In this document: positions 1 to 64,000 of the stretch, piece by piece | Layout of the letters: each line of letters begins with the position of its first letter | Position numbering within the stretch: position 1 is the first letter of the stretch | NCBI GenBank assembly: GCA_019973575.1 | Contig: BPUI01000003.1 | Coordinates: 434,001-498,000, forward strand | Length of the DNA stretch: 64,000 nt | Direction: 5' to 3' | From: Gemmatimonadetes bacterium T265 | GTDB lineage: Bacteria > Gemmatimonadota > Gemmatimonadetes > Gemmatimonadales > Gemmatimonadaceae | Translations under genes and position numbers: made by a program | Notes under the pieces: model-generated | What the model was told of the DNA's origin: nothing | Databases searched by the model: none | What the model saw: the letters and a program-made list of their open reading frames with translations, nothing else

Positions 1-1056
1 CGGCAGCCCGAAACCCTCATAGTACGACGGGTACACGAACGCCAGCGCGCCGCTGTAGAGCGGGGCCAGGTCCTCGTCGTCCACGTAGCCCGCGAACCGG
101 ATGCGGTCGCTCACCGCGCCTAACTGGTCGAGCTCGCGCAGGATCTCGTCGTACCCGCCGCCGCGGGCCCCGGCCAGCACCAGCCGCAGGTCGTCCACCC
201 GTTCGGCGCGCACCAACTCCGCGAACGCCCGCAGCAGGCGCGGGATGTTCTTGTGCGGCGCGAGCGTGCTCAGCGACAGCAGGTACGGCCCGTCGGGCAG
301 CGCGTACTTCGCGCGCACCGCGGCGAGCCGGGCCGGGTCTGCGGCCGGGTAAAAAATCGCCGGGTCGGCCGCGAGCGGCGTCACCGTCACCCGTTCGGGC
401 GCGAGGGCCGGGTACGCCTCCAGCAGGTCGCGCTTGGTGTGCTCCGAAATGGCGAGCACGTGGTCGTCCGGCCCGATGCTGTCGGAAATGCGACGGTTCC
501 AGCCCACCTCCCACGGCGCGACGATGTCCGGGAAGAGCTGTGGGATCAGGTCGAACACCGTGAGGAAGTAGCGAACGCCCCGCGCCCGGTGTGTCGCGGG
601 CGGGAGCGGCAGGAGCGGCGAGTGGAACACGTCGCCCGCGCCGTGCGGCCCCCGCCCGAGCGACAGGGCGAGGCGGTCGAGGGTGCGGTTCGCGTCGGTC
701 GCGAGCCGGTTGGCGACCCGGGCCGCCAACGCCCCGCCCCGCCCCGCCCCGCTCCGGACGTGCGAGGCGACGGCCCAGTCGCGGATCCGAGACTCGAGGC
801 GGCGCCGGCCGAGCCCCGGAAACGGGAGGTCGCGCATCCCGGGGTGGTCCTCGACGTAGCCGAGGGCCAACTCCCAGTTCGCGTCCGCCGCCAGGGTGAC
901 CGCGACGCCCGGCTCGGCCGCGACCGATTGGACAGTCTGCTCCACGACCCGATGCAGCCCCGTCCGGTGCGTGGAGCGCCGCGGCCCCTGGTGCACCTCG
1001 CCGAGGTGCGTGACGTCGAAGACGACGCGGATCGGGTCGACCGGCGGCCGTGACAT
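1..1056 (-). CDS. GT4 glycosyltransferase, C-terminus cut by window edge
   Basis: Retaining GT-B glycosyltransferase, presumably adding a sugar to a surface polysaccharide or glycolipid from a nucleotide-sugar donor. The ATG at 1056 opens a frame that is still open at base 1 (352 codons). Visible parts are an N-terminal motif RVVEQTV shared with the two upstream paralogues, the donor-domain entry motif LSTLAPHKNIPRLLRAF, and YEGFGLP, which holds the nucleotide-sugar-binding Glu of GT4 enzymes. About 60-80 C-terminal residues are missing compared with the neighbours. It is the last of three same-strand paralogues, 16 bp beyond the stop of the next. Acceptor and donor cannot be told from sequence. 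The family call is firm. Confidence 0.9.
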   Translation of the reverse strand, partial: MSRPPVDPIRVVFDVTHLGEVHQGPRRSTHRTGLHRVVEQTVQSVAAEPGVAVTLAADANWELALGYVEDHPGMRDLPFPGLGRRRLESRIRDWAVASHVRSGAGRGGALAARVANRLATDANRTLDRLALSLGRGPHGAGDVFHSPLLPLPPATHRARGVRYFLTVFDLIPQLFPDIVAPWEVGWNRRISDSIGPDDHVLAISEHTKRDLLEAYPALAPERVTVTPLAADPAIFYPAADPARLAAVRAKYALPDGPYLLSLSTLAPHKNIPRLLRAFAELVRAERVDDLRLVLAGARGGGYDEILRELDQLGAVSDRIRFAGYVDDEDLAPLYSGALAFVYPSYYEGFGLP

Positions 1057-1072
1057 CCCCACGGCGCCCGGC

Positions 1073-2368
1073 CTAACGCGCATCGCGGTAGGTGGCAATC
1101 ACCCGGTCGGCGTAGCGCGCCCAGGTGAACGTCGCCGCCCGCTCCGCCGACCGCCGGGCCAGGTCGTCGCGCATCGCGCCGTCGCGGTAGACCTGCAGCA
1201 TGGCCTGCGCGAGCGCGTCGGAATCGCGCGGATCGACCAGAATGCCGGCGTCACCGACCACCTCGGGCATGGACGACGTGTTGGACGCGATCACCGGCGC
1301 GCCGCACTGCATGGCCTCGAGCGGCGGCAGCCCGAAGCCCTCGTACAACGAGGGGAACGCGAAGACGAGCGCCCCGCTGTAGAGCGGCGCGAGGTCCGCG
1401 TCGTCCACGTAGCCCGTGAAGACGATCCGGTCCTCGAGCCCGTCCAGCCGGCCGGCCTCGGCGAAAATCGCGTCGAACTTCCACCCCCGGTCGCCCGTGA
1501 GCACGAGGTGCAGGTCGTCGAGGCGCTCCGACCGGACCAGCGCCGCGAAGCTCCGGATGAGGTGCGCGATGTTCTTGCGCGGCTCGAGCGTGCCCACGCT
1601 CAGCACGTACGGCGCGTCCGGGATCCCGTAGCGCGCCCGAACCGCGGCCAGCCGGTCCGCGTCGGCCACGCGGTAGAACTTGCTGCCGTCGGCGGCGAGG
1701 TGACTCACCCGCACCCGCTCGGGCGCGATCGACGGGCGGGCCGCGAGGAGATCCTGGCGCGTGCTCTCCGACACCGTCAGCACGTGGTCGTCGGGCCCGA
1801 TGCTGTCGACGATCTCCCGAAGCCACTCCGGCGCGCCCGACCACGAGAACTCGGGGTGGATGAAGGCGATCAGGTCGTGGATCGTGAGCACGTAGCGCAC
1901 CCCCGGGAGCCGCCCCCCGCGCGGGGGGAGCGCGTACACCGGGGAGTGGAAGACGTCCGCCCGGGCGAGCGCGCCCAGCCCGACCCCGCCGAACCGGGCG
2001 TCGAGCGCGCGGCTCGCGACCCCGACCAGCACGTTAGCCGCGCGCGTCGAAACCGTCCGCAGCGAGTACGCACCGGCCCGGCGGTACTCGGCCGCGGCGC
2101 GCGCCTGCAGCCGCGTCGCGAGCCGCCGCCGGCGTGACGCGGTGAACGTCATCCGGTCGGCGTCGGGGTGCGCCGCGACGTGTGCGGCCGTCGTGTCGGG
2201 CTTGTACATCGAGCACAACGTCACGGCCACCCCGGGCGTGCTTCCGAGCGTACGCACGGTCTGCTCGACCATCCGGTAGATGCCGGCGCGCGCGTGCGGG
2301 ATGTGCAGGTTCTCCTGCGTCAGACCGAACACGGTGACGTCGAGCAGAACGCGAAGCGGGCGGGGCAT
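1073..2368 (-). CDS. GT4 family glycosyltransferase (second of three tandem copies)
   Basis: 431 residues, GT-B fold, GT4 family. It starts [14 protein letters not shown]; the N-terminal acceptor domain has the locus-specific [11 protein letters not shown] motif, then [18 protein letters not shown], the linker motif [18 protein letters not shown] and the donor-site [12 protein letters not shown]. No signal peptide or membrane segment is seen, so it should be cytoplasmic. It lies in an apparent operon with 16 bp to the gene below and 55 bp to the gene above. The stop codon TAG lies inside one copy of the GTTAGGC word. Likely role: assembly of an extracellular polysaccharide, with no acceptor or polymerase gene in view. 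Confidence 0.92.
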
Positions 2369-2423
2369 GCGCGGCAGTGCGGGTGAGAGACTGGAAGGCC
2401 GAACAGCGACCGTCGCGTGTGGC

Positions 2424-3746
2424 TCAGAGCGCGGCGCGGTACGCGGCCACGGTCCGGTCAGCGTACCGGGCCCACGTGAACTCGCGCGCGCGGGCCAACG
2501 CGCGGCGCGCCAGCTCCCGACGCGTTTCGCCGCTCCGGTACACGTCGAGGATCGCCTGCGCGAGCGCGTCCTGGTCGTACGGGTCGACCATCAGCCCCGC
2601 GTCGCCGACCACCTCGGGCAGCGAGGCGCGGTTCCCCGTGATCACCGGCGTCCCACACTGCATCGCCTCGAGCGGCGGCAGCCCGAAGCCCTCGTACAGC
2701 GACGGGTACACGAACGCCAGCGCGCCGCTGTAGAGCGGGGCCAGGTCCTCGTCGTCCACGTAGCCGGTGAGCACGACACGGTCGGCGACGTGGTCCAGCC
2801 GGTCCAACTCCTCGAAGATCGGTTCGTAGCCCCACCCCTTCGCGCCGGTGAGCACGAGGTGCAGATCGTCGAGCCGCTCGGCGCGCACGAGGTCGGCGAA
2901 CGCCCGGATGAGGCGCGGGATGTTCTTGTGCGGCGCGAGCGTCCCGACCGTCAGGATGTACGGCGCGTCCGGCACGCCGTACTTGGCGCGCACCGCGGCC
3001 ACACGGTCCGCGTCGTCGCAGGGGTAAAAGCGCTCCGGGTCGGCCGCGAGCGGCGTGACGCGCACGTGTTCCGGCGTGACGGCCGGGTACGCGTTCAGCA
3101 GGTCGCGCCGTGTGTGCTCGGAAACCGCGAGCACATGGTCCTCCGGACGGATGCTGCCGAGGACGCCGCGTATGAAGCCGTCGCCGCCCGACGAGGCGAC
3201 GGCCTCGGGGAGGAGTTGGGGGAGGAGTTGTGGGATGAGGTCGTGGACGGTCAGGAAGTACCGGACGCGGCGCGCGCGCTGTGCGGCATCCGGGAGTGCG
3301 TAGAACGGCGAGTGGAAGACGTCGGCCCGCGCGTGGGTGCTCCGGCCGATCTTGTGCACGAGCACGTCCAACGCCCGGTTCGCGTCCCCGGCGACCCGGC
3401 TGGCGACCCGCACGGGCAGCGCGCCGGTCGGGCGCGCGCCGGCGCGGTCGTGCGCCGCGATCGCCTGCTTGCGCAGCCGCAGCCCGAACCGCACGCGCCC
3501 GGCGACCGGGAACCGGAGCCTGCGCAACTCGGGGTGCGTCTCCACGTACTCGAGCGCGGGTTCCCAGTACGTCTGCGCGCCGAGGGCGAGCTGAACGCCC
3601 GGTACCGCGGACACTCGCCGGACGGTCTGCTCGACGACCCGGTAGATCCCGCTGCGCAGCAGCGAGCGTGGCTCTCCGTCCTGGACCCGGCCGAGCAGCG
3701 ACACATCGAGCAGGACGCGAACGGGGTCGTGCGGTCGCCGGGGCAA
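2424..3746 (-). CDS. GT4 family glycosyltransferase (first of three tandem copies)
   Basis: About 440 residues, GT4 family, with SGIYRVVEQTVRR near the N-terminus, FLTVHDLIPQLLPQLLPE, SVGTLAPHKNIPRLIRAF-type linker and [15 protein letters not shown]. The reading frame is open back to 3974, but that extension would overlap the upstream gene by 77 bp and contains no ATG or GTG beyond 3898; TTG at 3746 gives an N-terminus that aligns with the two paralogues, so I chose it. A 66-bp stretch (2700-2765) is identical to 25-90 in the truncated copy, which indicates recent duplication or gene conversion. Probable cytoplasmic or membrane-peripheral sugar transfer in glycan synthesis. Confidence 0.88.
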   Translation of the reverse strand: MPRRPHDPVRVLLDVSLLGRVQDGEPRSLLRSGIYRVVEQTVRRVSAVPGVQLALGAQTYWEPALEYVETHPELRRLRFPVAGRVRFGLRLRKQAIAAHDRAGARPTGALPVRVASRVAGDANRALDVLVHKIGRSTHARADVFHSPFYALPDAAQRARRVRYFLTVHDLIPQLLPQLLPEAVASSGGDGFIRGVLGSIRPEDHVLAVSEHTRRDLLNAYPAVTPEHVRVTPLAADPERFYPCDDADRVAAVRAKYGVPDAPYILTVGTLAPHKNIPRLIRAFADLVRAERLDDLHLVLTGAKGWGYEPIFEELDRLDHVADRVVLTGYVDDEDLAPLYSGALAFVYPSLYEGFGLPPLEAMQCGTPVITGNRASLPEVVGDAGLMVDPYDQDALAQAILDVYRSGETRRELARRALARAREFTWARYADRTVAAYRAAL

Positions 3747-3897
3747 AACGTCAACGTTCGGGTTCAGAGGCCGGCGTGCGGATACGCGCGCCGGCCAGCG
3801 GTCCCGAACAAATAAACGCCCGGCGCCTCGCCCGCGAACCGGCCGGGGGACGACGGTCAGCGCGGCCGACCCACCCTCCCCCGGCGCACGCCCCCGC

Positions 3898-5895
3898 TCA
3901 GCGCGCCGTGGCCAGGTCGCGCACCGCGCCCGCCAGCGTCCGCACCTTCGCCGCGTCTCCCGCCCCCGCGGCATCGCCGTCCAACTGCGCCGCCAGCCGC
4001 GTCAGCGCGGTCCGCCGCCCCGCGCCCGACGCCTGCTCGGCGCCCGCGAGCGCCTGCCGCGCCGCGCTCACCTGCCCGGCCGCCAGGCCCTGCGACCGCT
4101 CGAGCTGGTCGACGTAGGCGCGCGCGAGCGCGAAGCTCGCCGGCCACGTGTACCGCGGCTGGTCCTGCACGTTCAGGTGGTCCAGGCGGACCGACTTCGC
4201 CGCGTCGATCTCGTTCTGCGAGAGCAGCGCGCTCGGCGCGAGCTCCAGCACGTCGAGCCCGCGCGCGATCTCGGAGCTCACGATCACGCCGTTGTACCAG
4301 TACGCCGACCACGTGCCCCCCATCGCCATGCGCGTGGAGTCGACCGGGCCGCGGTCGAAGAAGGCGATCTCGCGCGGGTGCTGCGCGTCGGTCCAGTCGA
4401 ACACCGAGATGCCGCCCTGGTACCACGACTGCACCATCACGTCGCGCCCCGGGATCGGGATCAGCGAGCCGTTGTGGGCGACGCAGTTCTCCTGCGGGGT
4501 CTGCGGCGCCGACATCTTGTAGTAGCTCTGGAACTGCAGCTGGTGGTTCGCGATCGTGAAGATCGCGTCCGCCCCCCAGTCGTGCGGGTCGCTCGCGCGG
4601 CACTTCGGCTGCCCGCCGCCGCCCCACTCGTCGCTGAACAACATCTTCGTGCCGTCGTTGTTGAACGTCGCCGAGTGCCAGTACGAGAAGTTCGAGTCGG
4701 ACACCGCGGCGAGGCGCGTCGGGTGCGCCGGGTCGTGGATGTCGAGCAGCAGGCCGTAGCCCTCGCACGCGCCGCCCGCGAGGCCGATTGCCGGGTAGAG
4801 CGTGATGTCGTGACACGACGTCACCCCCGGGTGCGAGGCGTTCGCGGCCTGACGGTCGCCCATGCGCCGCGCGATCATGGCCGGAATCGCCGCCCGCACC
4901 GCGGCGCTGTCAGCGCCCGTCGCCGCGCCGGTCCCGCCCCGCGCCTTGACGACGCTGTCCAGCATGGGCTGCACGAACATCGGGGGCAGCACCATCTCCT
5001 GGCCCATGATGTTCGCGATGAACGCCCCCCGGGCGCGCGCCGCGGCCACCTCGGCCTGGTCGTCCGGGGCGGCACCGTGCGCGGTCGGCGGGGCCTTCAG
5101 GTCGTTGAAGATCCGCGGCGAGCTCACGATCGCGGCCTGCTCCGGGTGCGCAAGCGGCACCTTGATGACCTCGATGCGGAAGCGCGCGGTGTTCGGGTCG
5201 TTCGCGTCGCGCACGCAGCCCGGGAGCTCGCTCGCCGACCGGATCGGCGCCGACCCGGACACGTACACGTACACGTTCGCCGGGTCCTTCGGGTCGACCA
5301 GCAGACTGTGCGTGTGCGAGCCGCGGCAGGTCTGCACGTTCGCCACGCTCCGCGGGTGCGCCACGTCCGAGATGTCGAACACACGAACGCCGCGGATCCG
5401 GTCGGCGCTCACCGTGTCCTTCACGCCCTGCGCGCCGCAGTCGATGCGGCCGGTGTTCCCCTCGGCCGACACGAAGAGCAGGTTCTTGTAGACCGACACG
5501 TCGCTCTGCGACGCCGGGCAGTAGTTCGCGAACGTCAGGACGGGCTTCGCCGGGTTCGAGATGTCCCACACCTGGTAGCCGTTGTAGCTGCCCTGGAACA
5601 CCTGGTTGCCGAGAAACGCCAGATCGGAATTCGTGCTGCCGAGAAACTTTTCCGACGGCGGCGTCTTCGAGAGCACGCGCATGTTCCACGCGGCCTCGCC
5701 GGCGTCCATCAGCCCGGCGCGGAGCCCCACGCGCGGGTCGGGGGTCGGCGCGGCGGCCGACATCTTCTGCGCGGACGCAGCGCCGGCCGGTTGGGCGGCG
5801 GTGCTGCCCTGAGCGTTCGCGGGGCGGACGGACGCCGCGGCGCACACGAGGCCGAGCGTGGCGGAGAGCACCCGAGCGGGAGAGGGCGAGACCAT
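3898..5895 (-). CDS. Exported LVIVD-repeat beta-propeller protein
   Basis: 665 residues. Residues 1-29 form a signal peptide ending near ANAQ. The body has repeated propeller blades such as GYQVWDISNPAKPV, GVRVFDISDVAHPR and VFDWTDAQHPREIAFFD, the pattern of the LVIVD family of extracytoplasmic beta-propellers. The C-terminus (about 580-665) is Ala-rich and helical. It includes CHDITLYP and a tract of conserved Cys that could form disulfides. No enzyme motif is seen. It lies 40 bp downstream of the DUF305 gene on the same strand, so the two are probably co-transcribed and act together in the periplasm or at the cell surface. Function unknown for the family; the name rests on the repeats. Confidence 0.85.
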   Translation of the reverse strand: MVSPSPARVLSATLGLVCAAASVRPANAQGSTAAQPAGAASAQKMSAAAPTPDPRVGLRAGLMDAGEAAWNMRVLSKTPPSEKFLGSTNSDLAFLGNQVFQGSYNGYQVWDISNPAKPVLTFANYCPASQSDVSVYKNLLFVSAEGNTGRIDCGAQGVKDTVSADRIRGVRVFDISDVAHPRSVANVQTCRGSHTHSLLVDPKDPANVYVYVSGSAPIRSASELPGCVRDANDPNTARFRIEVIKVPLAHPEQAAIVSSPRIFNDLKAPPTAHGAAPDDQAEVAAARARGAFIANIMGQEMVLPPMFVQPMLDSVVKARGGTGAATGADSAAVRAAIPAMIARRMGDRQAANASHPGVTSCHDITLYPAIGLAGGACEGYGLLLDIHDPAHPTRLAAVSDSNFSYWHSATFNNDGTKMLFSDEWGGGGQPKCRASDPHDWGADAIFTIANHQLQFQSYYKMSAPQTPQENCVAHNGSLIPIPGRDVMVQSWYQGGISVFDWTDAQHPREIAFFDRGPVDSTRMAMGGTWSAYWYNGVIVSSEIARGLDVLELAPSALLSQNEIDAAKSVRLDHLNVQDQPRYTWPASFALARAYVDQLERSQGLAAGQVSAARQALAGAEQASGAGRRTALTRLAAQLDGDAAGAGDAAKVRTLAGAVRDLATAR

Positions 5896-5935
5896 GGCGG
5901 GTTCCTTTGAGACGGTGCGGAGGTGGGAAGCGACT

Positions 5936-6691
5936 TCAGGAGGCGCCGAAGAGGATCGCGGCGAGCATCCGCTGCATGCGCGCGATCTCGGTCGTCTGAT
6001 CGACGTGCACGTCGGACGCGAACTTGAACACGGTCTCGTCCTGCGCGGCGCCGTAGGTGCCGAACAGGGCGTCGACCATGCTCACGGCACCCTGGTGGTG
6101 CCGGATCATGAAGGTCAGGAAGAGGCGGTCGAACTCCGGGCCGCGCGCCCGGTCCAACTCGGCGAGCTGCGCCGCCGTGAGCATGCCGGGCATCAGCATC
6201 GCCGGCTCGGCGCCATGGGCCCCGGCGTGCGCCGCGCCGTCCATCGGCATCGTCATTCCCGGCATCGCGTCGTGCGACATCGCGTCGTGCGACGGCACGG
6301 CGCCCGTGTCGGCCACCGGCACCGGCTGCCGTCGGTCGCGGAGCCACTGCTGCATCGTGGCGATCTCGTCCCGCTGGGCGTTGATGATCCGGTCCGCCAG
6401 CCGGCGCACGGCGGGACTGGCGCCATGTGTGGGCGCCATGCGCGACATCGTGATCGCCTGCGCGTGGTGGCCGATCATGTGCCGCATGAACTGCACGTCG
6501 GCCGCGGTATACGCGTACCGCGTGCTGTCGGCCCGCGCGCGGGCGACCGCGGCGGAATCCCCCATCGCGTCGGCCGGCGGTCGCGGGACCGCCTGCGCCC
6601 CGGCGTGCACGGCGGCGAGCAGAAAGACGGCCGCCGCGGGCAGCACGGCGCCGCAGCGCAGGGAGCAGGAGGCTGGCATACGCGCGTGCAT
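5936..6691 (-). CDS. Exported DUF305 protein with Met/His-rich linker
   Basis: 251 residues with a signal peptide (about 1-33). Two DUF305-type four-helix units carry paired-His motifs, HMIGHH at 71-76 and FMIRHH at 194-199. Between them lies a Met/His-rich linker (about 134-170) with repeated SHDAM and several PGM/MPM steps; its DNA contains a 15-bp direct repeat around 6264-6293. Some DUF305 proteins, for example cyanobacterial CopM, bind copper, and the linker fits a soft-metal role; that is inference. It lies upstream of the LVIVD gene in the same direction. The start could be ATG 6691 or the second Met a few codons in. Confidence 0.88.
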   Translation of the reverse strand: MHARMPASCSLRCGAVLPAAAVFLLAAVHAGAQAVPRPPADAMGDSAAVARARADSTRYAYTAADVQFMRHMIGHHAQAITMSRMAPTHGASPAVRRLADRIINAQRDEIATMQQWLRDRRQPVPVADTGAVPSHDAMSHDAMPGMTMPMDGAAHAGAHGAEPAMLMPGMLTAAQLAELDRARGPEFDRLFLTFMIRHHQGAVSMVDALFGTYGAAQDETVFKFASDVHVDQTTEIARMQRMLAAILFGAS

Positions 6692-6718
6692 ACGGGCGTC
6701 CCGGGCCGAACGTTCGAA

Positions 6719-7723
6719 TCAGCCGGCCGACGCGACCGGCACGAGAGAAATCTGCGGCGTGCCGTCCGGGCCCACCTCGACCCGCACGCGAAGCCCGGGC
6801 GGCACCTCCAGCTCGACCCCGCCGACGCTCAGCCGCACCCCGGTGTTTGCGCCCACGACGGACGGCGCGGACGCGGTCGGCGTCGACGGGGGAGGAGTGG
6901 CAACCGCGGCAGCGGCCTGCCCGACCGGCGACGGCGCCCGCAGCGTCGATCGCGGCGCCGGTGCCTCATCCGTCCACCGCTCCCCTGCCCCGCCCCACGC
7001 GTCCACGCGCGCCTCGACCAGCGACGGCGCAAACCGGTACGCGCTCACCCCGCCGCGCTGCTCGCGCCGCTCGACCACGCCCGCGGTGGTCAACCGTTCG
7101 AGGGCGCTGCGCACGCCCGACACGCCGCAGCCGAGCGCGCGCTCCAGCGCGCTCCGGGGCATCGGCGTCCATTCGTGCGGCGCGAGCCGTTCGGCCAACA
7201 CGTGCGCCGCCACCCACGCACTCGGCGCACCCACCGTCGCGAGCGCTACCCGTCCCCAGTCGAGCGCCGCACACCGCGGGGCGGGGCCGAGCAACGCCGG
7301 TGCGAGCGCGGCGGCGGTCGGGAGCCGCCCCCCGGCGCCCGCCACGCCGCGCACCACGCCGGCCTGCTCGAGCGCGCGCAGCGCCCCCACCACCGCGTCC
7401 GGATCGGTGCCGAGCATGGACGCGAGCCCGTCGACGTCGCACGGCGTGTCGACCGCGTCGAGCGGGAGATCCGGGGCCGACGCCGCGCGCGCCGCGTGGG
7501 CGAGGTGGAGCACGAGCGCGTGCGGCAGCCGCGGGCTCGCCGGCGCGCCTCGCCGCTCACCCGCGAGGCGGAGCGGCGCCCACTCGATCCAGTCGACGCC
7601 GTCGCGCAGCCGATCGAGCACCACATATCGGTCGACGGGCCGAGCCGCGGGCGCGAGCCCTCGATCGCCAACAGCCCCGATCGAGCGCACGACCGTCGCC
7701 GCGCGCGCGCGCCGCGCCGTCAC
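6719..7723 (-). CDS. Unrecognised protein with two winged-helix-like domains, divergent from rep
   Basis: 334 residues, not assigned to a named family. Two segments look like winged helix-turn-helix domains: about 95-130 (LGTDPDAVVGALRALEQAGVV) and about 180-225 (LERALGCGVSGVRSALERL followed by a wing ending in YRFAPSL). A Pro/Ala-rich linker follows, then a short C-terminal segment (about 280-330) with alternating hydrophobics like a small beta domain. The GTG start at 7723 has GAGG seven bases upstream. It is transcribed away from the iteron region, and two wings per chain is the layout of many iteron-binding initiators, so it may be an origin-binding or copy-control protein. That role is inference. 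Confidence 0.6.
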   Translation of the reverse strand: MTARRARAATVVRSIGAVGDRGLAPAARPVDRYVVLDRLRDGVDWIEWAPLRLAGERRGAPASPRLPHALVLHLAHAARAASAPDLPLDAVDTPCDVDGLASMLGTDPDAVVGALRALEQAGVVRGVAGAGGRLPTAAALAPALLGPAPRCAALDWGRVALATVGAPSAWVAAHVLAERLAPHEWTPMPRSALERALGCGVSGVRSALERLTTAGVVERREQRGGVSAYRFAPSLVEARVDAWGGAGERWTDEAPAPRSTLRAPSPVGQAAAAVATPPPSTPTASAPSVVGANTGVRLSVGGVELEVPPGLRVRVEVGPDGTPQISLVPVASAG

Positions 7724-7858
7724 CGTCGCACCTCACGATGTGCCATATGTGCCGTGCGCCGCGCCCCACGCCGCGCCACACCGCGCGCCGGCACCGCGCC
7801 CGCGCAGGGCGCGGGCACGACGGCAGCGGCGACACGGCACTCAGGCGACACGACGAAG

Positions 7859-8170
7859 TGACCTCAGCGTACACGGACGACGGCGCTCACCACCCACGGC
7901 GTGTGTCCGACAACCGGACCCGCGCCGATGTGACCTCAGCATACACGCTCGGCCGTCCGGCCGGCTAGGGGCCGACCCCCGGCCGGCCCTCCTCCGCGGG
8001 CCAGCGCGCACCGAACGGGGCCGACGCGGCTCTGAGATGGGTGCAAACGCCTCGTCGACTGGCTGTCCACCCACCCGGAGCTGGAAACCCGGTGTGTATG
8101 GTGAGGTCACATCCGGGGAGATCGCGCACGCGTGCATCAACGCCCGGGCTGCCCGTGTAGCCTGAGGTCA
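7859..8170. repeat. Four 17-bp iterons, two direct and two inverted
   Basis: Copies: 7859-7875 TGACCTCAGCGTACACG (+), 7931-7947 TGACCTCAGCATACACG (+), 8093-8109 TGACCTCACCATACACA (-), 8154-8170 TGACCTCAGGCTACACG (-). TGACCTCA and TACAC are invariant. The pairs are 72 and 61 bp apart and face each other. The last copy lies just before GTG 8178 and contains the only SD-like GAGG there, so Rep binding could also repress rep. The position beside a Rep gene makes these Rep-binding sites likely. Confidence 0.8.
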
Positions 8171-8342
8171 CCACGGCGTGAGCGCCGACCCACGGTCCGG
8201 GACCGAAATCGCTGCCGCGCCAACGCGACGCAGGTGCGACGCATCGTTCGTAACTCGATCATTGGCAACAGCTTATGTAGTGTCGGTCGTCCGCGGGTTG
8301 TTCGCGCGCGGGGCGCGGCGGTCCGTGCGCGTTAGTTGCTGG

Positions 8343-8367
8343 GGTCTTCTCTGCTTTCAGAAAGACC
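8343..8367 (+). promoter_or_regulatory. Hairpin in the rep leader
   Basis: GGTCTT (8343-8348) pairs with AAGACC (8362-8367) across a 13-base loop, in the segment between the iterons and the chosen rep start. It could be a leader hairpin affecting rep translation or an antisense-RNA target. Short stem, so only suggestive. Confidence 0.3.
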
Positions 8368-8504
8368 ACAACGACTCACGAGCCGGCACCGGGCCGAGCC
8401 GGCGCTCCACGCCGCCACGGGTGCCGCCTTGTCGTCGCCCGGCCGCGGCTTCATACTGCCCTGCCCGGCCGCCGGCCGGGATTCGCCTGCCGCCATCGCC
8501 TTCG

Positions 8505-10466
8505 GTGCCTTCGACCCCTCTTGCCGCCGACCAGCGCGCGCTGCTGTCCGTCGTCGGCGTCGGCGAGTTGCCGCAGCCGATCCCGGCGGGGCTGCTCACC
8601 CTGCCGATCTTTCGCGCCGCGGTCAAGCAGGGCGAGGTCGACGCGAACGGTGTCCTTCCCGAAGCCGCGCGGCGCGCGCAGGTGATCGTCGCCGAACCGG
8701 CGGGGCGCTACACGTACTACGAGATCACCGGCGACCCGAAGCTCGGCCTCCCTTACGGCGGCGACGCAGACGTCCTGCTCGCGATGGCGGCGCTCGCCGA
8801 CCGCGCCGACGCCGAGGGGCGTCCGCACGTTCACCCCGTCACGGGCGAGTTCGTCGCGCCGAGCCTGCGGATGCTCGCCCGCGTGCTCGACCTCGACATG
8901 ACCAAGGACCGCGCCGAGCGGATCAAGGGCGCGCTCGACCGACTCGCGGCGGTGCGGATCCGGGCGGCGCGGTTGCGGCAGTTGGACGAGGTCGCGGGCC
9001 GGGCCGATCCTGTATCGCTCCCGGCGGGCAACGCGCACCCCATCTTCCTCGAGGGCGCCGCGCGCGAGGAGGGTGCCGGGGCGCCGGGGCGGGTCGTGCG
9101 CCGGCCGCGCGTCCCGCGCGACGTCGCCGCCGCGCTCCCCGGCGGCGAGTGGGTGCCGGAAGCCGAGGGGATGGAGTACCTCATCACCTACGCGTGGCGC
9201 ACCGAGTACCACCGCACCGCGCGCGGCGAGGACTGGATCCAGAAGCTGCAGATCAACCCCGCGCTGCTCGCCCAGGCCGAGCGCGGGTGGGTGGGGTGGA
9301 TCGACTGCCCGACGCACGCGCGGCTCACGCGGCCGATCGCGAAGCGGTTGTACCAGCTCACGGCGAACGCGCAGGCGCGCCAGGCGCCGCTCCGGTTCGA
9401 GCTGGCCGCGTTGCGCCAGCTCTGCGGCATCGCGGGCGGTACCAAACACGTGCGGTCCGCGCACGTCCGCGATGACGTCCTCGCCGCCGCGCAGGAACTC
9501 GTCGCCGCCGACGTGCTCGCCGGCGCGGAGGTGACGTCGGTCGTGCGCGGCCGCTACGTCTTTCACTTCGAGCCGGGGCTGCGACTGCGCGTGGCCGGCT
9601 GGCTCCGCGGGGTCGGCACCCCGGACTTCACGGAGCAGCGCGTGCTCCGCCTGCTGCTCGCCTCGCTCGACGTCGCGCCGCGCGCGGCGGAGCAACTCGT
9701 GGCCGAATCGGCGGGCCAGGTGCGGCAGATGCTGGCCTACGTCTTTTTCCAGCGCGAGCGCGGCCAGGCCGTGCACGCGCCCGGGCGGTACGTCGTCGAC
9801 GGCGTCGCGAAGGGGTGGAGCTACGACGGGAACGAGGAATTCCAGCGCTGGTTCCGCGAGCGCGTCGCCCACGCGCGCCCGGCCCCGCGCCTCGCCGTCG
9901 GCGGCGACGCCGGCGCGTCGTCGGACCGCGCACCCGTGCTCGCTCCGCACCCCGCCACGCCCGCGGTCCTGAACGGCGGTGCCCCGGGAGCCGCCGTCGC
10001 CGCGGGGGGCGCGGTTACCCCGGCGCCGCGCGACGCCGTCGACCCGCTCCCGCTCGCCCTGCCGCCCCTGGGCGCCGACGAGTCGGGGTGGTGGGACGCC
10101 GTGCTGTGCGAGCTCCTCCCCGCCTGGCACCCGCTCGTGCGGGCGTACCTGGCGCGCGCGCGCCCGGCGTGCCGGACCGGCGTCACCCTGCTCGTCGTCG
10201 CCCACTCCGACGGCGAGAGTGCTCGGCTGTCGCGCGAGGCGCACCTCCTCTCCGACGCGCTCGCCCGGGCGTCGGCGGGCGCCGCGTGTGAGGTACTCGT
10301 GTTGAGCCCCCAGCAGTGGCGCGCGCGGGCGGCCGACGTCGGGGCGGCCGACGTCGGGGCGGCGGACGTTGGAGGGGCCGACGTGCGGACGTCCGATGGG
10401 GGCGAAGGCGGGCCCCCCCCGGTCCCCCAGCCCGCGGCCGTCGCCGGCCCGCGCGGCGTCGCGTAG
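8505..10466 (+). CDS. Plasmid replication initiator protein, RepA/RPA type
   Basis: Initiator that should bind the iterons and open the origin. About 653 residues from GTG 8505; the frame is open from GTG 8178 and another GTG lies at 8421, so the start is uncertain. The N-terminal half has the initiator-family pattern YYEITGDPKLGLPYGGDADV, then a long helical/winged region with RLTRPIAKRLYQLTAN and a second wing before FHFEPGLRLRVAG. The C-terminal third (beyond about residue 470) is Ala/Pro-rich, then has a globular part (WWDAVLCELLPAWHPLVRAYL), and ends in four ADVG-type repeats. It is longer than most RPA initiators (about 300-400 residues) because of this C-terminal part. parA follows 167 bp downstream. 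Confidence 0.85.
   Translation: MPSTPLAADQRALLSVVGVGELPQPIPAGLLTLPIFRAAVKQGEVDANGVLPEAARRAQVIVAEPAGRYTYYEITGDPKLGLPYGGDADVLLAMAALADRADAEGRPHVHPVTGEFVAPSLRMLARVLDLDMTKDRAERIKGALDRLAAVRIRAARLRQLDEVAGRADPVSLPAGNAHPIFLEGAAREEGAGAPGRVVRRPRVPRDVAAALPGGEWVPEAEGMEYLITYAWRTEYHRTARGEDWIQKLQINPALLAQAERGWVGWIDCPTHARLTRPIAKRLYQLTANAQARQAPLRFELAALRQLCGIAGGTKHVRSAHVRDDVLAAAQELVAADVLAGAEVTSVVRGRYVFHFEPGLRLRVAGWLRGVGTPDFTEQRVLRLLLASLDVAPRAAEQLVAESAGQVRQMLAYVFFQRERGQAVHAPGRYVVDGVAKGWSYDGNEEFQRWFRERVAHARPAPRLAVGGDAGASSDRAPVLAPHPATPAVLNGGAPGAAVAAGGAVTPAPRDAVDPLPLALPPLGADESGWWDAVLCELLPAWHPLVRAYLARARPACRTGVTLLVVAHSDGESARLSREAHLLSDALARASAGAACEVLVLSPQQWRARAADVGAADVGAADVGGADVRTSDGGEGGPPPVPQPAAVAGPRGVA
10329..10388 (+). 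repeat. Four tandem 15-bp units in the 3' end of rep
   Basis: Units at 10329, 10344, 10359 and 10374 read GCGGCCGACGTCGGG with increasing divergence and encode AADVG-like pentapeptides. The first two are identical. Such in-frame units can expand or shrink; they lie in a region predicted to be disordered, so the effect on Rep is probably small. Confidence 0.8.
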
Positions 10467-10486
10467 CCCGCCGACCGACCCGTCCC

Positions 10487-10501
10487 GTTGTGCGGCACAA
10501 C
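10487..10501. promoter_or_regulatory. parS-like palindrome upstream of parA
   Basis: GTTGTGCGGCACAAC, a 7+1+7 perfect palindrome in the 167-bp gap between rep and parA. The same sequence in inverse orientation occurs at 11480-11494 in the 3' end of parA. Two exact copies confined to the partition operon point to a ParB-binding centromere site or a parAB operator. The usual chromosomal parS consensus was not seen. Confidence 0.7.
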
Positions 10502-10633
10502 ACCCGGTGCGTGGCGGCCGCGGCACGCCGCCGCTAGCATCCCGCGCAGTATCCCACGACGGCGGATCGCGCCGCCACTTCCGCCGCGGCGTCGCCCGGC
10601 GCCCCACCGCTTCCGGCTTCCCCTCGGTCCCTG

Positions 10634-11644
10634 ATGGCCCGCGTCCTCGCGGTCGTAACGCAGAAAGGCGGCGTCGGCAAGACGACGACGGCTACCAACC
10701 TCGCCGCCGCCGTCGCCGGCCAGTACGCGCTTCGCACGCTGGTGCTCGACCTCGACCCGCAGTGCGACGCGACCGCGCTCCTGCTCGGCCACGAGGCCCA
10801 CGCCCGCGCGTCGATCCGCGACGTGCTCTGGGAGCCGCGCCCCGCCGGGGACGTCATGGTCGCGTCCGCCTTCCACCCCGACCTGCTCGTCGTCCCGGGC
10901 TCCGGCGAGCTGGCCCACGACGAGAAACACGTCGGCCCCGCGCAGTGGGACGAGATCGCCCAGGACGCCCGCCTCACCCTCATCGGCGGTGTGCCCAAGG
11001 ACGTCGACCTCGTCGTCATCGACACGCCCCCCTCGCTCGGCCTCTGGCTCCACTGCGCCCTTTCCGCCGCCGACGGCTACGTCCTCCTCGGCGAACCCGG
11101 GATCCTCTCGGCCCGCGGCATGGGCGCCTTCCTCGAGACCGCCGACCGGGTCGCGCAACACATCAACCCCGACCTCCGCCGACTCGGCGTCGTCGTCAAC
11201 AACGTGCGCCCGACCGCCGAAGACGAGGGCTTCGTCTCCATGTACCGCCAGCAGTTCGGGGACGAGATCCTCGCCGTCATCCCGCAACGCACCGCGATCA
11301 AGGAGGCGGCGCGCCTCGCCACCCCCGTCGAATTCTTCGCCGGCGCGCCGCCCGACGCCCGGGGCAGCTACCGCGACATCGCCGCCCGCGTGCTCACCGA
11401 ACTCGGACTCCCGCGCCGCGCCCGCCCGGTCCTCACCCCGCCTCGTCGGACGGGCGCGGGGCGGGGGGGCGGACCGGTCGTTGTGCCGCACAACCACGGC
11501 CCGCGCCCCCGACCGGCCAAGAGCGCCCTGCCGCCCGCGCCACCGCCGCCGGCCGACACCACACCGCGTCGGCGCCGGTCGGGCGGCGCGGCGGAGCAGG
11601 GCACGACGCCGGCCGCCGCTTCGGGAGCGTCGCGCCGTGGCTAA
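10634..11644 (+). CDS. parA: ParA-type partition ATPase
   Basis: 336 residues. Deviant Walker A KGGVGKTT at 11-18, Walker A-prime region LVLDLDPQ at 36-43 and Walker B-like VVIDTPPSLG about 127-136 mark a ParA/Soj ATPase that segregates replicon copies by nucleoid-based gradients together with ParB. No N-terminal HTH extension, as in type Ib/chromosomal-like ParA. Residues after about 255 are a Pro/Arg-rich tail absent from typical ParA proteins; the second parS-like site lies in its codons. The 3' end overlaps parB by 8 bp (GTGGCTAA), so the two are translationally coupled. Confidence 0.95.
   Translation: MARVLAVVTQKGGVGKTTTATNLAAAVAGQYALRTLVLDLDPQCDATALLLGHEAHARASIRDVLWEPRPAGDVMVASAFHPDLLVVPGSGELAHDEKHVGPAQWDEIAQDARLTLIGGVPKDVDLVVIDTPPSLGLWLHCALSAADGYVLLGEPGILSARGMGAFLETADRVAQHINPDLRRLGVVVNNVRPTAEDEGFVSMYRQQFGDEILAVIPQRTAIKEAARLATPVEFFAGAPPDARGSYRDIAARVLTELGLPRRARPVLTPPRRTGAGRGGGPVVVPHNHGPRPRPAKSALPPAPPPPADTTPRRRRSGGAAEQGTTPAAASGASRRG
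11480..11494. promoter_or_regulatory. Second parS-like palindrome, inside parA
   Basis: GTTGTGCCGCACAAC, the exact reverse complement of the site at 10487-10501, 993 bp away. It encodes VVPHN in the ParA tail, so the palindrome rather than the peptide may be what is conserved. Confidence 0.65.
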
Positions 11645-12830
11645 ATCCGGCCGCCGCGACCGCAGCGCCGACATCGCACGGGTTGGCGCCCGGATCTTCC
11701 GCCGCCCGGACGCCCGGCCGGATGCCCGGCCAGACACGCAACCGGACGCCGTCGATCCGTCGGGGGCCGATCCGGCGGGCGGCGATGCGCCCACGGACGG
11801 GCAGGGGACCGCGCCCGGCGGGCAGCGCGCCCAGCACCCGGCAACCGCCGAGCGCACCGACCGCCGCACGCGCCGCGACGTGTTCGACCTCGACCCGCGT
11901 CGCGTCGTCGAGCGCGGGCCGTACATCCGCGAGTGGGACGAGCAGGGCGAGGAATTCGAACGCCTCGTCGAGGCGGTGCGCGCGCGAGGCGAGATCGACA
12001 CGCCGATCTGGGTGCGCAGTCACGGGCCGACCGGCCGGCGCGAGTTCGTCCTCGTCGCGGGCAAGGGCCGCCTGCGCGCCGCCCTCCGGAACGCGCTCCC
12101 CACGGTCCCCGTCCGCGACCTCGGCGACCTCGACGACCGGCAGGCGGTCGCACGCCAGGTCGAGGAAAACCTCAATCGCGAGGACATGACCCCGGCCGAA
12201 ACCGCGCACGCACTCTGGCGCATGCACGGGTTCGGCGACTCGATTTCCGAGATCGGCCGGCGGCTCCACCGCGACAAGGGGTACGTCAGCTACATGGTGA
12301 AGGTCGGCGAGGCGTTCGACGCGCTCGGCCCCGCCGAACAGGGCCGCCTGACCCGGCGCGGCGCGCTCCAGGTCCGCCAGTGCCAGACGATCGGCGCCCT
12401 CGTCGACGTCGAGGCACGCGTCGCGGCCCTCCGACGACAGTTGGCAACCGGCCCCGCCGCGGACGTCGACGGGGCCGAGGGTGCCTCGGCCCCGTCCGTG
12501 GTGACTCCCTCGCCCGGGACCGAGGGCGCCGGTGAGCGGGCCGACACGCGGCGGCGCGCCGACGAGCAGACGCCGTTCTACGCCCGCGCGATCCGCAACG
12601 GGCGCACGTTCCGGATGCGCTGGGTCGAACAGGACCTCCGGACCGACCCCGCCGCGATCGTCGACGGCTTCGTCCGCGCCGTGCAGGAGGAACGGGCGCA
12701 GCTCACGGAGGCGCTACGACGGCTCGAAGCCGAGGGCGGGGCAGGGAAGGGGACCGCGCGCGACGCGATCGCGCGCGCCCGGCGCGCGCTGGAGCGGCAG
12801 ATCACCGCCCCGCCCCCAACGCCGCGCTGA
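11637..12830 (+). CDS. parB: ParB-type partition protein
   Basis: 397 residues from GTG 11637, which overlaps the parA stop by 8 bp. Residues 1-80 are disordered with RPDA repeats. The ParB N-terminal domain (about 83-190) includes FDLDPRRV, AGKGRLRAAL in place of the usual GERRxRA CTP-binding box, and ENLNREDMTPAE. The HTH (about 200-225) is ISEIGRRLHRDKGYVSYMVK. The C-terminal module (about 320-362, TFRMRWVEQDL ... DPAA ... GF ... V) also occurs in the orphan ParB-like protein at 15.3-16.1 kb. It should bind the two palindromes and load ParA. Converges with, and overlaps by 29 bp, the M1 gene. Confidence 0.93.
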   Translation: MAKSGRRDRSADIARVGARIFRRPDARPDARPDTQPDAVDPSGADPAGGDAPTDGQGTAPGGQRAQHPATAERTDRRTRRDVFDLDPRRVVERGPYIREWDEQGEEFERLVEAVRARGEIDTPIWVRSHGPTGRREFVLVAGKGRLRAALRNALPTVPVRDLGDLDDRQAVARQVEENLNREDMTPAETAHALWRMHGFGDSISEIGRRLHRDKGYVSYMVKVGEAFDALGPAEQGRLTRRGALQVRQCQTIGALVDVEARVAALRRQLATGPAADVDGAEGASAPSVVTPSPGTEGAGERADTRRRADEQTPFYARAIRNGRTFRMRWVEQDLRTDPAAIVDGFVRAVQEERAQLTEALRRLEAEGGAGKGTARDAIARARRALERQITAPPPTPR

Positions 12831-15273
12831 GCGCCGCCCGCACCGTCACCCGCGACTCGCGCGCGAGCGCTCCCGCGATCGTCGTCCGACCCCCCGGCCC
12901 GCCGATCGCGCCGAGCTGCCGCGCCGCCGCGACCGCGAAGAGCGGGTCGGCGTCGGCGAGCGACCGCGTCGCCACCGCCACCGCGCGCGTCCGGTCCGGC
13001 CACGCGGCGAGGAGCCGCAACGCCTCGACCCGCAGCTCCCGCGGCTCGTCCGGACTCGTCGCCGCCTCGAGCGCGGCGAGACCGGCCGCGTCGGGCCGCC
13101 GCACGAGCCGCGACGCCGCGACCCCGCGCATGCCGAGCGACCCGCCGTGCGCGACGCGATCGACGAGCAACGCCGTGCCCTCGGGCGCGAGCGCGGGATC
13201 GTACACCGAGAGCGCGGCGGTCTGCACGGCCGTGCTCGGGTCGTGCTGGATGAGCGCCACCGCCGCGGCCTGCACGCCCGCGCTGTCGCGCACGGCCAGC
13301 GCACGGATCGTCGCCGCGCGGACCTCGCTCGACGGGTCGGCGAGCGCCGCACGAACGACCGCCTCCGACTCGGGGCTCGGGTCGCCGGCGAGCTGCCGCA
13401 CCGCCGCGGCCCGCAGGTGCGACGACTCGTCGTTGAGCGCGATCAGCCGCCGCGCGGCGCGCGCCGCCGTGTCGGCGGAGGCGGCGAGCTGGCCGAGCGC
13501 CCACCAGCGCGCGGTGAAGTCGAGGTCGTGCCGGGCGAGCGCGGCCAGCTCCGCCGGCGTCTGGTCCGTCGTGACCGTCCCGAGCAACCACCCGCCCTCG
13601 TCGAAGCGGAACGAGATCGGCGCGCCGGGGAGCGGAATCTCGAACGTCTGGTGCGCCGCCGTGACGTCGATCTCGCGCCGGACGACCGCGTCGCGCGTGA
13701 CGACGCGCACCGTCGCGGGAAAGCGGAAGAAGGGGTGCGTCGCGTCGATCCGCTGCGTCTCGTCCACCGTGAGCCGGAGCGTGCGCGTCCCCGGGTCCCA
13801 CGCCCGCGCCACGCGCACCTTCGGGTACCCGATCCCGTACGCCCACTGGTCGAAGAACCAGTCGAGGTCGCGGCCGGTCGCCCTCTCCATCGCGACCGCG
13901 TAGTCCGCCGTCTCGACCGGCCGGTACGCGTTGTCGGTCAGGAAGCGCCGCATCCCCGCCCAGAACAGCGAGTCGCCGACGAGCCGCCGGAGCTGGTGCG
14001 CGAGCTGCGCACCCTTGGGGTAGACGTGGCCGCTGAAGAAGATCTGGATCGGGTCCGTGCCCGCGCGCGCGCCGAAGACGAGCGGCCGCTCCTCGTTCAG
14101 GTCCGCGGCCATCGCCTCCCGCTGCTGGCCGATCCAGTTCCACTGCGCCGCCTCGCGCCCGCGGCTCTGCTCCTCCTGCACGCTCTCCATGTAGGTCGTC
14201 AGCCCCTCGTTCACCCACGCGTGCGCCCACTCGGCGGTCGTCGTGAGGTCGCCGAACCACTGGTGCGCGAGCTCGTGCGCGGTGAGCCCCCGGCCGCTCC
14301 GCTCCGGCTCCGACGCGGCGTCGTGCAGCGCGAGGTCGGTCTGCGTCGTCGCCGACACGTTCTCCATGCCGCCGTAGGTGAAGTCGGGGATCACCGCCTG
14401 GTCGTACTTGGCCCAGGGGAAGTTCACGCCGAGCACGCGCGAGTAGGTCTCGATCATCGCCGGCGTCTCGCCGAAGGTGCGCCAGGCCGCGTTCACCGTG
14501 TCGGGCGCGACCCAGTACTCGACGGGGATGCCGCGCCAGCTGTCGTGGAGCACGGTGAACGGCGCCGCGACGATCGAATACAGGTACGTGGACGCGGGCT
14601 TCTCCTGCGACCAGTGCCAGACCTGCTGGCGGCGGTCCGCGGTGGGCGTCACGCTCACGAGCCGGCCGTTGGACAGCACGCGCATGCCGGTGTCGGCGGT
14701 GACGAGGATCTCCCACGTCGTCTTGTCGTTCGGCGCGTTGTACGTCGGCACCCAACTCGGCGTCTCGATCGCCTCCCCCTGCGTCCACACCGTCGGCCGC
14801 CGCGGCACGAAGTACATCCCGCGCTCGGGCCGGCCGTGGTAGCGGAGCGTGAACTGCACGGTGTCGCCCCGCGCGGCCCGCCGCGGCAGCCGCACCGTCA
14901 CGCCCGCCGTGTCGCTCACGTAGCGGAGCGGCCGCCCGAGCGCGTCGAGCGCGGCGTCGATCGTCAGGTTCGAAGCGTCGAGCCGCACCGTGTCTGTCGG
15001 CGCCGCGGTGATCACGAGCCGCGTCGCGACCTCCCCCGTGACGCTCCGCTGGGCGAGGTCGAAGCTGATTGCGATCCGCTGGTGCAGGAGGTCAAAGACG
15101 CGGGCGCGCTGCGGCCAGCGCGTCGGCGGCACGTACACGCCGACCTCGCCCGTCCGCCGCGACGTGGCCGGCGCCCCCGGGCGGGCCTGTGCGACGAGCG
15201 ACGAGGGAAAGAGCGTACACAGGAGGCACACGCCCGGGCGTGTGCGCGGGATGGCGGAAGAGCGACGGGGCAT
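12802..15273 (-). CDS. Exported M1 family zinc aminopeptidase with HEAT-like C-terminus
   Basis: 823 residues. Signal peptide about 1-29. M1 motifs are complete: exopeptidase box GGMEN at 301-305, zinc site HELAH at 333-337 and third ligand E356 (in WVNEGL), 19 residues later as required. After about residue 590 come short helical repeats with PSSEVRAATIRALA-like units, resembling HEAT/armadillo repeats, in place of the usual ERAP-like C-terminal domain. It should remove N-terminal residues from peptides in the periplasm or outside the cell. It sits between the partition genes without an evident link to replication; the 3' end overlaps parB tail-to-tail. Confidence 0.93.
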   Translation of the reverse strand: MPRRSSAIPRTRPGVCLLCTLFPSSLVAQARPGAPATSRRTGEVGVYVPPTRWPQRARVFDLLHQRIAISFDLAQRSVTGEVATRLVITAAPTDTVRLDASNLTIDAALDALGRPLRYVSDTAGVTVRLPRRAARGDTVQFTLRYHGRPERGMYFVPRRPTVWTQGEAIETPSWVPTYNAPNDKTTWEILVTADTGMRVLSNGRLVSVTPTADRRQQVWHWSQEKPASTYLYSIVAAPFTVLHDSWRGIPVEYWVAPDTVNAAWRTFGETPAMIETYSRVLGVNFPWAKYDQAVIPDFTYGGMENVSATTQTDLALHDAASEPERSGRGLTAHELAHQWFGDLTTTAEWAHAWVNEGLTTYMESVQEEQSRGREAAQWNWIGQQREAMAADLNEERPLVFGARAGTDPIQIFFSGHVYPKGAQLAHQLRRLVGDSLFWAGMRRFLTDNAYRPVETADYAVAMERATGRDLDWFFDQWAYGIGYPKVRVARAWDPGTRTLRLTVDETQRIDATHPFFRFPATVRVVTRDAVVRREIDVTAAHQTFEIPLPGAPISFRFDEGGWLLGTVTTDQTPAELAALARHDLDFTARWWALGQLAASADTAARAARRLIALNDESSHLRAAAVRQLAGDPSPESEAVVRAALADPSSEVRAATIRALAVRDSAGVQAAAVALIQHDPSTAVQTAALSVYDPALAPEGTALLVDRVAHGGSLGMRGVAASRLVRRPDAAGLAALEAATSPDEPRELRVEALRLLAAWPDRTRAVAVATRSLADADPLFAVAAARQLGAIGGPGGRTTIAGALARESRVTVRAALSAALGAGR

Positions 15274-15322
15274 GCGTGGAAGGGCAGGGGGGGTTGGAGG
15301 ACCGACGCGCGACGCTGAGGAG

Positions 15323-16108
15323 TTAGTCGCGGGAACGCCGCTCTTCGAGGTCGCCGTCCAACTCCGCCCGCGCCAGCTCGTCCACGAACGGTGCGCGGCC
15401 GACCGCCCCGGCCTGCGCGGGCCGTCGGCCGCGTGCCCGGTCGCGTTCGGCCAGGAACTCCTCCATGCGAGCCCGGTGTCCGATGAGCGTCGCGCGCACG
15501 CGCTCGTTCAGCTGGCGGAGTGAGAGCTCGTCGTACCCGGCGGGCGGTGTGGCCGTCCCGCGTCCGGACCGGCCGGGTGCGGGCCGCGCCGGGCCGATGT
15601 CGCCCGCCGCCCGGCGCAGGCGGGACACGACCTCGTCCGTCGTCTCGCGCACGAACGCCTCGAACCCGGCGAGCGCGGCCGCGGGGTCACGCCGCGCCGC
15701 GTCCTCGTCCCACGCGTAGACGAACGTGCTCCGCCGCGACGGCGCGTCGGGCGGCTCGGGGAGCGGGTCTACGTGGTCGGGGCCGATCGGGGTCTGATTC
15801 CACTGTCCCGGCCCGCCCGCCCGCGCCCGCCGGCGGGTCGGGGGCGGCGCGCCCGCGAGCCGCAGCGCGGCCGTCCGCAACGACGCCGCGTCCGGATGAC
15901 GGCTCACGAGGGCCTGCGCCGCCTTCAACGTGAGGTGCGGCACCCGCAGGCGGTCGCGCGCTTCCGGTGGCAGTTCGGCGAGCGCCCGCCCGAGGCGGCA
16001 CACCACCGACACGTAGCCGGCGCTCTTGCGGTAGCGCCGGCCCAGGTCCGCCTGGGTTACGCCCGGGGCGCGCGCGAGCTCGGCGAAGAGCAGGGCGAGG
16101 TCGACCAC
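15323..16108 (-). CDS. Orphan ParB-like HTH protein lacking the CTPase domain
   Basis: 261 residues from GTG 16108, which has GGAGG four bases upstream; the frame is open to 16291 but the extra 61 residues are Arg-rich and unlike a domain. Residues 8-75 match the ParB/KorB HTH region (GVTQADLGRRYRKSAGYVSV, then PHLTLKAAQALVSRHPD). The N-terminal CTP-binding domain is absent. Residues 128-167 (TFVYAWDED ... RDPAA ... GF ... VRE ... LRR) match the C-terminal module of the neighbouring ParB. It could modulate partition, repress the operon or bind the 26-bp palindrome upstream. Function inferred from similarity only. Confidence 0.7.
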   Translation of the reverse strand: MVDLALLFAELARAPGVTQADLGRRYRKSAGYVSVVCRLGRALAELPPEARDRLRVPHLTLKAAQALVSRHPDAASLRTAALRLAGAPPPTRRRARAGGPGQWNQTPIGPDHVDPLPEPPDAPSRRSTFVYAWDEDAARRDPAAALAGFEAFVRETTDEVVSRLRRAAGDIGPARPAPGRSGRGTATPPAGYDELSLRQLNERVRATLIGHRARMEEFLAERDRARGRRPAQAGAVGRAPFVDELARAELDGDLEERRSRD

Positions 16109-16654
16109 ATGTCCTCCGCGCGGCGTGCCGACGGATTCCCGTTTGACCCGCGCCACGTCCGATCGGAGAGGGCGACCGGTCCGATTGCCCCGCTCACGCG
16201 ACGCTTCGTCGCGGGTGCGCGTGCCCTTCGCCGCGCTCACGGTCCGCCCGGCCGATGTCCGGCACACCCACCCGGCGTGCTCGCCGTACACCCGCTCCGG
16301 GCTTGAGCGCTGCAGGCGCGTACGACGCCGACCGATGTGTGCCAGATCGTCGTGCCCGGCCGGGCACGACGAGGTAACGGACTGTGTGACATCGAGTTAC
16401 GGCGAATACACCTGATGTTGGCGACTGCGGATCTCGTTGATGAACTTCTCCGCGCAGTTTAACCGCTAAAAGCATTGTCACCCGGCGAGTAGGTTATGAG
16501 AATGTGCCTTTTGAGAACCTTGTTGGTTCGCGCCGGTCGGCACTAGGCTGCGGGCTCGTTCGCCCAGCCGCTCGCCGCTGCGACCGCCGGAACACGCCGG
16601 CGCGTCGCTGAGTCCCAGTCGCGCTCGCCTTCCGTCGCATCCGCCCCCTACTCT
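16109..16654. other. Intergenic control region with 26-bp palindrome
   Basis: 546 bp between the orphan ParB-like gene and the divergent integrase. It holds the perfect palindrome at 16347-16372 and a much more AT-rich stretch (about 16376-16530, with GTTTAACCGCTAAAAGC and TGAGAA repeated at 16497 and 16512). Composition and position suit a promoter/operator region or the core site of the recombinase. No convincing coding sequence. Confidence 0.5.
16347..16372. repeat. Perfect 26-bp palindrome
   Basis: Left arm TCGTCGTGCCCGG is followed directly by its exact reverse complement. Uninterrupted palindromes of this length are rare by chance. It lies 239 bp upstream of the orphan ParB-like start and 282 bp upstream of the integrase start. 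Candidate dimeric-repressor operator, ParB-like binding site or recombination site. Confidence 0.75.
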
Positions 16655-17731
16655 GTGACTGAGCAGCCATCCGGTCCCGACGACCCCGCGACACACGGCG
16701 AGCCGTCCGAACCGCTCACCCGAGCGTTGGTGCCGCGGGCCGACGGTCTCGTCGACGGTGGCCTCGTCGTCGCAGCGGGCGACGCGGTCGTCCTCCGCGG
16801 GATCGCGGAGAGCTTCTTCGCGCGGTACGCCGGGACGACGCTCCGCACGTATCGGAGCAAGCTCCTCGCGTACGCCGCCTGGCTCGGCGTGCCGCTCGAA
16901 CATCTGCCGGAAGCGTTGCTGGCGCGCGGCGCGGCACGCGTCCACCTCGACCTCGAGCGCTACCGCGCGCACCTCCGGGACGAGCGCCGCGCGTCGCCGG
17001 CCACGATCAACGGGCACCTCGCGGCCCTGCGCTCGCTCGTGCGCTTCCTCCGACGCACGCACGCGTGCACGTGGACCCTGGACGTGCCGTCCGAGCGCGC
17101 GGTGCCCTACCGCGACACGGCCGGGCCGGGCCTCGCCGCCGTGCGGGCGCTGCTGCGCGCGGCGGCACGCCAGCCTGAGCCGCGCAAGGCCGCGCGCGAC
17201 GTCGCCCTCGTCCGCCTGCTCGTCGACCGGGCGCTCCGGCGGAGCGAGGTCGTCGGCCTCGACCTCGCGCACGTGCGCCGGGCTGGGGCCGGGATGCCGG
17301 ACGCGGTCCTCGTGCGCGCGAAGGGCCGGGCGGAGCGCGAGCTGCTCACCCTGCCGCCCAAGACCGCCGCCGCGCTCGGCGCGTGGCTCGCCGCGCGCGG
17401 CGCCGAGCCGGGGCCGCTGTTCGTGTCGCTCGACCCCGGGGCCGGCCGGCGCGGGCGCGGCGGTCGGACGCGGGCCGCGCTCGAGCGCCTCACCGGCGAG
17501 GGCGTCGCCCGGATCCTCGCCGCGCTGGCGGAGCGGGCGCGGCTCACGGCCCCGGTACGCCCGCACGGACTCCGCCACACGGCGATCACGGCGCTCCTGG
17601 ACGCCGGGGCCGGGCTGCGCGAGGCGCAGCGGTTCAGCCGCCATGCGGACCCGCGCACGCTCATGCGCTACGACGACAACCGGACCGACATCGCGGGCGA
17701 GATGGCGCGCCGCGTGAGCGACCTCGTCTAG
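16655..17731 (+). CDS. Tyrosine recombinase / integrase
   Basis: 358 residues from GTG 16655. N-terminal SAM-like core-binding domain about 48-145 (TLRTYRSKLLAYAAWLGV, ATINGHLAALRSLVRFL). Catalytic domain with R195 (ALRRSEV), K223 (RAKGR), H304-x-x-R307 (HGLRH), H330 and nucleophile Y339 (LMRYDDN): the complete set. Size and layout fit plasmid-borne XerC/D-like or phage-like integrases. Likely roles are multimer resolution of the replicon or integration of a mobile segment; its place beside the partition genes favours resolution. No attachment-site duplication was found in the window. Confidence 0.93.
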   Translation: MTEQPSGPDDPATHGEPSEPLTRALVPRADGLVDGGLVVAAGDAVVLRGIAESFFARYAGTTLRTYRSKLLAYAAWLGVPLEHLPEALLARGAARVHLDLERYRAHLRDERRASPATINGHLAALRSLVRFLRRTHACTWTLDVPSERAVPYRDTAGPGLAAVRALLRAAARQPEPRKAARDVALVRLLVDRALRRSEVVGLDLAHVRRAGAGMPDAVLVRAKGRAERELLTLPPKTAAALGAWLAARGAEPGPLFVSLDPGAGRRGRGGRTRAALERLTGEGVARILAALAERARLTAPVRPHGLRHTAITALLDAGAGLREAQRFSRHADPRTLMRYDDNRTDIAGEMARRVSDLV

Positions 17732-18010
17732 CGGGAGACCCAACAGTCTTGGCGCGAGCCGCCATCTGGCTCCTTGATACGTCGTGACGACTGCGCTCCC
17801 GAGCGTCACCGCCCACGGTGGGCGCCGAGCGATCCCGCTGCGCACGCGTTCGAGTTCCATGCGCATTTGCTCCGGCGCGAGGCCGAGGTAATCGCGCATG
17901 CGCCTTTCGTGTTCGGGCGATAGCAGGGCGATGTACAGCAGCCCGTCCCCTACCCACGCGGCACGACCGCGTCGTCGCCGAGCGGCGCGCGCGCCCCTCG
18001 CATCGCGCGC

Positions 18011-20839
18011 CTACCGCGCCGCGCCCCCGCCGGCCAGGGCCGCGCGCAGCTCCGGAAGCCAGTTCACGACGACCACCGCCCCCCGCCGGTCGCCGCTCCC
18101 CCCGAGCAGCACGAAGTGTTGACCGTCCGGCATCACGGCGTAGTTGGCGTGCGGCATGTTGCCGTCGAATCCGTCGTGGAAGAGCGGGGTCCGCGCGGTC
18201 ACCGCGAACACGGGCGCGGCGCCCGGCGTTGGCGTGACGCTCGGCGTGGCGACGGACGCGGCGACGAACTGCCGCCCCGTCCGGTAGAACAGCCGCCCGC
18301 CGCCCGGCGCCCAGAGCGGTTCGACCCCGCCCGCGTCGGACACCTGCACCGCCGCGCCCGGCCCCGGGAACGGCCGCACGTAGACCTCGTCGCGCCCCGA
18401 CTCGGTGGACACGTACGCGAGCCAGCGCCCGTCGGGCGACACGGCCGGCATGTACAGGTCGTAGCCCCCGGTCAGCACCGGCCGCGGCGCCCGACCCGGC
18501 GCGTCGCCGTCCAGCCGCGCGGACCAGATGCCCCAGTGCCCCCCGAGGTTCCGCATGTAGACGAGGGTACGCCCGTCGGGCGTGAGCGTCGCGTCGAACC
18601 CGGACGCCTCGCCCAGTCGCTCGGCCGGCGCGCCGCCGTCGGCCGGCTGCGCCCAGAACGCCGCGCGGCCGCCGTCCGTCGCCGTGAACACGACGCGGCG
18701 CCCGTCCGGCGTCCACTCGGGCCCGTCGACGTGCCCGGTCGTCGTCAGCCGCGTGGGCGTGCCCGACGCGAGGTCGTACACCCAGATGTCGTACTGCCCG
18801 CCCGGCCGCGGCACCTGCAGGGCCAGCCGCCGCCCGTCGGGGGAGACGCGCGGGTGCATGGGTTCGCCGCGGGCGACGCCGGTCGCGCCTAACGGGCCCA
18901 ACGAGCCGACGAGCGGCCGCACGGCGCCCCGGGCGTCGGCGAGCACGACGGCGTGGGCCGCGGGCCCGCGCGTGTAGAGGAGCGTGCCGTCCGCGGCGAG
19001 CGCCGCCGCCGCGATGGTGCCTGCGCCGTCGCGCAGGACGGCCGTGGGGCGGCCCGCCGCGCGGCGCCGGGCCGCGTCGAACGGCACCGCCATGACCGCG
19101 CCGCCGTCCGCCGCGACATACAGGAGGTGCCCGTCCACCACGCCGACGGCGGCGCGGCCGCTCACGCCGAGCCGCACGTGCGGGGCGGGCTCGGTCGCGG
19201 GCCCGTCCAGCGGGGCCACGGCGAGTTCGCCCGCGGCGGCGCTCGCGGCGCGCGGCGTGACGGTGAACACGACCGCCTTGCCGTCCGGCAGCACGCGCGG
19301 GGCCGAGTGGGACTGCTCCCCGCGCGCCGTATCGGGACGCGTGAGCGGGCGCGCGACGCCGTCGACGGTGTCGATCCGGGCGAGCCCGCCGAACGGCCCC
19401 GCGTCCACCACGATCACCCCCCCGGGTGCCCACGCGCCGTCGGCGGCCGCCGGCGTGCCGCTCGCGACGACCCGCGCCGCCGCGGCGCCGTCGAGCCGCA
19501 CGCGCGCGAGGTCGCCGGTCGCGGTCGTGAACGCGACCCAGCGCCCGTCGGGCGAAACGAACGGGTTGCGCGCCCCGGCCGTGCCGACGAGCGGCCGCGC
19601 CCACAAGTCGTCGAGCGCGCGGACGGCAAGCCCGCCCCCGTCGCCCGCCTCCTTCAGCACGATGCTCCCGCCGTCGGGCGTGAGCGCGGGCGTGCCGAGG
19701 GGCGCCGAGTCGCCGGGCGCGTCGAGCACGAAGCGGACGGCGCGCGGCGCGGGCGTCGTCGGCCCACGCCCCCACCACGACGCCGCACCGGCACCGGCGA
19801 CTGCCGCACCGGCCGCGAGCGCGAGCACGACGGGGTCGCGCGCCCGAACGCGGAGTGCGTCGAGTCGCCGCGCGCCGCGGGCCTCACCGGCGATCGGGGC
19901 GTTCCCCGACGCGCGGGCGACCCCCGTGCCGGCGGTCGGCTCCTCGAGCGCCTCGGCGAACGCCTGCGCGCTCGCGAACCGGTCGCCCGGCAGCTTCTCG
20001 AGCGCGCGCCGCACGGCCGCGTCCACGTGCGGCGGCACGCTCGGGCGCTGCGCGCTGAGCGACCGCGGCGCCTCGGTCATCGCCCGCGCGACGACGGCCT
20101 GCGCGGTCGCGCCGGTGAACGGCGGCTCGCCGGCGAGCATCTCGTAGGCGACCGCGCCCAACGCGTAGACGTCGCAGCGCGCGGTGATCTGGCGCTCCCC
20201 CATCGCCTGCTCGGGGGCCATGTAGTGCGGCGTGCCGAGCGAGAGCCCGGTGAGCGTCATGCGCGCGCCGCCGGCCTGCTCGACGGCGAGCGCGATGCCG
20301 AAGTCGGCGACCAGCGCGTCGCCCTCGTGCAGCAGGATGTTCTCGGGCTTGACGTCCCGGTGCACCACCCCGTGCCGGTGCGCGTGGTCGAGCGCCGCCG
20401 CGACCTGCCGCGCGAGGCGCACCGCCTCGGCCACGGGCAGCGCGCCCTCCCGGTCGAGCCGCGCGCGCAGGCTCGGCCCCTCGACGTACGGCATCACGTA
20501 GTACGGCCGGCCGGCGAGCGCGCCCGCCTCGGGGCCGAACACCCCCGAGTCGAGCAGGGCGAGGATGTGCGGGTGCTGGAGGCGCGCGGTGACCCGGACC
20601 TCCTGCACGAAGCGCTCGGCGCCGAGCAGCGCGGTGAGCTCGCCGGCGAGCACCTTGACGGCCACCCGGCGGTCGTGCTTGGGGTCGTACGCGAGGTAGA
20701 CCGTGGCCATCCCGCCGCGCCCGAGCTCGCGCTCGAGCGTGTAGGGGCCCGCGCGCACGCCGGTCGCTGGTGCGCCGGGGACATACCCGTGCACCGCGGG
20801 CTCGTGCGACTCTGAGCGTGACGTCTGGTCCGTGCGCAC
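18011..20839 (-). CDS. PknB-type Ser/Thr kinase fused to a WD40-like/TolB beta-propeller
   Basis: 942 residues from GTG 20839 (AGGAG nine bases upstream). Kinase about 33-300: GRGGMA loop at 40-45, K62 in VAVKVL, HRDVKPEN with D162, DFG at 179-181 and GTPHYMAPEQ. A single membrane segment follows (about 365-390, VVLALAAGAAVAGAGAASWW). The periplasmic part is a PD40/TolB-like propeller with repeated SPDGR(R/W)-type blades. Typical of single-pass receptor kinases: the propeller would sense an extracytoplasmic ligand and the kinase phosphorylate cytoplasmic targets. No target gene is evident next to it. Converges with the integrase, 279 bp apart. Confidence 0.93.
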   Translation of the reverse strand: MRTDQTSRSESHEPAVHGYVPGAPATGVRAGPYTLERELGRGGMATVYLAYDPKHDRRVAVKVLAGELTALLGAERFVQEVRVTARLQHPHILALLDSGVFGPEAGALAGRPYYVMPYVEGPSLRARLDREGALPVAEAVRLARQVAAALDHAHRHGVVHRDVKPENILLHEGDALVADFGIALAVEQAGGARMTLTGLSLGTPHYMAPEQAMGERQITARCDVYALGAVAYEMLAGEPPFTGATAQAVVARAMTEAPRSLSAQRPSVPPHVDAAVRRALEKLPGDRFASAQAFAEALEEPTAGTGVARASGNAPIAGEARGARRLDALRVRARDPVVLALAAGAAVAGAGAASWWGRGPTTPAPRAVRFVLDAPGDSAPLGTPALTPDGGSIVLKEAGDGGGLAVRALDDLWARPLVGTAGARNPFVSPDGRWVAFTTATGDLARVRLDGAAAARVVASGTPAAADGAWAPGGVIVVDAGPFGGLARIDTVDGVARPLTRPDTARGEQSHSAPRVLPDGKAVVFTVTPRAASAAAGELAVAPLDGPATEPAPHVRLGVSGRAAVGVVDGHLLYVAADGGAVMAVPFDAARRRAAGRPTAVLRDGAGTIAAAALAADGTLLYTRGPAAHAVVLADARGAVRPLVGSLGPLGATGVARGEPMHPRVSPDGRRLALQVPRPGGQYDIWVYDLASGTPTRLTTTGHVDGPEWTPDGRRVVFTATDGGRAAFWAQPADGGAPAERLGEASGFDATLTPDGRTLVYMRNLGGHWGIWSARLDGDAPGRAPRPVLTGGYDLYMPAVSPDGRWLAYVSTESGRDEVYVRPFPGPGAAVQVSDAGGVEPLWAPGGGRLFYRTGRQFVAASVATPSVTPTPGAAPVFAVTARTPLFHDGFDGNMPHANYAVMPDGQHFVLLGGSGDRRGAVVVVNWLPELRAALAGGGAAR

Positions 20840-21232
20840 GCGGCGCGCTCCTGGAAAGATCTGCGCTAACGTACTCCGCCGACGCGGGCGCGCCAGCGGT
20901 CGGCCCGCCGCGTCGGACCGCCGCGCCACGCGCCGGACGCGGCGCAGAGTGTCGCGGTGCCGCCGCGCGCCGGCAAGCCTCGCGCTGTTAGGCGCGCTCC
21001 GGGAGCAGCATGGTCGTCCCGGGACGAGCAGGGTGGTGGGGCCGGGTGGGGCACGGCGGGCCACGGCGGCCGTCGCGAGGCCCGCCGCCGGACGGGCTAC
21101 GTACAACGCCACCACATGACGGCGCGCGGCCTCCACAACACGCAATCGCGCCGATCGGCGCGCGACGCCGGGCGACCACGCTCGGCGGTGCGCCGCGCCT
21201 GTCGCTGGTGGTTGGCACGACGCGGGCGCGCG
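20840..21232. other. Non-coding stretch upstream of the kinase gene
   Basis: 393 bp holding the kinase leader (AGGAG at 20849-20853, minus strand) and one GTTAGGC word at about 20989. Frames crossing it are Arg/Pro-rich shadows. I see no gene, repeat or clear terminator. Confidence 0.5.
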
Positions 21233-21859
21233 TCACGGCACCCGCCGCAGGTCCATCACGGCGTGGAACGGCGGCTTGCCCGGGACGGCGAACGTCCAGT
21301 CCTCGGTGTGGTGGTCGGTGTCGATCAGCGTGAACACGGCGTGGGTCACGTGGCCCGGCGCGTCCACGCCGGCCACGTCGACGAGGTCGAACTCGATCGT
21401 GCGCTGGTCCTGCGACGGCCGGGCGACCATGCGTGGCCGGTTCTTGAAATCGCAGTAGTGGACCAGCGTCAGCCGGTCCCCGTCGACGTAGAACAGCGTG
21501 ATCTCCGGGAGGCGCGGGTCCCCCAGCTCCTGCAATAGTGCGTCCCCCGACGAGGCCACGCGCATGGTGATGGCCAGCGGCGGGCCGGCCGCCTTCGCGG
21601 CCCACTCCGGGTCGCTGACGGCCACCGGTCCCCGCCACTTGCCCGCCGTCGCCTTCAACGCGTCGAGCGAGCGTTGCCCGTCGGAGCTGGCGGCCGCGCT
21701 CGCCGGCGAGGGGGGAGCCCCAGCGGACGGCGCGCCAGCGGTCTGCGCGCCAGCGGCCTGCGCGAGCGCCGCCTCGCACGAGAGGAGGGTACCGATCGCC
21801 AGTGCCGTGGGCAGGCCTACCATCGTGAGTCGCACGTCGTTTCGCAGCAGTGGACGCAT
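21233..21859 (-). CDS. Small exported protein, lipocalin/DUF1579-like, probable BlaI target
   Basis: 208 residues from ATG 21859. Signal peptide about 1-34 (ALAIGTLLSCEAALAQA), then a low-complexity AGAQ/AGAP spacer to about residue 60. The mature part (LDALKATAGKWRG ... MRVASSGDALLQEL ... LFYVDGDRLTLVHYCDF) alternates beta strands like small calycin-type domains (DUF1579-like); I am not sure of the family. It has its own leader with an AT-rich motif shared with the blaR1/blaI promoter, so it is probably regulated by the neighbouring BlaI. Could bind a small hydrophobic ligand. Function unknown. Confidence 0.75.
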   Translation of the reverse strand: MRPLLRNDVRLTMVGLPTALAIGTLLSCEAALAQAAGAQTAGAPSAGAPPSPASAAASSDGQRSLDALKATAGKWRGPVAVSDPEWAAKAAGPPLAITMRVASSGDALLQELGDPRLPEITLFYVDGDRLTLVHYCDFKNRPRMVARPSQDQRTIEFDLVDVAGVDAPGHVTHAVFTLIDTDHHTEDWTFAVPGKPPFHAVMDLRRVP

Positions 21860-21925
21860 GGGGTGCTCCGGACGAGGGGTGGTCGTGCGAGGGTGAGTCC
21901 GGTGTACGGAGGAGCCGTCTCGTGA

Positions 21926-21955
21926 TACCGTATATCGTAGTTTATAGTTGTTGCG
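21926..21955. promoter_or_regulatory. Candidate BlaI operator/promoter of the 208-residue protein gene
   Basis: AT-rich island in GC-rich surroundings: CCGTATATCGTAGTTTATAG followed by TTGTTG. It shares TATAGTT(A/G)TT and CGTATAT with the island at 23446-23475 upstream of the blaR1-like gene. Confidence 0.5.
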
Positions 21956-22010
21956 GGCAATCTGACGCCCAGTTTCGACCAGACGACCGTCGGGCGGTCG
22001 CGCGGGGCGG

Positions 22011-22400
22011 CTACTCCGCGGCGCCCGGCGGCGGCGTCGCGTCGAGCAGCGCGCGCATGCGCGCGCGCTCCGCGTCCGAGAGCTGCTTCTGCTCGACGAG
22101 ATGCGCGAGCAGCCGGATCGGCGAGCCACGATACACCTTGTCCAGCAACCGCCCGAGCGCGGACTCGCCCGCCTGCTCGGCGGCGAGCACGGGGTAGTAG
22201 ACGTGCGTCTTCCCGTCCCCCCGCCGGTGGGCGACGTAGCCCTTGAGTTCGAGCGTGCGGAGCATCGTCGAAATGCTCGTGTAGGCGAGTGCCGGGTCCA
22301 CCCGCGCCCGGACCTCGTGGGCGGTCGCCTCGCCCGCGTCCCAGAGCGCGCTCATGATGTCCAGCTCGCGCCGGGTGAGATGCAGCTTCGGCACGCTCAC
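22011..22400 (-). CDS. BlaI/MecI/CopY-type transcriptional repressor
   Basis: 129 residues, the normal length for this winged-helix family. N-terminal HTH LTRRELDIMSALWDAGEATAHEV and YTSISTMLRTLELKGYVAHRR, wing HVYYPV, then a helical dimerisation tail. GTG 22400 overlaps the upstream M56 peptidase stop by 4 bp. Family members repress their operon until the partner membrane protease triggers their cleavage. No beta-lactamase lies nearby, so the signal is probably not (or not only) a beta-lactam. Confidence 0.93.
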   Translation of the reverse strand: MSVPKLHLTRRELDIMSALWDAGEATAHEVRARVDPALAYTSISTMLRTLELKGYVAHRRGDGKTHVYYPVLAAEQAGESALGRLLDKVYRGSPIRLLAHLVEQKQLSDAERARMRALLDATPPPGAAE

Positions 22401-23431
22401 CGGTTGGCGGAGTGGTCGGATTCATTCTTCCCGCCCGCGCCGGTGTGATGCCCGGCGGGGACGGGATGCGGAAGCGAGAGCAGGCCCGCGAGGAGCCCGC
22501 ACGCGAGCAGCGGTGCCAGGAGCCGCGGCGCGCGTCGGGCGCCTCCGCGGGTCGTCGGCCGCAGGAGCACGGTCAGGCGGCGCTCGAGCATCCCCGCCCG
22601 GGCGACGAACGCCGGCTGCAACCCCGGCCGGAAGCGCGACTCCCGGCTCGCCGCCTCGGCCACGTGCAGAAGGAGCGCGCCGTACGCGCGGGCGTCGCCG
22701 AGCGCCCGCACGACGCGGCGGTCGCAGTCGGTCTCGACCGCGAGATGCAGCCGCCGCAGCTGCCACCCGAGCGCGAGGTTCCACGGCGCGAGGAGCAGCG
22801 CGAGCGAGGCGAGGCCTAACAGGCGCGCGTCGTGCGCGCGCCGGTGCTCCTCCTCGTGCCGCACGATGTACCGGCGCTGCGCGGCCGGCAGCGCGAGCAC
22901 CCAGCGCGGGAGCAGCACGCGCGAGCGCACGAGGCCGACCGTCGCGGGCCCGATCCGACCGGTGACGACGACCGGTACGTCGTCCACCACCGTCGCGCCG
23001 TCCGGCGCGTCTGCGGCACGCGCGCGGGCAGCACGCCGCGACACGGAGGCGACCCACGCCGCGCTCAGCAGCCCCCAGACGACCAACCCCGTCGATGCGA
23101 ATTGCGAGAACCGGTTGATGGCCGCGTCGTACGACGCGGTACCCGCCCACCACGCCGGGCTGAGCACGGGGTACACCCCCGCCACGATCGGGGGGGTGCC
23201 TGTTACTCCGATGGTGACGGTGTGGTGTGCGTGACTGAAGCCCGGCACGACGATCGACAACGCGATGACGGCGCACCACACCCACCGGCGCGGCCACGTC
23301 GACGGCAGGGAGCGCTCGACGAGGAGCCCGACACCCCCGAGGCCGATGCCCAGCGCAATGACGTAGAGGATGCAGAGCATAGCCGCCGCGCCCCACACGG
23401 AAGAGAGGTGACCCGGAGCCGACAACATCAC
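22397..23431 (-). CDS. BlaR1-family M56 membrane metallopeptidase without sensor domain
   Basis: 344 residues from GTG 23431 (ATG 23428 possible). Membrane segments at about 12-40, 50-66 and 112-130. Zinc motif HEEEH at 192-196 in the conserved context IVRHEEEHRRAHD, followed by a fourth hydrophobic segment (about 205-222). The chain ends about 30 residues after LLAPLLACGLLAGLLSL, so the penicillin-binding sensor domain of classical BlaR1 is absent. It should cleave, or start the cleavage of, the BlaI-type repressor encoded by the overlapping downstream gene in response to an unknown signal. Confidence 0.9.
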   Translation of the reverse strand: MMLSAPGHLSSVWGAAAMLCILYVIALGIGLGGVGLLVERSLPSTWPRRWVWCAVIALSIVVPGFSHAHHTVTIGVTGTPPIVAGVYPVLSPAWWAGTASYDAAINRFSQFASTGLVVWGLLSAAWVASVSRRAARARAADAPDGATVVDDVPVVVTGRIGPATVGLVRSRVLLPRWVLALPAAQRRYIVRHEEEHRRAHDARLLGLASLALLLAPWNLALGWQLRRLHLAVETDCDRRVVRALGDARAYGALLLHVAEAASRESRFRPGLQPAFVARAGMLERRLTVLLRPTTRGGARRAPRLLAPLLACGLLAGLLSLPHPVPAGHHTGAGGKNESDHSANR

Positions 23432-23445
23432 GCGTGCGGCTCGGA

Positions 23446-23475
23446 ATAACTATAAGCTTACATTTATCGTATATG
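23446..23475. promoter_or_regulatory. Candidate BlaI operator/promoter of the M56-blaI operon
   Basis: AT-rich island ATAACTATAAGCTTACATTT followed by ATCGTATATG, starting 15 bp upstream of the GTG start. On the minus strand it reads TTATAGTTATT, matching the element before the 208-residue protein gene. This fits an autoregulated operator. Confidence 0.5.
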
Positions 23476-23683
23476 CGGACTGCGGCGCGTCAAGGACCGC
23501 GGTGGTCCGCGGGCGAGGGTTCGCCGATCGAGACAGGGGCTGGGCGGGACCGCGGCCGCTCGGTACTTAATTGTCCCGACGTTCGGATCTCTTGCGCACC
23601 CGCTACGTCACCAGGCCAACCCGCGCCGGTCCACCGTTGTGGACGGGCCGCCGGCGCGCCGCCCCCTCCCCCCGACACCCACC

Positions 23684-24889
23684 ATGCAGGCGCACACCGT
23701 CACCATGCTCGGCACCGGCCTGATCGGCGGGTTCTACACGATGGCGCTGCACGCCGGGCGCGGCCGGGACCGTGTCGGCGTCGCGTACTCGCGCGACCCG
23801 GGCCGCGCGCGCGCCTTCGCCGAGCGGTGGGGCGTGCCGCGCCACACGGCCGACCTGCGCGCCGCCGTCGAGGACCCGTCGACCGACGCCGTGGTAATCG
23901 GCCTGCCCAACGCCCTGCACGAGGAGGCCGTCGCGCTCGCCGCGCGGGCCGGCAAGGCGGTGCTCTGCACCAAACCGTTAGGCCGCACCGCGGCCGAGGC
24001 GCGGCGGATGCTTGAGACCGTCGAGCGCGCGGGCGTCTTCCACGGCTACCTCGAAGACCTCGTCTACACGCCGAAGCTCCTCAAGGCGGTCGAGGCCGTG
24101 CGCGGCGGGGCGGTGGGCGACGTGCTCTGGGTGCGCTCGCGCGAGGCGCACCCGGGGCCGCACAGCGCGTGGTTCTGGTCGCGCGAGGAGGCGGGCGGCG
24201 GCGCGCTCACCGACGTCGGCTGCCACTGCGCGGAGATCATCCGCGCCTTCGTCGGCAAGGGGAACCGCCCGGTCGAGGTGATGTGCTGGACCGACACCCT
24301 CGTGCACCCGATCGACGCCGAGGACCACGCGATCGCGCTCATCCGCTTCGAGAGCGGGGCGATGGGGCAGATCGAGGTGAGTTGGGCCTTCCGCGGCGGA
24401 ATGGACCTGCGCGACGAGGTCGCGGGCACCGGGGGCACCATCCTGCTCAACCACTGGCTGCGCACCGGCTTCGAGATGTTCACGGCCGGCGGCGGCGGCG
24501 GGTACGTCGCCGAGAAGCTCGAGTCCGACCGCGGCTGGCTCTTCCCCGTCGGCGACGAGGTCCACGAGCTCGGCTACATCCACATGTTCGCCGACATGTT
24601 CGGGGCGATGGACGCGGGCCGCGCCCCGGCGGAGGACTTCTACGAGGGCTACGTCGTGAACGCGGTGCTCGACGCCTGCTACGCGTCGGCGCGCTCGCGG
24701 CGGTGGGAGCCGGTGCGGCTGGACCTCTGGCGCGCGCCGGCGCCCGCGGCGCGGGTGCGCGTCGAGCCGCGGACCGTCGGAGGCCGCGTGCTGATCAAGG
24801 AGGAGCGGATGCCCGACGGCACGCTGCGGCAGATCCTGCGCGACCCGGCCACGGGCGCAGTCACCGAGGCGACGGCCGGCGACGCCTAA
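23684..24889 (+). CDS. Gfo/Idh/MocA family NAD(P)-dependent oxidoreductase
   Basis: 401 residues from ATG 23684 (the frame is open from GTG 23639, but ATG has the Rossmann motif at the right distance). Nucleotide fold [13 protein letters not shown] at 7-19, cofactor-site motif [12 protein letters not shown] at about 103-112 (EKP-like), and the C-terminal family domain with [13 protein letters not shown] and MGQIEVSW. Cytoplasmic, probably oxidising or reducing a sugar or inositol-like substrate. It is alone on its strand and its last 4 bases overlap the end of the M20 gene, so it is not part of that operon. Substrate unknown. Confidence 0.9.
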
Positions 24890-26118
24890 CGGCCGGCGGA
24901 CGGCGGGCGCTCCGCCGTCCCGCCCCCCGCGGCGAGCGCCGCCGACGCGACCCGGGCCGTCGCCGCCAGCACGGCCGCGCCGACGAACACGCTCTCGTCG
25001 GCCGCGTAGAACTGCGGCGAGTGCGCGGCCACCACGCGGCCGCCCGCCTCCCGCGCGCCGACGCGGAGGAAGCACCCCGGGATGCGCTCCAGGTAGTGCG
25101 CGAAGTCCTCGCCGGCCAGGTTGAGGAAGCCGAGCGGCACGACCGCGTCGTCGCCGAGCGTCGCGCGCGCGGCCGCGCGCGCCCACGCCGTGGGCCCGGG
25201 CGGGTTGACGACCGGCGGCACCCCGGCCCCGAACGTCACGCGTGCCTCGAGGCCGTACGTCGCCGCCACCCCCGCGGCGATCCGCCGCACTTCGCCGAGC
25301 AGCAGCGCCCGCGCGGGCGCGTCGACCGCGCGCACCGTGCCTAACAGCTCCGCGCGCTCCGGGATCACGTTCGCGGCGGTGCCCGCGCGCAGCGCCCCCA
25401 CGGTCACCACGCCCGCGCTTGCCGGGTTCAGCCGCCGCGAGACGATCGTCTGCAACGCCCCCACGAGCGCCGCCGCCCCCACCACCGGGTCGGCCGCCTC
25501 GTGTGGCCGCGCCGCGTGTGCGCCCGCCCCGACGAGCTCGACCGCGAACTCGTCGGCCGAGGCGGCCAGCGGGCCGTCATCCGCGACCACCTGGCCGACG
25601 GCGAACCGCCGGTCGACGTGCGCGCCGAAGATCGCGGCCACCCCGTCGAGTGCGCCCGTCGCCAGCACCGCCGCCGCGCCCGCCCCCGTCTCCTCGGCCG
25701 GTTGCAGCACGACCACCACGTCGCCCGCGGCGGGGTCGGCCGCGAGCAGGTGGGCCGCGCCGACGGCCCAGGTCGCGTGCACGTCGTGCCCGCACGCGTG
25801 CATCACCCCGGGCACCGCCGACGCGTAGTCGAGCCCCGTCGCCTCCTGGATCGGCAGCGCGTCGATGTCGCCGCGGATCGCCACGACCGGCGCCGCCGGG
25901 TCGCGCCCGCGCAGCCGCGCGACCACGCCCGTGCCAGCCACGCGCGCGACCGACGCGACCGACGCGGGCGCGAGCACCTCGAGCGCCGCGGTGAGGCGCG
26001 CCGCCGTCCGCTCCTCCCGGAACGCCAGCTCCGGGTGCTGGTGCAGGTCGCGCCGCAGCGCGAGCAGGTCGGCCCGCAGCGCCGCGGGGAACTGCCCGCC
26101 CCAGGGCGCGCCGCTCAC
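24886..26118 (-). CDS. M20D family amidohydrolase (N-acyl-L-amino acid hydrolase type)
   Basis: 410 residues. M20D metal-site motifs: [10 protein letters not shown] (about 81-90), [10 protein letters not shown] (106-115, with C109, H111 and H114) and PAEETGAG (E142/E143). Family members cleave N-acyl amino acids (hippurate, N-acetyl, N-succinyl). Third gene of a three-gene unit with an N-acyltransferase and an N-acylamino acid racemase, the same set as the Geobacillus pathway converting D- to L-amino acids through N-succinyl intermediates. Here it would release the L-amino acid. Cytoplasmic, no signal peptide. Seven bp separate it from the racemase gene. Confidence 0.92.
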
Positions 26119-26125
26119 GCCGGCC

Positions 26126-27292
26126 TCACGCCGCCGCGCGGACGGCGGCCGCGGCGTGCGGCGTGAACACCTTGCGCCGCACGGTCAGGTAGTCGACGCG
26201 GTCCACGTCCACCGCGACGCCGATGCCGGGCACGTCGCGCGGCACGTGCACCAGGCCGTCGGCGTCCATCGTCCACTCGGGCGTCACGACGTCGCGCTCC
26301 CAGTAGCGCGCGCTCGGGCTCAGGTCGCTCGGCAGCGAGAAGTTGGGGAGGGAGGCGAGCGCCACGTTGTACGCGCGCCCGACGCCACTCTCCAGCATGC
26401 CGCCGCACCACACCGGGATGCCGTGTTGTTGGGCGAGGTCGTGGATCGCGACCGCCTGCGCGAACCCGCCCACGCGACCCGGCTTGATGTTGATGATGCG
26501 CCCCGAGCCGAGCGCGATCATGTCCTCCGCGCGGTCGACGTCGGTGATGCTCTCGTCGAGGCAGAGCGGCGTCCGCAACTCGCGCTGCAGCGCGGCGTGC
26601 CGCACGAGGTCGTCGCGGCCGAGCGGCTGCTCGATCATGATCAGCCCGAAGCGGTCGAGCTCCTTGAGATGGGCCGCGTCGGCCGGGGTGTAGGACGAGT
26701 TCGCGTCGGCCATGAGCGCCACGTCGGGGCCTAACGCCTCGCGCACCGCGGCGACGAAGGCGACGTCCATCCCCGGCGCGACCTTGAGCTTGATCTTGCG
26801 GAAGCCGTCGGCGCGCGCGCGCACCGCGCGCGCGACGAGGTCGGCGGGCGTCGCCTGGATGCCGAGCGAGATCCCCGTGACGATCGCGTCGCGCGTGCCC
26901 TCGCGCCCGCCGGCGACCCGGCGGGCGAGCGACACGCCGTCGCGCAGGGCGGCGAGCGCCCAGCAGCCCATCTCGACCGCGGCCTTCGCCATGTTGTGGC
27001 CGCAGACGTTGCGCGACAGCGCGGCGTAGACCGACGCCGGGTCGTCGATCGGCGTCTCGAACGCGCGCGGCAGGATGAACTCGCGGAGCGCGACCCACGC
27101 GGTGTCGATCGTCTCCGAGCTGTAGTTGGGCTGCTCGCCGGCGACGCACTCGGCCCACGTGCTCAGGCCGTCGCTGTCGCGGAGCTCGAGGAGGCAAATG
27201 CGGCGCTCGGTGACCGTCCCCGACGAGATGCGGAACGGCTCCTTGAGGGGCAGTCGGATCTCGCGCAGCGCGACGCGGTCGAGGCGGGTCAT
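26126..27292 (-). CDS. N-acylamino acid racemase / o-succinylbenzoate synthase family (enolase superfamily)
   Basis: 388 residues from ATG 27292, which overlaps the GNAT stop by 4 bp. Enolase-superfamily catalytic set complete: K168 and K170 in KIKLK, metal ligands D196 (MADANSSY), E221 (MIEQPL) and D246 (CLDES), and K270 (NIKPGRVGG). The spacing is that of type-2 MenC proteins, many of which racemise N-succinyl amino acids. No other menaquinone gene lies in the window, and the flanking N-acyltransferase and M20 deacylase favour the racemase role; a MenC role cannot be excluded from sequence. Substrate would be an N-acyl D- or L-amino acid. Confidence 0.88.
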   Translation of the reverse strand: MTRLDRVALREIRLPLKEPFRISSGTVTERRICLLELRDSDGLSTWAECVAGEQPNYSSETIDTAWVALREFILPRAFETPIDDPASVYAALSRNVCGHNMAKAAVEMGCWALAALRDGVSLARRVAGGREGTRDAIVTGISLGIQATPADLVARAVRARADGFRKIKLKVAPGMDVAFVAAVREALGPDVALMADANSSYTPADAAHLKELDRFGLIMIEQPLGRDDLVRHAALQRELRTPLCLDESITDVDRAEDMIALGSGRIINIKPGRVGGFAQAVAIHDLAQQHGIPVWCGGMLESGVGRAYNVALASLPNFSLPSDLSPSARYWERDVVTPEWTMDADGLVHVPRDVPGIGVAVDVDRVDYLTVRRKVFTPHAAAAVRAAA

Positions 27293-28251
27293 GAGGACAG
27301 CAGGTGGAAGGACGGTGGGGAGGCCGCGGGGGCGGCGCGCTCCAACTCGTAGTAGGGCAGCGCGTCGCCCGCCGCCCGGCGGAACCCCGTCACCTCGTAG
27401 CCGCGGGCGAGGTACGCGAGGAACGCCTCGCGGACCGCCGCGCGCCACGCGCCGCGCAGCCCGGGCGACAGGTCGAGGAAGTCGGGGGGCACGGCGATGC
27501 GCACGAAGCCCGCCTCCGGCGGCGCCGGCGCGAACCCGGGCGTGCCGTCGCGCGCGACCGCGGTCACGACGGGTCCGTGGCGCGCGCGGGCCCCGTCGCC
27601 GTCGGGCGCGGCCGCATCCGGCGCAGCGCCATCTGCCGCAGCGCCGTCGGCGCGCGTGAGGTCCCACCGGGCGATCAGCCGGTCGGTGGGGAGCCCGGCG
27701 TGCAGCACGCTGCCCGTGTCGTCGCCGTACATGTTGGGCACGTACTCGACGACGCGGGCGCCGAGGCGCGCGAGGTTGAGGTGTGCGTTGCGGGCGACGA
27801 GCGGGTCGAACGTCCAGTACATGGCGACCGCGCCGGCGGCGCGCGCGAGGTCACGCTGGAAGTGCTTGAGGCGCTCGCCGACACGCGCGCCGCGCGCGCC
27901 GGGGCGCACGGCGAGCATGTCGGACCAGTGGACCGGGCGGCCGTCCAGCGTGCCGGCCATGCCGAAGACGAAGCCGAGCAGGGCGCCGTCCGGGGCGAAC
28001 GCGCCGGCGACCACGCCGCCGAGCTTCTGGGCGACCATGAGGATGGTCGCGGGCACGTACTCGCGGAAGTCCGCGCCCCACGTCTCGCGCTCGATCGCGA
28101 CGCACGCGTGGTACTCCGCGAGGGTCTCGACGCGTCGGACGACGACGGCGTCCGGGCGGTCGTTCGGCCGGCCGCCCGGCTGGCCGTCGGATCGCCCGTC
28201 GTCGACGGCGGGGGGGGGCGGGCCCGCGGGGGAGGCGGTCTCGCTGGTCAT
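27289..28251 (-). CDS. GNAT-family N-acyltransferase (COG3375-like)
   Basis: 320 residues from ATG 28251. Residues 1-40 are a disordered Pro/Asp/Gly-rich lead. The GNAT core (about 42-190) has RVETLAEYHACVAIERETWG, GVVAGAF, GFVFGM, HWSDMLAVRPGARGARVGERL (acyl-CoA loop) and ARNAHLNLARLGA ... YVPNMYGD. This matches the large GNAT group found beside N-succinylamino acid racemases, where it succinylates D-amino acids from succinyl-CoA. First gene of the GNAT-racemase-M20 unit. It is transcribed from the divergent promoter shared with susC, which carries a TGTATACA site 87 bp upstream. Confidence 0.85.
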   Translation of the reverse strand: MTSETASPAGPPPPAVDDGRSDGQPGGRPNDRPDAVVVRRVETLAEYHACVAIERETWGADFREYVPATILMVAQKLGGVVAGAFAPDGALLGFVFGMAGTLDGRPVHWSDMLAVRPGARGARVGERLKHFQRDLARAAGAVAMYWTFDPLVARNAHLNLARLGARVVEYVPNMYGDDTGSVLHAGLPTDRLIARWDLTRADGAAADGAAPDAAAPDGDGARARHGPVVTAVARDGTPGFAPAPPEAGFVRIAVPPDFLDLSPGLRGAWRAAVREAFLAYLARGYEVTGFRRAAGDALPYYELERAAPAASPPSFHLLSS

Positions 28252-28336
28252 CGGGCGGCGGGCAACCGGGGCGGGGCGGGGGACTGGGCGGAGTCTTGCG
28301 AGCGGGGCCCGGGGGCGGCATAATCGGTACACACTA

Positions 28337-28346
28337 CTGTATACAA
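28337..28346. promoter_or_regulatory. GntR/FCD-type operator between GNAT and susC
   Basis: CTGTATACAA, with the 8-bp palindrome TGTATACA at 28338-28345, in the 167-bp gap between the two divergent starts. It matches the NGTATACN core bound by FCD-subfamily GntR regulators, and a near-identical site lies at 43697-43706. A GntR/FCD regulator is encoded between the two sites. Confidence 0.6.
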
Positions 28347-28418
28347 AACCACACGGCACGCAATTCCCCATCCCGCGCCGCCGAGGGTCGAGGCGGCCTC
28401 ACCCCATCCCCCCCGCCC

Positions 28419-31400
28419 ATGCCCGTGTCCCCGACCCCCACACGGCAGCGTGCCCCTCGTGCGCGGATCCCGCGCGCGCGGAGCGCCCCGGCGCGCGCCG
28501 CCCTCGCCGTCCTCGCGGCCGCGGTGCCGGGCGCCCACCCCGCCGCCGCACAAACGGCCCCGGCACAGCCGCCCGCCGCGCGCGCTGCCGACGCCCAGAC
28601 GAGCGTCGCGGGCACCGTCGTGCGCGCGGGCACCCTGACCCCCGTCGAGGGCGCCCAGGTCCTCGTCGAAGGCACGACGATCGGCGCGACCACCGACGCG
28701 GCCGGCCGCTTCCGCCTGCGCGGCGTCCCGGCCGACGCGGGCGGCCAGGTCACGCTGCGCGTCCGGCGCCTCAGCTTCCAGCCGTTCACGCAACGCGTGC
28801 GCGTCGGCGCCGGCGACCTGCGCCTCGTCCTCACCGAGGCCACCGTCAACCTCGACGCGGTCGTCGTCACCGGCACCGCCGGCGGCGAGCAGCAGCGCTC
28901 GGTCGGCAACGCCGTCTCCCGCATCGACGCCGCGGCCGAGGTCGGGCGCACCGGCGTCACGAGCGTCGGCCAGCTGCTCAACGGGCGCGCGCCCGGCGTG
29001 ATCGTCACCTCGGGCACCGGGCGCGCCGGCTCGGGGCCGGACATCAACATCCGCGGCCGCTCGACCATCTCGCTCAACCAGCAGCCGCTGCTCTACATCG
29101 ACGGCGTGCGCGTCGACAACGACGTCGGCACCGGCACGCGGCAGCAGGGGGGCGCGGTCGCGTCGCGCTTCAACGACATCCCGCCCGAGGACATCGAGTC
29201 GATCGAGATCATCAAGGGCCCCGCGGCCGCGACGATCTACGGCACCGAGGCCGCCAACGGCGTCATCCAGGTCATCACCAAGCGCGGCCAGTCGGGCGAG
29301 CGCCCGCAGTGGAACGCCGTCCTGCGCCAGGGCACGGTGGCGTTCCAGGACCCGGGCGGGCGCATCCAGACCAACTACGCCCAGGACTCGACCGGCCAGC
29401 TGCTCACCTGGAACGGCGTGCAGCAGGAGGCCGCGCGCGGCACCCCGATCTTCACCACCGGGCGGCTGCAGACCTACCAGCTCAACCTCTCCGGCGGCAC
29501 GCCGGCAGTCCGGTACTACGCCTCCGGCGGCTACGACCAGAACACCGGCATCGAGCCGAACAACAACGAACGCCGCTTCAACGGGCGCCTGAACCTCTCG
29601 GTGACGCCGAGCAGCAAGGTCGACGTGACCGCGAGCCTCGGCGTGATCTCGGGGCACACCGCCCTCGGGTCGGACTACGGGGCCAGTGCGCTGTTCTCGA
29701 CCCTCTACGGCTCGCCGAACTTCGTCCCCACGCCGACGCGCGGCTTCTTTTTGAGCCCGCCCCAGACCGTTTGGGACGTCTACTCCAACACGCAGGACGT
29801 CAACCGCTACACGAGCAGCCTCGCCTTCAACAACCGCCCGACCGGCTGGTTCACGCAGAGCCTCAACCTCGGCCTCGACCTGACCAACGAGGACAACCAG
29901 GGCCTGCAGCGCTTCGCCTCGCCGAGCGACGCGATCTTCTTCTCGCCGACCGACGCCCTCGGGTCGATCCTCGAGGACCTGCGCACGGTCAGCTACATCA
30001 CGGCCAGCTACAACGCGAGCGCGCGGGCCGCGCTCACGCCGGCCCTGACCGCGACATCGTCGGTGGGCGCGCAGTTCTACCGCCGGCGCGTCAACCTCTC
30101 GCAGGTCAACGGCAGCCAGTTCCCCGCCCCGGGCGTGACCACCGGCGCGGCGGCGGCGATCACCACCGGCAGCCAGGACTACCTGATCAACAAGACGCTG
30201 GGCTTCTACGCCCAGGAGCAGTTCGGCCTCCACGACCGCGCCTTCCTCACCGCCGCGGTGCGCGTCGACAACAACAGCGCGTTCGGCAAGAACTTCGGCT
30301 ACACCGCGTACCCCAAGGTCGCCGCGACGTGGGTGATCAGCGAGGAGCCGTGGTGGCGCGACGCCGCCGTCGGCGGGGCCGTCAACCAGCTCAAGCTGCG
30401 CTCCGCGTTCGGCGCGTCCGGGCAGCAGCCGAGCGACTCGGCGGCGCTGCGCACCTACCAGCCGGTCACCAGCACGCAGGACCGCCCGGGCGTCACGCCG
30501 CAGTTCGTCGGCAACGACAATCTCAAGCCCGAGCGCGGGCAGGAGCTCGAGCTCGGCTTCGAGGCCGGGCTGTTCCGCCGCCTCAGCCTGGATTTTACGT
30601 ACTTCAACAAGAAGGTCCACGACGCGATCCTCGCGCGGCCTAACGCGCCGTCGGGCGGTTTCCCCGGATCGCAGTTCGTCAACATCGGGCAGATCAGCAA
30701 CCACGGCGTCGAGCTGGCGGCGCGCTACGACGCGTTCCAGCGCTCCGACCTCGGGATCGAGCTGACCGGGAACGTCGGCACCGCGCGCGACCGCATCGAC
30801 GACCTCGGCGGCATCCCGTTCGTCGCCATCCCCGGCCTCCCGCAGCGCGACGTGCAGGGCTACCCGATCGCCGCGTACTTCGCCAAGAAGGTCGTGGGCG
30901 CCACGCTCGGCGCCAACGGCGCCGCCGCCAACCTGCAGTGCGACAACGGCGCGGGCGGCGTGATCGGCTGCGACGCGGCGCCGGTGGTCTTCCTCGGCAC
31001 CTCGACGCCCAAGGTCGTCGGCGCGTTCGGGACGACGGTCACCGTGCAGAAGCGCCTCCGCCTCTACGGCCTCGTCGACTTCAAGGCCGGCCACAAGCTC
31101 CTCAACGCCGACGAGCTCCTCCGCTGCTCGGTCCTCGGCGAGTGCCTCGCCAACTACCGGCCGCAGCAGTTCTCGCCGACCTACATCGCCGACGTGCAGA
31201 ACGGCTCGGGGCTCCTCTACGCCAACTCGTTCGTCCAGAGCGCGTCGTTCGCGCGGCTGCGCGAGGTGTCGGCCACGTACGACCTCCCCGCGCGCTTCGC
31301 GGCGCCCCTGCGCGCCCGGTCGGCGGCGTTGACGATCGCCGGGCGCAACCTGCACCTGTGGACCTCCTACAAGGGCCTCGACCCCGAGAGCCGCGCCGGC

Positions 31401-31484
31401 GTGATCGGCCAGCAGAGTGCCTTCTCCCAGGCGGTCACCCCGACGCTGGCGCAGCTGCTCGCCTCGATCTCCCTCCGCTACTGA
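28419..31484 (+). CDS. SusC/RagA family TonB-linked outer membrane transporter
   Basis: 1021 residues from ATG 28419. Signal peptide about 1-47 (cut near AAAQ), a carboxypeptidase-D-like regulatory domain (about 60-150, VAGTVVRAGTLTPVEGAQVL), a plug with LNGRAPGV, IRGRSTISLNQQPLLYIDGV and IEIIKGPAAATIYGTEAANG (the RagA signature), and a C-terminal beta-barrel. With SusD it takes up oligomers too large for porins, powered by TonB. Its neighbours are peptidases, so peptides or glycopeptides are more likely cargo than plain sugars. It is the first gene of a four-gene operon (susC, susD, S12, S9). Confidence 0.95.
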   Translation: MPVSPTPTRQRAPRARIPRARSAPARAALAVLAAAVPGAHPAAAQTAPAQPPAARAADAQTSVAGTVVRAGTLTPVEGAQVLVEGTTIGATTDAAGRFRLRGVPADAGGQVTLRVRRLSFQPFTQRVRVGAGDLRLVLTEATVNLDAVVVTGTAGGEQQRSVGNAVSRIDAAAEVGRTGVTSVGQLLNGRAPGVIVTSGTGRAGSGPDINIRGRSTISLNQQPLLYIDGVRVDNDVGTGTRQQGGAVASRFNDIPPEDIESIEIIKGPAAATIYGTEAANGVIQVITKRGQSGERPQWNAVLRQGTVAFQDPGGRIQTNYAQDSTGQLLTWNGVQQEAARGTPIFTTGRLQTYQLNLSGGTPAVRYYASGGYDQNTGIEPNNNERRFNGRLNLSVTPSSKVDVTASLGVISGHTALGSDYGASALFSTLYGSPNFVPTPTRGFFLSPPQTVWDVYSNTQDVNRYTSSLAFNNRPTGWFTQSLNLGLDLTNEDNQGLQRFASPSDAIFFSPTDALGSILEDLRTVSYITASYNASARAALTPALTATSSVGAQFYRRRVNLSQVNGSQFPAPGVTTGAAAAITTGSQDYLINKTLGFYAQEQFGLHDRAFLTAAVRVDNNSAFGKNFGYTAYPKVAATWVISEEPWWRDAAVGGAVNQLKLRSAFGASGQQPSDSAALRTYQPVTSTQDRPGVTPQFVGNDNLKPERGQELELGFEAGLFRRLSLDFTYFNKKVHDAILARPNAPSGGFPGSQFVNIGQISNHGVELAARYDAFQRSDLGIELTGNVGTARDRIDDLGGIPFVAIPGLPQRDVQGYPIAAYFAKKVVGATLGANGAAANLQCDNGAGGVIGCDAAPVVFLGTSTPKVVGAFGTTVTVQKRLRLYGLVDFKAGHKLLNADELLRCSVLGECLANYRPQQFSPTYIADVQNGSGLLYANSFVQSASFARLREVSATYDLPARFAAPLRARSAALTIAGRNLHLWTSYKGLDPESRAGVIGQQSAFSQAVTPTLAQLLASISLRY

Positions 31485-31510
31485 CCGCGACGCCCGCGAG
31501 AAGACTCCCC

Positions 31511-32800
31511 ATGACTCGAATTCGCTCCCGCGCCGCCGCCGTCGCGCTCGCCGCGGCCGCCGCGCCCGCGCTCAACGCCTGCCACGACCTCACGTCGCTC
31601 AGCCAGACCGCGCCGAGCCGCGTCGTGGCCGACCAGCTGTACGTCCCCGCCAACGCGCCGCTGCTCCTGAACAGCGCGATCGGCGATTACGAATGCGCGC
31701 TCACCAACTACATCGTCGCCGCCGGGCTCGTCGGCGACGAACTCGACGACGCGCAACTCCTGGCCGTCGGGTGGGACTACGACCGGCGCACGATCAGCTC
31801 GCCGCTCACGTACTACGCCAGCACCGCCTGCGGCGCGGTGCAGGTGCCCGGCCTGTACACGCCGATCTCGGTGGCGCGCTACGACGGCGACCGCCTCGCC
31901 AAGGCGCTCCAGGGCTGGACCGACGCGCAGGTGCCCGGCCGCCAGGGCCTGCTCGCCCAGGCGCAGGCCTACGCGGGCTACAGCCTCGTACTGTTAGGCG
32001 AGGGGATGTGCACCGCGGCGATCGACCTCGGCCCCGAGCTCTCGCGCGCACAGCTCGACTCGATCGCGGAGGACCGGTTCACCGCGGCCATCGCCGCGGC
32101 CACGGCGGCGGCCGACACCGCGACGCTGAACATGGCGCGCGTGGGGCGCGCGCGGGCGCGCCTCGACCAGAACAAGATGGCGCTCGCGCTCGCCGACGCG
32201 GCGCTCGTCCCGGACGGCTTCGTCAAGAACGCCACCTACTCCGCGGTGAACGCCCGCCGCGAGAACCTGGTCTACACGCAGACGTACCGCGGCAACTACT
32301 CGACCGTGGACTCCACGTTCCGGCACGTGACGTGGAACGGCGCCCCCGACCCGCGCGTGGCCGTGGACAGCACGGGCCAGGTCGGGCAGGACCAGCAGAC
32401 GCCGATCTTCCGGCCGGCCAAGTACCCGACGATCTCGACGCCGATCCCGATCGCGTCGTGGCGCGAGGCGCGGCTGATCGTGGCGGAGGCGAGCCTGGCG
32501 GCCGGCGACGTGACGACCGCGGTCGCGGCGATCAACGCGCTGCACGCGGCGGCGGGGATCTCGCCCTACGCGGGCGGCACCGCCGCGCAGGTGCTCGCCC
32601 AGGTGCAGGAGGAGCGCCGCCGCGAGCTGTTCCTCGAGGGGCAGCGGCTCAACGACATGATTCGCTTCAAGGTGCCGCTCGTGCCGGCGCCGGGAACGCC
32701 GTTCCCGGTCAAGGGCGGGGCGTACGGCAGCCAGCTGTGCTTCCCGCTGCCGGACCTCGAGCGCAACAACAACCCGAACCTGAACGGGACGCACTCGTAA
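31511..32800 (+). CDS. SusD/RagB-like substrate-binding lipoprotein
   Basis: 429 residues from ATG 31511. Lipobox ALNAC with C24 as the predicted lipidation site. The helical TPR-like SusD fold is indicated by regularly spaced Ala-rich helices and by the C-terminal EERRRELFLEGQRLNDMIRF, the best-conserved SusD motif. It caps the SusC barrel and binds the substrate outside the cell. 26 bp downstream of susC. Somewhat shorter than Bacteroidota SusD proteins, as is usual in other phyla. Confidence 0.93.
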   Translation: MTRIRSRAAAVALAAAAAPALNACHDLTSLSQTAPSRVVADQLYVPANAPLLLNSAIGDYECALTNYIVAAGLVGDELDDAQLLAVGWDYDRRTISSPLTYYASTACGAVQVPGLYTPISVARYDGDRLAKALQGWTDAQVPGRQGLLAQAQAYAGYSLVLLGEGMCTAAIDLGPELSRAQLDSIAEDRFTAAIAAATAAADTATLNMARVGRARARLDQNKMALALADAALVPDGFVKNATYSAVNARRENLVYTQTYRGNYSTVDSTFRHVTWNGAPDPRVAVDSTGQVGQDQQTPIFRPAKYPTISTPIPIASWREARLIVAEASLAAGDVTTAVAAINALHAAAGISPYAGGTAAQVLAQVQEERRRELFLEGQRLNDMIRFKVPLVPAPGTPFPVKGGAYGSQLCFPLPDLERNNNPNLNGTHS

Positions 32801-32818
32801 CGCCGTTCTAACGCCCGC

Positions 32819-34432
32819 ATGCGCCTCCCTCGCCCTTCCGTCGCACTTGCCCTTGCGCTCACCGGCGTGCTCGCAGACGCCGGGCCGTCCGCGGCGCAGC
32901 CGGCCGTCGCGACCGCCGTCGTCGCGCCGCCGGCCGCCGCGCCGGCCCCCGTTCCCCCGGCCGCGCCCGACGTGGCGGCACTCGACGCCTACGCGGCCCG
33001 CGCCGCCCGCGACTGGCGCGTGCCGGGGCTGGCGGTCGCCGTCGTCGCGGGCGACTCCGTGGTGCTCGCCAAGGGCTACGGCGTCCGCGAGCTGGGCAGG
33101 CCGGCCCCGGTCGACGCGCACACGCGCTTCGCGATCGGGTCCACGACGAAGGCGATGACGGTCGCCGCGTTAGGCATGCTCGTCGACGAGGGGAAGCTCC
33201 GCTGGGACGACCCGGTCACGAAGTACCTGCCCGCGTTCCGGCTCGCCGACGCCTACGTCACCCGCAACGTGACGGTGCGCGACCTGCTCACGCACCGCAC
33301 CGGGCTCGGGAACGCGGACCTGCTCTGGGCCGTCGACGACTACCCGGCCGACGAGATCGTCCGGCGCGTCGGCACCCTCCGGCTCGCGTACCCGTTCCGC
33401 TCGGGGTTCGAGTACCAGAACATCATGTACGCCGTCGCCGGCGACGTCGTCCGCGCGGCCTCGGGCGTGCCCTGGGAGACGTTCCTCCGGACCCGAATCT
33501 GGACGCCGCTCGGCATGACCGAGACCGAGCCCACGCTCGCCGCGATCACCGGCGGCGCGAACGTCGCCGCGCCCCACATGGCGTTCGGCGACACGGTCCG
33601 GGTGATCGCCAACGGCTCGGCCGACGCGGTCAAGGCGGCGGGGTCGGTGTGGTCGAGCGTGCACGACATGGCGCGGTGGACGCGCTTCCTGCTCGACAGC
33701 GGCCGCGCGGACGGCCGGCGCCTCCTCAGCGACAGCACCTTCCGCGAGATCTTCTCGCCGCAGAACGTCGCGCCGCCGTCGACGTACCCCGCCGTCCCCG
33801 CGTTCGTCCGCCCGCACTTCTTCCTCTACGGCTTCGGGTGGTTCCTGGAAGACTACCGCGGGCAGGCGGTCGCGATGCACACGGGGAGCGTCGACGGGAT
33901 GAGCGCGATCATCGGGCTCGTCCCCGACCGCCGGGTCGGCGTGTACGTGCTCGCGAACCTCGACCACGCGGAGCTGCGGCACGCGCTCATGTACACGGTG
34001 TTCGACGCCTACGGCGGCATGGCTAACGCTGGCGGCGCCCCGGCGCGCGACTGGAGCGCGGACCTGCGCGCGTTCTTCGCGGGCCGCAGGGCCGCGGCGC
34101 TCGCGGCGCAGCAGCGGCAGGAGGCGCGGCGCACGCCGAACGCGCCGCCGAGCCTCGCACTCGACCGCTACGCCGGGTCGTACGCCGACTCCACCTTCGG
34201 CACCGTCGTCGTGACCGCGCGCGGCGGATCGCTCGGCCTAACGATCGGCCGCCTGCGCGCGCCCGCCCTCGAGCACCTGCGGTACGACACCTTCCGCGCG
34301 CGGTGGGACGACCCGCGCGCCGACCCGTCGCCCGTCGTCTTCCAGCCCGACGGGGCGGGCGGCGTCGCCGCGCTCCGCGTCTTCGGCGTGACGTTCGGAC
34401 GCGTCGGCGGCGGTTCGTCGCCAACGCCGTGA
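32819..34432 (+). CDS. Exported S12-type serine hydrolase (beta-lactamase/DD-peptidase fold)
   Basis: 537 residues. Signal peptide about 1-27. Catalytic S108-T-T-K111 (FAIGSTTK), Y199-Q-N201 (FEYQNIMY) and a late H-T-G-S motif (AMHTGSVDG) make a complete S12 site. C-terminal beta domain (about 440-537, LDRYAGSYADSTFGTVVVT) is DUF3471-like. Family members include D-aminopeptidases, DD-peptidases and esterases. Given the D-amino-acid genes around it, a D-specific peptidase is plausible; true beta-lactamase activity is unlikely. 18 bp after susD. Confidence 0.9.
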   Translation: MRLPRPSVALALALTGVLADAGPSAAQPAVATAVVAPPAAAPAPVPPAAPDVAALDAYAARAARDWRVPGLAVAVVAGDSVVLAKGYGVRELGRPAPVDAHTRFAIGSTTKAMTVAALGMLVDEGKLRWDDPVTKYLPAFRLADAYVTRNVTVRDLLTHRTGLGNADLLWAVDDYPADEIVRRVGTLRLAYPFRSGFEYQNIMYAVAGDVVRAASGVPWETFLRTRIWTPLGMTETEPTLAAITGGANVAAPHMAFGDTVRVIANGSADAVKAAGSVWSSVHDMARWTRFLLDSGRADGRRLLSDSTFREIFSPQNVAPPSTYPAVPAFVRPHFFLYGFGWFLEDYRGQAVAMHTGSVDGMSAIIGLVPDRRVGVYVLANLDHAELRHALMYTVFDAYGGMANAGGAPARDWSADLRAFFAGRRAAALAAQQRQEARRTPNAPPSLALDRYAGSYADSTFGTVVVTARGGSLGLTIGRLRAPALEHLRYDTFRARWDDPRADPSPVVFQPDGAGGVAALRVFGVTFGRVGGGSSPTP

Positions 34433-34439
34433 CCCCCCG

Positions 34440-36710
34440 GTGATCCGCATGCCCGCACCGCCGCCGGCCCGCCGCGTGCTGCCCCTCGTCGCGGCCGCCG
34501 CGCTCGCCGCCGGCGTGCCGCGCGCCGGCGGGGCGCAGCCGTCCGCGGCACCCCCGACGTCCGCGACCCCGTACACGCTCGACCAGGTGACGGGATACCC
34601 GTTCCCGGCCGAACTCACCGCCGCGGCGTCGGGCGCGCGGCTCGCGTGGACCCTCAACGAGCGCGGCCGGCGTAACGTGTGGACGGCGGAGGGGCCCGAC
34701 TTCGTCCCGCGCCAGCTGACGCACTACACGGCCGACGACGGGCAGGAGCTGACGAGCGTCGCGCTCTCGCCCGACGGCCGCTACGTGGTGTACGTGCGCG
34801 GCGGCGAGCACGGCGCGAACTGGGCCGACGCCCCGCCCAACCCCGCGTCGAGCCCCGCCCCGGCCGTGCTGCAGCTCTGGTCCGTGCCGGCCGCGGGCGG
34901 CGCGCCCAAGCTGTTGGCCGACGGCGGCGACGAGCCCGCGATCTCCCCGCGCGGCGACCGCGTCGCCTTCGTCAAGGACCACCAGGTGTGGACCGCGCCG
35001 CTCGACGGCTCCGCGCCGGCGCGGCGGCTGATCGCCTCCCGCGGCGAGGCGTCCGAGCTCCGGTGGTCGCCCGACGGCTCGCGCCTCGCGTTCGTGTCGG
35101 AGCGCGGCGACCACGCGTTCGTCGGCGTGTTCACGAGCGATTCCACGCCCGTGGTCTGGCTCGCGCCGTCGACCGCCCACGACGAGTCGCCGCGCTGGTC
35201 CCCCGACGGGCGCCGCGTGGCGTTCGTCCGCCGCCCGCCCGCCGCCGGACCCGCCGACTCGATCCTCGTGCGGCGCGTGGTGCCGTGGGCGATCTGGACG
35301 GCCGATGCGGCGACCGGCGGGGGGCGCGCGCTCTGGCGCAGCCCCGCGTCGCTGCGCGGCTCGTACCCCACCACCGACGGCGGCCCCAACCTGGACTGGG
35401 CCGCGGGCGGCCGCATCGTCTTCCTCAGCAACCTGGACGGCTGGCCGCACCTCTACTCGGTGCGCGACGACCCGCAGGACGCGGCCGGCGGCGAGCCCCC
35501 ACTGCTGCTCACGCCGGGGGCGTACATGGCGGAGCACGTGCGCCTGAGCCCCGACCGGCAGACGCTCGTGTTCGCGGCGAACGCGGGAACGACCGCGGGC
35601 GACGTCGACCGGCGCCACGTCGTCCGGGTGCCGATCGACCGGGCCGCGCCCGAGGTCGTCACGCCGGGCGCGGGGCTGGAGTGGACGCCAGTGCTCACCG
35701 GCGACGGGCACACGCTCGCCTTCCTCGCCGCGACCGCGCAGCGCCCGCCGCTGCCGACCGTCGTGTCAGCCGCACCCGCCTCGGGCGCCGCCCGCGGCGA
35801 CTGGGCCGCCGCGGCGCGCCCGTTAGGCGCCGACCGGATTCCCGCCGACTTCCCGGCCGCGCGGCTCGCCGTCCCCGCGCCCGTGACGTACCGCGCGCCC
35901 GACGGCGTCGTGGTGCACGCACAACTCTTCCAGCCCCCCGGGCCGCCCGCGGGCCGGCGCCCCGCGGTCGTCTTCGTCCACGGCGGCCCGCCGCGCCAGA
36001 TGTTGCTCGGTTGGCACTATTCCGACTATTACAGCAACGACTACGCGCTCAACCAGTACCTCGCGGGCCGCGGCTACGTCGTGCTGAGCGTGAACTACCG
36101 GCTCGGCATCGGCTACGGGCTGGAGTTCCAGCGGCCGCCCAACGCCGGCCCGCAGGGCGCGGCGGAGTACCAGGACGTCAAGGCGGCGGCCGAGTACCTG
36201 CGCGCGTCGCCCGGGGTGGACCCGGCGCGCGTGGCGATCTACGGCGGGTCGTACGGCGGCTTCCTCACGGCGCTCGCGCTCGCGCGCAACTCGGACCTCT
36301 TCGCCGCCGGCGCCGACTGGCACGGCGTCCACGACTGGACGACCGAGCGCGTGATCGCCGCCGTCGGCGGCGCCCGCGAGCGCTACGAGCAGGCGCCGGA
36401 CCGCGAGCGCGCGCTCGCCGCGGCCTGGCGGTCGTCGCCGGCGGCGTCGATGGCCGCGTGGCGGTCGCCGGTGCTGCTCGTCCACGGCGACGACGACCGG
36501 AACGTGCGCTTCGCGCAGACGGTGGACGTGGCGCGGCGGCTCGCCGCGGCGCGCGTGCCGTTCGAGGAGCTCGTGCTCCCGGACGAGACCCACCACCTGC
36601 TGCGCCACGCCAACGCGGTCGCGGCCGACTCGGCCACGGCGGCGTTCTTCGACCGGACGGTCGGGCGGGAGCGCGGGCGCGTCACGCGGGCCGCCGCACT
36701 CGGGCCCTGA
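34440..36710 (+). CDS. Exported S9 family peptidase (dipeptidyl-peptidase/prolyl oligopeptidase type)
   Basis: 756 residues from GTG 34440 (ATG 34449 also possible), 7 bp after the S12 gene. Signal peptide about 1-33. N-terminal seven-bladed propeller (about 45-460, SPDGRYVVYVRGG, SPRGDRVAFV, SPDGRRVAFVRR). Alpha/beta hydrolase domain with FVHGGPPRQ, nucleophile S604 in YGGSYGGF, D686 in HGDDDRNV and H718 in DETHHLL. It should trim oligopeptides in the periplasm after SusCD import. Last gene of the susC operon, converging on the gntR gene 30 bp away. Confidence 0.95.
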   Translation: MIRMPAPPPARRVLPLVAAAALAAGVPRAGGAQPSAAPPTSATPYTLDQVTGYPFPAELTAAASGARLAWTLNERGRRNVWTAEGPDFVPRQLTHYTADDGQELTSVALSPDGRYVVYVRGGEHGANWADAPPNPASSPAPAVLQLWSVPAAGGAPKLLADGGDEPAISPRGDRVAFVKDHQVWTAPLDGSAPARRLIASRGEASELRWSPDGSRLAFVSERGDHAFVGVFTSDSTPVVWLAPSTAHDESPRWSPDGRRVAFVRRPPAAGPADSILVRRVVPWAIWTADAATGGGRALWRSPASLRGSYPTTDGGPNLDWAAGGRIVFLSNLDGWPHLYSVRDDPQDAAGGEPPLLLTPGAYMAEHVRLSPDRQTLVFAANAGTTAGDVDRRHVVRVPIDRAAPEVVTPGAGLEWTPVLTGDGHTLAFLAATAQRPPLPTVVSAAPASGAARGDWAAAARPLGADRIPADFPAARLAVPAPVTYRAPDGVVVHAQLFQPPGPPAGRRPAVVFVHGGPPRQMLLGWHYSDYYSNDYALNQYLAGRGYVVLSVNYRLGIGYGLEFQRPPNAGPQGAAEYQDVKAAAEYLRASPGVDPARVAIYGGSYGGFLTALALARNSDLFAAGADWHGVHDWTTERVIAAVGGARERYEQAPDRERALAAAWRSSPAASMAAWRSPVLLVHGDDDRNVRFAQTVDVARRLAAARVPFEELVLPDETHHLLRHANAVAADSATAAFFDRTVGRERGRVTRAAALGP

Positions 36711-36740
36711 GCCACGCTCGCGAGACGACCGCTCCTGGCG

Positions 36741-37553
36741 CTACCAGGTCCCGCGCTCGCCGAGTGCGGCGATCACGCTCGCGAGCCGGCCGGACGCATT
36801 CCGCCAGTTCGTCTCGACCGCCTGCTGCGCCGCCGCGGGCTCGCCCGCTTCGACGGCGCGGACGATCGCGGCGTGCTCCTCGACCGACGTCACGATCTCG
36901 TCGACGAGTGCGCTGACGTAGAGCCGCGCGTACCGCTCCGCCTGCGGCTTGATCGCGTCGTGCAGCGCGAGCAGCCGCGGCCCGGCCGCGGCGTCGACGT
37001 ACGCGCGGTGGAAGCTGGTGTCGACGTCGAAGAGGCGCAGCTGGTCGGGGCGCGCCGCGCGCGCGGCCTGGGCGAGCGCCCCGTTGAGCTGTGTTAGCCG
37101 GCGCACGAGCGCCGTGCGGACCGGCGGCGCGAGCTCCGCGGCCTGCCGCGCCGCGAGCGCCTCGATCTGCCCGACCAGGTAGAAGAGCTCGCGGCCGTCC
37201 TCCTGCGTCAGTGGGGCGACGATCAGGCGTTGCTCCTTCGCCCGGTCCACCGCCGCCACGTAGCCTTCCTGCCGCAGCCGGTGCAGGGCACTGCGCACGG
37301 GGGTGCGGCTCACGTGCAGGCGCTCCGCGATCTCGCTCTCGACGATGCGGCTGCCCGGCGCGAGCTGCCCGCGGACGATCAGCTGCCGCAACTCGTCGTA
37401 GGTGCGCCCGCTGCGCGCGCCGCGCACGGCGGGGCCGTCGGCGACCGCGTCGCCGGACGCAGCGTCACCCGAGGCGGCGTTCCCCGCGGCGTTCGCCGGG
37501 CGCCGCGGGGGCGGCGGCGCGGCGGATCGTCGGGCGCGGTACGTGGGAGGCAC
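36741..37553 (-). CDS. GntR family transcriptional regulator, FCD subfamily
   Basis: 270 residues from GTG 37553. A disordered N-terminal tract (about 1-45, AASGDAASGDA repeat), wHTH about 48-115 (TYDELRQLIVRGQLAPGSRI, IAERLHVSRTPVRSALHRLRQEGYV), then an all-helical FCD effector domain (about 125-255) with FDVDTSFHRAY and EEHAAIVRAVEAGE, which hold the usual metal-binding Asp/His residues. FCD regulators respond to carboxylates or amino acids. Last gene of the S12-VanX/deacylase-permease unit. The two TGTATACA palindromes at 28.3 and 43.7 kb are natural candidates for its operators. Confidence 0.92.
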   Translation of the reverse strand: MPPTYRARRSAAPPPPRRPANAAGNAASGDAASGDAVADGPAVRGARSGRTYDELRQLIVRGQLAPGSRIVESEIAERLHVSRTPVRSALHRLRQEGYVAAVDRAKEQRLIVAPLTQEDGRELFYLVGQIEALAARQAAELAPPVRTALVRRLTQLNGALAQAARAARPDQLRLFDVDTSFHRAYVDAAAGPRLLALHDAIKPQAERYARLYVSALVDEIVTSVEEHAAIVRAVEAGEPAAAQQAVETNWRNASGRLASVIAALGERGTW

Positions 37554-37637
37554 GGCGGCTACGCGAAGGGAGGACGGGAGCGCCCCTCGGAACCGCCGGG
37601 CGGCCGTCCGAGACGCGACGGGAAGGTAGCGCGGCGC

Positions 37638-39026
37638 TCACGACGCGGCCCGCGCGGCGCGCGTCCTCCACACGTAGAACACCGGCACGCCGACGAGCAC
37701 CATCCCGATCCCGACGGCGGCGCGCCCCGGCTGCGAGACGACGGTGTTCACGACGATCGCCGCCGCCGAGAGCACGAAGAGGATCGGCGTCACGGGGTAG
37801 CCCGGCGTGCGGAACGGCCGCGGCAGGTCGGGCTCGCGCCGGCGGTAGGCGAAGATCGCGAGCGCGCCGAGCGCGTAGAAGATCCAGCCGACGAAGACCA
37901 CGTAGGTGAGGAGCTGCTCGAACGTCCCCGTCGCGGCGAGCACGGCGGCCCACGCCGAGCTGGCGACGATGGCGAACGCGGGCGTGCCGAAGCGCGGGTG
38001 GACCGCGCCGAGGCGGGCGAAGAACACCCGGTCGCGGCCCATCGCGTAGTACATGCGCGGCGCGGTGAGCGTGATGCCGTTGGCGGCGGAGAACATCGAC
38101 ACGAGGATCACCGCCGCGATCACCCGCGCCGCCGCGGGGCCTAACACCGCGCCCACCGCGTCGGCCGCGACGCGCTCGCTGCGGGCGGCGGCCGCCGGGC
38201 CGAGCGCGGCCACGTAGGCGAGGTTCGCGAGCACGTAGACCCCGACCACGAGCGCGGTGCCGGCGACGATCCCGCGCGGGAAGACGCGCTGCGGGTCGAC
38301 CGTCTCGCCGGCGGAGAAGGTCACGTACTGCCACCCCTCGTAGGCCCACAGCACGCCGATCATCGCGAGGCCGACCCCGGAGAGCAGCGGGCGGTCGAAC
38401 GCGGCGGGCCACGCCGGTGGCGCCCCCGCCGGCGCCACGGCCGAGGCGCCGCCGCGGCCGAGCGCGAGGAGCACGAGGCTGACGAGCACGACCGCGCCCG
38501 CCTTGACGATCGTGCTGACGTTCTGCACGTCGGCCCCCTGCCGCGCGCCGCGCACGTTGACGAGCATCACGGCCACGATCATCAACACCGCGACGAGCTT
38601 CGCGGCCCCGGGCGCGAGCGGGACGAACTGCTGCGCGTACGACGCGAACGCCACGGCGAGCGTCGCGACCGACCCGCTCGCGATCACAAAGAACGCGGTC
38701 CAGCCGTAGAGGAACGCCGGGAGCGGGCCGAAGGCGTCGCGCACGTAGGCGTAGAGCCCGCCGGCCTCGGGGCGGGCGGCGCCGAGCTCGCCGTAGGTGA
38801 GCGCGCCTAACAGCGAGAGGACCCCGGCGGCCACCCACACGGCGAGCGCCAGGCGCGTCGACCCGCCGGTCTGCCGCAGCACCGTCGCCGGCACGATGAA
38901 GATCCCCGAGCCGATCACGGTGCCGACGGCGAGGAGGACGAGGTCGCCCAGGCCGAGCGTGCGCCGGAGCGCGGTCCCGGCGACGGGACCGGAGACGGGA
39001 CCGGCTACGGCGTCGCGCCCGCCCAC
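37638..39026 (-). CDS. APC superfamily amino acid permease
   Basis: About 462 residues from GTG 39026 (GTG 39038 also possible), overlapping the upstream stop by 22 bp. About 12 hydrophobic segments, beginning LGDLVLLAVGTVIGSGIFIVP with the unwound GSGIF motif of APC transporters in TM1, then YGELGAARPEAGGLYAYVRDAFG. Resembles LAT/YfnA-type amino-acid permeases. Location: cytoplasmic membrane. Probably brings in the amino acids (perhaps D-forms) released in the periplasm by the peptidases of the operon. 84 bp before gntR. Confidence 0.93.
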   Translation of the reverse strand: MGGRDAVAGPVSGPVAGTALRRTLGLGDLVLLAVGTVIGSGIFIVPATVLRQTGGSTRLALAVWVAAGVLSLLGALTYGELGAARPEAGGLYAYVRDAFGPLPAFLYGWTAFFVIASGSVATLAVAFASYAQQFVPLAPGAAKLVAVLMIVAVMLVNVRGARQGADVQNVSTIVKAGAVVLVSLVLLALGRGGASAVAPAGAPPAWPAAFDRPLLSGVGLAMIGVLWAYEGWQYVTFSAGETVDPQRVFPRGIVAGTALVVGVYVLANLAYVAALGPAAAARSERVAADAVGAVLGPAAARVIAAVILVSMFSAANGITLTAPRMYYAMGRDRVFFARLGAVHPRFGTPAFAIVASSAWAAVLAATGTFEQLLTYVVFVGWIFYALGALAIFAYRRREPDLPRPFRTPGYPVTPILFVLSAAAIVVNTVVSQPGRAAVGIGMVLVGVPVFYVWRTRAARAAS

Positions 39027-41620
39027 CCCGGCCCCCACAGGATGCGGCCGGCCGTCGCGCCCGTGTGCCGCCCGCGGTCGACCGTGACCACGCCGTTGAC
39101 GAGCACGTAGTCGATGCCGGCCGCGAACTCCTCGGGGTGCTCGTACGTCGCGCGGTCCTGGATCGCGTCGTAGTCGAAGATCGTGACGTCGGCCCAGTTC
39201 CCCACCGCGATCGTCCCGCGGTTGGCGAGGTGCATGCGCGTCGCGGGCCAGCCGCTCATCTTGCGGATCGCGTCGGGGAGCGTGATCACGTGGCGATCGC
39301 GCACGTAGTGCGCGATCACCCGCGGGAAGTTGCCGAACGCGCGCGGGTGCCCGTGCGCGCCCTCGCCCGCGCCGGGCGCCTTCAGGATGCCGCTCGCGTC
39401 GCTCCCGAAGCTCGTCCACGGGAAGCGTAAGGCGGTCTCGACGTCCTGCTCGCTCATCAGGTGGTAGAGCGCGCCCGTCCCCTCGGGCGCCTGCGCGACG
39501 ATGTCCCACGCCGCGTCGGCCGGGTCCTTGCCCGTCGCGCGCGCGATCTGCGCGATCGACTGCCCCTCGTACTTCGCGTTCGCCGGGCTGCCCGACTCAG
39601 CGAGCACGATGTTGTCCCACCCGCCCGCGGCCTCGACGATGTTCCACCACCCGGGCGAGCCCGTCACGAGCTCGCGCTTGAGCCGCGCCCGCACGTCGGC
39701 GCGCCCGAGGCGGGCGCGCAGCGAGTCCGGCCCGCCCTCGGACGCCCAGCTCGGCACGGTCGCGGCGAGCGTGGTGCCGCCCGCCGTGTAGAGGTACATG
39801 TTGGCGGTCACGTCCTGGCCGCGCGCGCGCGCGGCCTCGATCGCGCGCCCGATCGAGTCCATCAGCACGCCCCACCCGGGCTTGTAGGCGACCTTCACGT
39901 GGAAGATCTCGACCGGGAGGCCGGCGCGCGCGCCGATCGTGATCGCCTCGTTCACCGACTGCACGACGTCGCGCCCCTCGCCGCGCACGTGCGTCCCGTA
40001 CAGGCCGCCGTAGCGCGCCGCCGCCTTCGCGACCTCGGCGATCTCGTCCGTGGTGCTGTAGCTCGCCGGCGGGTAGATGAGCGCCGTCGTGATGCCGAGC
40101 GCGCCGTTGCGCATCGCCGTGTCGACGATCGCGCGCATGCGGGCCAGCTCGTCGGCGCTCGCCGCCCGCGCCGACTGGCCGAGCACGGCGACGCGCGCCT
40201 GCGTCTCGCTGTACGACGTGCCAAAGTTCAGGCTGATCCCGCTCCGCTCGAGCCCGGCCAGGTACCCGCCGAGCTGCGCCGCGGGCACCGGCGTCCCCGC
40301 CTCCCCGGCGATCGCCGTGGTCACGCCCTCCCGCAGCTTGTTCTCGGCGTGACCATTTTTCGCCAGTACCTCGCCCGACTGGTCGAGCATGTCGATCCAG
40401 CCCGGGCTCACGTACTTGCCCGCGGCGTCGATCTCGGTGCGCCCCCGTCCGTCGACGACCCCGATCCGCACGAAGTGCCCGCCGCGGATCGCGACGTCCG
40501 CGCGGATCCACGGGTTCCCCCGGCCGTCGAACACGCGGCCGTTGCGGATCACCACGTCGTACGTGCTGTCGTCCCCCGCACGGCCCCCCGCCGCGCCGGG
40601 CGCCGCGGTCCGCCCGGCCCCCCGCGCCGCGAGCTGCTCGAACGTCAGGTTGCCGATCGGGTAGCGGCGCCAGTCGTTATAGTCGAAGTGCCACCATTCT
40701 TCCGGGTACACCGTGAACCCCTGCGCCTCCATCGCCCGCCGCAGGAGGTCGCGGTGCACCCGCTGGCCCGTGGTGCCGCCCGGGTAGCGCGCGTACGAGC
40801 GGCTGGTGGTCTCGTCGTACCCGCCCGTCATGCGCACCGGCGCGCCCGTGCGCAGGTCGTACAGCGTGAGGTCCACCGCCGCGCCGCGGTTGTGCCGCGA
40901 GCCGTCCGCCGGGTTGGCGACGAAGACGTGCTTGTCGGCCGGCGTGCCGTCCCAGAACATCTTGGTCACGTACCACGGGCGGTACGCGTCGTGGACGAGC
41001 AGGCCGTAGCCGAACGGGCGCAGCGCGGCCGAGGCGCGCGCCACCGCCACCGCCGCCGGCCGCTGCAGGAAGGCGTGCGCCGACGAGTAGAACGGCACGC
41101 CCATGAAGTTGTTCGACGTCGCATAGCGGATGTCGTAGCGGATCGTCGGGTCGAGGTCGCGCAGCTCCACGAGCGCCGAGGGCAGGAAATCCCCCGTCTC
41201 CACCGGCGGCGTCGCCGCGAGTGCCTCCGTCCGCAGCTCGGCCGGCGGGCGCACCGGCGGCGTCTTCGCGTTCACCCGGTCGTCGTCGGCCGGCAGCGCG
41301 CGGCGCGGGTAGGCGGCCGAGCCCACCGTCATCGACGACGCGCGGCCGTCCGCGCCCCGGCGGAAGGTGACCGTCGCGCCCGCCCACCGCCCCGCGGCGG
41401 GCAGCCGGTACGTGTCGCCCGCCGCGCGCGCGAGCGGGTCGACCGACGTGCTGTCGGCCAGCAGCTCGAGGCGGCCGTCCGCCTCGCGCACGAGGAGCGG
41501 GTGCGCGTCCGCCCCGTACTCGCCGACGAGCGCCGTGTCCGCGGCCACCGCCCGCTGCGCGCGGGCGGACGCGGGGGCCGCCGCGACGCAGGCGGCACAC
41601 ACCAACGCCCGCGCGGTCAC
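39005..41620 (-). CDS. Fusion: VanX-type D-Ala-D-Ala dipeptidase + N-acyl-D-amino-acid deacylase-like amidohydrolase
   Basis: 871 residues from GTG 41620, overlapping the upstream stop by 4 bp. Signal peptide about 1-22; small beta domain about 28-110. M15D dipeptidase about 140-330 with SRHNRGAAVD (H243, D250) and EEWWH (E308, H311), the complete VanX zinc/catalytic set. Amidohydrolase about 353-865 (VVIRNGRVFDGRGNP, THVRGEG with H543, IFHVKVAYKPG with H574, SFGSDASG), D-aminoacylase family. The usual HxH after the first strand is replaced (GWIDMLDQS), so its metal site differs. No frame break lies between the parts. Joined activities suggest release of D-amino acids from D,D-dipeptides and N-acyl-D-amino acids. 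Confidence 0.88.
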   Translation of the reverse strand: MTARALVCAACVAAAPASARAQRAVAADTALVGEYGADAHPLLVREADGRLELLADSTSVDPLARAAGDTYRLPAAGRWAGATVTFRRGADGRASSMTVGSAAYPRRALPADDDRVNAKTPPVRPPAELRTEALAATPPVETGDFLPSALVELRDLDPTIRYDIRYATSNNFMGVPFYSSAHAFLQRPAAVAVARASAALRPFGYGLLVHDAYRPWYVTKMFWDGTPADKHVFVANPADGSRHNRGAAVDLTLYDLRTGAPVRMTGGYDETTSRSYARYPGGTTGQRVHRDLLRRAMEAQGFTVYPEEWWHFDYNDWRRYPIGNLTFEQLAARGAGRTAAPGAAGGRAGDDSTYDVVIRNGRVFDGRGNPWIRADVAIRGGHFVRIGVVDGRGRTEIDAAGKYVSPGWIDMLDQSGEVLAKNGHAENKLREGVTTAIAGEAGTPVPAAQLGGYLAGLERSGISLNFGTSYSETQARVAVLGQSARAASADELARMRAIVDTAMRNGALGITTALIYPPASYSTTDEIAEVAKAAARYGGLYGTHVRGEGRDVVQSVNEAITIGARAGLPVEIFHVKVAYKPGWGVLMDSIGRAIEAARARGQDVTANMYLYTAGGTTLAATVPSWASEGGPDSLRARLGRADVRARLKRELVTGSPGWWNIVEAAGGWDNIVLAESGSPANAKYEGQSIAQIARATGKDPADAAWDIVAQAPEGTGALYHLMSEQDVETALRFPWTSFGSDASGILKAPGAGEGAHGHPRAFGNFPRVIAHYVRDRHVITLPDAIRKMSGWPATRMHLANRGTIAVGNWADVTIFDYDAIQDRATYEHPEEFAAGIDYVLVNGVVTVDRGRHTGATAGRILWGPGWAGATP

Positions 41621-43632
41621 ATCCGCCACCCGAGCAGGTTCCACTGGTCGAGCGACCAGACGAACAGCAGCGCGACGACCACCGTCGCCGCGTACCGGAG
41701 GCGCGCGCCGCGCGTGCCGGCGTCGGTCCGCCACTGCCGGACGGCCACGACCGCGGCGCCTAACGTAAAGAGCGCCGCGACGACCGGCAGCGCGAGCGCC
41801 GCCCGCAGCCCCACGAGCGGCCCGTTGAGCAGCCCGCCCGAGGCGCCGAGGATCACGCCGACGGTGATCAGGAAGGCGACGTTGCACACGGCGAGCGTGA
41901 CGAGCAGCCAGCGCCCGGGCAGCGCGTCCCCCGGCAGGCGGTGGCCGGCGCGGCGCCGCACGAACCGCCGGAGCGCCGCGACCATCGTCCCGGCGAACAC
42001 GAGCACGCCGAGCCCGAGCACGACCCAGTGCAGCCGCACCGCGTCGTACCACGGCACGCGCTCCATGACCATCATCGGAATGCTCCCCACGAACCCGTAC
42101 TGCGCGGGGCCCGCGCCCGCCGCCTGGAAGCTGACGAGGTCGTCGCCCATCTCGTCGCGGTAGAGCAGCGGCCCGACGGGCACGAGCCGCGAGTCGCCGA
42201 GCGCCCAGTGCAGCAGCAGGCGCCCGCTGTCGGCCGCGGTGACCTGCACGCCGCCCGCGAGCCCCATCGCCTTCTGGAACGTGGTGTACGAGCGGCGGTT
42301 GAACGCGTACTCGCCCGCGACGCGCGCGGCGTCGCGCGCCGCGTCCGCCGAGAGGACGGCGGGGGCGGGCGTGACCGGGTAGTAGTGGTCGAGGAACTGC
42401 GTGAGGAACGGCCCGAAGCTCAGCTTCCCGCCGGTGTTCGTGTTGTACGAGACGAAGACGCCGACGCGCTCGGACGGGACGAGCGCGAGGTCGGTGTGGA
42501 ACCACTCCAGGTCGCCGCCGTGGCCGATCAGGCGCAGCCCGTGGCTCGACTGCTCGTAGAAGCCTAACGCGAAGCCGGGCAGCCGCGGGTCGTGCCCGAA
42601 CGCCCGCGCGTGCATGCGCGCCGCCGTCGACTCGGCGAGGACGCGGCCCCCGGGGTACGCGCCGTCGTTCAGGTGCGCGATCATGAACTTCGCCATGTCC
42701 TCCGCGCTGCTGCTGACCGAGCCCGCCGGCGCCTCGCCGAGCACGTACTCGAACGGCTTGGGGGCGAACGCGGCGCCGGTCCACTGGTACCCCTGCGACA
42801 TGTCGGGGAGCAGGCGCGCGGGCAGCGGCTGGCGCACGCTCGTGTGCGTCATGCCGAGCGGGGCGAGGACGTGCTGCTCGACGTAGTCCTCCCAGGACTG
42901 GCCCGAGACGCGCTGCACGACGTACCCGGCGAGCGCGGTCGCGTAGTTGGAGTACGACGAGTGGAGGCCGGGGGGGCGCACGCGCGCGGGCATGTGCGTG
43001 GCCAGGAAACGGCCTAACGGAACGCGCTTCGTCGAGTCGTCGCCGATGAGGTCGCGCCCGTCCTCCTCGAACCCCGCCGTGTGCGTCATGACGTGGCGGA
43101 GCGTGATCGGCTGCGGGTACGTCGCCGGGATCTTGAAGTCGAGGTAGCGGTTCACGTCCGCGTCGAGGTCGAGCTTGCCCTGCTCGACGAGCTGCATGAC
43201 CGACGTCCAGGTGAACAGCTTGCTCGTCGAGCCGATGCGGAAGAGGGTGCGCGCCGGGTCGACCGGGGTGCGCTTGGCGACGTCCGCGTAGCCGTAGCCC
43301 TTGGCGAAGAACAGCGCCCCGTCCTTGACCACCGCGACGGTGGCGCCGGCGACGTGCTCGTCGCGAAGGTTGGCGGCCATGACCCCGTCCATGAAGCCCT
43401 CGAGCTCGGCGCGGTCGCGGAGGCCGCGCGCCGCGACCGCGGCGGCGGGCGCCGGCGCCTGGCCCTCGGCCTGCGGCTCGCGGGGGCGCGGGGTGTTGGG
43501 CTGGATGGCGGTGGGCTGGAGCGCGGTGGGCTGCGCGCCGGCCGGCGCGCCCGCGGCGGTCAGGCCGGCGGCGGTCAGCAGCACGGCCAGGCGGCGCGCG
43601 GCGCGCGGGAGTCGAGGCAGTCGACGGGGCAT
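41617..43632 (-). CDS. Membrane-anchored S12 serine hydrolase with C-terminal transmembrane region
   Basis: 671 residues from ATG 43632. Signal peptide about 1-34. S12 catalytic motifs S135-T-S-K138 (FRIGSTSKLF), Y227-S-N229 (SSYSNYA) and GHGGD. A beta domain follows, and residues about 535-671 hold four hydrophobic segments (WVVLGLGVLVFAGTMV, WLLVTLAVCNVAFLITVGVI, ALALPVVAALFTLGAAVVAV, ATVVVALLFVWSL). The catalytic domain should face the periplasm. First gene of the unit S12, VanX/deacylase, permease, gntR. Likely acts on peptides or esters with D-residues; exact substrate unknown. Confidence 0.9.
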   Translation of the reverse strand: MPRRLPRLPRAARRLAVLLTAAGLTAAGAPAGAQPTALQPTAIQPNTPRPREPQAEGQAPAPAAAVAARGLRDRAELEGFMDGVMAANLRDEHVAGATVAVVKDGALFFAKGYGYADVAKRTPVDPARTLFRIGSTSKLFTWTSVMQLVEQGKLDLDADVNRYLDFKIPATYPQPITLRHVMTHTAGFEEDGRDLIGDDSTKRVPLGRFLATHMPARVRPPGLHSSYSNYATALAGYVVQRVSGQSWEDYVEQHVLAPLGMTHTSVRQPLPARLLPDMSQGYQWTGAAFAPKPFEYVLGEAPAGSVSSSAEDMAKFMIAHLNDGAYPGGRVLAESTAARMHARAFGHDPRLPGFALGFYEQSSHGLRLIGHGGDLEWFHTDLALVPSERVGVFVSYNTNTGGKLSFGPFLTQFLDHYYPVTPAPAVLSADAARDAARVAGEYAFNRRSYTTFQKAMGLAGGVQVTAADSGRLLLHWALGDSRLVPVGPLLYRDEMGDDLVSFQAAGAGPAQYGFVGSIPMMVMERVPWYDAVRLHWVVLGLGVLVFAGTMVAALRRFVRRRAGHRLPGDALPGRWLLVTLAVCNVAFLITVGVILGASGGLLNGPLVGLRAALALPVVAALFTLGAAVVAVRQWRTDAGTRGARLRYAATVVVALLFVWSLDQWNLLGWRM

Positions 43633-43696
43633 GGAAAGCGGCGGGAGCGGGGGCGGGCCGACGGCGCGGATGGCGTAGCGCAGTATGTCGACAATA

Positions 43697-43706
43697 TTGT
43701 ATACAA
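43697..43706. promoter_or_regulatory. GntR/FCD-type operator, perfect TTGTATACAA palindrome
   Basis: A 10-bp perfect palindrome 65 bp upstream of the S12 gene start and 231 bp upstream of the M1 gene, within a short AT-rich island (ACAATATTGTATACAAG). It shares TGTATACAA with the 28.3-kb site. Likely operator of the GntR regulator that ends the same operon. Confidence 0.65.
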
Positions 43707-43788
43707 GCAACGCCCGCCCCCGCCCACGCGCGTCCGTGCCCCGCCCGCCGTCGGCGCGGCTCTCGCGCCCGGGGCGGCCCGCGCCCGC

Positions 43789-43932
43789 GTCGACACCGCG
43801 GACGTCCGCTACACGGCGATGGTCCCAATGCGCGACGGCGTGCGGCGCAACACCGAGATCTTCGTCCCCGCGCGCGCCGCCGCGCCGTACCCGGCCGCAA
43901 ACGCGTCCGCGCGCCCACCCTCCATCCGCTGA
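43789..43932 (+). pseudogene. Truncated N-terminal fragment of a CocE/NonD-type hydrolase
   Basis: In the plus frame, VDTADVRYTAMVPMRDGVRR is followed by NTEIFVPARAAAPYPA, the opening of X-Pro dipeptidyl-peptidase/CocE family hydrolases (V-M-V-P-M-R-D-G-V-x-L-x-T-x-I). It then becomes low complexity and stops at 43930-43932, four bases before the M1 start. The rest of the roughly 600-residue family is absent. Most likely a gene mostly replaced or deleted when the M1 gene took its place behind this promoter; chance resemblance is possible but unlikely given the length of the match. Confidence 0.6.
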
Positions 43933-43936
43933 CGCC

Positions 43937-45985
43937 ATGCGCGTACGGTCCCGCCCCGCCGCCGCCCTGCTCCTCCTCACGGCGCCGGCGTTAGGCGCAC
44001 AGACGCGCCCGTCGCCCCCGCTCGCGCCGCGCGCGACGGCGGACGGGCCGCGGCCGGTGCCCGGGCCCGTGTACGAGATCCCCGAATACACGCGGGCCGT
44101 CGCGCGCGGCACGCGCTCGCGCGACGGGCGCCCGGGCGCGGGCTACTGGGTGCAGCACGCGCGGTACGCGATCGAGGCGCGGCTCGCCCCCGCGACGGAC
44201 CGCGTCGCGGGCACCGAGCGCGTCGTCTACCAGAACAACGCGCCCGACACGCTCCGCCGGATCGCGGTCTACCTGCGGCAGAACGCCTTCGCGCCCGGCA
44301 ACCCCCACCAACAGTCGGCGCCCGTCACCGGCGGCGTCACGCTCGGGCGCGTGGCGGTCGACGGGTGCGTCGTCCCGGCGGCGTCCAGCGGCGTGGCCGC
44401 CGTGCCGATCACCGACGTCGACCGCCGGCGCGCCGCGGGCCCGGGCGGCTACACGGTCGACGGCACCGTGATGTGGATCCCGCTCGCGCGGCCGCTGCCG
44501 CCGCGCGACAGCGCGCGCCTCGAACTCGCGTGGTCGTACACGCCGCCGCCGTCGCCCGCCGACGGCCGCGAGGGGCGCGAGGGGCACCGGCTCTACTTCA
44601 TGGGCTACTGGTACCCGCAGGTGGCCGTCTACGACGACGTGCACGGCTGGGTGGCCGACCCGTACTTGTTGCAGGCCGAGTTCTACATGGACCCGGCGGA
44701 CTACGACGTGCGGCTCACCGTGCCGCGCGGGTGGGCCGTCGGCGCAACCGGGACGCTCGAGAACGCCGGCGAGATCCTCTCGCCCGCGGCGCGCACGCGG
44801 CTGGCCGAGGCGCGGCGGAGCGGCGCGGTGGTCCACGTCGCGGAGCCGGGCGGGGCGGGCGCGTTCGCCGGGCGGGGCGCGGAGGCGACGTGGCACTTCG
44901 TCGCGCCCAACGTCCGCGACTTCGCCTGGGGCGCGAGCGACCAGTACGTCTGGGACGCGACGCGCGCGCTCGTCGGCGATTCCTCGCGGGGCGCGGCGCG
45001 CGACACGGTCGATGTCTACAGCTTCTACCGCCGGCACGCGCCCGCGGCGGCCTGGGCGTTAGGCGCCGCGCGCTTTACGCGCGACGCGGTCGAGTCGCTT
45101 TCAGCCTACCTCTGGCCCTACCCCTGGCCGACGATGACTTCGATGGAAGGGGTGCTCGACAGCGGCGGCATGGAGTACCCGACGCTGACGCTCATGCAGC
45201 CGTGGGCCGACACGCTCTCGCTCGCCGGCGACCTCACGCACGAGACCGGGCACATGTGGTTCCCCATGCAGGTCGGCTCGAGCGAGACGCGCTACCCGTG
45301 GATGGACGAGGGGTTCACGCAGTTCGACGTCGCGCAGGCCATGCGCGCGCGCTACGGCGAGCCGCGCGCGGGCGGGCGCCCCGGCGACTCCGAGCCGGGA
45401 CAGCGCGCGCTCTACCTCGCGGCGGCGCGCGCCGGGCGCGAGCTGACGCTCATGTGGCCGGGCGACCTGTATCCGCAGGACCTCTATTTCGTGATGTTCT
45501 ACGACAAGACCGCGCAGGCGCTCGCCGCGCTGCGCGGCGTGCTCGGCGAGGCGACGTTCCACCACGCCCTGCGCGAGTACGGGCGGCGGTGGACGGGCCG
45601 GCACCCGTACCCGTACGACTTCTTCAACACGGTGTCCGACGTCGCGGGGCGGGACCTGTCGTGGTTCTGGACGACGTGGTTCTACGAGCCGTGGTCCCTC
45701 GACCAGGCGGTCGCGTCGGTGACGACGCAGGGCGACTCGACGGCCGTCACGGTCGAGGACCGCGGGCTCGCGCCGATGCCGGTCGTGCTCGCGGTCACGC
45801 GCGCCGGCGGCGGCGTGCAGCGCGTGACCGTGCCGGTCGACGTCTGGCTCGCCGGCGCGCGCCGGCACGTGGTGCGCCTGCCCGCGACGCCCGCCGTCGT
45901 GCGCGTCGAGATCGACCCGGACGGGCTCTTCCCCGACGTCGACCGGTCGAACCAGGTGTGGCCGGCGGCCCGCGGCGGCCCCTGA
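43937..45985 (+). CDS. Exported M1 family metallopeptidase
   Basis: 682 residues from ATG 43937. Signal peptide about 1-21 (cut at ALGAQ). M1 set: GGMEYP at 410-415 (variant of GxMEN), HETGH at 435-439 and E458 in YPWMDEGF, 19 residues on. N-terminal beta domain with YAIEARLAPATDRVAGTERV; C-terminal helices and a beta tail. Divergent from the S12 operon and downstream of the TTGTATACAA site. The Tyr in place of Asn in the GAMEN box is common in M1 proteins of this type. Probably trims peptides outside the cytoplasm. Confidence 0.93.
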   Translation: MRVRSRPAAALLLLTAPALGAQTRPSPPLAPRATADGPRPVPGPVYEIPEYTRAVARGTRSRDGRPGAGYWVQHARYAIEARLAPATDRVAGTERVVYQNNAPDTLRRIAVYLRQNAFAPGNPHQQSAPVTGGVTLGRVAVDGCVVPAASSGVAAVPITDVDRRRAAGPGGYTVDGTVMWIPLARPLPPRDSARLELAWSYTPPPSPADGREGREGHRLYFMGYWYPQVAVYDDVHGWVADPYLLQAEFYMDPADYDVRLTVPRGWAVGATGTLENAGEILSPAARTRLAEARRSGAVVHVAEPGGAGAFAGRGAEATWHFVAPNVRDFAWGASDQYVWDATRALVGDSSRGAARDTVDVYSFYRRHAPAAAWALGAARFTRDAVESLSAYLWPYPWPTMTSMEGVLDSGGMEYPTLTLMQPWADTLSLAGDLTHETGHMWFPMQVGSSETRYPWMDEGFTQFDVAQAMRARYGEPRAGGRPGDSEPGQRALYLAAARAGRELTLMWPGDLYPQDLYFVMFYDKTAQALAALRGVLGEATFHHALREYGRRWTGRHPYPYDFFNTVSDVAGRDLSWFWTTWFYEPWSLDQAVASVTTQGDSTAVTVEDRGLAPMPVVLAVTRAGGGVQRVTVPVDVWLAGARRHVVRLPATPAVVRVEIDPDGLFPDVDRSNQVWPAARGGP

Positions 45986-46016
45986 GCGCGGGGGCACCAG
46001 GGCCGCCGCCCCGCGC
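45986..46016. terminator. Hairpin between convergent genes
   Basis: GCGCGGGG (45986-45993) pairs perfectly with CCCCGCGC (46009-46016), 15-base loop, in the 32-bp gap between the M1 gene and the Gfo/Idh gene. No U-tract, as expected at this GC content. Likely bidirectional. Confidence 0.55.
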
Positions 46017-46017
46017 A

Positions 46018-47403
46018 CTACGCCACCGTCGGCTCCCAGCCGGGCGCGTACTCGCGCGTCCACCACCGCGCCGCCTCGGCGTCGCCTAACACGTGCCCGT
46101 CGGCCGGGTCCGTGCGGAGCGCGCGGCCGGCCTGTTGGGCGAGGTTCCCGAGGTGGGCGAGGAGCGTGCTCTTGTGCCCCTCCGCGATCGGCGCGTTGAG
46201 CGCCGCGCCGGTGCGGACGGCGTCGATGAAGTTGGCCACGTGGCGCACGGTGAGCGTGTCGCCCCCGCGCACGTCGAGGGCGTCGGTGGTCTCCTTCGCG
46301 AGCGACTGCCTGACCACCGTCTTGCCCTTCAGGTCGTAAACGGTGTAGCCGTTGCGGTCGACGACGGCCGAGCCGTTTGTGCCGTAGACGGCCGTGCCGC
46401 GCCCCCTCCCCTCGGTCTCGAAGCCGTTGCAGCTGCGCCCCTCCCAGGTGACGACGCTGCCGTCGCCGAACTCGTACGTGACCTGCTGCGCGTCGGGAAA
46501 CTCCCAGTCGTCCCGGAACTGGTAGCGGCCGCCGGCGGAGCTGACGCGCACCGGGTAGTCCACGCCTAACGCCCAGCGGGCGACGTCGATCTCGTGCGTG
46601 CCGTTGTTGCAGATCTCGCCGGTGCCCCAGCGGCGGAACCAGTGCCAGTTGTAGTGGACGACGTTGTCGCGGTACGCGGTCCGCGGCGCGGGGCCCTGCC
46701 ACAGCTCGTAGTCGAGCCAGGCCGGCACCGGCGCGGGCCGGCCGCGCCCGATCGTGTCGCGGGCGTTGGCGTACCAGGTGCGCGCCAGGTACGGCCGGCC
46801 GATCAGCCCGCGGCGGATTTCCCCGACGAGCTCGATCGACTGCGGGGCGCTCCGCTGCTGCGAGCCCATCTGCACGAGCCGCCCGTGCCGGCGCTGCGCC
46901 TCGACCAGGAGCTCGCCCTCGCGCGGGTTGTGGCCGCAGGGCTTCTCGACGTAGACGTGCTTGCCGGCCTTGAGCGCGAGGATCGCGGCCGGCGCGTGCC
47001 AGTGGTCGGGGGCCGCGATGTAGAGCGCGTCGACCGACGGGTCGTCGAGGGCGCGGCGGAAGTCCGCGGTCCCGCGCGGGTGGCCGTTCTGCTTGCCCCG
47101 GATCGCGGCCGTGGTCTTGGCGATCGCGCGCTCGTCCACGTCGCAGACGTAGACCACCTCGGTGTTGGGCGTCGCGGCGAAGATCTGCGAGACCTCGTAG
47201 CCGCGGCTGTTGACGCCCATCACGGCCACGCGCACGCGCTCGTTAGGCGATCCGGTGGCGCTCCGCGCGCGCGCGGCGGGTCGCACCGCCGGTTGGGCGA
47301 GGACCGGCGCGGCCCACACGCCGAGGCCGGCGGCGGTGGCGGCGCGCACGAACGCGCGGCGGTCGAGCGCGTGCTGGTCCGAGGCGTTCTGGTCCGACGA
47401 CAT
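46018..47403 (-). CDS. Tat-exported Gfo/Idh/MocA oxidoreductase
   Basis: 461 residues. Twin-arginine signal about 14-40 (DRRAFVRAATAAGLGVWAAP) suggests export with NAD(P) already bound, as in glucose-fructose oxidoreductase. Rossmann motif VAVMGVNSRG about 58-67, VEKPCGHN (EKP motif) about 149-156, and WHWFRRWGTGEICNNGTHEIDVARW as the catalytic/His region. Downstream of the DUF1080 gene (55 bp). Exported Gfo/Idh enzymes paired with DUF1080 hydrolases often handle 3-keto sugars, so this pair may process glycosides outside the cytoplasm before hexuronate uptake. Substrate inferred. Confidence 0.9.
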   Translation of the reverse strand: MSSDQNASDQHALDRRAFVRAATAAGLGVWAAPVLAQPAVRPAARARSATGSPNERVRVAVMGVNSRGYEVSQIFAATPNTEVVYVCDVDERAIAKTTAAIRGKQNGHPRGTADFRRALDDPSVDALYIAAPDHWHAPAAILALKAGKHVYVEKPCGHNPREGELLVEAQRRHGRLVQMGSQQRSAPQSIELVGEIRRGLIGRPYLARTWYANARDTIGRGRPAPVPAWLDYELWQGPAPRTAYRDNVVHYNWHWFRRWGTGEICNNGTHEIDVARWALGVDYPVRVSSAGGRYQFRDDWEFPDAQQVTYEFGDGSVVTWEGRSCNGFETEGRGRGTAVYGTNGSAVVDRNGYTVYDLKGKTVVRQSLAKETTDALDVRGGDTLTVRHVANFIDAVRTGAALNAPIAEGHKSTLLAHLGNLAQQAGRALRTDPADGHVLGDAEAARWWTREYAPGWEPTVA

Positions 47404-47458
47404 GGGCGTCTCCGAGGTTCGAGGCCGGTGCTGGATACGTACGGGTGACGCGCGGGCG

Positions 47459-48262
47459 TCAGCGCCCGGCGGCGGGCAGCTCGCGGATCTTCACGTCCCG
47501 GAACCAGACCGCGTCCTCGTGGTCCTGCAAGACGATGGGCCCGCGCCGCCGCTCGGCGAACCAGGGGATCACGCGGTACTTGCTCGCCGCGAGCGCGTCG
47601 CGCATCCGCGGCGAGCCGAGGTCGAACTCGACGACCTCCTCGCCGTTGAGCCAGTGCTCGCCGTGCGGGCCGCGGAACACGATACGCGACGTGTTCCACT
47701 CGCCCACGGGGCGCAGCCGCTTGCTCGCGTTAGGCGGCACGAGGTCGTAGAGCGCGCCCGCGCGGTGGCTCGGCAGCTTGCCGTCGGCGTGCCGGTCGTC
47801 GTCGAGCATCTGGTATTCGAAGCCCTTCGCCGCGTGCCGCGGCTCGAGCGTGGTCGAGAGCCGTTCGGAGACGTTGTACTTGACCCCGCTGTTGCCGCCC
47901 GGGCTGATCTTCCACTGCCAGCTCAACTCGAAGTCCTCGTAGGTCGAGTCGGTCATCAGGTCCCCGCCGACCAGCGGCTGCCCGTCGGCCGCGTGCGGCA
48001 CCCGGCCGCTCGCGAGCTTCTCGATCGCCCCGTCCCGGACGGTCCAGAACGCGCTCGGCACGGTGTCGCGCCCGAGCCCGCGCCACCCCGTCAACGTCGT
48101 GCCGTCGAAGAGCAGCCGCCACCCCGCCGCGCGCTCGGCCGCGGTGAGCGTGTTGTGCGGTCCGGTGTCGGACGCGTCCTGCGCCCGGCCGAGCGCGGGG
48201 GCGAGGAAGACGAGCGCGGCCGCGGCAAGGAGCGCGAGCGGGCGGCGGTTAGAGCGCTGCAT
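47459..48262 (-). CDS. Exported DUF1080 (3-keto-disaccharide hydrolase type) protein
   Basis: About 267 residues from ATG 48262 (ATG 48274 adds four residues). Signal peptide about 1-28. Laminin-G/concanavalin-like sandwich with GWRLLFDGTTLTGWRG, YEDFELSWQWKISPGGNSGVKY, GFEYQMLDDDRH and NTSRIVFRGPHGEHWLNGEEV, the DUF1080 pattern. Members of this family cleave 3-keto glycosides made by Gfo/Idh-type dehydrogenases. The start overlaps the end of uxuA by 14 bp, placing it in the hexuronate operon. Confidence 0.9.
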   Translation of the reverse strand: MQRSNRRPLALLAAAALVFLAPALGRAQDASDTGPHNTLTAAERAAGWRLLFDGTTLTGWRGLGRDTVPSAFWTVRDGAIEKLASGRVPHAADGQPLVGGDLMTDSTYEDFELSWQWKISPGGNSGVKYNVSERLSTTLEPRHAAKGFEYQMLDDDRHADGKLPSHRAGALYDLVPPNASKRLRPVGEWNTSRIVFRGPHGEHWLNGEEVVEFDLGSPRMRDALAASKYRVIPWFAERRRGPIVLQDHEDAVWFRDVKIRELPAAGR

Positions 48263-49340
48263 GGGGCTCCGCATGGCGTGATGTGGATGGAGGGGCGGGG
48301 CGCGAGACGGCCTCCCACAGGCCGTACAGATACGTCGCGCCCAACGCCCGGTCGTAGAGGCCGTACCCGGGGCGCCCGGCCTCGCCCCAGATCATGCGCC
48401 CGTGGTCGGGGCGCGCCGGGCCGGCGAAGCCCACCTCGTACAGCGCCCGCACCACGGCGAGCATGTCCACGCTCCCGAACGCCGACGGGTGCGGGCTCTC
48501 CCGGAACGCGCGCGCGCCGGGCGCCCCGCCCGTGACCGCGACGTTCCGGCAGTGGGCGAAGTGTACGCGCGCGCCGAGCCGGCGGACGGCGGCGGGGAGG
48601 TCGGCGCCCGGGTCGGCGCCTAACGAGCCGGTGCAGAAGGTCACGCCGTTCGCGGGGCTGTCGACCAGCCGCGTGACCCGCTCCAGCGCCAGGCCGCTCG
48701 TGACCACGCGCGGCAGGCCGAAGATCGGCCACGGCGGGTCGTCGGGGTGGATGGCGAGCTTGACGCCGGCCGAATCGGCCGCGGGCACGACGCGCTCGAG
48801 GAAGTAGGCGAGGTGCTCCCAGAGTCGCTCGGGCGGCACCGCCCGGTAGGCGGCGAGCAGGGCGGCCAGCTCGTCGGCCGTGTACGCCGTCGCCCACCCG
48901 GGCAGGTCGCCGGTCCCGCGCGAGAGGTCGATCCCTGCGAGCGCCCGGTCGTCGTAGGCGAGCGCGGTCGAGCCGTCGGCGTTAGGCGCCGCGAGGTCGG
49001 TGCGCGTCCAGTCGAAGACGGGCATGAAGTTGTAGCACACCACCGGCACGCCGGCCGCGCCGACGCGCTCGAGCGACAGGCACCACGCGTCGATCAGCCG
49101 GTCGCGCGCGGGGCGCCCGAGCTTGACGTCCTCGTGCACCGGGATGCTCTCGACCACCGAGAGCCGGAGCCCGGCCGCCTCGACCCGGTCGCGCAGCCGT
49201 TCGACCGCGCCGGCCGGCCACGGCGTGCCGACCGGCACGTCGTAGAGCGCGCTCACCACGCCCTCGACGCCCGGGATCTGCCGGATGTGCGCGAGAGGGA
49301 TGGGGTCGTCGGGGCCGAACCAGCGGAAGGTCAGGTACAT
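48249..49340 (-). CDS. uxuA: D-mannonate dehydratase
   Basis: 363 residues from ATG 49340. UxuA signature pieces: TFRWFGPDDPIPLAHIRQIPG at the N-terminus, VVCYNFMPVFDWTRTDL, KLAIHPDDPPWPIFGLPRV, HFAHCRNV and the C-terminal RPDHGRMIWGE. Dehydrates D-mannonate to 2-keto-3-deoxy-D-gluconate with a divalent metal ion. Slightly shorter than the E. coli enzyme (394). It lies 156 bp beyond the uxaC stop, with the inverted-repeat element between them, and overlaps the DUF1080 gene downstream. Confidence 0.95.
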   Translation of the reverse strand: MYLTFRWFGPDDPIPLAHIRQIPGVEGVVSALYDVPVGTPWPAGAVERLRDRVEAAGLRLSVVESIPVHEDVKLGRPARDRLIDAWCLSLERVGAAGVPVVCYNFMPVFDWTRTDLAAPNADGSTALAYDDRALAGIDLSRGTGDLPGWATAYTADELAALLAAYRAVPPERLWEHLAYFLERVVPAADSAGVKLAIHPDDPPWPIFGLPRVVTSGLALERVTRLVDSPANGVTFCTGSLGADPGADLPAAVRRLGARVHFAHCRNVAVTGGAPGARAFRESPHPSAFGSVDMLAVVRALYEVGFAGPARPDHGRMIWGEAGRPGYGLYDRALGATYLYGLWEAVSRPAPPSTSRHAEPHAAL

Positions 49341-49380
49341 CGGCGTGGGCGTCGCGGATCGTGGGAGTGCAAGAAAGCTG

Positions 49381-49505
49381 TCATCCTGAGCGCAGCGAAG
49401 GATCTTGTGTGCGGTACGTGGAGCGTCGTGCCGTCGGGGCAGTCCTTCCCGGAGAAGCGGTGTTCCACGTTCCGCACGCAAGATCCTTCGCTGCGCTCAG
49501 GATGA
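49381..49505. repeat. Inverted repeat element with 42-bp arms (MITE/REP-like)
   Basis: Left arm 49381-49422 begins TCATCCTGAGCGCAGCGAAG; right arm 49464-49505 is its reverse complement with two mismatches, and the outer 27 bp match exactly. The 41-base centre is unrelated. The sequence type (CATCCTGAGCG...AAGGATC) is known as a dispersed repeat in several phyla. The right arm contains the last codons and TGA stop of uxaC (stop at 49497-49499); the left arm ends upstream of uxuA. It may terminate, attenuate or process the operon mRNA. Confidence 0.85.
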
Positions 49506-51017
49506 CACGCCGCGCCGCCACGCCGCGCCGCCCCCGCCCAACTTGTAGGCCTCGCGCGCCAACTCCACCGCGAGCGCCCGCGCCATCTCGCGCGCCTCGC
49601 CGAGGTCGACGACGTGCCGCGCGACGAGCCCCGCGAGCCAGTTCGCGTCCACCCGCCGGGCGAGGTCGTGCCGCGCCGGAATCGAGCAGAACGCCCGCGT
49701 GTCGTCCACGAACCCCGTCGTGTTGTAGATCCCGGCCGTCTCGGTGACCCGTTCGCGAAAGCGCCGCATCCCCTCGATCGAGTCGTGGAACCACCACGGC
49801 GGCCCGAGCCGCAGGGCGGGGTAGTGCCCCGCGAGCGGCGCGAGCTCGCGCGCGTACGTCGACTCGTCCAGCGTGAACAGCACGAGCGTGAGGCGCGGGT
49901 CGCTCCCGTGCGCGTCGAGCAGCGCCCGCAGGTTGCGCGTGTACTCCGTCGCGACCGGGACGTCGCCGCCCCGGTCCGGGCCGAAGCGCTCGGCCACGCG
50001 CGGGTTGTGATCGCGGAACGCCCCCGGATGGATCTGCATCACGAGCCCGTCCTCGGTGCTCATGCGCGCCATCTCGACCAGCATGTGCGCCTCGAACGCG
50101 CGCTGGTCGTCGGCCGTCGCCTCGCCGCGGCGGGCGCGCCCGAAGATCGCCTCCACCACGTCGGCCGGCAGCGCGGCGGTGTACGGATCGAGCACCGCGT
50201 GGTCGGTCGCCGTCGCGCCTAACGCCCTGAAGTACGCGCGCCGCTCGGCCAGCGCGCCGACGAACGCCGCGTGGTCCGGCAGCGGCCGCCCGGTCGACGC
50301 CTCCAGCCCGGCCAGCGCCCCGCCCCACCCGGGCGCCGCGATCCGGAAAAGCGCGTCGGGGCGGAACGTCGGCACCACGCGCCGCCCGCCCGCCCACCCC
50401 GACGCGCGCAACGCGCGGTGGTGCCGCAGGTCGTCGCCGGCCGCGTCCGTCGTCGCGAGCACCTCGAGCCCGAACCGCTCGAACAGCGCGCGCGGGCGGA
50501 ACTCGGGGCTCCGCAGGCGCTCGGCGACCTGGTCGTAAACGCGGTCGGCCGTCGCGGCCGACGGGCGCACGCGCACGCCGAACAACTCGTGCAGCTCGTA
50601 CTCCAGCCACGCGCGCGAGGGCGTGCCGCGGAACAGGTGCCAGTGCGCCGCGAACAGCCGCCACACCGCGCGCGGGTCCGCCGCGGCCGGCGGCCCGTCC
50701 GCCGCGGCGCCCGCCCGCGGCGCAATGCCTAACGCCTCCAGCGGCACGCCCCGCGAGTACAGCATCCGCAGCAGGTAGTGGTCCGGCGTGACGAGCAGCG
50801 CGGTGGGCTCGGGGAACGGCGCGTCCTCGGCCAGCAGCCGCGGGTCCACGTGGCCGTGCGGCGAGACGAGGGGGAGCGCGCGGGTCTCGTCGTAGAGCAG
50901 CCGGGCCACGCGCCGCACCGACGGCTCGGCGTCGAAGTAGCGGTCCGGGTGCAGCTCGAGTGGCTCGCCGGGGATGGCCACGGCCGGTGCGTCGTGCAAG
51001 GAGAGCCGCGCCGTCAC
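49497..51017 (-). CDS. uxaC: Uronate isomerase
   Basis: 506 residues from GTG 51017 (4-bp overlap with the transporter stop). Amidohydrolase-superfamily uronate isomerase: LELHPDRYFDAEPSVRRVARLLYD, zinc motif SPHGHVDPRLLAEDAPF, DHYLLRMLYSRG, WHLFRGTPSRAWLEYEL, TTDAAGDDLRHHRAL, MQIHPGAFRDHN and PARHDLARRVDANWL. Converts D-glucuronate to D-fructuronate (and D-galacturonate to D-tagaturonate). The C-terminal few residues and the stop are encoded by the inverted-repeat element, so the natural C-terminus may have been replaced on insertion. Confidence 0.95.
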   Translation of the reverse strand: MTARLSLHDAPAVAIPGEPLELHPDRYFDAEPSVRRVARLLYDETRALPLVSPHGHVDPRLLAEDAPFPEPTALLVTPDHYLLRMLYSRGVPLEALGIAPRAGAAADGPPAAADPRAVWRLFAAHWHLFRGTPSRAWLEYELHELFGVRVRPSAATADRVYDQVAERLRSPEFRPRALFERFGLEVLATTDAAGDDLRHHRALRASGWAGGRRVVPTFRPDALFRIAAPGWGGALAGLEASTGRPLPDHAAFVGALAERRAYFRALGATATDHAVLDPYTAALPADVVEAIFGRARRGEATADDQRAFEAHMLVEMARMSTEDGLVMQIHPGAFRDHNPRVAERFGPDRGGDVPVATEYTRNLRALLDAHGSDPRLTLVLFTLDESTYARELAPLAGHYPALRLGPPWWFHDSIEGMRRFRERVTETAGIYNTTGFVDDTRAFCSIPARHDLARRVDANWLAGLVARHVVDLGEAREMARALAVELAREAYKLGGGGAAWRRGVSS

Positions 51018-52420
51018 GGGCGCGCGCTCGCCGCGGCCGGCGTGGCGCCTAACTGCACGGGTTCGAGGCGCGGCGCGAGCAGCTGGACCACCGCCCACGC
51101 GCACACGTAGGCGAGCCCGCAGACGACGAAGATCGGCCGGTAGTCGTGCGTGTTCTGCAGCACGTGCCCCGTCGCGCGCTGGAAGAGGAAACCGCCGAGC
51201 GCGCCGGCCGTGCCGGCGATGCCGATGACCGAGGCCACCGCGGCCCGCGGGAACATGTCGCTCGCCAGCGTATACGCGTTGGCCGACCACCCCTGGTGCG
51301 CCGCCGCCGCGAGCGCCACGAGCGCCACCGCGCCCCAGAGCCCGCCCGCGCGCGGCGCGAACATCGTCGGCACGACGAGCAGCGCCATCGCCAGCATCGC
51401 CGTCTTGCGCGCCCGGTTCGCCGTCCAGCCGCGCGCGAGCAGCGCGCCCGACAGCCACCCGCCGCCCACCGACCCCACGTCGGCCAGCACGTAGATCGCC
51501 ACGAGCGGCGCCGCGAGCCCGACGAGCTTCACGCCGAACCGCGCGTCGAGGAATTTGGGAAGCCAGAATAGGTAGAAGTACCACACCCCGTCGGTGAGCC
51601 CCTTCGCGGCGGCCACGGCCCACAGCTGCCGGCGCCGGAGCAGCCCCGCCCAGCGCACGGGCGGCGCATCGTTAGGCACCACACAGTTAGGCGTTGCACG
51701 AGGTGCGTCGCCCCGCACGTACGCCAGCTCGGCCGGCGTCACGCGCGGGTGCTCGTCGGGGCGGCGGTAGAAGGTGAGCCACGCGCCCAGCCACAGAAAC
51801 CCGACGGCGCCGGTGACCACGAACGCCATGCGCCACCCCCAGGCGAGCGCGATCCAGGGCACCACGACCGGCGCGACGATCGCGCCGACGTTGGTGCCGG
51901 CGTTGAACAACCCCGTGGCCAGCGCGCGCTCGCGCACCGGGAACCACTCGGCCACGGTCTTGATCGACGCCGGGAAGTTGGCCGACTCGGCCAGCCCGAG
52001 CGCGAAGCGCGCGGCCGAGAAGCCGGCCACCGTGCTCGCCAGCGCGTGCCCCATCGAGGCCAGGCTCCACGCGACGAGGGCGAGCGCGAGGCCGGCGCGG
52101 GTGCCGAGCGCGTCGATCGCGCGCCCGGCGAAGAGGAAGCCGGCGCCGTAGGCGAGCGTGAACCACGAGACGATGTTGCCGTAGTCGGCCTCGGTCCACC
52201 CCAGGCCGTGCTGCAGCGTCGGTGCGAGGATGCCGAGCACCTGGCGGTCGACGTAGTTGACCGTCGTCGCGGCGAAGAGGAGCGCGCAGATGACCCAGCG
52301 CACGTGGCCCGCGCGCGGTGGCCCATTCGGCGCGTCCGCCGGCGCGGGGCGCCGGACCCGCGTCTCCTCCACCGCGGAGGCGACGGCCGCGAGCTCCACG
52401 CGGGGCCGCATCGCGTGCAT
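51014..52420 (-). CDS. MFS hexuronate transporter (ExuT-like)
   Basis: About 468 residues from ATG 52420, which has GGAGG just upstream; ATG 52465 is an alternative. Twelve hydrophobic segments; TM1 WVICALLFAATTVNYVDRQVLG carries the anion:cation symporter motif, then LGLAESANFPASIKTVAEWFP and GWSANAYTLASDMFPRAAVASV. These match ExuT/GudP-type sugar-acid:H+ symporters in the inner membrane. First gene of the leftward hexuronate operon, overlapping uxaC by 4 bp. Confidence 0.9.
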   Translation of the reverse strand: MHAMRPRVELAAVASAVEETRVRRPAPADAPNGPPRAGHVRWVICALLFAATTVNYVDRQVLGILAPTLQHGLGWTEADYGNIVSWFTLAYGAGFLFAGRAIDALGTRAGLALALVAWSLASMGHALASTVAGFSAARFALGLAESANFPASIKTVAEWFPVRERALATGLFNAGTNVGAIVAPVVVPWIALAWGWRMAFVVTGAVGFLWLGAWLTFYRRPDEHPRVTPAELAYVRGDAPRATPNCVVPNDAPPVRWAGLLRRRQLWAVAAAKGLTDGVWYFYLFWLPKFLDARFGVKLVGLAAPLVAIYVLADVGSVGGGWLSGALLARGWTANRARKTAMLAMALLVVPTMFAPRAGGLWGAVALVALAAAAHQGWSANAYTLASDMFPRAAVASVIGIAGTAGALGGFLFQRATGHVLQNTHDYRPIFVVCGLAYVCAWAVVQLLAPRLEPVQLGATPAAASARP

Positions 52421-52638
52421 CGTCCTCCGCAGGCCCGTGGTGAGATGGTCGTGACGCGTCATCATCCTGCCCGCGCGCACACGCGAAGGCAAGGGGCCGG
52501 CCGCGCGCGCCGCGCGGAGCACCTCGCGTTATTCTACTGCGACGCCGGCCGGCGACTCGGCGCCGGCGTCACCCTCGACGCAATGACCGACGACCTGCTC
52601 CACGACGAGCTCGCGATTCGGAAGGCCGGGGTGCGCCC
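52421..52638. promoter_or_regulatory. Divergent promoter region of the hexuronate locus
   Basis: 218 bp between exuT-like and uxaB-like genes. An AT-richer spot GCGTTATTCTACTGCGAC lies at about 52526-52543. A small frame (ATG 52583 to TGA 52642, 19 residues) overlaps the uxaB GTG by 4 bp and could couple its translation. No TGTATACA-type site was seen here, so the GntR regulator at 36.7 kb probably does not act here. Confidence 0.45.
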
Positions 52639-54186
52639 GTGAGCGTCTCGGTGCGGCCGCGGCTGACGCGCGCGCTCGCCGAGTCGGCGGCGTTCCGGGC
52701 GCGCACCGACCTCGCGCCGCCCCCGCCCGCGTTCGCCGACCTGCCCGAGCGCGCACTGCAGTTCGGCACGGGCGCGCTCCTCCGCGGCCTCGTCGTCGAC
52801 GCGCTCGACCAGGCGAACCGCCGGGGCGCCTTCAACGGGCGCGTCGTCGTCGTCGGCTCGACCGGGAGCGGGCGCGAGCGCGCCTTCACCGACCAGGACG
52901 GGCTCTACACGCTCGCGGTGCAGGGCACCGTCGACGGCCGGCCGGTGCGCGCGCTCCGCGTCGTCGGCGCGGTGAGCCGCGCGCTCTCCGCCGACGACGA
53001 CTGGGACGCCGTGCTCGCCTGCGCGCGCGACCCACTCCTCTCGCTCATCTTCTCGAACACCACCGAGGTCGGCCTCGCGTTAGACCCGGATCCGCGCGCG
53101 GACGCGGCCGACGCGCGCGCGCCCCGCTCGTTCCCGGCCAAGCTCGCCCGCGTCCTGCTGGAGCGGGCGCGCGCGTTCGCCTGCGCGCCGTCCGCCGGCC
53201 TCGCCGTCGTCCCCTGCGAGCTGGTCGAGCACAACGGCGACACGTTACGCGCGCTCGTCCTCGACCTCGCCGCGCGGTGGCGCGCGGGCGACGACTTCGC
53301 GCGGTGGGCCGAGCGCCACGTCGACTTCTGCAACACGCTCGTCGACCGCATCGTCCCGGGCGCGCCGGCCGGCGCGGCGGCGGACGCACTCGCCGCCGCC
53401 ACCGGCTACGACGACATGCTCCTCACGACGTGCGAGCCCTACCACCTGTTCGCGATCGAGGGCGACGACGCACGCCGCACTCGCCTCGGCTTCGTTGCCG
53501 ACGGCGACGAATCCGTGTTCGTCACCCCGGACGTCGGCTCCCTCCGCGAGCGCAAGGTCCGCCTGCTCAACGGCACCCACACCGCGACCGCGCCGCTCGC
53601 CCTGCTCGCCGGCTGCGAGACGGTGCGCGAGGCCGTGCGCGACGCGCGACTCGGCCCCTACGTCCGCCGCCTGCTCTTCGACGAGATCGCCCCCACCCTC
53701 GCGCAGCCCGGCGTGGACGCGTACGCGAGCGCGGTGCTCGACCGCTTCGACAACGGCGCGATCCGGCACGCCTTGTGGGACATCACGCTCCAGGGCACGA
53801 CGAAGCTGCGCGTCCGATTGACCCCCACAATTCAGCGCTACACGGCCGCGTACGGGCGCGCGCCCGCGGCGCTCACGCTCGGCCTCGCCGCACACCTCTG
53901 GTTCCTGCGCGGCGCGCTCCACGACGCGCGCCGCCGCGCCGGGCTCGCGGTCCCTCCCGACGACCAGGGCGCCGCCGTCCGCGCGCACTGGGACGCGACG
54001 GGCGGCCGCCCCACCAACGACGCGCTCCGTGCCGTCGCCCACGCGACCTGCGCCGACCGCGCCCTCTGGGGCGAGAACCTCGCCGCGCTCCCCCGCGTGG
54101 CAGACGCCGTCGCCGCGCACCTGACCCTCCTGCGCGACGGCGGCGCGGCCGCGGCGCTCGACGCGCTCGCCCCCGCGGTCGCCTAA
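52639..54186 (+). CDS. Tagaturonate/fructuronate reductase, UxaB type
   Basis: 515 residues from GTG 52639. Mannitol-dehydrogenase family: LQFGTGALLRGLVVDALDQAN at about 35-55, VVVVGSTGSGRERAF, LIFSNTTEVGLAL, VPCELVEHNGDTLRALV, HVDFCNTLVDRIVPGAP, LLNGTHTATAPLALLAG and KLRVRLTPTI. The QFGTG/GALLR opening is the UxaB (tagaturonate) form rather than the UxuB form. Yet the locus has mannonate dehydratase and no altronate dehydratase, so the pathway needs fructuronate to mannonate reduction. It may act on fructuronate or on both. NAD(H)-dependent, cytoplasmic. Confidence 0.87.
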   Translation: MSVSVRPRLTRALAESAAFRARTDLAPPPPAFADLPERALQFGTGALLRGLVVDALDQANRRGAFNGRVVVVGSTGSGRERAFTDQDGLYTLAVQGTVDGRPVRALRVVGAVSRALSADDDWDAVLACARDPLLSLIFSNTTEVGLALDPDPRADAADARAPRSFPAKLARVLLERARAFACAPSAGLAVVPCELVEHNGDTLRALVLDLAARWRAGDDFARWAERHVDFCNTLVDRIVPGAPAGAAADALAAATGYDDMLLTTCEPYHLFAIEGDDARRTRLGFVADGDESVFVTPDVGSLRERKVRLLNGTHTATAPLALLAGCETVREAVRDARLGPYVRRLLFDEIAPTLAQPGVDAYASAVLDRFDNGAIRHALWDITLQGTTKLRVRLTPTIQRYTAAYGRAPAALTLGLAAHLWFLRGALHDARRRAGLAVPPDDQGAAVRAHWDATGGRPTNDALRAVAHATCADRALWGENLAALPRVADAVAAHLTLLRDGGAAAALDALAPAVA

Positions 54187-54197
54187 CACACCCGCCC

Positions 54198-54869
54198 GTG
54201 CCCCCGACCGCCACCACCAGCCCCCCGGCGCGCGCGCACGTCGCCGACGCGATCATCGCGCGCGCCGCCGTCGCGGTCGTGCGCCTCCCCGACACGCGTC
54301 GCGCGCTCGCCGCCGTCCGCGCCATCGCCGACGGCGGCGTGACCGCGATCGAGCTGACGATGACCACGCCCGGCGCCCTCGACCTCCTCGAGGACCTCGC
54401 CCGCGGCCCCGACGCCGGGCTGCTGTTGGGCGCCGGCACGGTCCTCGACGCCGGCGCCGCGCGCCGCGCGGTCGACGCGGGCGCCGCGTTCGTCGTCAGC
54501 CCGGTCTTCTCGCGCGACGTCCTCGACGAGGGCCACCGGCTCGGGGTCCCCGTCCTCCCCGGCGCGTTCACCCCGACCGAGATCTACGCCGCGCACGCCG
54601 CCGGCGCCGACCTCGTCAAGCTCTTCCCCGCGGACACGTTAGGCCCTGCCCACGTCCGCGGCGTCCTCGCGCCCATGCCCTTCCTCCGCCTCATGCCCAC
54701 CGGCGGCGTCACCCCCGACAACGTCGGCGAGTGGCTCCGCGCGGGCGCCGTCGCCGTCGGCCTGGGCTCGTCGCTCGTCGACCCGACGCTCGTCGCCGCC
54801 GGCGACACGGCCGCGCTCACGGCGCGCGCCCGCCGCGTCGCCGCCGCCGTCGCGGAGGCGCGCGGGTGA
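54198..54869 (+). CDS. eda: 2-keto-3-deoxy-6-phosphogluconate aldolase
   Basis: 223 residues from GTG 54198. Class I KDPG aldolase: AIELTMTTPGAL with catalytic E52, GAGTVLDAG, FVVSPVFSRDVL, LPGAFTPTEIYAAHAAGADLVKLFPA with Schiff-base K141, and LMPTGGVTPDNVGEWL. Cleaves KDPG to pyruvate and glyceraldehyde 3-phosphate, the last step of the pathway. 11 bp after the reductase; its TGA overlaps the GTG of the kinase gene. Confidence 0.95.
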   Translation: MPPTATTSPPARAHVADAIIARAAVAVVRLPDTRRALAAVRAIADGGVTAIELTMTTPGALDLLEDLARGPDAGLLLGAGTVLDAGAARRAVDAGAAFVVSPVFSRDVLDEGHRLGVPVLPGAFTPTEIYAAHAAGADLVKLFPADTLGPAHVRGVLAPMPFLRLMPTGGVTPDNVGEWLRAGAVAVGLGSSLVDPTLVAAGDTAALTARARRVAAAVAEARG

Positions 54870-55921
54870 GCGCGCCCGCCGCGCCGCAGGTCGGCCCGCC
54901 GGACGTCGGTGCACCGCACGTCGTCACTTTCGGCGAGGTGCTCCTGCGCCTCTCGCCGCCACACCCGCACGAGCGCCTCTTCCAGTCCCCGACCCTGCGC
55001 ACCTGGTTCGGAGGGAGCGAGGCCAACGTCGCCGCCGGACTCGCCCGCCTCGGCACCGCGGTGGAGCACGTCACGCGCGTGCCCGCCCACGCGGTCGGTG
55101 ACGCGGCACTCGCGGCGTTGCGCGCCGAGGGCGTCGGCGTGCGGCACGTCGCGCGCGGCGGCACCCGCCTCGGCGCGTACTTCGTCGAGAGCGGCGCCGA
55201 CCTGCGCCCACTCCACACCGTCTACGACCGCGCGGGCTCCGCATTCGCCGAGCTCGAGCCCGCGCATCTCGACTGGGACGCGGCCCTCCGCGGCGTGGAG
55301 TGGTTCCACGTCTCGGGCATCGTCCCCGCGCTCGGCGACGGGCCCAGGCGCACGCTCGGCGCGGCCCTCGACGCCGCGCGCGCCCGCGGCATCCCGGTGA
55401 GCGTGGACCTCAACTGGCGCCCGGCCCTCTGGAACGGGCGCGACCCGCGCCCAACCATCGAGCGGCTCGCCGCGTCAGCGCACCTCCTGATCGCCAACCC
55501 CGGCGCCGTCGACATCATGCTCGGCGAGCCCACCGCGGGCACCGCCCCCGAACCGCCGGACGCCCTGCGCGACACCGCGGCCAGGCTCTGCGCCCGCTTC
55601 GGCTGCGCGGACGTCGCCCTCACGCAACGCGACGTGCGCTCGGCGCACGCGCACGCGTGGACCGCGCACCTCTACGAGGGCGCGACCGGCACGCTCCACT
55701 CCGCCCCTCGCTACGAGATGCACGTGGTCGACCGCGTCGGCGGCGGCGACAGCTTCGTCGCGGCGCTCCTCCACGCGCGGCTCGCCGGCCGCCCGCCGGC
55801 CGACGCCGTCCGCTTCGCGGCCGCGGCCGGCGCGTTGAAGCTGACCATCCCCGGCGACTTCAACCGCGTCTCGGCCGAGGAGGTCGACCGGCTGCTCGCC
55901 GCGGCGGCGCCCGGTTCGTAG
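54866..55921 (+). CDS. kdgK: 2-keto-3-deoxygluconate kinase (PfkB family)
   Basis: 351 residues from GTG 54866 (4-bp overlap with eda). PfkB/ribokinase family: VTFGEVLLRLSPP, substrate motif FGGSEANVAAGLARLG (about 48-63), VDLNWRPALW, and the ATP/catalytic motif DRVGGGDSFVAALL with D295. Phosphorylates KDG made by UxuA to KDPG. Its operon with eda and the divergent uxaC/uxuA genes supports KDG rather than fructose or ribose as substrate. Confidence 0.93.
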   Translation: MSAPAAPQVGPPDVGAPHVVTFGEVLLRLSPPHPHERLFQSPTLRTWFGGSEANVAAGLARLGTAVEHVTRVPAHAVGDAALAALRAEGVGVRHVARGGTRLGAYFVESGADLRPLHTVYDRAGSAFAELEPAHLDWDAALRGVEWFHVSGIVPALGDGPRRTLGAALDAARARGIPVSVDLNWRPALWNGRDPRPTIERLAASAHLLIANPGAVDIMLGEPTAGTAPEPPDALRDTAARLCARFGCADVALTQRDVRSAHAHAWTAHLYEGATGTLHSAPRYEMHVVDRVGGGDSFVAALLHARLAGRPPADAVRFAAAAGALKLTIPGDFNRVSAEEVDRLLAAAAPGS

Positions 55922-56195
55922 GTGCGACGCCACGGACCGTAGCGCCACCGCCACACCGCACACCCGCGTGGACCCCCGCGCACGTCGGGGCCACGCCGGA
56001 CACCGCGACCGGCGACCTCGTGTAAGTCGATGTCCAGCAACATGCTACACGCCGGCGCCGGGCGGCGCCGCGGCCCGCGGCAGGTGACTAACACGAACCA
56101 CCGTGTGCGGTACGCGCCCTGCCCGAGCGGACACCAGGCGCCGACACTATCGGCGGTCCCTTCCTCCCTCGTCCGCGCTCTCGCAGGCTCCCCAC

Positions 56196-56987
56196 ATGCA
56201 CACGCTCTCCGCTCCCCTCGCCGCTCGCGTCCGCCGCCTCGCCACCACGGTCGCGTGCGCCGGCGCCGCCATCCTCGCCGCGTCCAACGCCGCCCACGCG
56301 CAGTCCACGCCCCCGACCGCGACCCTGCGCTTCGACGAGGCCGGCGCGCTCGCCTTCACGGGGCCCTACGGGTCCCCCGACGTCGGCCGGCTCAAGGCGA
56401 CCTTCCTTTCCCTCCCCGGCAACGCGTCGGCCAACACCCCCATCGACGCCTTCTGCATCGACATCCTCCACGAGGTGACCTTCGACCCGAACGGCTGGAA
56501 CGTCTACCTGACGAACCTCGGCGACTCCTCGATTTCGTACACGCGGCAGGGCACGCGGTCGTTCAACCCGGGGCCCGACGCGCTCACCCGCTACCGCAAG
56601 GCGGCGTGGCTCGTGGACCAGTACTCGAAGGTCTCGACCCTCACCGACACGGCCGGCATCCAGGGCGCGATGTGGTTGCAGTTCGAGCCCACACTGGCCC
56701 CCTACGACTACGCCACCGCCGGTGAGGCGCAGGCGGTCGCGACGTGGGAGGCCGCGGCCGACGCGTTTGCCGGTTCGGCGAACTTCGCCACCTACGACTG
56801 GCGCCGGTTCACGGTCCTCACCGACGTCAACAGCGCCGGCATCGGGGACGACTACCACGGCATGCAGGAGCTCATCACCGAGTCGCCGATCACCGCGACG
56901 CCCGAGCCGACCACGGTCGCGCTACTCGGGGTGAGCCTCGTCGGCACGGGCCTCGTCGCGCGGCGCCGGGCATCGCGCAACGCCTAA
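56196..56987 (+). CDS. PEP-CTERM sorted exoprotein
   Basis: 263 residues from ATG 56196. Signal peptide about 1-36 (CAGAAILAASNAAHAQ). C-terminal sorting signal: PEP at about 236-238, hydrophobic stretch TTVALLGVSLVGTGLVA and basic tail RRRASRN, as in exosortase substrates. The mature part (FCIDILHEVTF, WLVDQYSK, GAMWLQFEP) resembles secreted proteins with a conserved Cys near FCIDI; function unknown. The exosortase is not in the window. It stands alone on its strand and stops just before a strong hairpin. Confidence 0.88.
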   Translation: MHTLSAPLAARVRRLATTVACAGAAILAASNAAHAQSTPPTATLRFDEAGALAFTGPYGSPDVGRLKATFLSLPGNASANTPIDAFCIDILHEVTFDPNGWNVYLTNLGDSSISYTRQGTRSFNPGPDALTRYRKAAWLVDQYSKVSTLTDTAGIQGAMWLQFEPTLAPYDYATAGEAQAVATWEAAADAFAGSANFATYDWRRFTVLTDVNSAGIGDDYHGMQELITESPITATPEPTTVALLGVSLVGTGLVARRRASRNA

Positions 56988-57047
56988 CCGGACGCGCGGG
57001 TGCGGCCACGGCGCCGCGCCCGCACCCGCCCCGGCCCCAACAACGAG

Positions 57048-57082
57048 CCAGCCCCCGCGTGCGTCGGCACGACGGGGGCTGG
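57048..57082. terminator. Bidirectional hairpin terminator
   Basis: CCAGCCCCCG (57048-57057) pairs perfectly with CGGGGGCTGG (57073-57082), 15-base loop, followed by TTACGTT. It lies between the convergent PEP-CTERM gene and the alpha/beta hydrolase gene and should stop transcription from both. Confidence 0.75.
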
Positions 57083-57131
57083 TTACGTTAGGCACTTGCG
57101 GGCCCGGCCACCCGCGCGCTCGGACTCGGTC

Positions 57132-58061
57132 CTACGCCGCCGTTCCCCGCGCCGCGGGCGGGAACTCCGCCAGCCACTGCCGCACGCACGCGAAGAAGGC
57201 GCCGCGGTGCGCCGCCGCGGAGAACAGGTGGTCCGCGCGCGGAAACACCGCGACCCGCATCTGATCCCGGCGCACCGCGCGGCCGAGCACCTCGGCCATC
57301 TGGCGCTCGCTATTGAAGCTGGCGTCGAACGTTCCCGTGAACACGAACAACAGGCGCGCCCGACGCGCCGCCATTTCGGCGACGTCCGCGCGGAAGCGCG
57401 CGCGCGTCGGGTACTCGCGCTGGAACACCGGCTGCGGCGCATCGTCAGCCGGCGTCGCGGGCGCGGCGCGCGCGAACCGCCGCCGCAGCGACCGCGGCCG
57501 CACGAACCGCCGCCAGCGCTCCAGCTGCAGGTACCGCAGCGTGTGCCGGCGCACGTGGTAGCCCAGCGTCGGGTACGTGTAGCCGTCGACGAACACCGCC
57601 CCGACCACGCGCGGATCGGCGACCGCGACCGGGTGCATCGTGTCGACGCCCGAGCACAGTCCGACGAGCACCACCTCCCGCACCCCGAGCGAACTCTCTA
57701 CCCAGTCCAGGGCCGCCCGCACGTCGGCGGCCGCCTGCTCGCTCGTCGTCGCGGCGCCCGCGCGCGGCAGACTGTCACCCAGCCCCGACAGGTCGAACCG
57801 CAGCGCGTACCACCCGAGCGCGGCCGCCGCGCGTGCGAGGTCGACGTACAGGCGGAACGGGCCGACGTGGTGGCTCAACCCGATGTTCGCCATCACCACG
57901 GCGCGGCGCGGGGTCGGCGAGCCGGCCGCCGCGGGCGCGCCCGCCGGCTGCGTCACGACGCCCACGAGCCCGCGGTGCGGCCCGAACAGGACCGCGCGCT
58001 CGGCCGCGGAGACACCCGCCGGCGGGCCGGCCGTCGCGTTAGGCGTAGGCTCGTTAGACAT
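57132..58061 (-). CDS. Alpha/beta hydrolase of the biosynthetic cluster
   Basis: 309 residues from ATG 58061. Core fold: RRAVVMANIGLSHHVGPFRL, YALRFDLSGLGDS, nucleophile elbow LVGLCSGVD with S137, DPRVVGAVFVDGYTYP and a late His in FPRADHLFSAAAHR. No signal peptide. The start overlaps the upstream hydrolase by 8 bp, and that gene follows the polyketide synthase, so all three probably form one transcript. It could act as an editing or releasing thioesterase, or modify the product. It also resembles hydrolases found beside exosortase loci; which applies is open. Confidence 0.82.
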   Translation of the reverse strand: MSNEPTPNATAGPPAGVSAAERAVLFGPHRGLVGVVTQPAGAPAAAGSPTPRRAVVMANIGLSHHVGPFRLYVDLARAAAALGWYALRFDLSGLGDSLPRAGAATTSEQAAADVRAALDWVESSLGVREVVLVGLCSGVDTMHPVAVADPRVVGAVFVDGYTYPTLGYHVRRHTLRYLQLERWRRFVRPRSLRRRFARAAPATPADDAPQPVFQREYPTRARFRADVAEMAARRARLLFVFTGTFDASFNSERQMAEVLGRAVRRDQMRVAVFPRADHLFSAAAHRGAFFACVRQWLAEFPPAARGTAA

Positions 58062-58908
58062 GGGCGGGCGGCTCCGCCGTCCGTCGCGCGATCGGCTGTG
58101 CACGCTGCACCGCGGCCCGCTCCGCCGGCCGCTCCGCAAAGAAGGCGTCGATCGCGCCCGGAATGTGCCGCGCCACCAGCGTGTCGCTCGCCCAGTGTCC
58201 GCCCCTCGCGAGCGTCGCGTCCGCCACGTGGCGGACCTCGCACGCCACCCCGCGCGCCGCCCACACGCCGCCGAGTTCGGCGTACTCCGGACCGGAATCG
58301 GCGGCAACGAGCAGCACCCGCCCGGGCGCGCCACACCCCTCTGCCGTCAGGTCTAACGCGCCAGTCTCTGCGCGCATCGCCGGAGTCATCACGTAGCCGA
58401 GCAGTTCGTCCACACCTCGGCGGTCGTCCTCGGGGTAGGCGCGGTCGCCGAGCCCCGCGGCCTGCTCCGCGTCGAGCCCCGCGAGGTACTCCGCGCCGCG
58501 CACCACCGGATCCCACAGCACGAGATCCGAAACGGCGAGCCCCGCCGCACACGCGCGCACCGCGACGACCGCGCCCAGTCGCATCCCGACGAGCGCGACC
58601 CGCCGCACCCCGGCCACGTCCTGCAGCTCCTGCACGGCGGTGCCGACGTCCTCGACCCAGCGCGTCACGCTCCCCTCAGCCGCCTCGCCCGCGGAGTCAC
58701 CCGTCCCGCCGTAGTCGAAGCGCAAGACGTGCATCCCCCTCGCCGCGAGCAGCGCGGCGAGGCGACGGTAGGCCCAGTGCGCCTGCCGGTATTCCTGCGG
58801 GCCCGGGTAGCAGAGCACTACCCCGTCGCGCCGCGCCGGCGTGGCGGACGCCGGGTGATACACGCCGAACAGCTGGCGGCCGGCGTCGCCGAAGAAACGA
58901 GGGAGCAT
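58054..58908 (-). CDS. Alpha/beta hydrolase-fold protein with Arg in place of the nucleophile
   Basis: 284 residues from ATG 58908. Alpha/beta hydrolase features: GVVLCYPGPQEYRQAHWAYRRLA, VLRFDYGGTGDSAG, ALVGMRLGAVVAV and a late GGHWASD. The expected GxSxG elbow reads G-M-R-L-G (108-112), so serine is replaced by Arg110. A normal Ser hydrolase mechanism is therefore unlikely; it may be a non-hydrolytic partner or use another residue. 38 bp downstream of the polyketide synthase gene; overlaps the next hydrolase by 8 bp. Confidence 0.8.
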   Translation of the reverse strand: MLPRFFGDAGRQLFGVYHPASATPARRDGVVLCYPGPQEYRQAHWAYRRLAALLAARGMHVLRFDYGGTGDSAGEAAEGSVTRWVEDVGTAVQELQDVAGVRRVALVGMRLGAVVAVRACAAGLAVSDLVLWDPVVRGAEYLAGLDAEQAAGLGDRAYPEDDRRGVDELLGYVMTPAMRAETGALDLTAEGCGAPGRVLLVAADSGPEYAELGGVWAARGVACEVRHVADATLARGGHWASDTLVARHIPGAIDAFFAERPAERAAVQRAQPIARRTAEPPAHV

Positions 58909-58946
58909 GCGGGGCTGCGGGTGGGCGCGGGCAGGCCGCCCGGACG

Positions 58947-61900
58947 CTACGGCCCGCCGACCTGCACGTACCGTCCGGGCTCGTTCGGGTGGGCGACGAA
59001 CCACGCCGGCGACCCGTCACGCGCGCGGCCGAGGCGCGCCCCGGGCACGGGCGGCGTGCCCGGCATGGTCGGCGCCGACTCGGCCGGTCGCGGCGGGAAG
59101 AACCCGCCCTCCTGCATCTCGGCGACGGCGTTCGTGAACGCGTCGACCACCAGGCGGAGGTCCGCCTCGCTGTGACTCGCGGTCATGAAGCACGGGAACC
59201 CGTCGTACACGTGCACGCCGCGGTCGCGGAGCATGTAGAACAGCAGGTCGCCGTGCGGCTGCTCCGCCGTGTAGAACGTCTTCCAGACCGACGCGAAGTG
59301 CCGGACCTCGAGCGGCGCGCCCGACGCGCGGAACATCGCGTTGAGCTCCTCGGCGAGGTCGCGCGTGCGCTCCGCCAGCAGCCGCTGCAGGTCGGGGCCA
59401 CGCGCCTTGAGCTCCAGCAACACCGCGCGCGCCGCCGCGAGGGCGAGCGGGTGGCGCACGAACGTCCCCGCGAAGTACGTCACCCCGACTTCGGGCACCG
59501 ACGCGTCGCCGTACTGCCACGCCCCGCCGTCGAGCGCGTCCATGAACGCGCGCCGCCCCGCGATCACGCCGATCGGCAGCCCGCCGCCGACGATCTTGCC
59601 GTAGGTCGCCAGGTCCGCGCGCACGCCGAAGTGCTCCTGCGCGCCGCCGGGCGCCGCGCGGAACCCGGTGACGATTTCGTCCCAGATGTAGACGATTCCC
59701 GCCTCCTCGGTGAGCGTGCGCAGCTCCCGCAGGAACTCCGCGGGCTGGAAGTCGGGGCGCCGGCTCTGCACCGGTTCGACGACGATCGCGGCCAGCTCGT
59801 GCGCGCGCTCGCGCAGCACGGCCATCGACTCGGGCGTGGCGTAGTCGAGGACGAGCACGTTCTCCGTCGCCGCCCGGAGGATGCCCGGCGCGGCCGGCAC
59901 CGCACGGTGCGCCCGCGTCCCCCGGACGATCACCTCGTCGTTGATGCCGTGGTACGAGCCGGAAAAGATCGCGACGAGATCGCGGCCCGTGATCGTACGC
60001 GCGATGCGGATCGCGCCGAGCACCGCCTCCGAGCCCGTGTTGCAGAACGCCACCCGCTCGGTGCCGGTCACCTCCGCGAACAACTCCGCCACCTCGGCCG
60101 TCAGCGCGTGCTGCGGACCGACCTCGAACCCGCGATCCATCTGGGCCCGCACCGCGTCGACGACGAACGGCGCCGACCACCCGAACAAGTTGGAGCCGAA
60201 CCCCGACAGCACGTCCACGTACTCGTTCCCGTCCACGTCCCACAGCCGCGATCCGGCCGAGCGCTCGACCACGATCGGGTAGACGAGCTCCTTGGTCGTC
60301 GGGCGGAACCCCGTCACGGCACGGGGGTCGGCCATCCGCGCCCGGTGCGTGTCGGTGAAGCGCTTCGACCCTGCGGTCCGCGCGGTGTAGCGGCGCGTGA
60401 ACGCGTCCAGCCGCGACCGCTGGCGCGCGTCGAGCTCCGCGTTCCCCTTGTGCGTGATGCGCGGCGCGGCGCCGAACGCCTTCTTCGCGTCGTAGAATTC
60501 GCGCTGCGGACCGGTAGTCACTAACGGCGCGTCGTCGGCCGGCTCCGCCGCGACCACAGGCGGCTGCTCCGCGGTCGGCGCAGCGCCCGCGGGCGGAGCC
60601 GCGACCGACGACGCAGGTGCCGGGACGGCCACGGCGGACGTCCCGTGTGCGTCACCGTCGACCACCGCCGTCGCGCCGGCTAGTACCGCGAGCTGCTGCG
60701 TCATAAGGCGAAGCTGCTGCTCGATGAGCTGCTGTACCGCGCTCCCACCAATACCCACTGGCGCGACAGCTACCGGAACCGGCGTGACGTCAGGCGTCGT
60801 GTTAGGCCTGATGGGAGGCACGACCGGCGCGGGCGCAGCCGCAACTGGAACCGCGACCGGAGCCGCCGCCGGCTCGGGCGCGATCACCGCGTCGAGATGC
60901 GCCGCGACGCGCGAGGCGCTCGTGTACTCCTCGATCAGCTGCCGGAAGGTGACCTTCACGCCGAAGCGCTTCGCGAGCGCGAGCGCAACCTGCGTCAGGA
61001 CGAGCGAATCGATGCCGAGCTCGACGAAGCTCGCGTCCGCATCGCCCGCGCCGATCTCGACGCCCGACACGGTCTCGAAAAGTTCACAAACCTCGGCGAC
61101 GAGGCGCGGGTGGCGGGCGGTGTTCGACACGGGGGAGAGAGAGTCGGCGTCCTGAGGCGCGCCGAGCAGTGGGAGGGCAAGGGAAGGGGCCGGCAGAGAG
61201 ACGGGCGCGGCTGCCGCGGGCGCGCCCACCACCGGCAGCGGGTCCACCCAGTACCGTTGACGCTCGAACGGGTAGCTCGGCACCGGCACGCGGCGGCGCG
61301 TCTCGCCGGCCACGAAGCCGGACCAGTCGGGACGCACGCCGCTCGTCCACAGCCGACCGAGGGCGCCGAGTACCGCCTCGCCCTCGCCATTTGGGTCGCC
61401 GGATTCGCCGAGCGACGCGACACACACCTGCGCGGCGCGGTCGGTGACCTGCTGCCGCGCGAGGGACGACAGCGTGGCTCGCGGCCCCACTTCGAGCAGC
61501 AGCGCGCCGGGCTCCGACCAGACCGTCCGCACGGCGTCCGCGAACCGCACCGTCTCGCGTAGGTGGCGCGCCCAGTACTGCGGGTCGCACGCGTCCGCCA
61601 CGGTGAGCCACGCGCCCGTCACCGACGAGACGATCGGCGTCCGTGCCGGCGCTAGTGCGATCCCGCGTACCATCTCGAGGAACGGCGCGACCACCGGCTC
61701 CATCATCGGCGAGTGGAACGCGTGCGACGTGTGCAGCGGCCGACACGCGACGCCTTCCGCCTCGACCGCCGCCTGGAACCGCACGATCGCGTCGGTTGGC
61801 CCGGCGACTACGCACAGCCCGGGGCTGTTCTCCGACGCGACGGCCAACTCCGGCCCGAGCCGCGGTACCACCGCCGCCGCGCCGAGTCGCACCGAGAGCA

Positions 61901-64000
61901 TGCTCCCTGCGGGCATCCGCTGCATCATCCGTCCACGCTCGGCCACGAGACGCATGCCGTCCTCGGGCGAAAACACGCCCGCGAGCGCGGCGGCGACGAA
62001 CTCCCCGACGCTGTGCCCGACCATCGCCGACGCGCGAACGCCCCACGACTCCCACAACGTCGCGAGCGCGTATCCGGTCGCGAACAGCGCGGGCTGCGTG
62101 ACGGCCGTTTGGCGCAGCACCGCGGCAGCATCTTCGCTCGTAGCGAAGAGTACCTCGCGCAGGTCTCGGCCGAGCACGGGGTTCGCCGCCTCGACGCACC
62201 GGTCGAACGCCTCGCGGTAGACCGCCTCGCGCTCGTAGAGCGACGCGCCCATGCGCGGGTACTGCGCCCCCTGCCCCGGGAACGCAAACACCACCTTCGG
62301 TTCGGCCGCCGCCGCGCGCCGCGTGCTCACGCGCCGCTCGTCGCGTGCGGCGAGGAGGTCGGCGGCCCCGGCAGGTGACGCCGCGGCCACGGCACGCCGG
62401 TGCGCGAACGCGCGCCGCCCCACGCGCAGCGTGTGCGCAACGTCCGCGAGGCACGCGTCCGGGTGGGCGCGCAGGTGCCCCGCCAGGTCGTCCGTCGCGC
62501 GCTCGAGCGCCGCCTCCGAGCGCGCCGAGAGGACGAGCAGCTGCTCCTCCCGCGACGGGCCGTCCTCCGGCTGCGCCGGCGCCTCCCCGAGCACGACGTG
62601 CGCGTTCGTGCCGCCGACCCCGAACGAACTCACCCCCGCCACCCGCGGCCGCTCGCTCCGGGGCCACGGCCGCGACTCGGCGTGCACGCGGAACGGGCTC
62701 GCGTCGAGCGCGAGGTGCGGGTTCGGGGTCGCGTAGTGCACGGTGCCGGGGAGGATCTCGTGCGCGAGCGCGAGGGCGGTCTTGAGCACGCCCGCCGCGC
62801 CCGCCGCGACCACCGTGTGCCCGACGTTCCCCTTCACCGAGCCGAGCGCGCAGAAGCCGACGTCCGCAGTGCGCGCGCGGAACACCTGCGACAGCGCCTC
62901 GAACTCGACCGGGTCGCCTAACGGCGTCGCCGTGCCGTGCGCCTCCACGTACGACACCTCCCCCGGCGCGACGCCGGCGTCCGCGTGCGCCATCGCGATC
63001 GCCGCCGACTGCCCCTCCACGCTCGGGGCCGTGAAGCTCGCCTTCGCCGCGCCGTCGTTGTTCAGCCCCACGCCGCGCACGACGGCGTGGATCGTGTCAC
63101 CATCGCGCACCGCGTCGGCGAGTCGCTTGAGCGCGACGACCGCCGCGCCGTCGCTGAACACCGTTCCCGCGGCCGCCGCGTCGAACGGCCGCGTCCGGCC
63201 GTCGGGCGAGAGCATCCCGCCCTCCTGGTACAGGTGCCCGCTCGTTGTCGGCACCGTGAGCGACACCCCGCCCGCGAGCGCGAGGTCGCACTGGCCGGCG
63301 CGCAGGCTCATGACCGCCTGGCAGATCGTCACGAGCGAGGTCGAGCACGCTGTGTGAATGCTCAGCGCCGGTCCCGTGAGGCCGAGCCGGTGCGCCGCAC
63401 GCGTCGCGACGTAATCCTTTTCGTTGAGCAGCATCGCGTTGAACGCGCCAAACTGCTCCACCACGTCGGGCCGCCGCGCGAGGACGGTGCTCGCGTACGA
63501 GTTGTTGTACACGCCCGCGAACACCCCGATCGGGCCCTCGTGGCGCTCGGGCACGTAGCCCGCGTGTTCGAGCGCGTGCCAGGCGAGTTCGAGGAAAAGC
63601 CGCTGCTGCGGGTCCATGATCTGCGCCTCGCGCGGCGACAGCCCGAAGAACCCCGCGTCGAACCGGTCGACCTCGTCGAGGACCCCGCGCGCTGCGACGT
63701 ACTGCGGGTCGGCGCGCAGCCGCGGATCGACCGCGGCCGCGGTGAGTTCCGCGTCGCTGAACCGGGCGATCGACTCGACCCCGTCGCGCAGGTTGCGCCA
63801 GAACGCGTCGACGTCTACGGCGCCCGGAAATCGCGCCGCCATCCCGACGATCGCCACCGGCTCGGGCATCCCGTCCGCGCGCACGACGATACGGCCCCGC
63901 GCGCGACCAGCGCCCACGCCTCCGCCCAGCCGCTCGGCGAGCGCGCGCGGCGTGCGGTGCTGGAAGAAGTGCGCGACGGGAATCTCCACCCCGAGCCGCG
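58947..64000 (-). CDS. Type I polyketide synthase with internal aminotransferase (carrier)-KS-AT-ACP-AMT, 5' end outside the window
   Basis: At least 1680 residues; the frame stays open at base 64000. Numbering from the GTG at 63989: residues 1-22 (VEIPVAHFFQHRTPRALAER) are the end of a carrier domain. KS about 43-470 with C215 (HTACSTS) and EAHGTATPLGDP. AT about 560-870 with GHSVGEF and HAFH, the malonyl-CoA signature. ACP about 955-1030 with GIDSL. An Ala/Pro/Val-rich linker, then a class III PLP aminotransferase about 1230-1640 (NTGSEAV, TYGKIVGGG). This order is that of iturin/mycosubtilin-type hybrid synthases making beta-amino fatty acids. The tail AWFVAHPNEPGRYVQV suggests hand-off to a peptide synthetase. 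Confidence 0.93.
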   Translation of the reverse strand, partial: RLGVEIPVAHFFQHRTPRALAERLGGGVGAGRARGRIVVRADGMPEPVAIVGMAARFPGAVDVDAFWRNLRDGVESIARFSDAELTAAAVDPRLRADPQYVAARGVLDEVDRFDAGFFGLSPREAQIMDPQQRLFLELAWHALEHAGYVPERHEGPIGVFAGVYNNSYASTVLARRPDVVEQFGAFNAMLLNEKDYVATRAAHRLGLTGPALSIHTACSTSLVTICQAVMSLRAGQCDLALAGGVSLTVPTTSGHLYQEGGMLSPDGRTRPFDAAAAGTVFSDGAAVVALKRLADAVRDGDTIHAVVRGVGLNNDGAAKASFTAPSVEGQSAAIAMAHADAGVAPGEVSYVEAHGTATPLGDPVEFEALSQVFRARTADVGFCALGSVKGNVGHTVVAAGAAGVLKTALALAHEILPGTVHYATPNPHLALDASPFRVHAESRPWPRSERPRVAGVSSFGVGGTNAHVVLGEAPAQPEDGPSREEQLLVLSARSEAALERATDDLAGHLRAHPDACLADVAHTLRVGRRAFAHRRAVAAASPAGAADLLAARDERRVSTRRAAAAEPKVVFAFPGQGAQYPRMGASLYEREAVYREAFDRCVEAANPVLGRDLREVLFATSEDAAAVLRQTAVTQPALFATGYALATLWESWGVRASAMVGHSVGEFVAAALAGVFSPEDGMRLVAERGRMMQRMPAGSMLSVRLGAAAVVPRLGPELAVASENSPGLCVVAGPTDAIVRFQAAVEAEGVACRPLHTSHAFHSPMMEPVVAPFLEMVRGIALAPARTPIVSSVTGAWLTVADACDPQYWARHLRETVRFADAVRTVWSEPGALLLEVGPRATLSSLARQQVTDRAAQVCVASLGESGDPNGEGEAVLGALGRLWTSGVRPDWSGFVAGETRRRVPVPSYPFERQRYWVDPLPVVGAPAAAAPVSLPAPSLALPLLGAPQDADSLSPVSNTARHPRLVAEVCELFETVSGVEIGAGDADASFVELGIDSLVLTQVALALAKRFGVKVTFRQLIEEYTSASRVAAHLDAVIAPEPAAAPVAVPVAAAPAPVVPPIRPNTTPDVTPVPVAVAPVGIGGSAVQQLIEQQLRLMTQQLAVLAGATAVVDGDAHGTSAVAVPAPASSVAAPPAGAAPTAEQPPVVAAEPADDAPLVTTGPQREFYDAKKAFGAAPRITHKGNAELDARQRSRLDAFTRRYTARTAGSKRFTDTHRARMADPRAVTGFRPTTKELVYPIVVERSAGSRLWDVDGNEYVDVLSGFGSNLFGWSAPFVVDAVRAQMDRGFEVGPQHALTAEVAELFAEVTGTERVAFCNTGSEAVLGAIRIARTITGRDLVAIFSGSYHGINDEVIVRGTRAHRAVPAAPGILRAATENVLVLDYATPESMAVLRERAHELAAIVVEPVQSRRPDFQPAEFLRELRTLTEEAGIVYIWDEIVTGFRAAPGGAQEHFGVRADLATYGKIVGGGLPIGVIAGRRAFMDALDGGAWQYGDASVPEVGVTYFAGTFVRHPLALAAARAVLLELKARGPDLQRLLAERTRDLAEELNAMFRASGAPLEVRHFASVWKTFYTAEQPHGDLLFYMLRDRGVHVYDGFPCFMTASHSEADLRLVVDAFTNAVAEMQEGGFFPPRPAESAPTMPGTPPVPGARLGRARDGSPAWFVAHPNEPGRYVQVGGP

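Follow-up and report, generated by a model that had tools for sequence, protein, structure and literature searches.

Two copies of a replicon-specific 15-bp palindrome as candidate parS sites of a rep-parA-parB module in Gemmatimonadetes bacterium T265

Introduction

Palindromic parS sites that are private to a secondary replicon, some of them within par genes, are already known from Thermus, the Burkholderiales and the repABC replicons (PMC4409726, PMC5450999, PMC9040568). The parS sites of chromosomes and of repABC replicons are even 16-mers (PMC4409726, PMC9040568). In repABC each replicon has a palindrome of its own, of the type GTTNNNNGCNNNNAAC, which is found upstream of repA and close to the repA/repB junction and has GTT...AAC ends (PMC9040568). 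On the megaplasmid of Thermus thermophilus one site, the 14-bp even palindrome parSm AAGGACGCGTCCTT, lies within parBm and is bound solely by its own ParB (PMC4409726). The Bsr systems of the Burkholderiales serve several replicons, each with its own parS, a 16-bp palindrome with a central CG, and their ParB proteins have a narrow specificity (PMC5450999). KorB of RK2 recognizes the operator OB TTTTAGCGGCTAAAA (TTTTAGC-G-GCTAAAA, taken from the oligonucleotides in PMC11790492). Its phosphate-binding box GARRYR has no Glu and the protein still hydrolyses CTP; R117 is required to bind the nucleotide and N146 to hydrolyse it (PMC11790492). ParT of SCP2 demonstrates that a ParABS-like system can work without CTP, and its inverted-repeat parS apparently lies in the ParB-like gene itself, inside the coding sequence (PMC12260392).

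Here we describe a parAB locus in a 64-kb stretch of DNA (the window, C3:434001-498000; contigs are designated C1, C3 and so on) for which two exact 15-bp palindromes had been proposed as candidate parS sites. Like the Thermus system, it belongs to a large secondary replicon and has a palindrome in a par gene that is unlike the chromosomal consensus; however, the sequence is different, and one palindrome precedes parA and the other lies at the end of that gene, with neither in parB. The palindrome GTTGTGC-S-GCACAAC resembles OB of KorB in its odd length, the central S and the inner C-S-G, and both proteins have a degenerate GERRxR box. Whereas KorB is a global repressor with many operators across the plasmid, only two sites are present here, both at parAB, and KorB was the weakest reported match of the window ParB in the PDB search (E=0.05). 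The locus shares with repABC the private palindrome, its placement and its ends, but this palindrome is odd, with 15 bp, and an RPA-type Rep stands in the place of RepC. The RepB model TIGR03454 matches the window ParB at E=2e-15 with 56.9 bits, below the curated cut-off of 201.5, and the 16-bp GTTNNNNGCNNNNAAC parS is missing, which places the locus outside RepABC. As in the Bsr systems, several replicons of the genome have their own palindrome, although those of Bsr differ in length and centre. In difference to ParT, the window ParB retains a recognisable ParB_N domain.

Results

Organization of the rep-parA-parB module

The contig C3 has a length of 651,870 bp, and no end overlap was detected in the 6-kb ends compared. 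Read 5' to 3', the module consists of iterons, the gene of an RPA-type Rep, site 1, parA, site 2 and parB (Table 1), which is the plan of a maintenance module of a plasmid or secondary replicon. The iteron-like repeats form two inverted pairs (7858-8171), and this region is a candidate replication origin. As expected for ParABS, a gene for a Walker-type ParA ATPase is located directly upstream of parB, and a palindrome that is rare elsewhere lies near parAB. The GTG at 11637 as the start of parB is supported by the N-terminal pattern MAKxxxRxxSAxI, which the protein has in common with its relatives. About 4 kb past the par module a tyrosine recombinase is encoded, a possible resolvase of the replicon.

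Table 1. Positions of the features described in the text. Window coordinates unless a contig or locus is named; negative numbers are distances from parA.
Feature	Position	Strand	Sequence	Remarks
Iteron-like repeat	7858-7874	+	GTGACCTCAnnnTACAC	pattern scan
Iteron-like repeat	7930-7946	+	GTGACCTCAnnnTACAC	pattern scan
Iteron-like repeat	8094-8110	-	GTGACCTCAnnnTACAC	pattern scan
Iteron-like repeat	8155-8171	-	GTGACCTCAnnnTACAC	pattern scan
Replication initiator ORF	8178..10466	+		RPA family PF10134, just over cut-off; start codon uncertain
Candidate parS site 1	10487-10501		GTTGTGCGGCACAAC	rep-parA intergenic; 13-bp core 146 bp upstream of parA start
parA	10634..11644	+		Walker-type ATPase, AAA_31 E=1.3e-30
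Candidate parS site 2	11480-11494		GTTGTGCCGCACAAC	tail of parA frame, codons 283-287 (VVPHN)
parB	11637..12830	+		GTG start; ParB_N domain; parA stop overlapped by 8 nt
HTH-only ParB-like gene	15323-16291	-		
KorB operator-like sequence	16458-16470		TTTAACCGCTAAA	1 mismatch from RK2 KorB operator core
Tyrosine recombinase gene	16655-17731	+		Phage_integrase
C1 palindrome	C1:1524698-1524713		TGTGGCACGTGCCACA	beside C1 parAB
C1 palindrome	C1:1527620-1527635		TGTGGCACGTGCCACA	beside C1 parAB
HTH-only ParB-like gene	C4:213059-214105			
HTH-only ParB-like gene	C5:119703-120800			
dif-like element	C4:214054-214077		GGCCGATAAG-N5-TTATCAACC	
dif-like element	C5:120671-120694		GGCCGATAAG-N5-TTATCAACC	
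dif-like element	C6:4735-4758		GGCCGATAAG-N5-TTATCAACC	
Palindrome, window (C3)	-146		TTGTGC-G-GCACAA	
Palindrome, C4	-125		TTCACG-N-CGTGAA	same genome
Palindromes, G017 and G043	-79/-398/-428 and -172/-301		TTCAAC-S-GTTGAA	nearest ParAB relatives, same family; one central A/T variant
Palindromes, G275, G323, G369	-120, -123, -110		TTTACC-G-GGTAAA	another family of the class
Long inverted repeat, L101	~5093-5151		GTAAAGACAG(A/G)TGCCTTGCTCCGG...CCGGAGCAAGGCATCTTTAC	upstream of parA
Long inverted repeat, L102	~5046-5107		GTAAAGACAG(A/G)TGCCTTGCTCCGG...CCGGAGCAAGGCATCTTTAC	upstream of parA

The P-loop of ParA (KGGVGKTT) starts at residue 11, and the N-terminal HTH extension, a trait of type Ia plasmid ParA proteins, is absent. 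The conserved part ends near residue 264 and is followed by a low-complexity tail of 72 residues rich in Pro, Arg and Gly, whereas the ParA proteins of relatives stop soon after the ATPase domain, without such a tail. The G+C content at codon positions 1/2/3 is 0.77/0.48/0.94 in the body of parA and 0.83/0.82/0.85 in the tail, where the near-equal values mean that there is no coding signature. Possibly the tail is in effect the spacer between parA and parB, read through and under almost no constraint. Site 2 is located in this tail. The earlier description of one site as lying within parA coding sequence is formally correct, as the site does fall in the reading frame, but not remarkable, as it is found only beyond the conserved ATPase domain.

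Within the genome the palindrome is unique to the par locus

Both sites are exact 15-bp odd palindromes with identical arms and are spaced 1 kb apart. The original prediction had added that no other occurrence of the 15-mer could be found and had suggested a genome-wide count as a check. In the whole genome (5,629,403 bp, 6 contigs) only two exact copies were found, both within the par locus, and none with one mismatch, so the 15-mer is not frequent across the replicon. Judged by its base composition, the genome would be expected to contain about 0.008 exact copies. Twelve places match with at most two mismatches (10 with two mismatches and the 2 exact copies), compared to 14 for the reversed-pattern control. 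Within the window there is no further copy at up to two mismatches, and two copies with three mismatches correspond to the chance level. The consensus of the conserved chromosomal parS, a 16-mer of the type TGTTTCACGTGAAACA, is missing from the window at up to three mismatches. Among 149 related genomes one additional exact 15-mer was detected (G011); it lies within a glycosyltransferase-like gene unrelated to par and away from par genes, and was rejected as a chance occurrence.

Of 2000 dinucleotide shuffles made from the 2.55-kb par segment (10301-12850), 2 contained a repeated odd 15-bp palindrome. When the whole 64-kb window was shuffled, repeated palindromes of GC only or mostly GC were common and palindromicity alone therefore proves little, but in 60 such shuffles no repeated palindrome with at least 5 A/T was obtained. 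The window has 75% GC and contains 62 perfect palindromes with arms of at least 7, so that two unrelated palindromes might be thought to coincide in a GC-rich genome. For this pair such a coincidence is hardly credible: it is set apart by its A/T content, by identical arms at 1 kb distance and by its uniqueness in 5.63 Mb.

Site 1, 146 bp upstream of parA, is where regulation of the operon would be expected to take place. The palindromes could hence be operators at which the rep-parA-parB operon is autoregulated through ParB or a different repressor, and have hardly any centromere role or none. KorB is chiefly a repressor (PMC11790492), and in pAMI4 the repABC parS alone was insufficient for stability and the control of transcription was ascribed to the sites that precede repA (PMC9040568). 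However, site 2 is located about 850 bp into the operon, which is odd for a simple operator, and the module has no other ParB-like or repressor gene. Moreover, if a single ParB is the only one to use these sites, they could serve both partition and repression, and we consider a purely regulatory function improbable.

Palindromes at related parAB loci and the half-site code

The genome has three ParB_N genes, on C1, C3 and C4, and each of these loci has its own palindrome, which is confined to that parAB locus. On C1 the palindrome TGTGGCACGTGCCACA is present in two copies and on C4 GTTCACGNCGTGAAC in three, in both cases only beside the respective parAB genes. The candidate chromosomal parS TGTGGCACGTGCCACA has diverged from TGTTTCACGTGAAACA; several relatives retain GTTCCACGTGGAAC or GTTTCACGTGAAAC.

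A perfect odd 13-bp palindrome with at least 5 A/T was found upstream of parA at 7 of the 8 informative related loci, the nearest ones at -79 to -172 (Table 1); the locus of G345 (L100) is without such a palindrome. Per locus, shuffled sequence contains such a palindrome within 650 bp with a probability of 0.009-0.085. As the loci with palindromes stand for about four independent lineages, together they far exceed what chance would give, with an exact figure that varies with the way independence is counted. Apart from the chromosomal palindrome, all of these sites are odd and have a 13-bp core TT...AA, most of them with a C-S-G centre. Different recognition helices of ParB go with different half-sites: KSPGYVS with TTTACC, FSAGRVS with TTCAAC and HRDKGYVS of the window ParB with TTGTGC. 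The half-site TTGTGC was found in no relative, so that its exact sequence is not backed by a phylogenetic footprint.

A second copy at L103 (one mismatch, in parA at aa 241) was not counted, as it overlaps the conserved coding stretch LYRVS and may be a coincidence. The plasmid collection contained only distant RepB/ParB matches (at most ~40% identity), which were not used for sites. The genome contig collection yielded distant ParB proteins of Streptomyces and gammaproteobacteria, whose palindromes share nothing with the window site. The viral contigs searched contained no relative. At two loci of the TTTACC type (L101 and L102) a long inverted repeat is present upstream of parA, possibly a promoter operator or attenuator.

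HTH-only ParB-like proteins

ParB-like proteins with an HTH only and no CTPase domain are encoded once each on C3, C4 and C5, and those of C4 and C5 are 72% identical. Because C5 and C6 have ParA and Rep and no ParB_N gene, the HTH-only proteins are candidates for unusual centromere-binding or regulatory proteins. The C4 and C5 proteins have the helix KS(A/P)GHVS, near-equal to KSPGYVS of the TTTACC-type ParB proteins, and TTTACC-A-GGTAAA and TTTACT-G-GGTAAA are located about 35 bp upstream of their genes. Judged from sequence, this is a suggestive cross-check of the pairing between helix and half-site. The rule is incomplete, since two TTTACC sites on C6 have no adjacent HTH gene. On C4, C5 and C6 a dif-like element occurs once per replicon, each 22 bp from a palindrome of the TTTACC-N-GGTAAA type, possibly a Xer site paired with a ParB-HTH operator on the three replicons. 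In the window, the sequence resembling the KorB operator core lies between the HTH-only and the tyrosine recombinase genes.

With the palindromes directly after rep, and with an integrase and an HTH-only protein encoded in the same window, Rep or one of these other plasmid factors might bind them without any relation to ParB. This is very unlikely in our view, as Rep has separate and distinct iterons upstream, the HTH-only proteins of C4 and C5 pair with TTTACC-type sites instead, and the parA genes of relatives are accompanied by palindromes in the same place.

The CTP box of ParB

The window ParB matches PF02195 (ParB_N) with 26.5 bits, 0.2 bits above the cut-off of 26.3. Using phmmer it was aligned to Spo0J (1vz0) at E=1e-10 over residues 105-279. 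This alignment extends through the HTH, and MAFFT pairs the protein with the HTHs of ParB proteins; Pfam HTH_ParB gave no match. The AlphaFold2 model, based on an 11-row alignment, is poor (pLDDT 47, pTM 0.29).

The phosphate-binding box AGKGRLRAA (GKGRLR) deviates from the canonical GERRxR by loss of the Glu and the first Arg, whereas Gly142, Arg145 and Arg147 are retained; that the box is unusual was thus correctly recognized in the original prediction. In the same genome the box of the chromosomal ParB reads AGERRLRAA, and plasmid-type relatives have DGTHRLEAA, YGRRRLHAA, YGMRRWLAS and SGHRRLAAA. The Glu is missing in all plasmid-type ParB proteins compared and the first Arg in the window ParB and the G017 group. 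Among the proteins compared, the exact GKGR form is found in the window ParB only. The ENLNRED motif is intact, and R145 and N178 (in ENLNRED), by motif the equivalents of R117 and N146 of KorB, are both present.

From these motifs a working CTP clamp is the likeliest state of the protein and a modified CTP switch is possible. The further suggestion that the switch may be altered found no support in the form in which it was made, given that the plasmid-type clade is variable at this box, that KorB is active without the Glu and that the key Arg and Asn are kept. A broader proposal, in which the class has a family of plasmid ParB proteins that read odd KorB-like palindromes via a simple helix code and the CTP switch of the window ParB is modified or lost, appears unlikely.

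Discussion

We regard it as highly probable that ParAB of the 652-kb replicon has its cognate parS sites in the two palindromes. This reading rests on a 15-mer that is unique genome-wide, on its position in a rep-parA-parB module, on the private palindromes of C1 and C4 and on positionally equivalent palindromes at related loci, which together support well what had been predicted. By analogy with characterised ParABS systems we infer how the system would operate. A ParB dimer would bind one site with one helix-turn-helix per arm, and would then probably load as a CTP-dependent clamp and spread around the rep-par region. Sister replicons would be separated by movement of the ParB-parS complex, driven by ParA, an ATPase bound to the nucleoid. 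In addition, the site upstream of parA probably serves the repression by ParB of its own operon.

The kind of plasmid-sorting system is ordinary, but the parS sequence is new, and no published description of it was found in open-access text. It provides a concrete centromere sequence, open to testing, in a genome with several replicons from a group that has received little study. The palindromes of the three ParB_N loci and of their relatives form a natural series for the choice of half-sites by the ParB helix. The window ParB is in addition a degenerate-box case for the question how much of GERRxR a CTP clamp needs; if its GKGR box does reflect a modified or lost CTP switch, this ParB would partition its replicon with altered or no nucleotide control.
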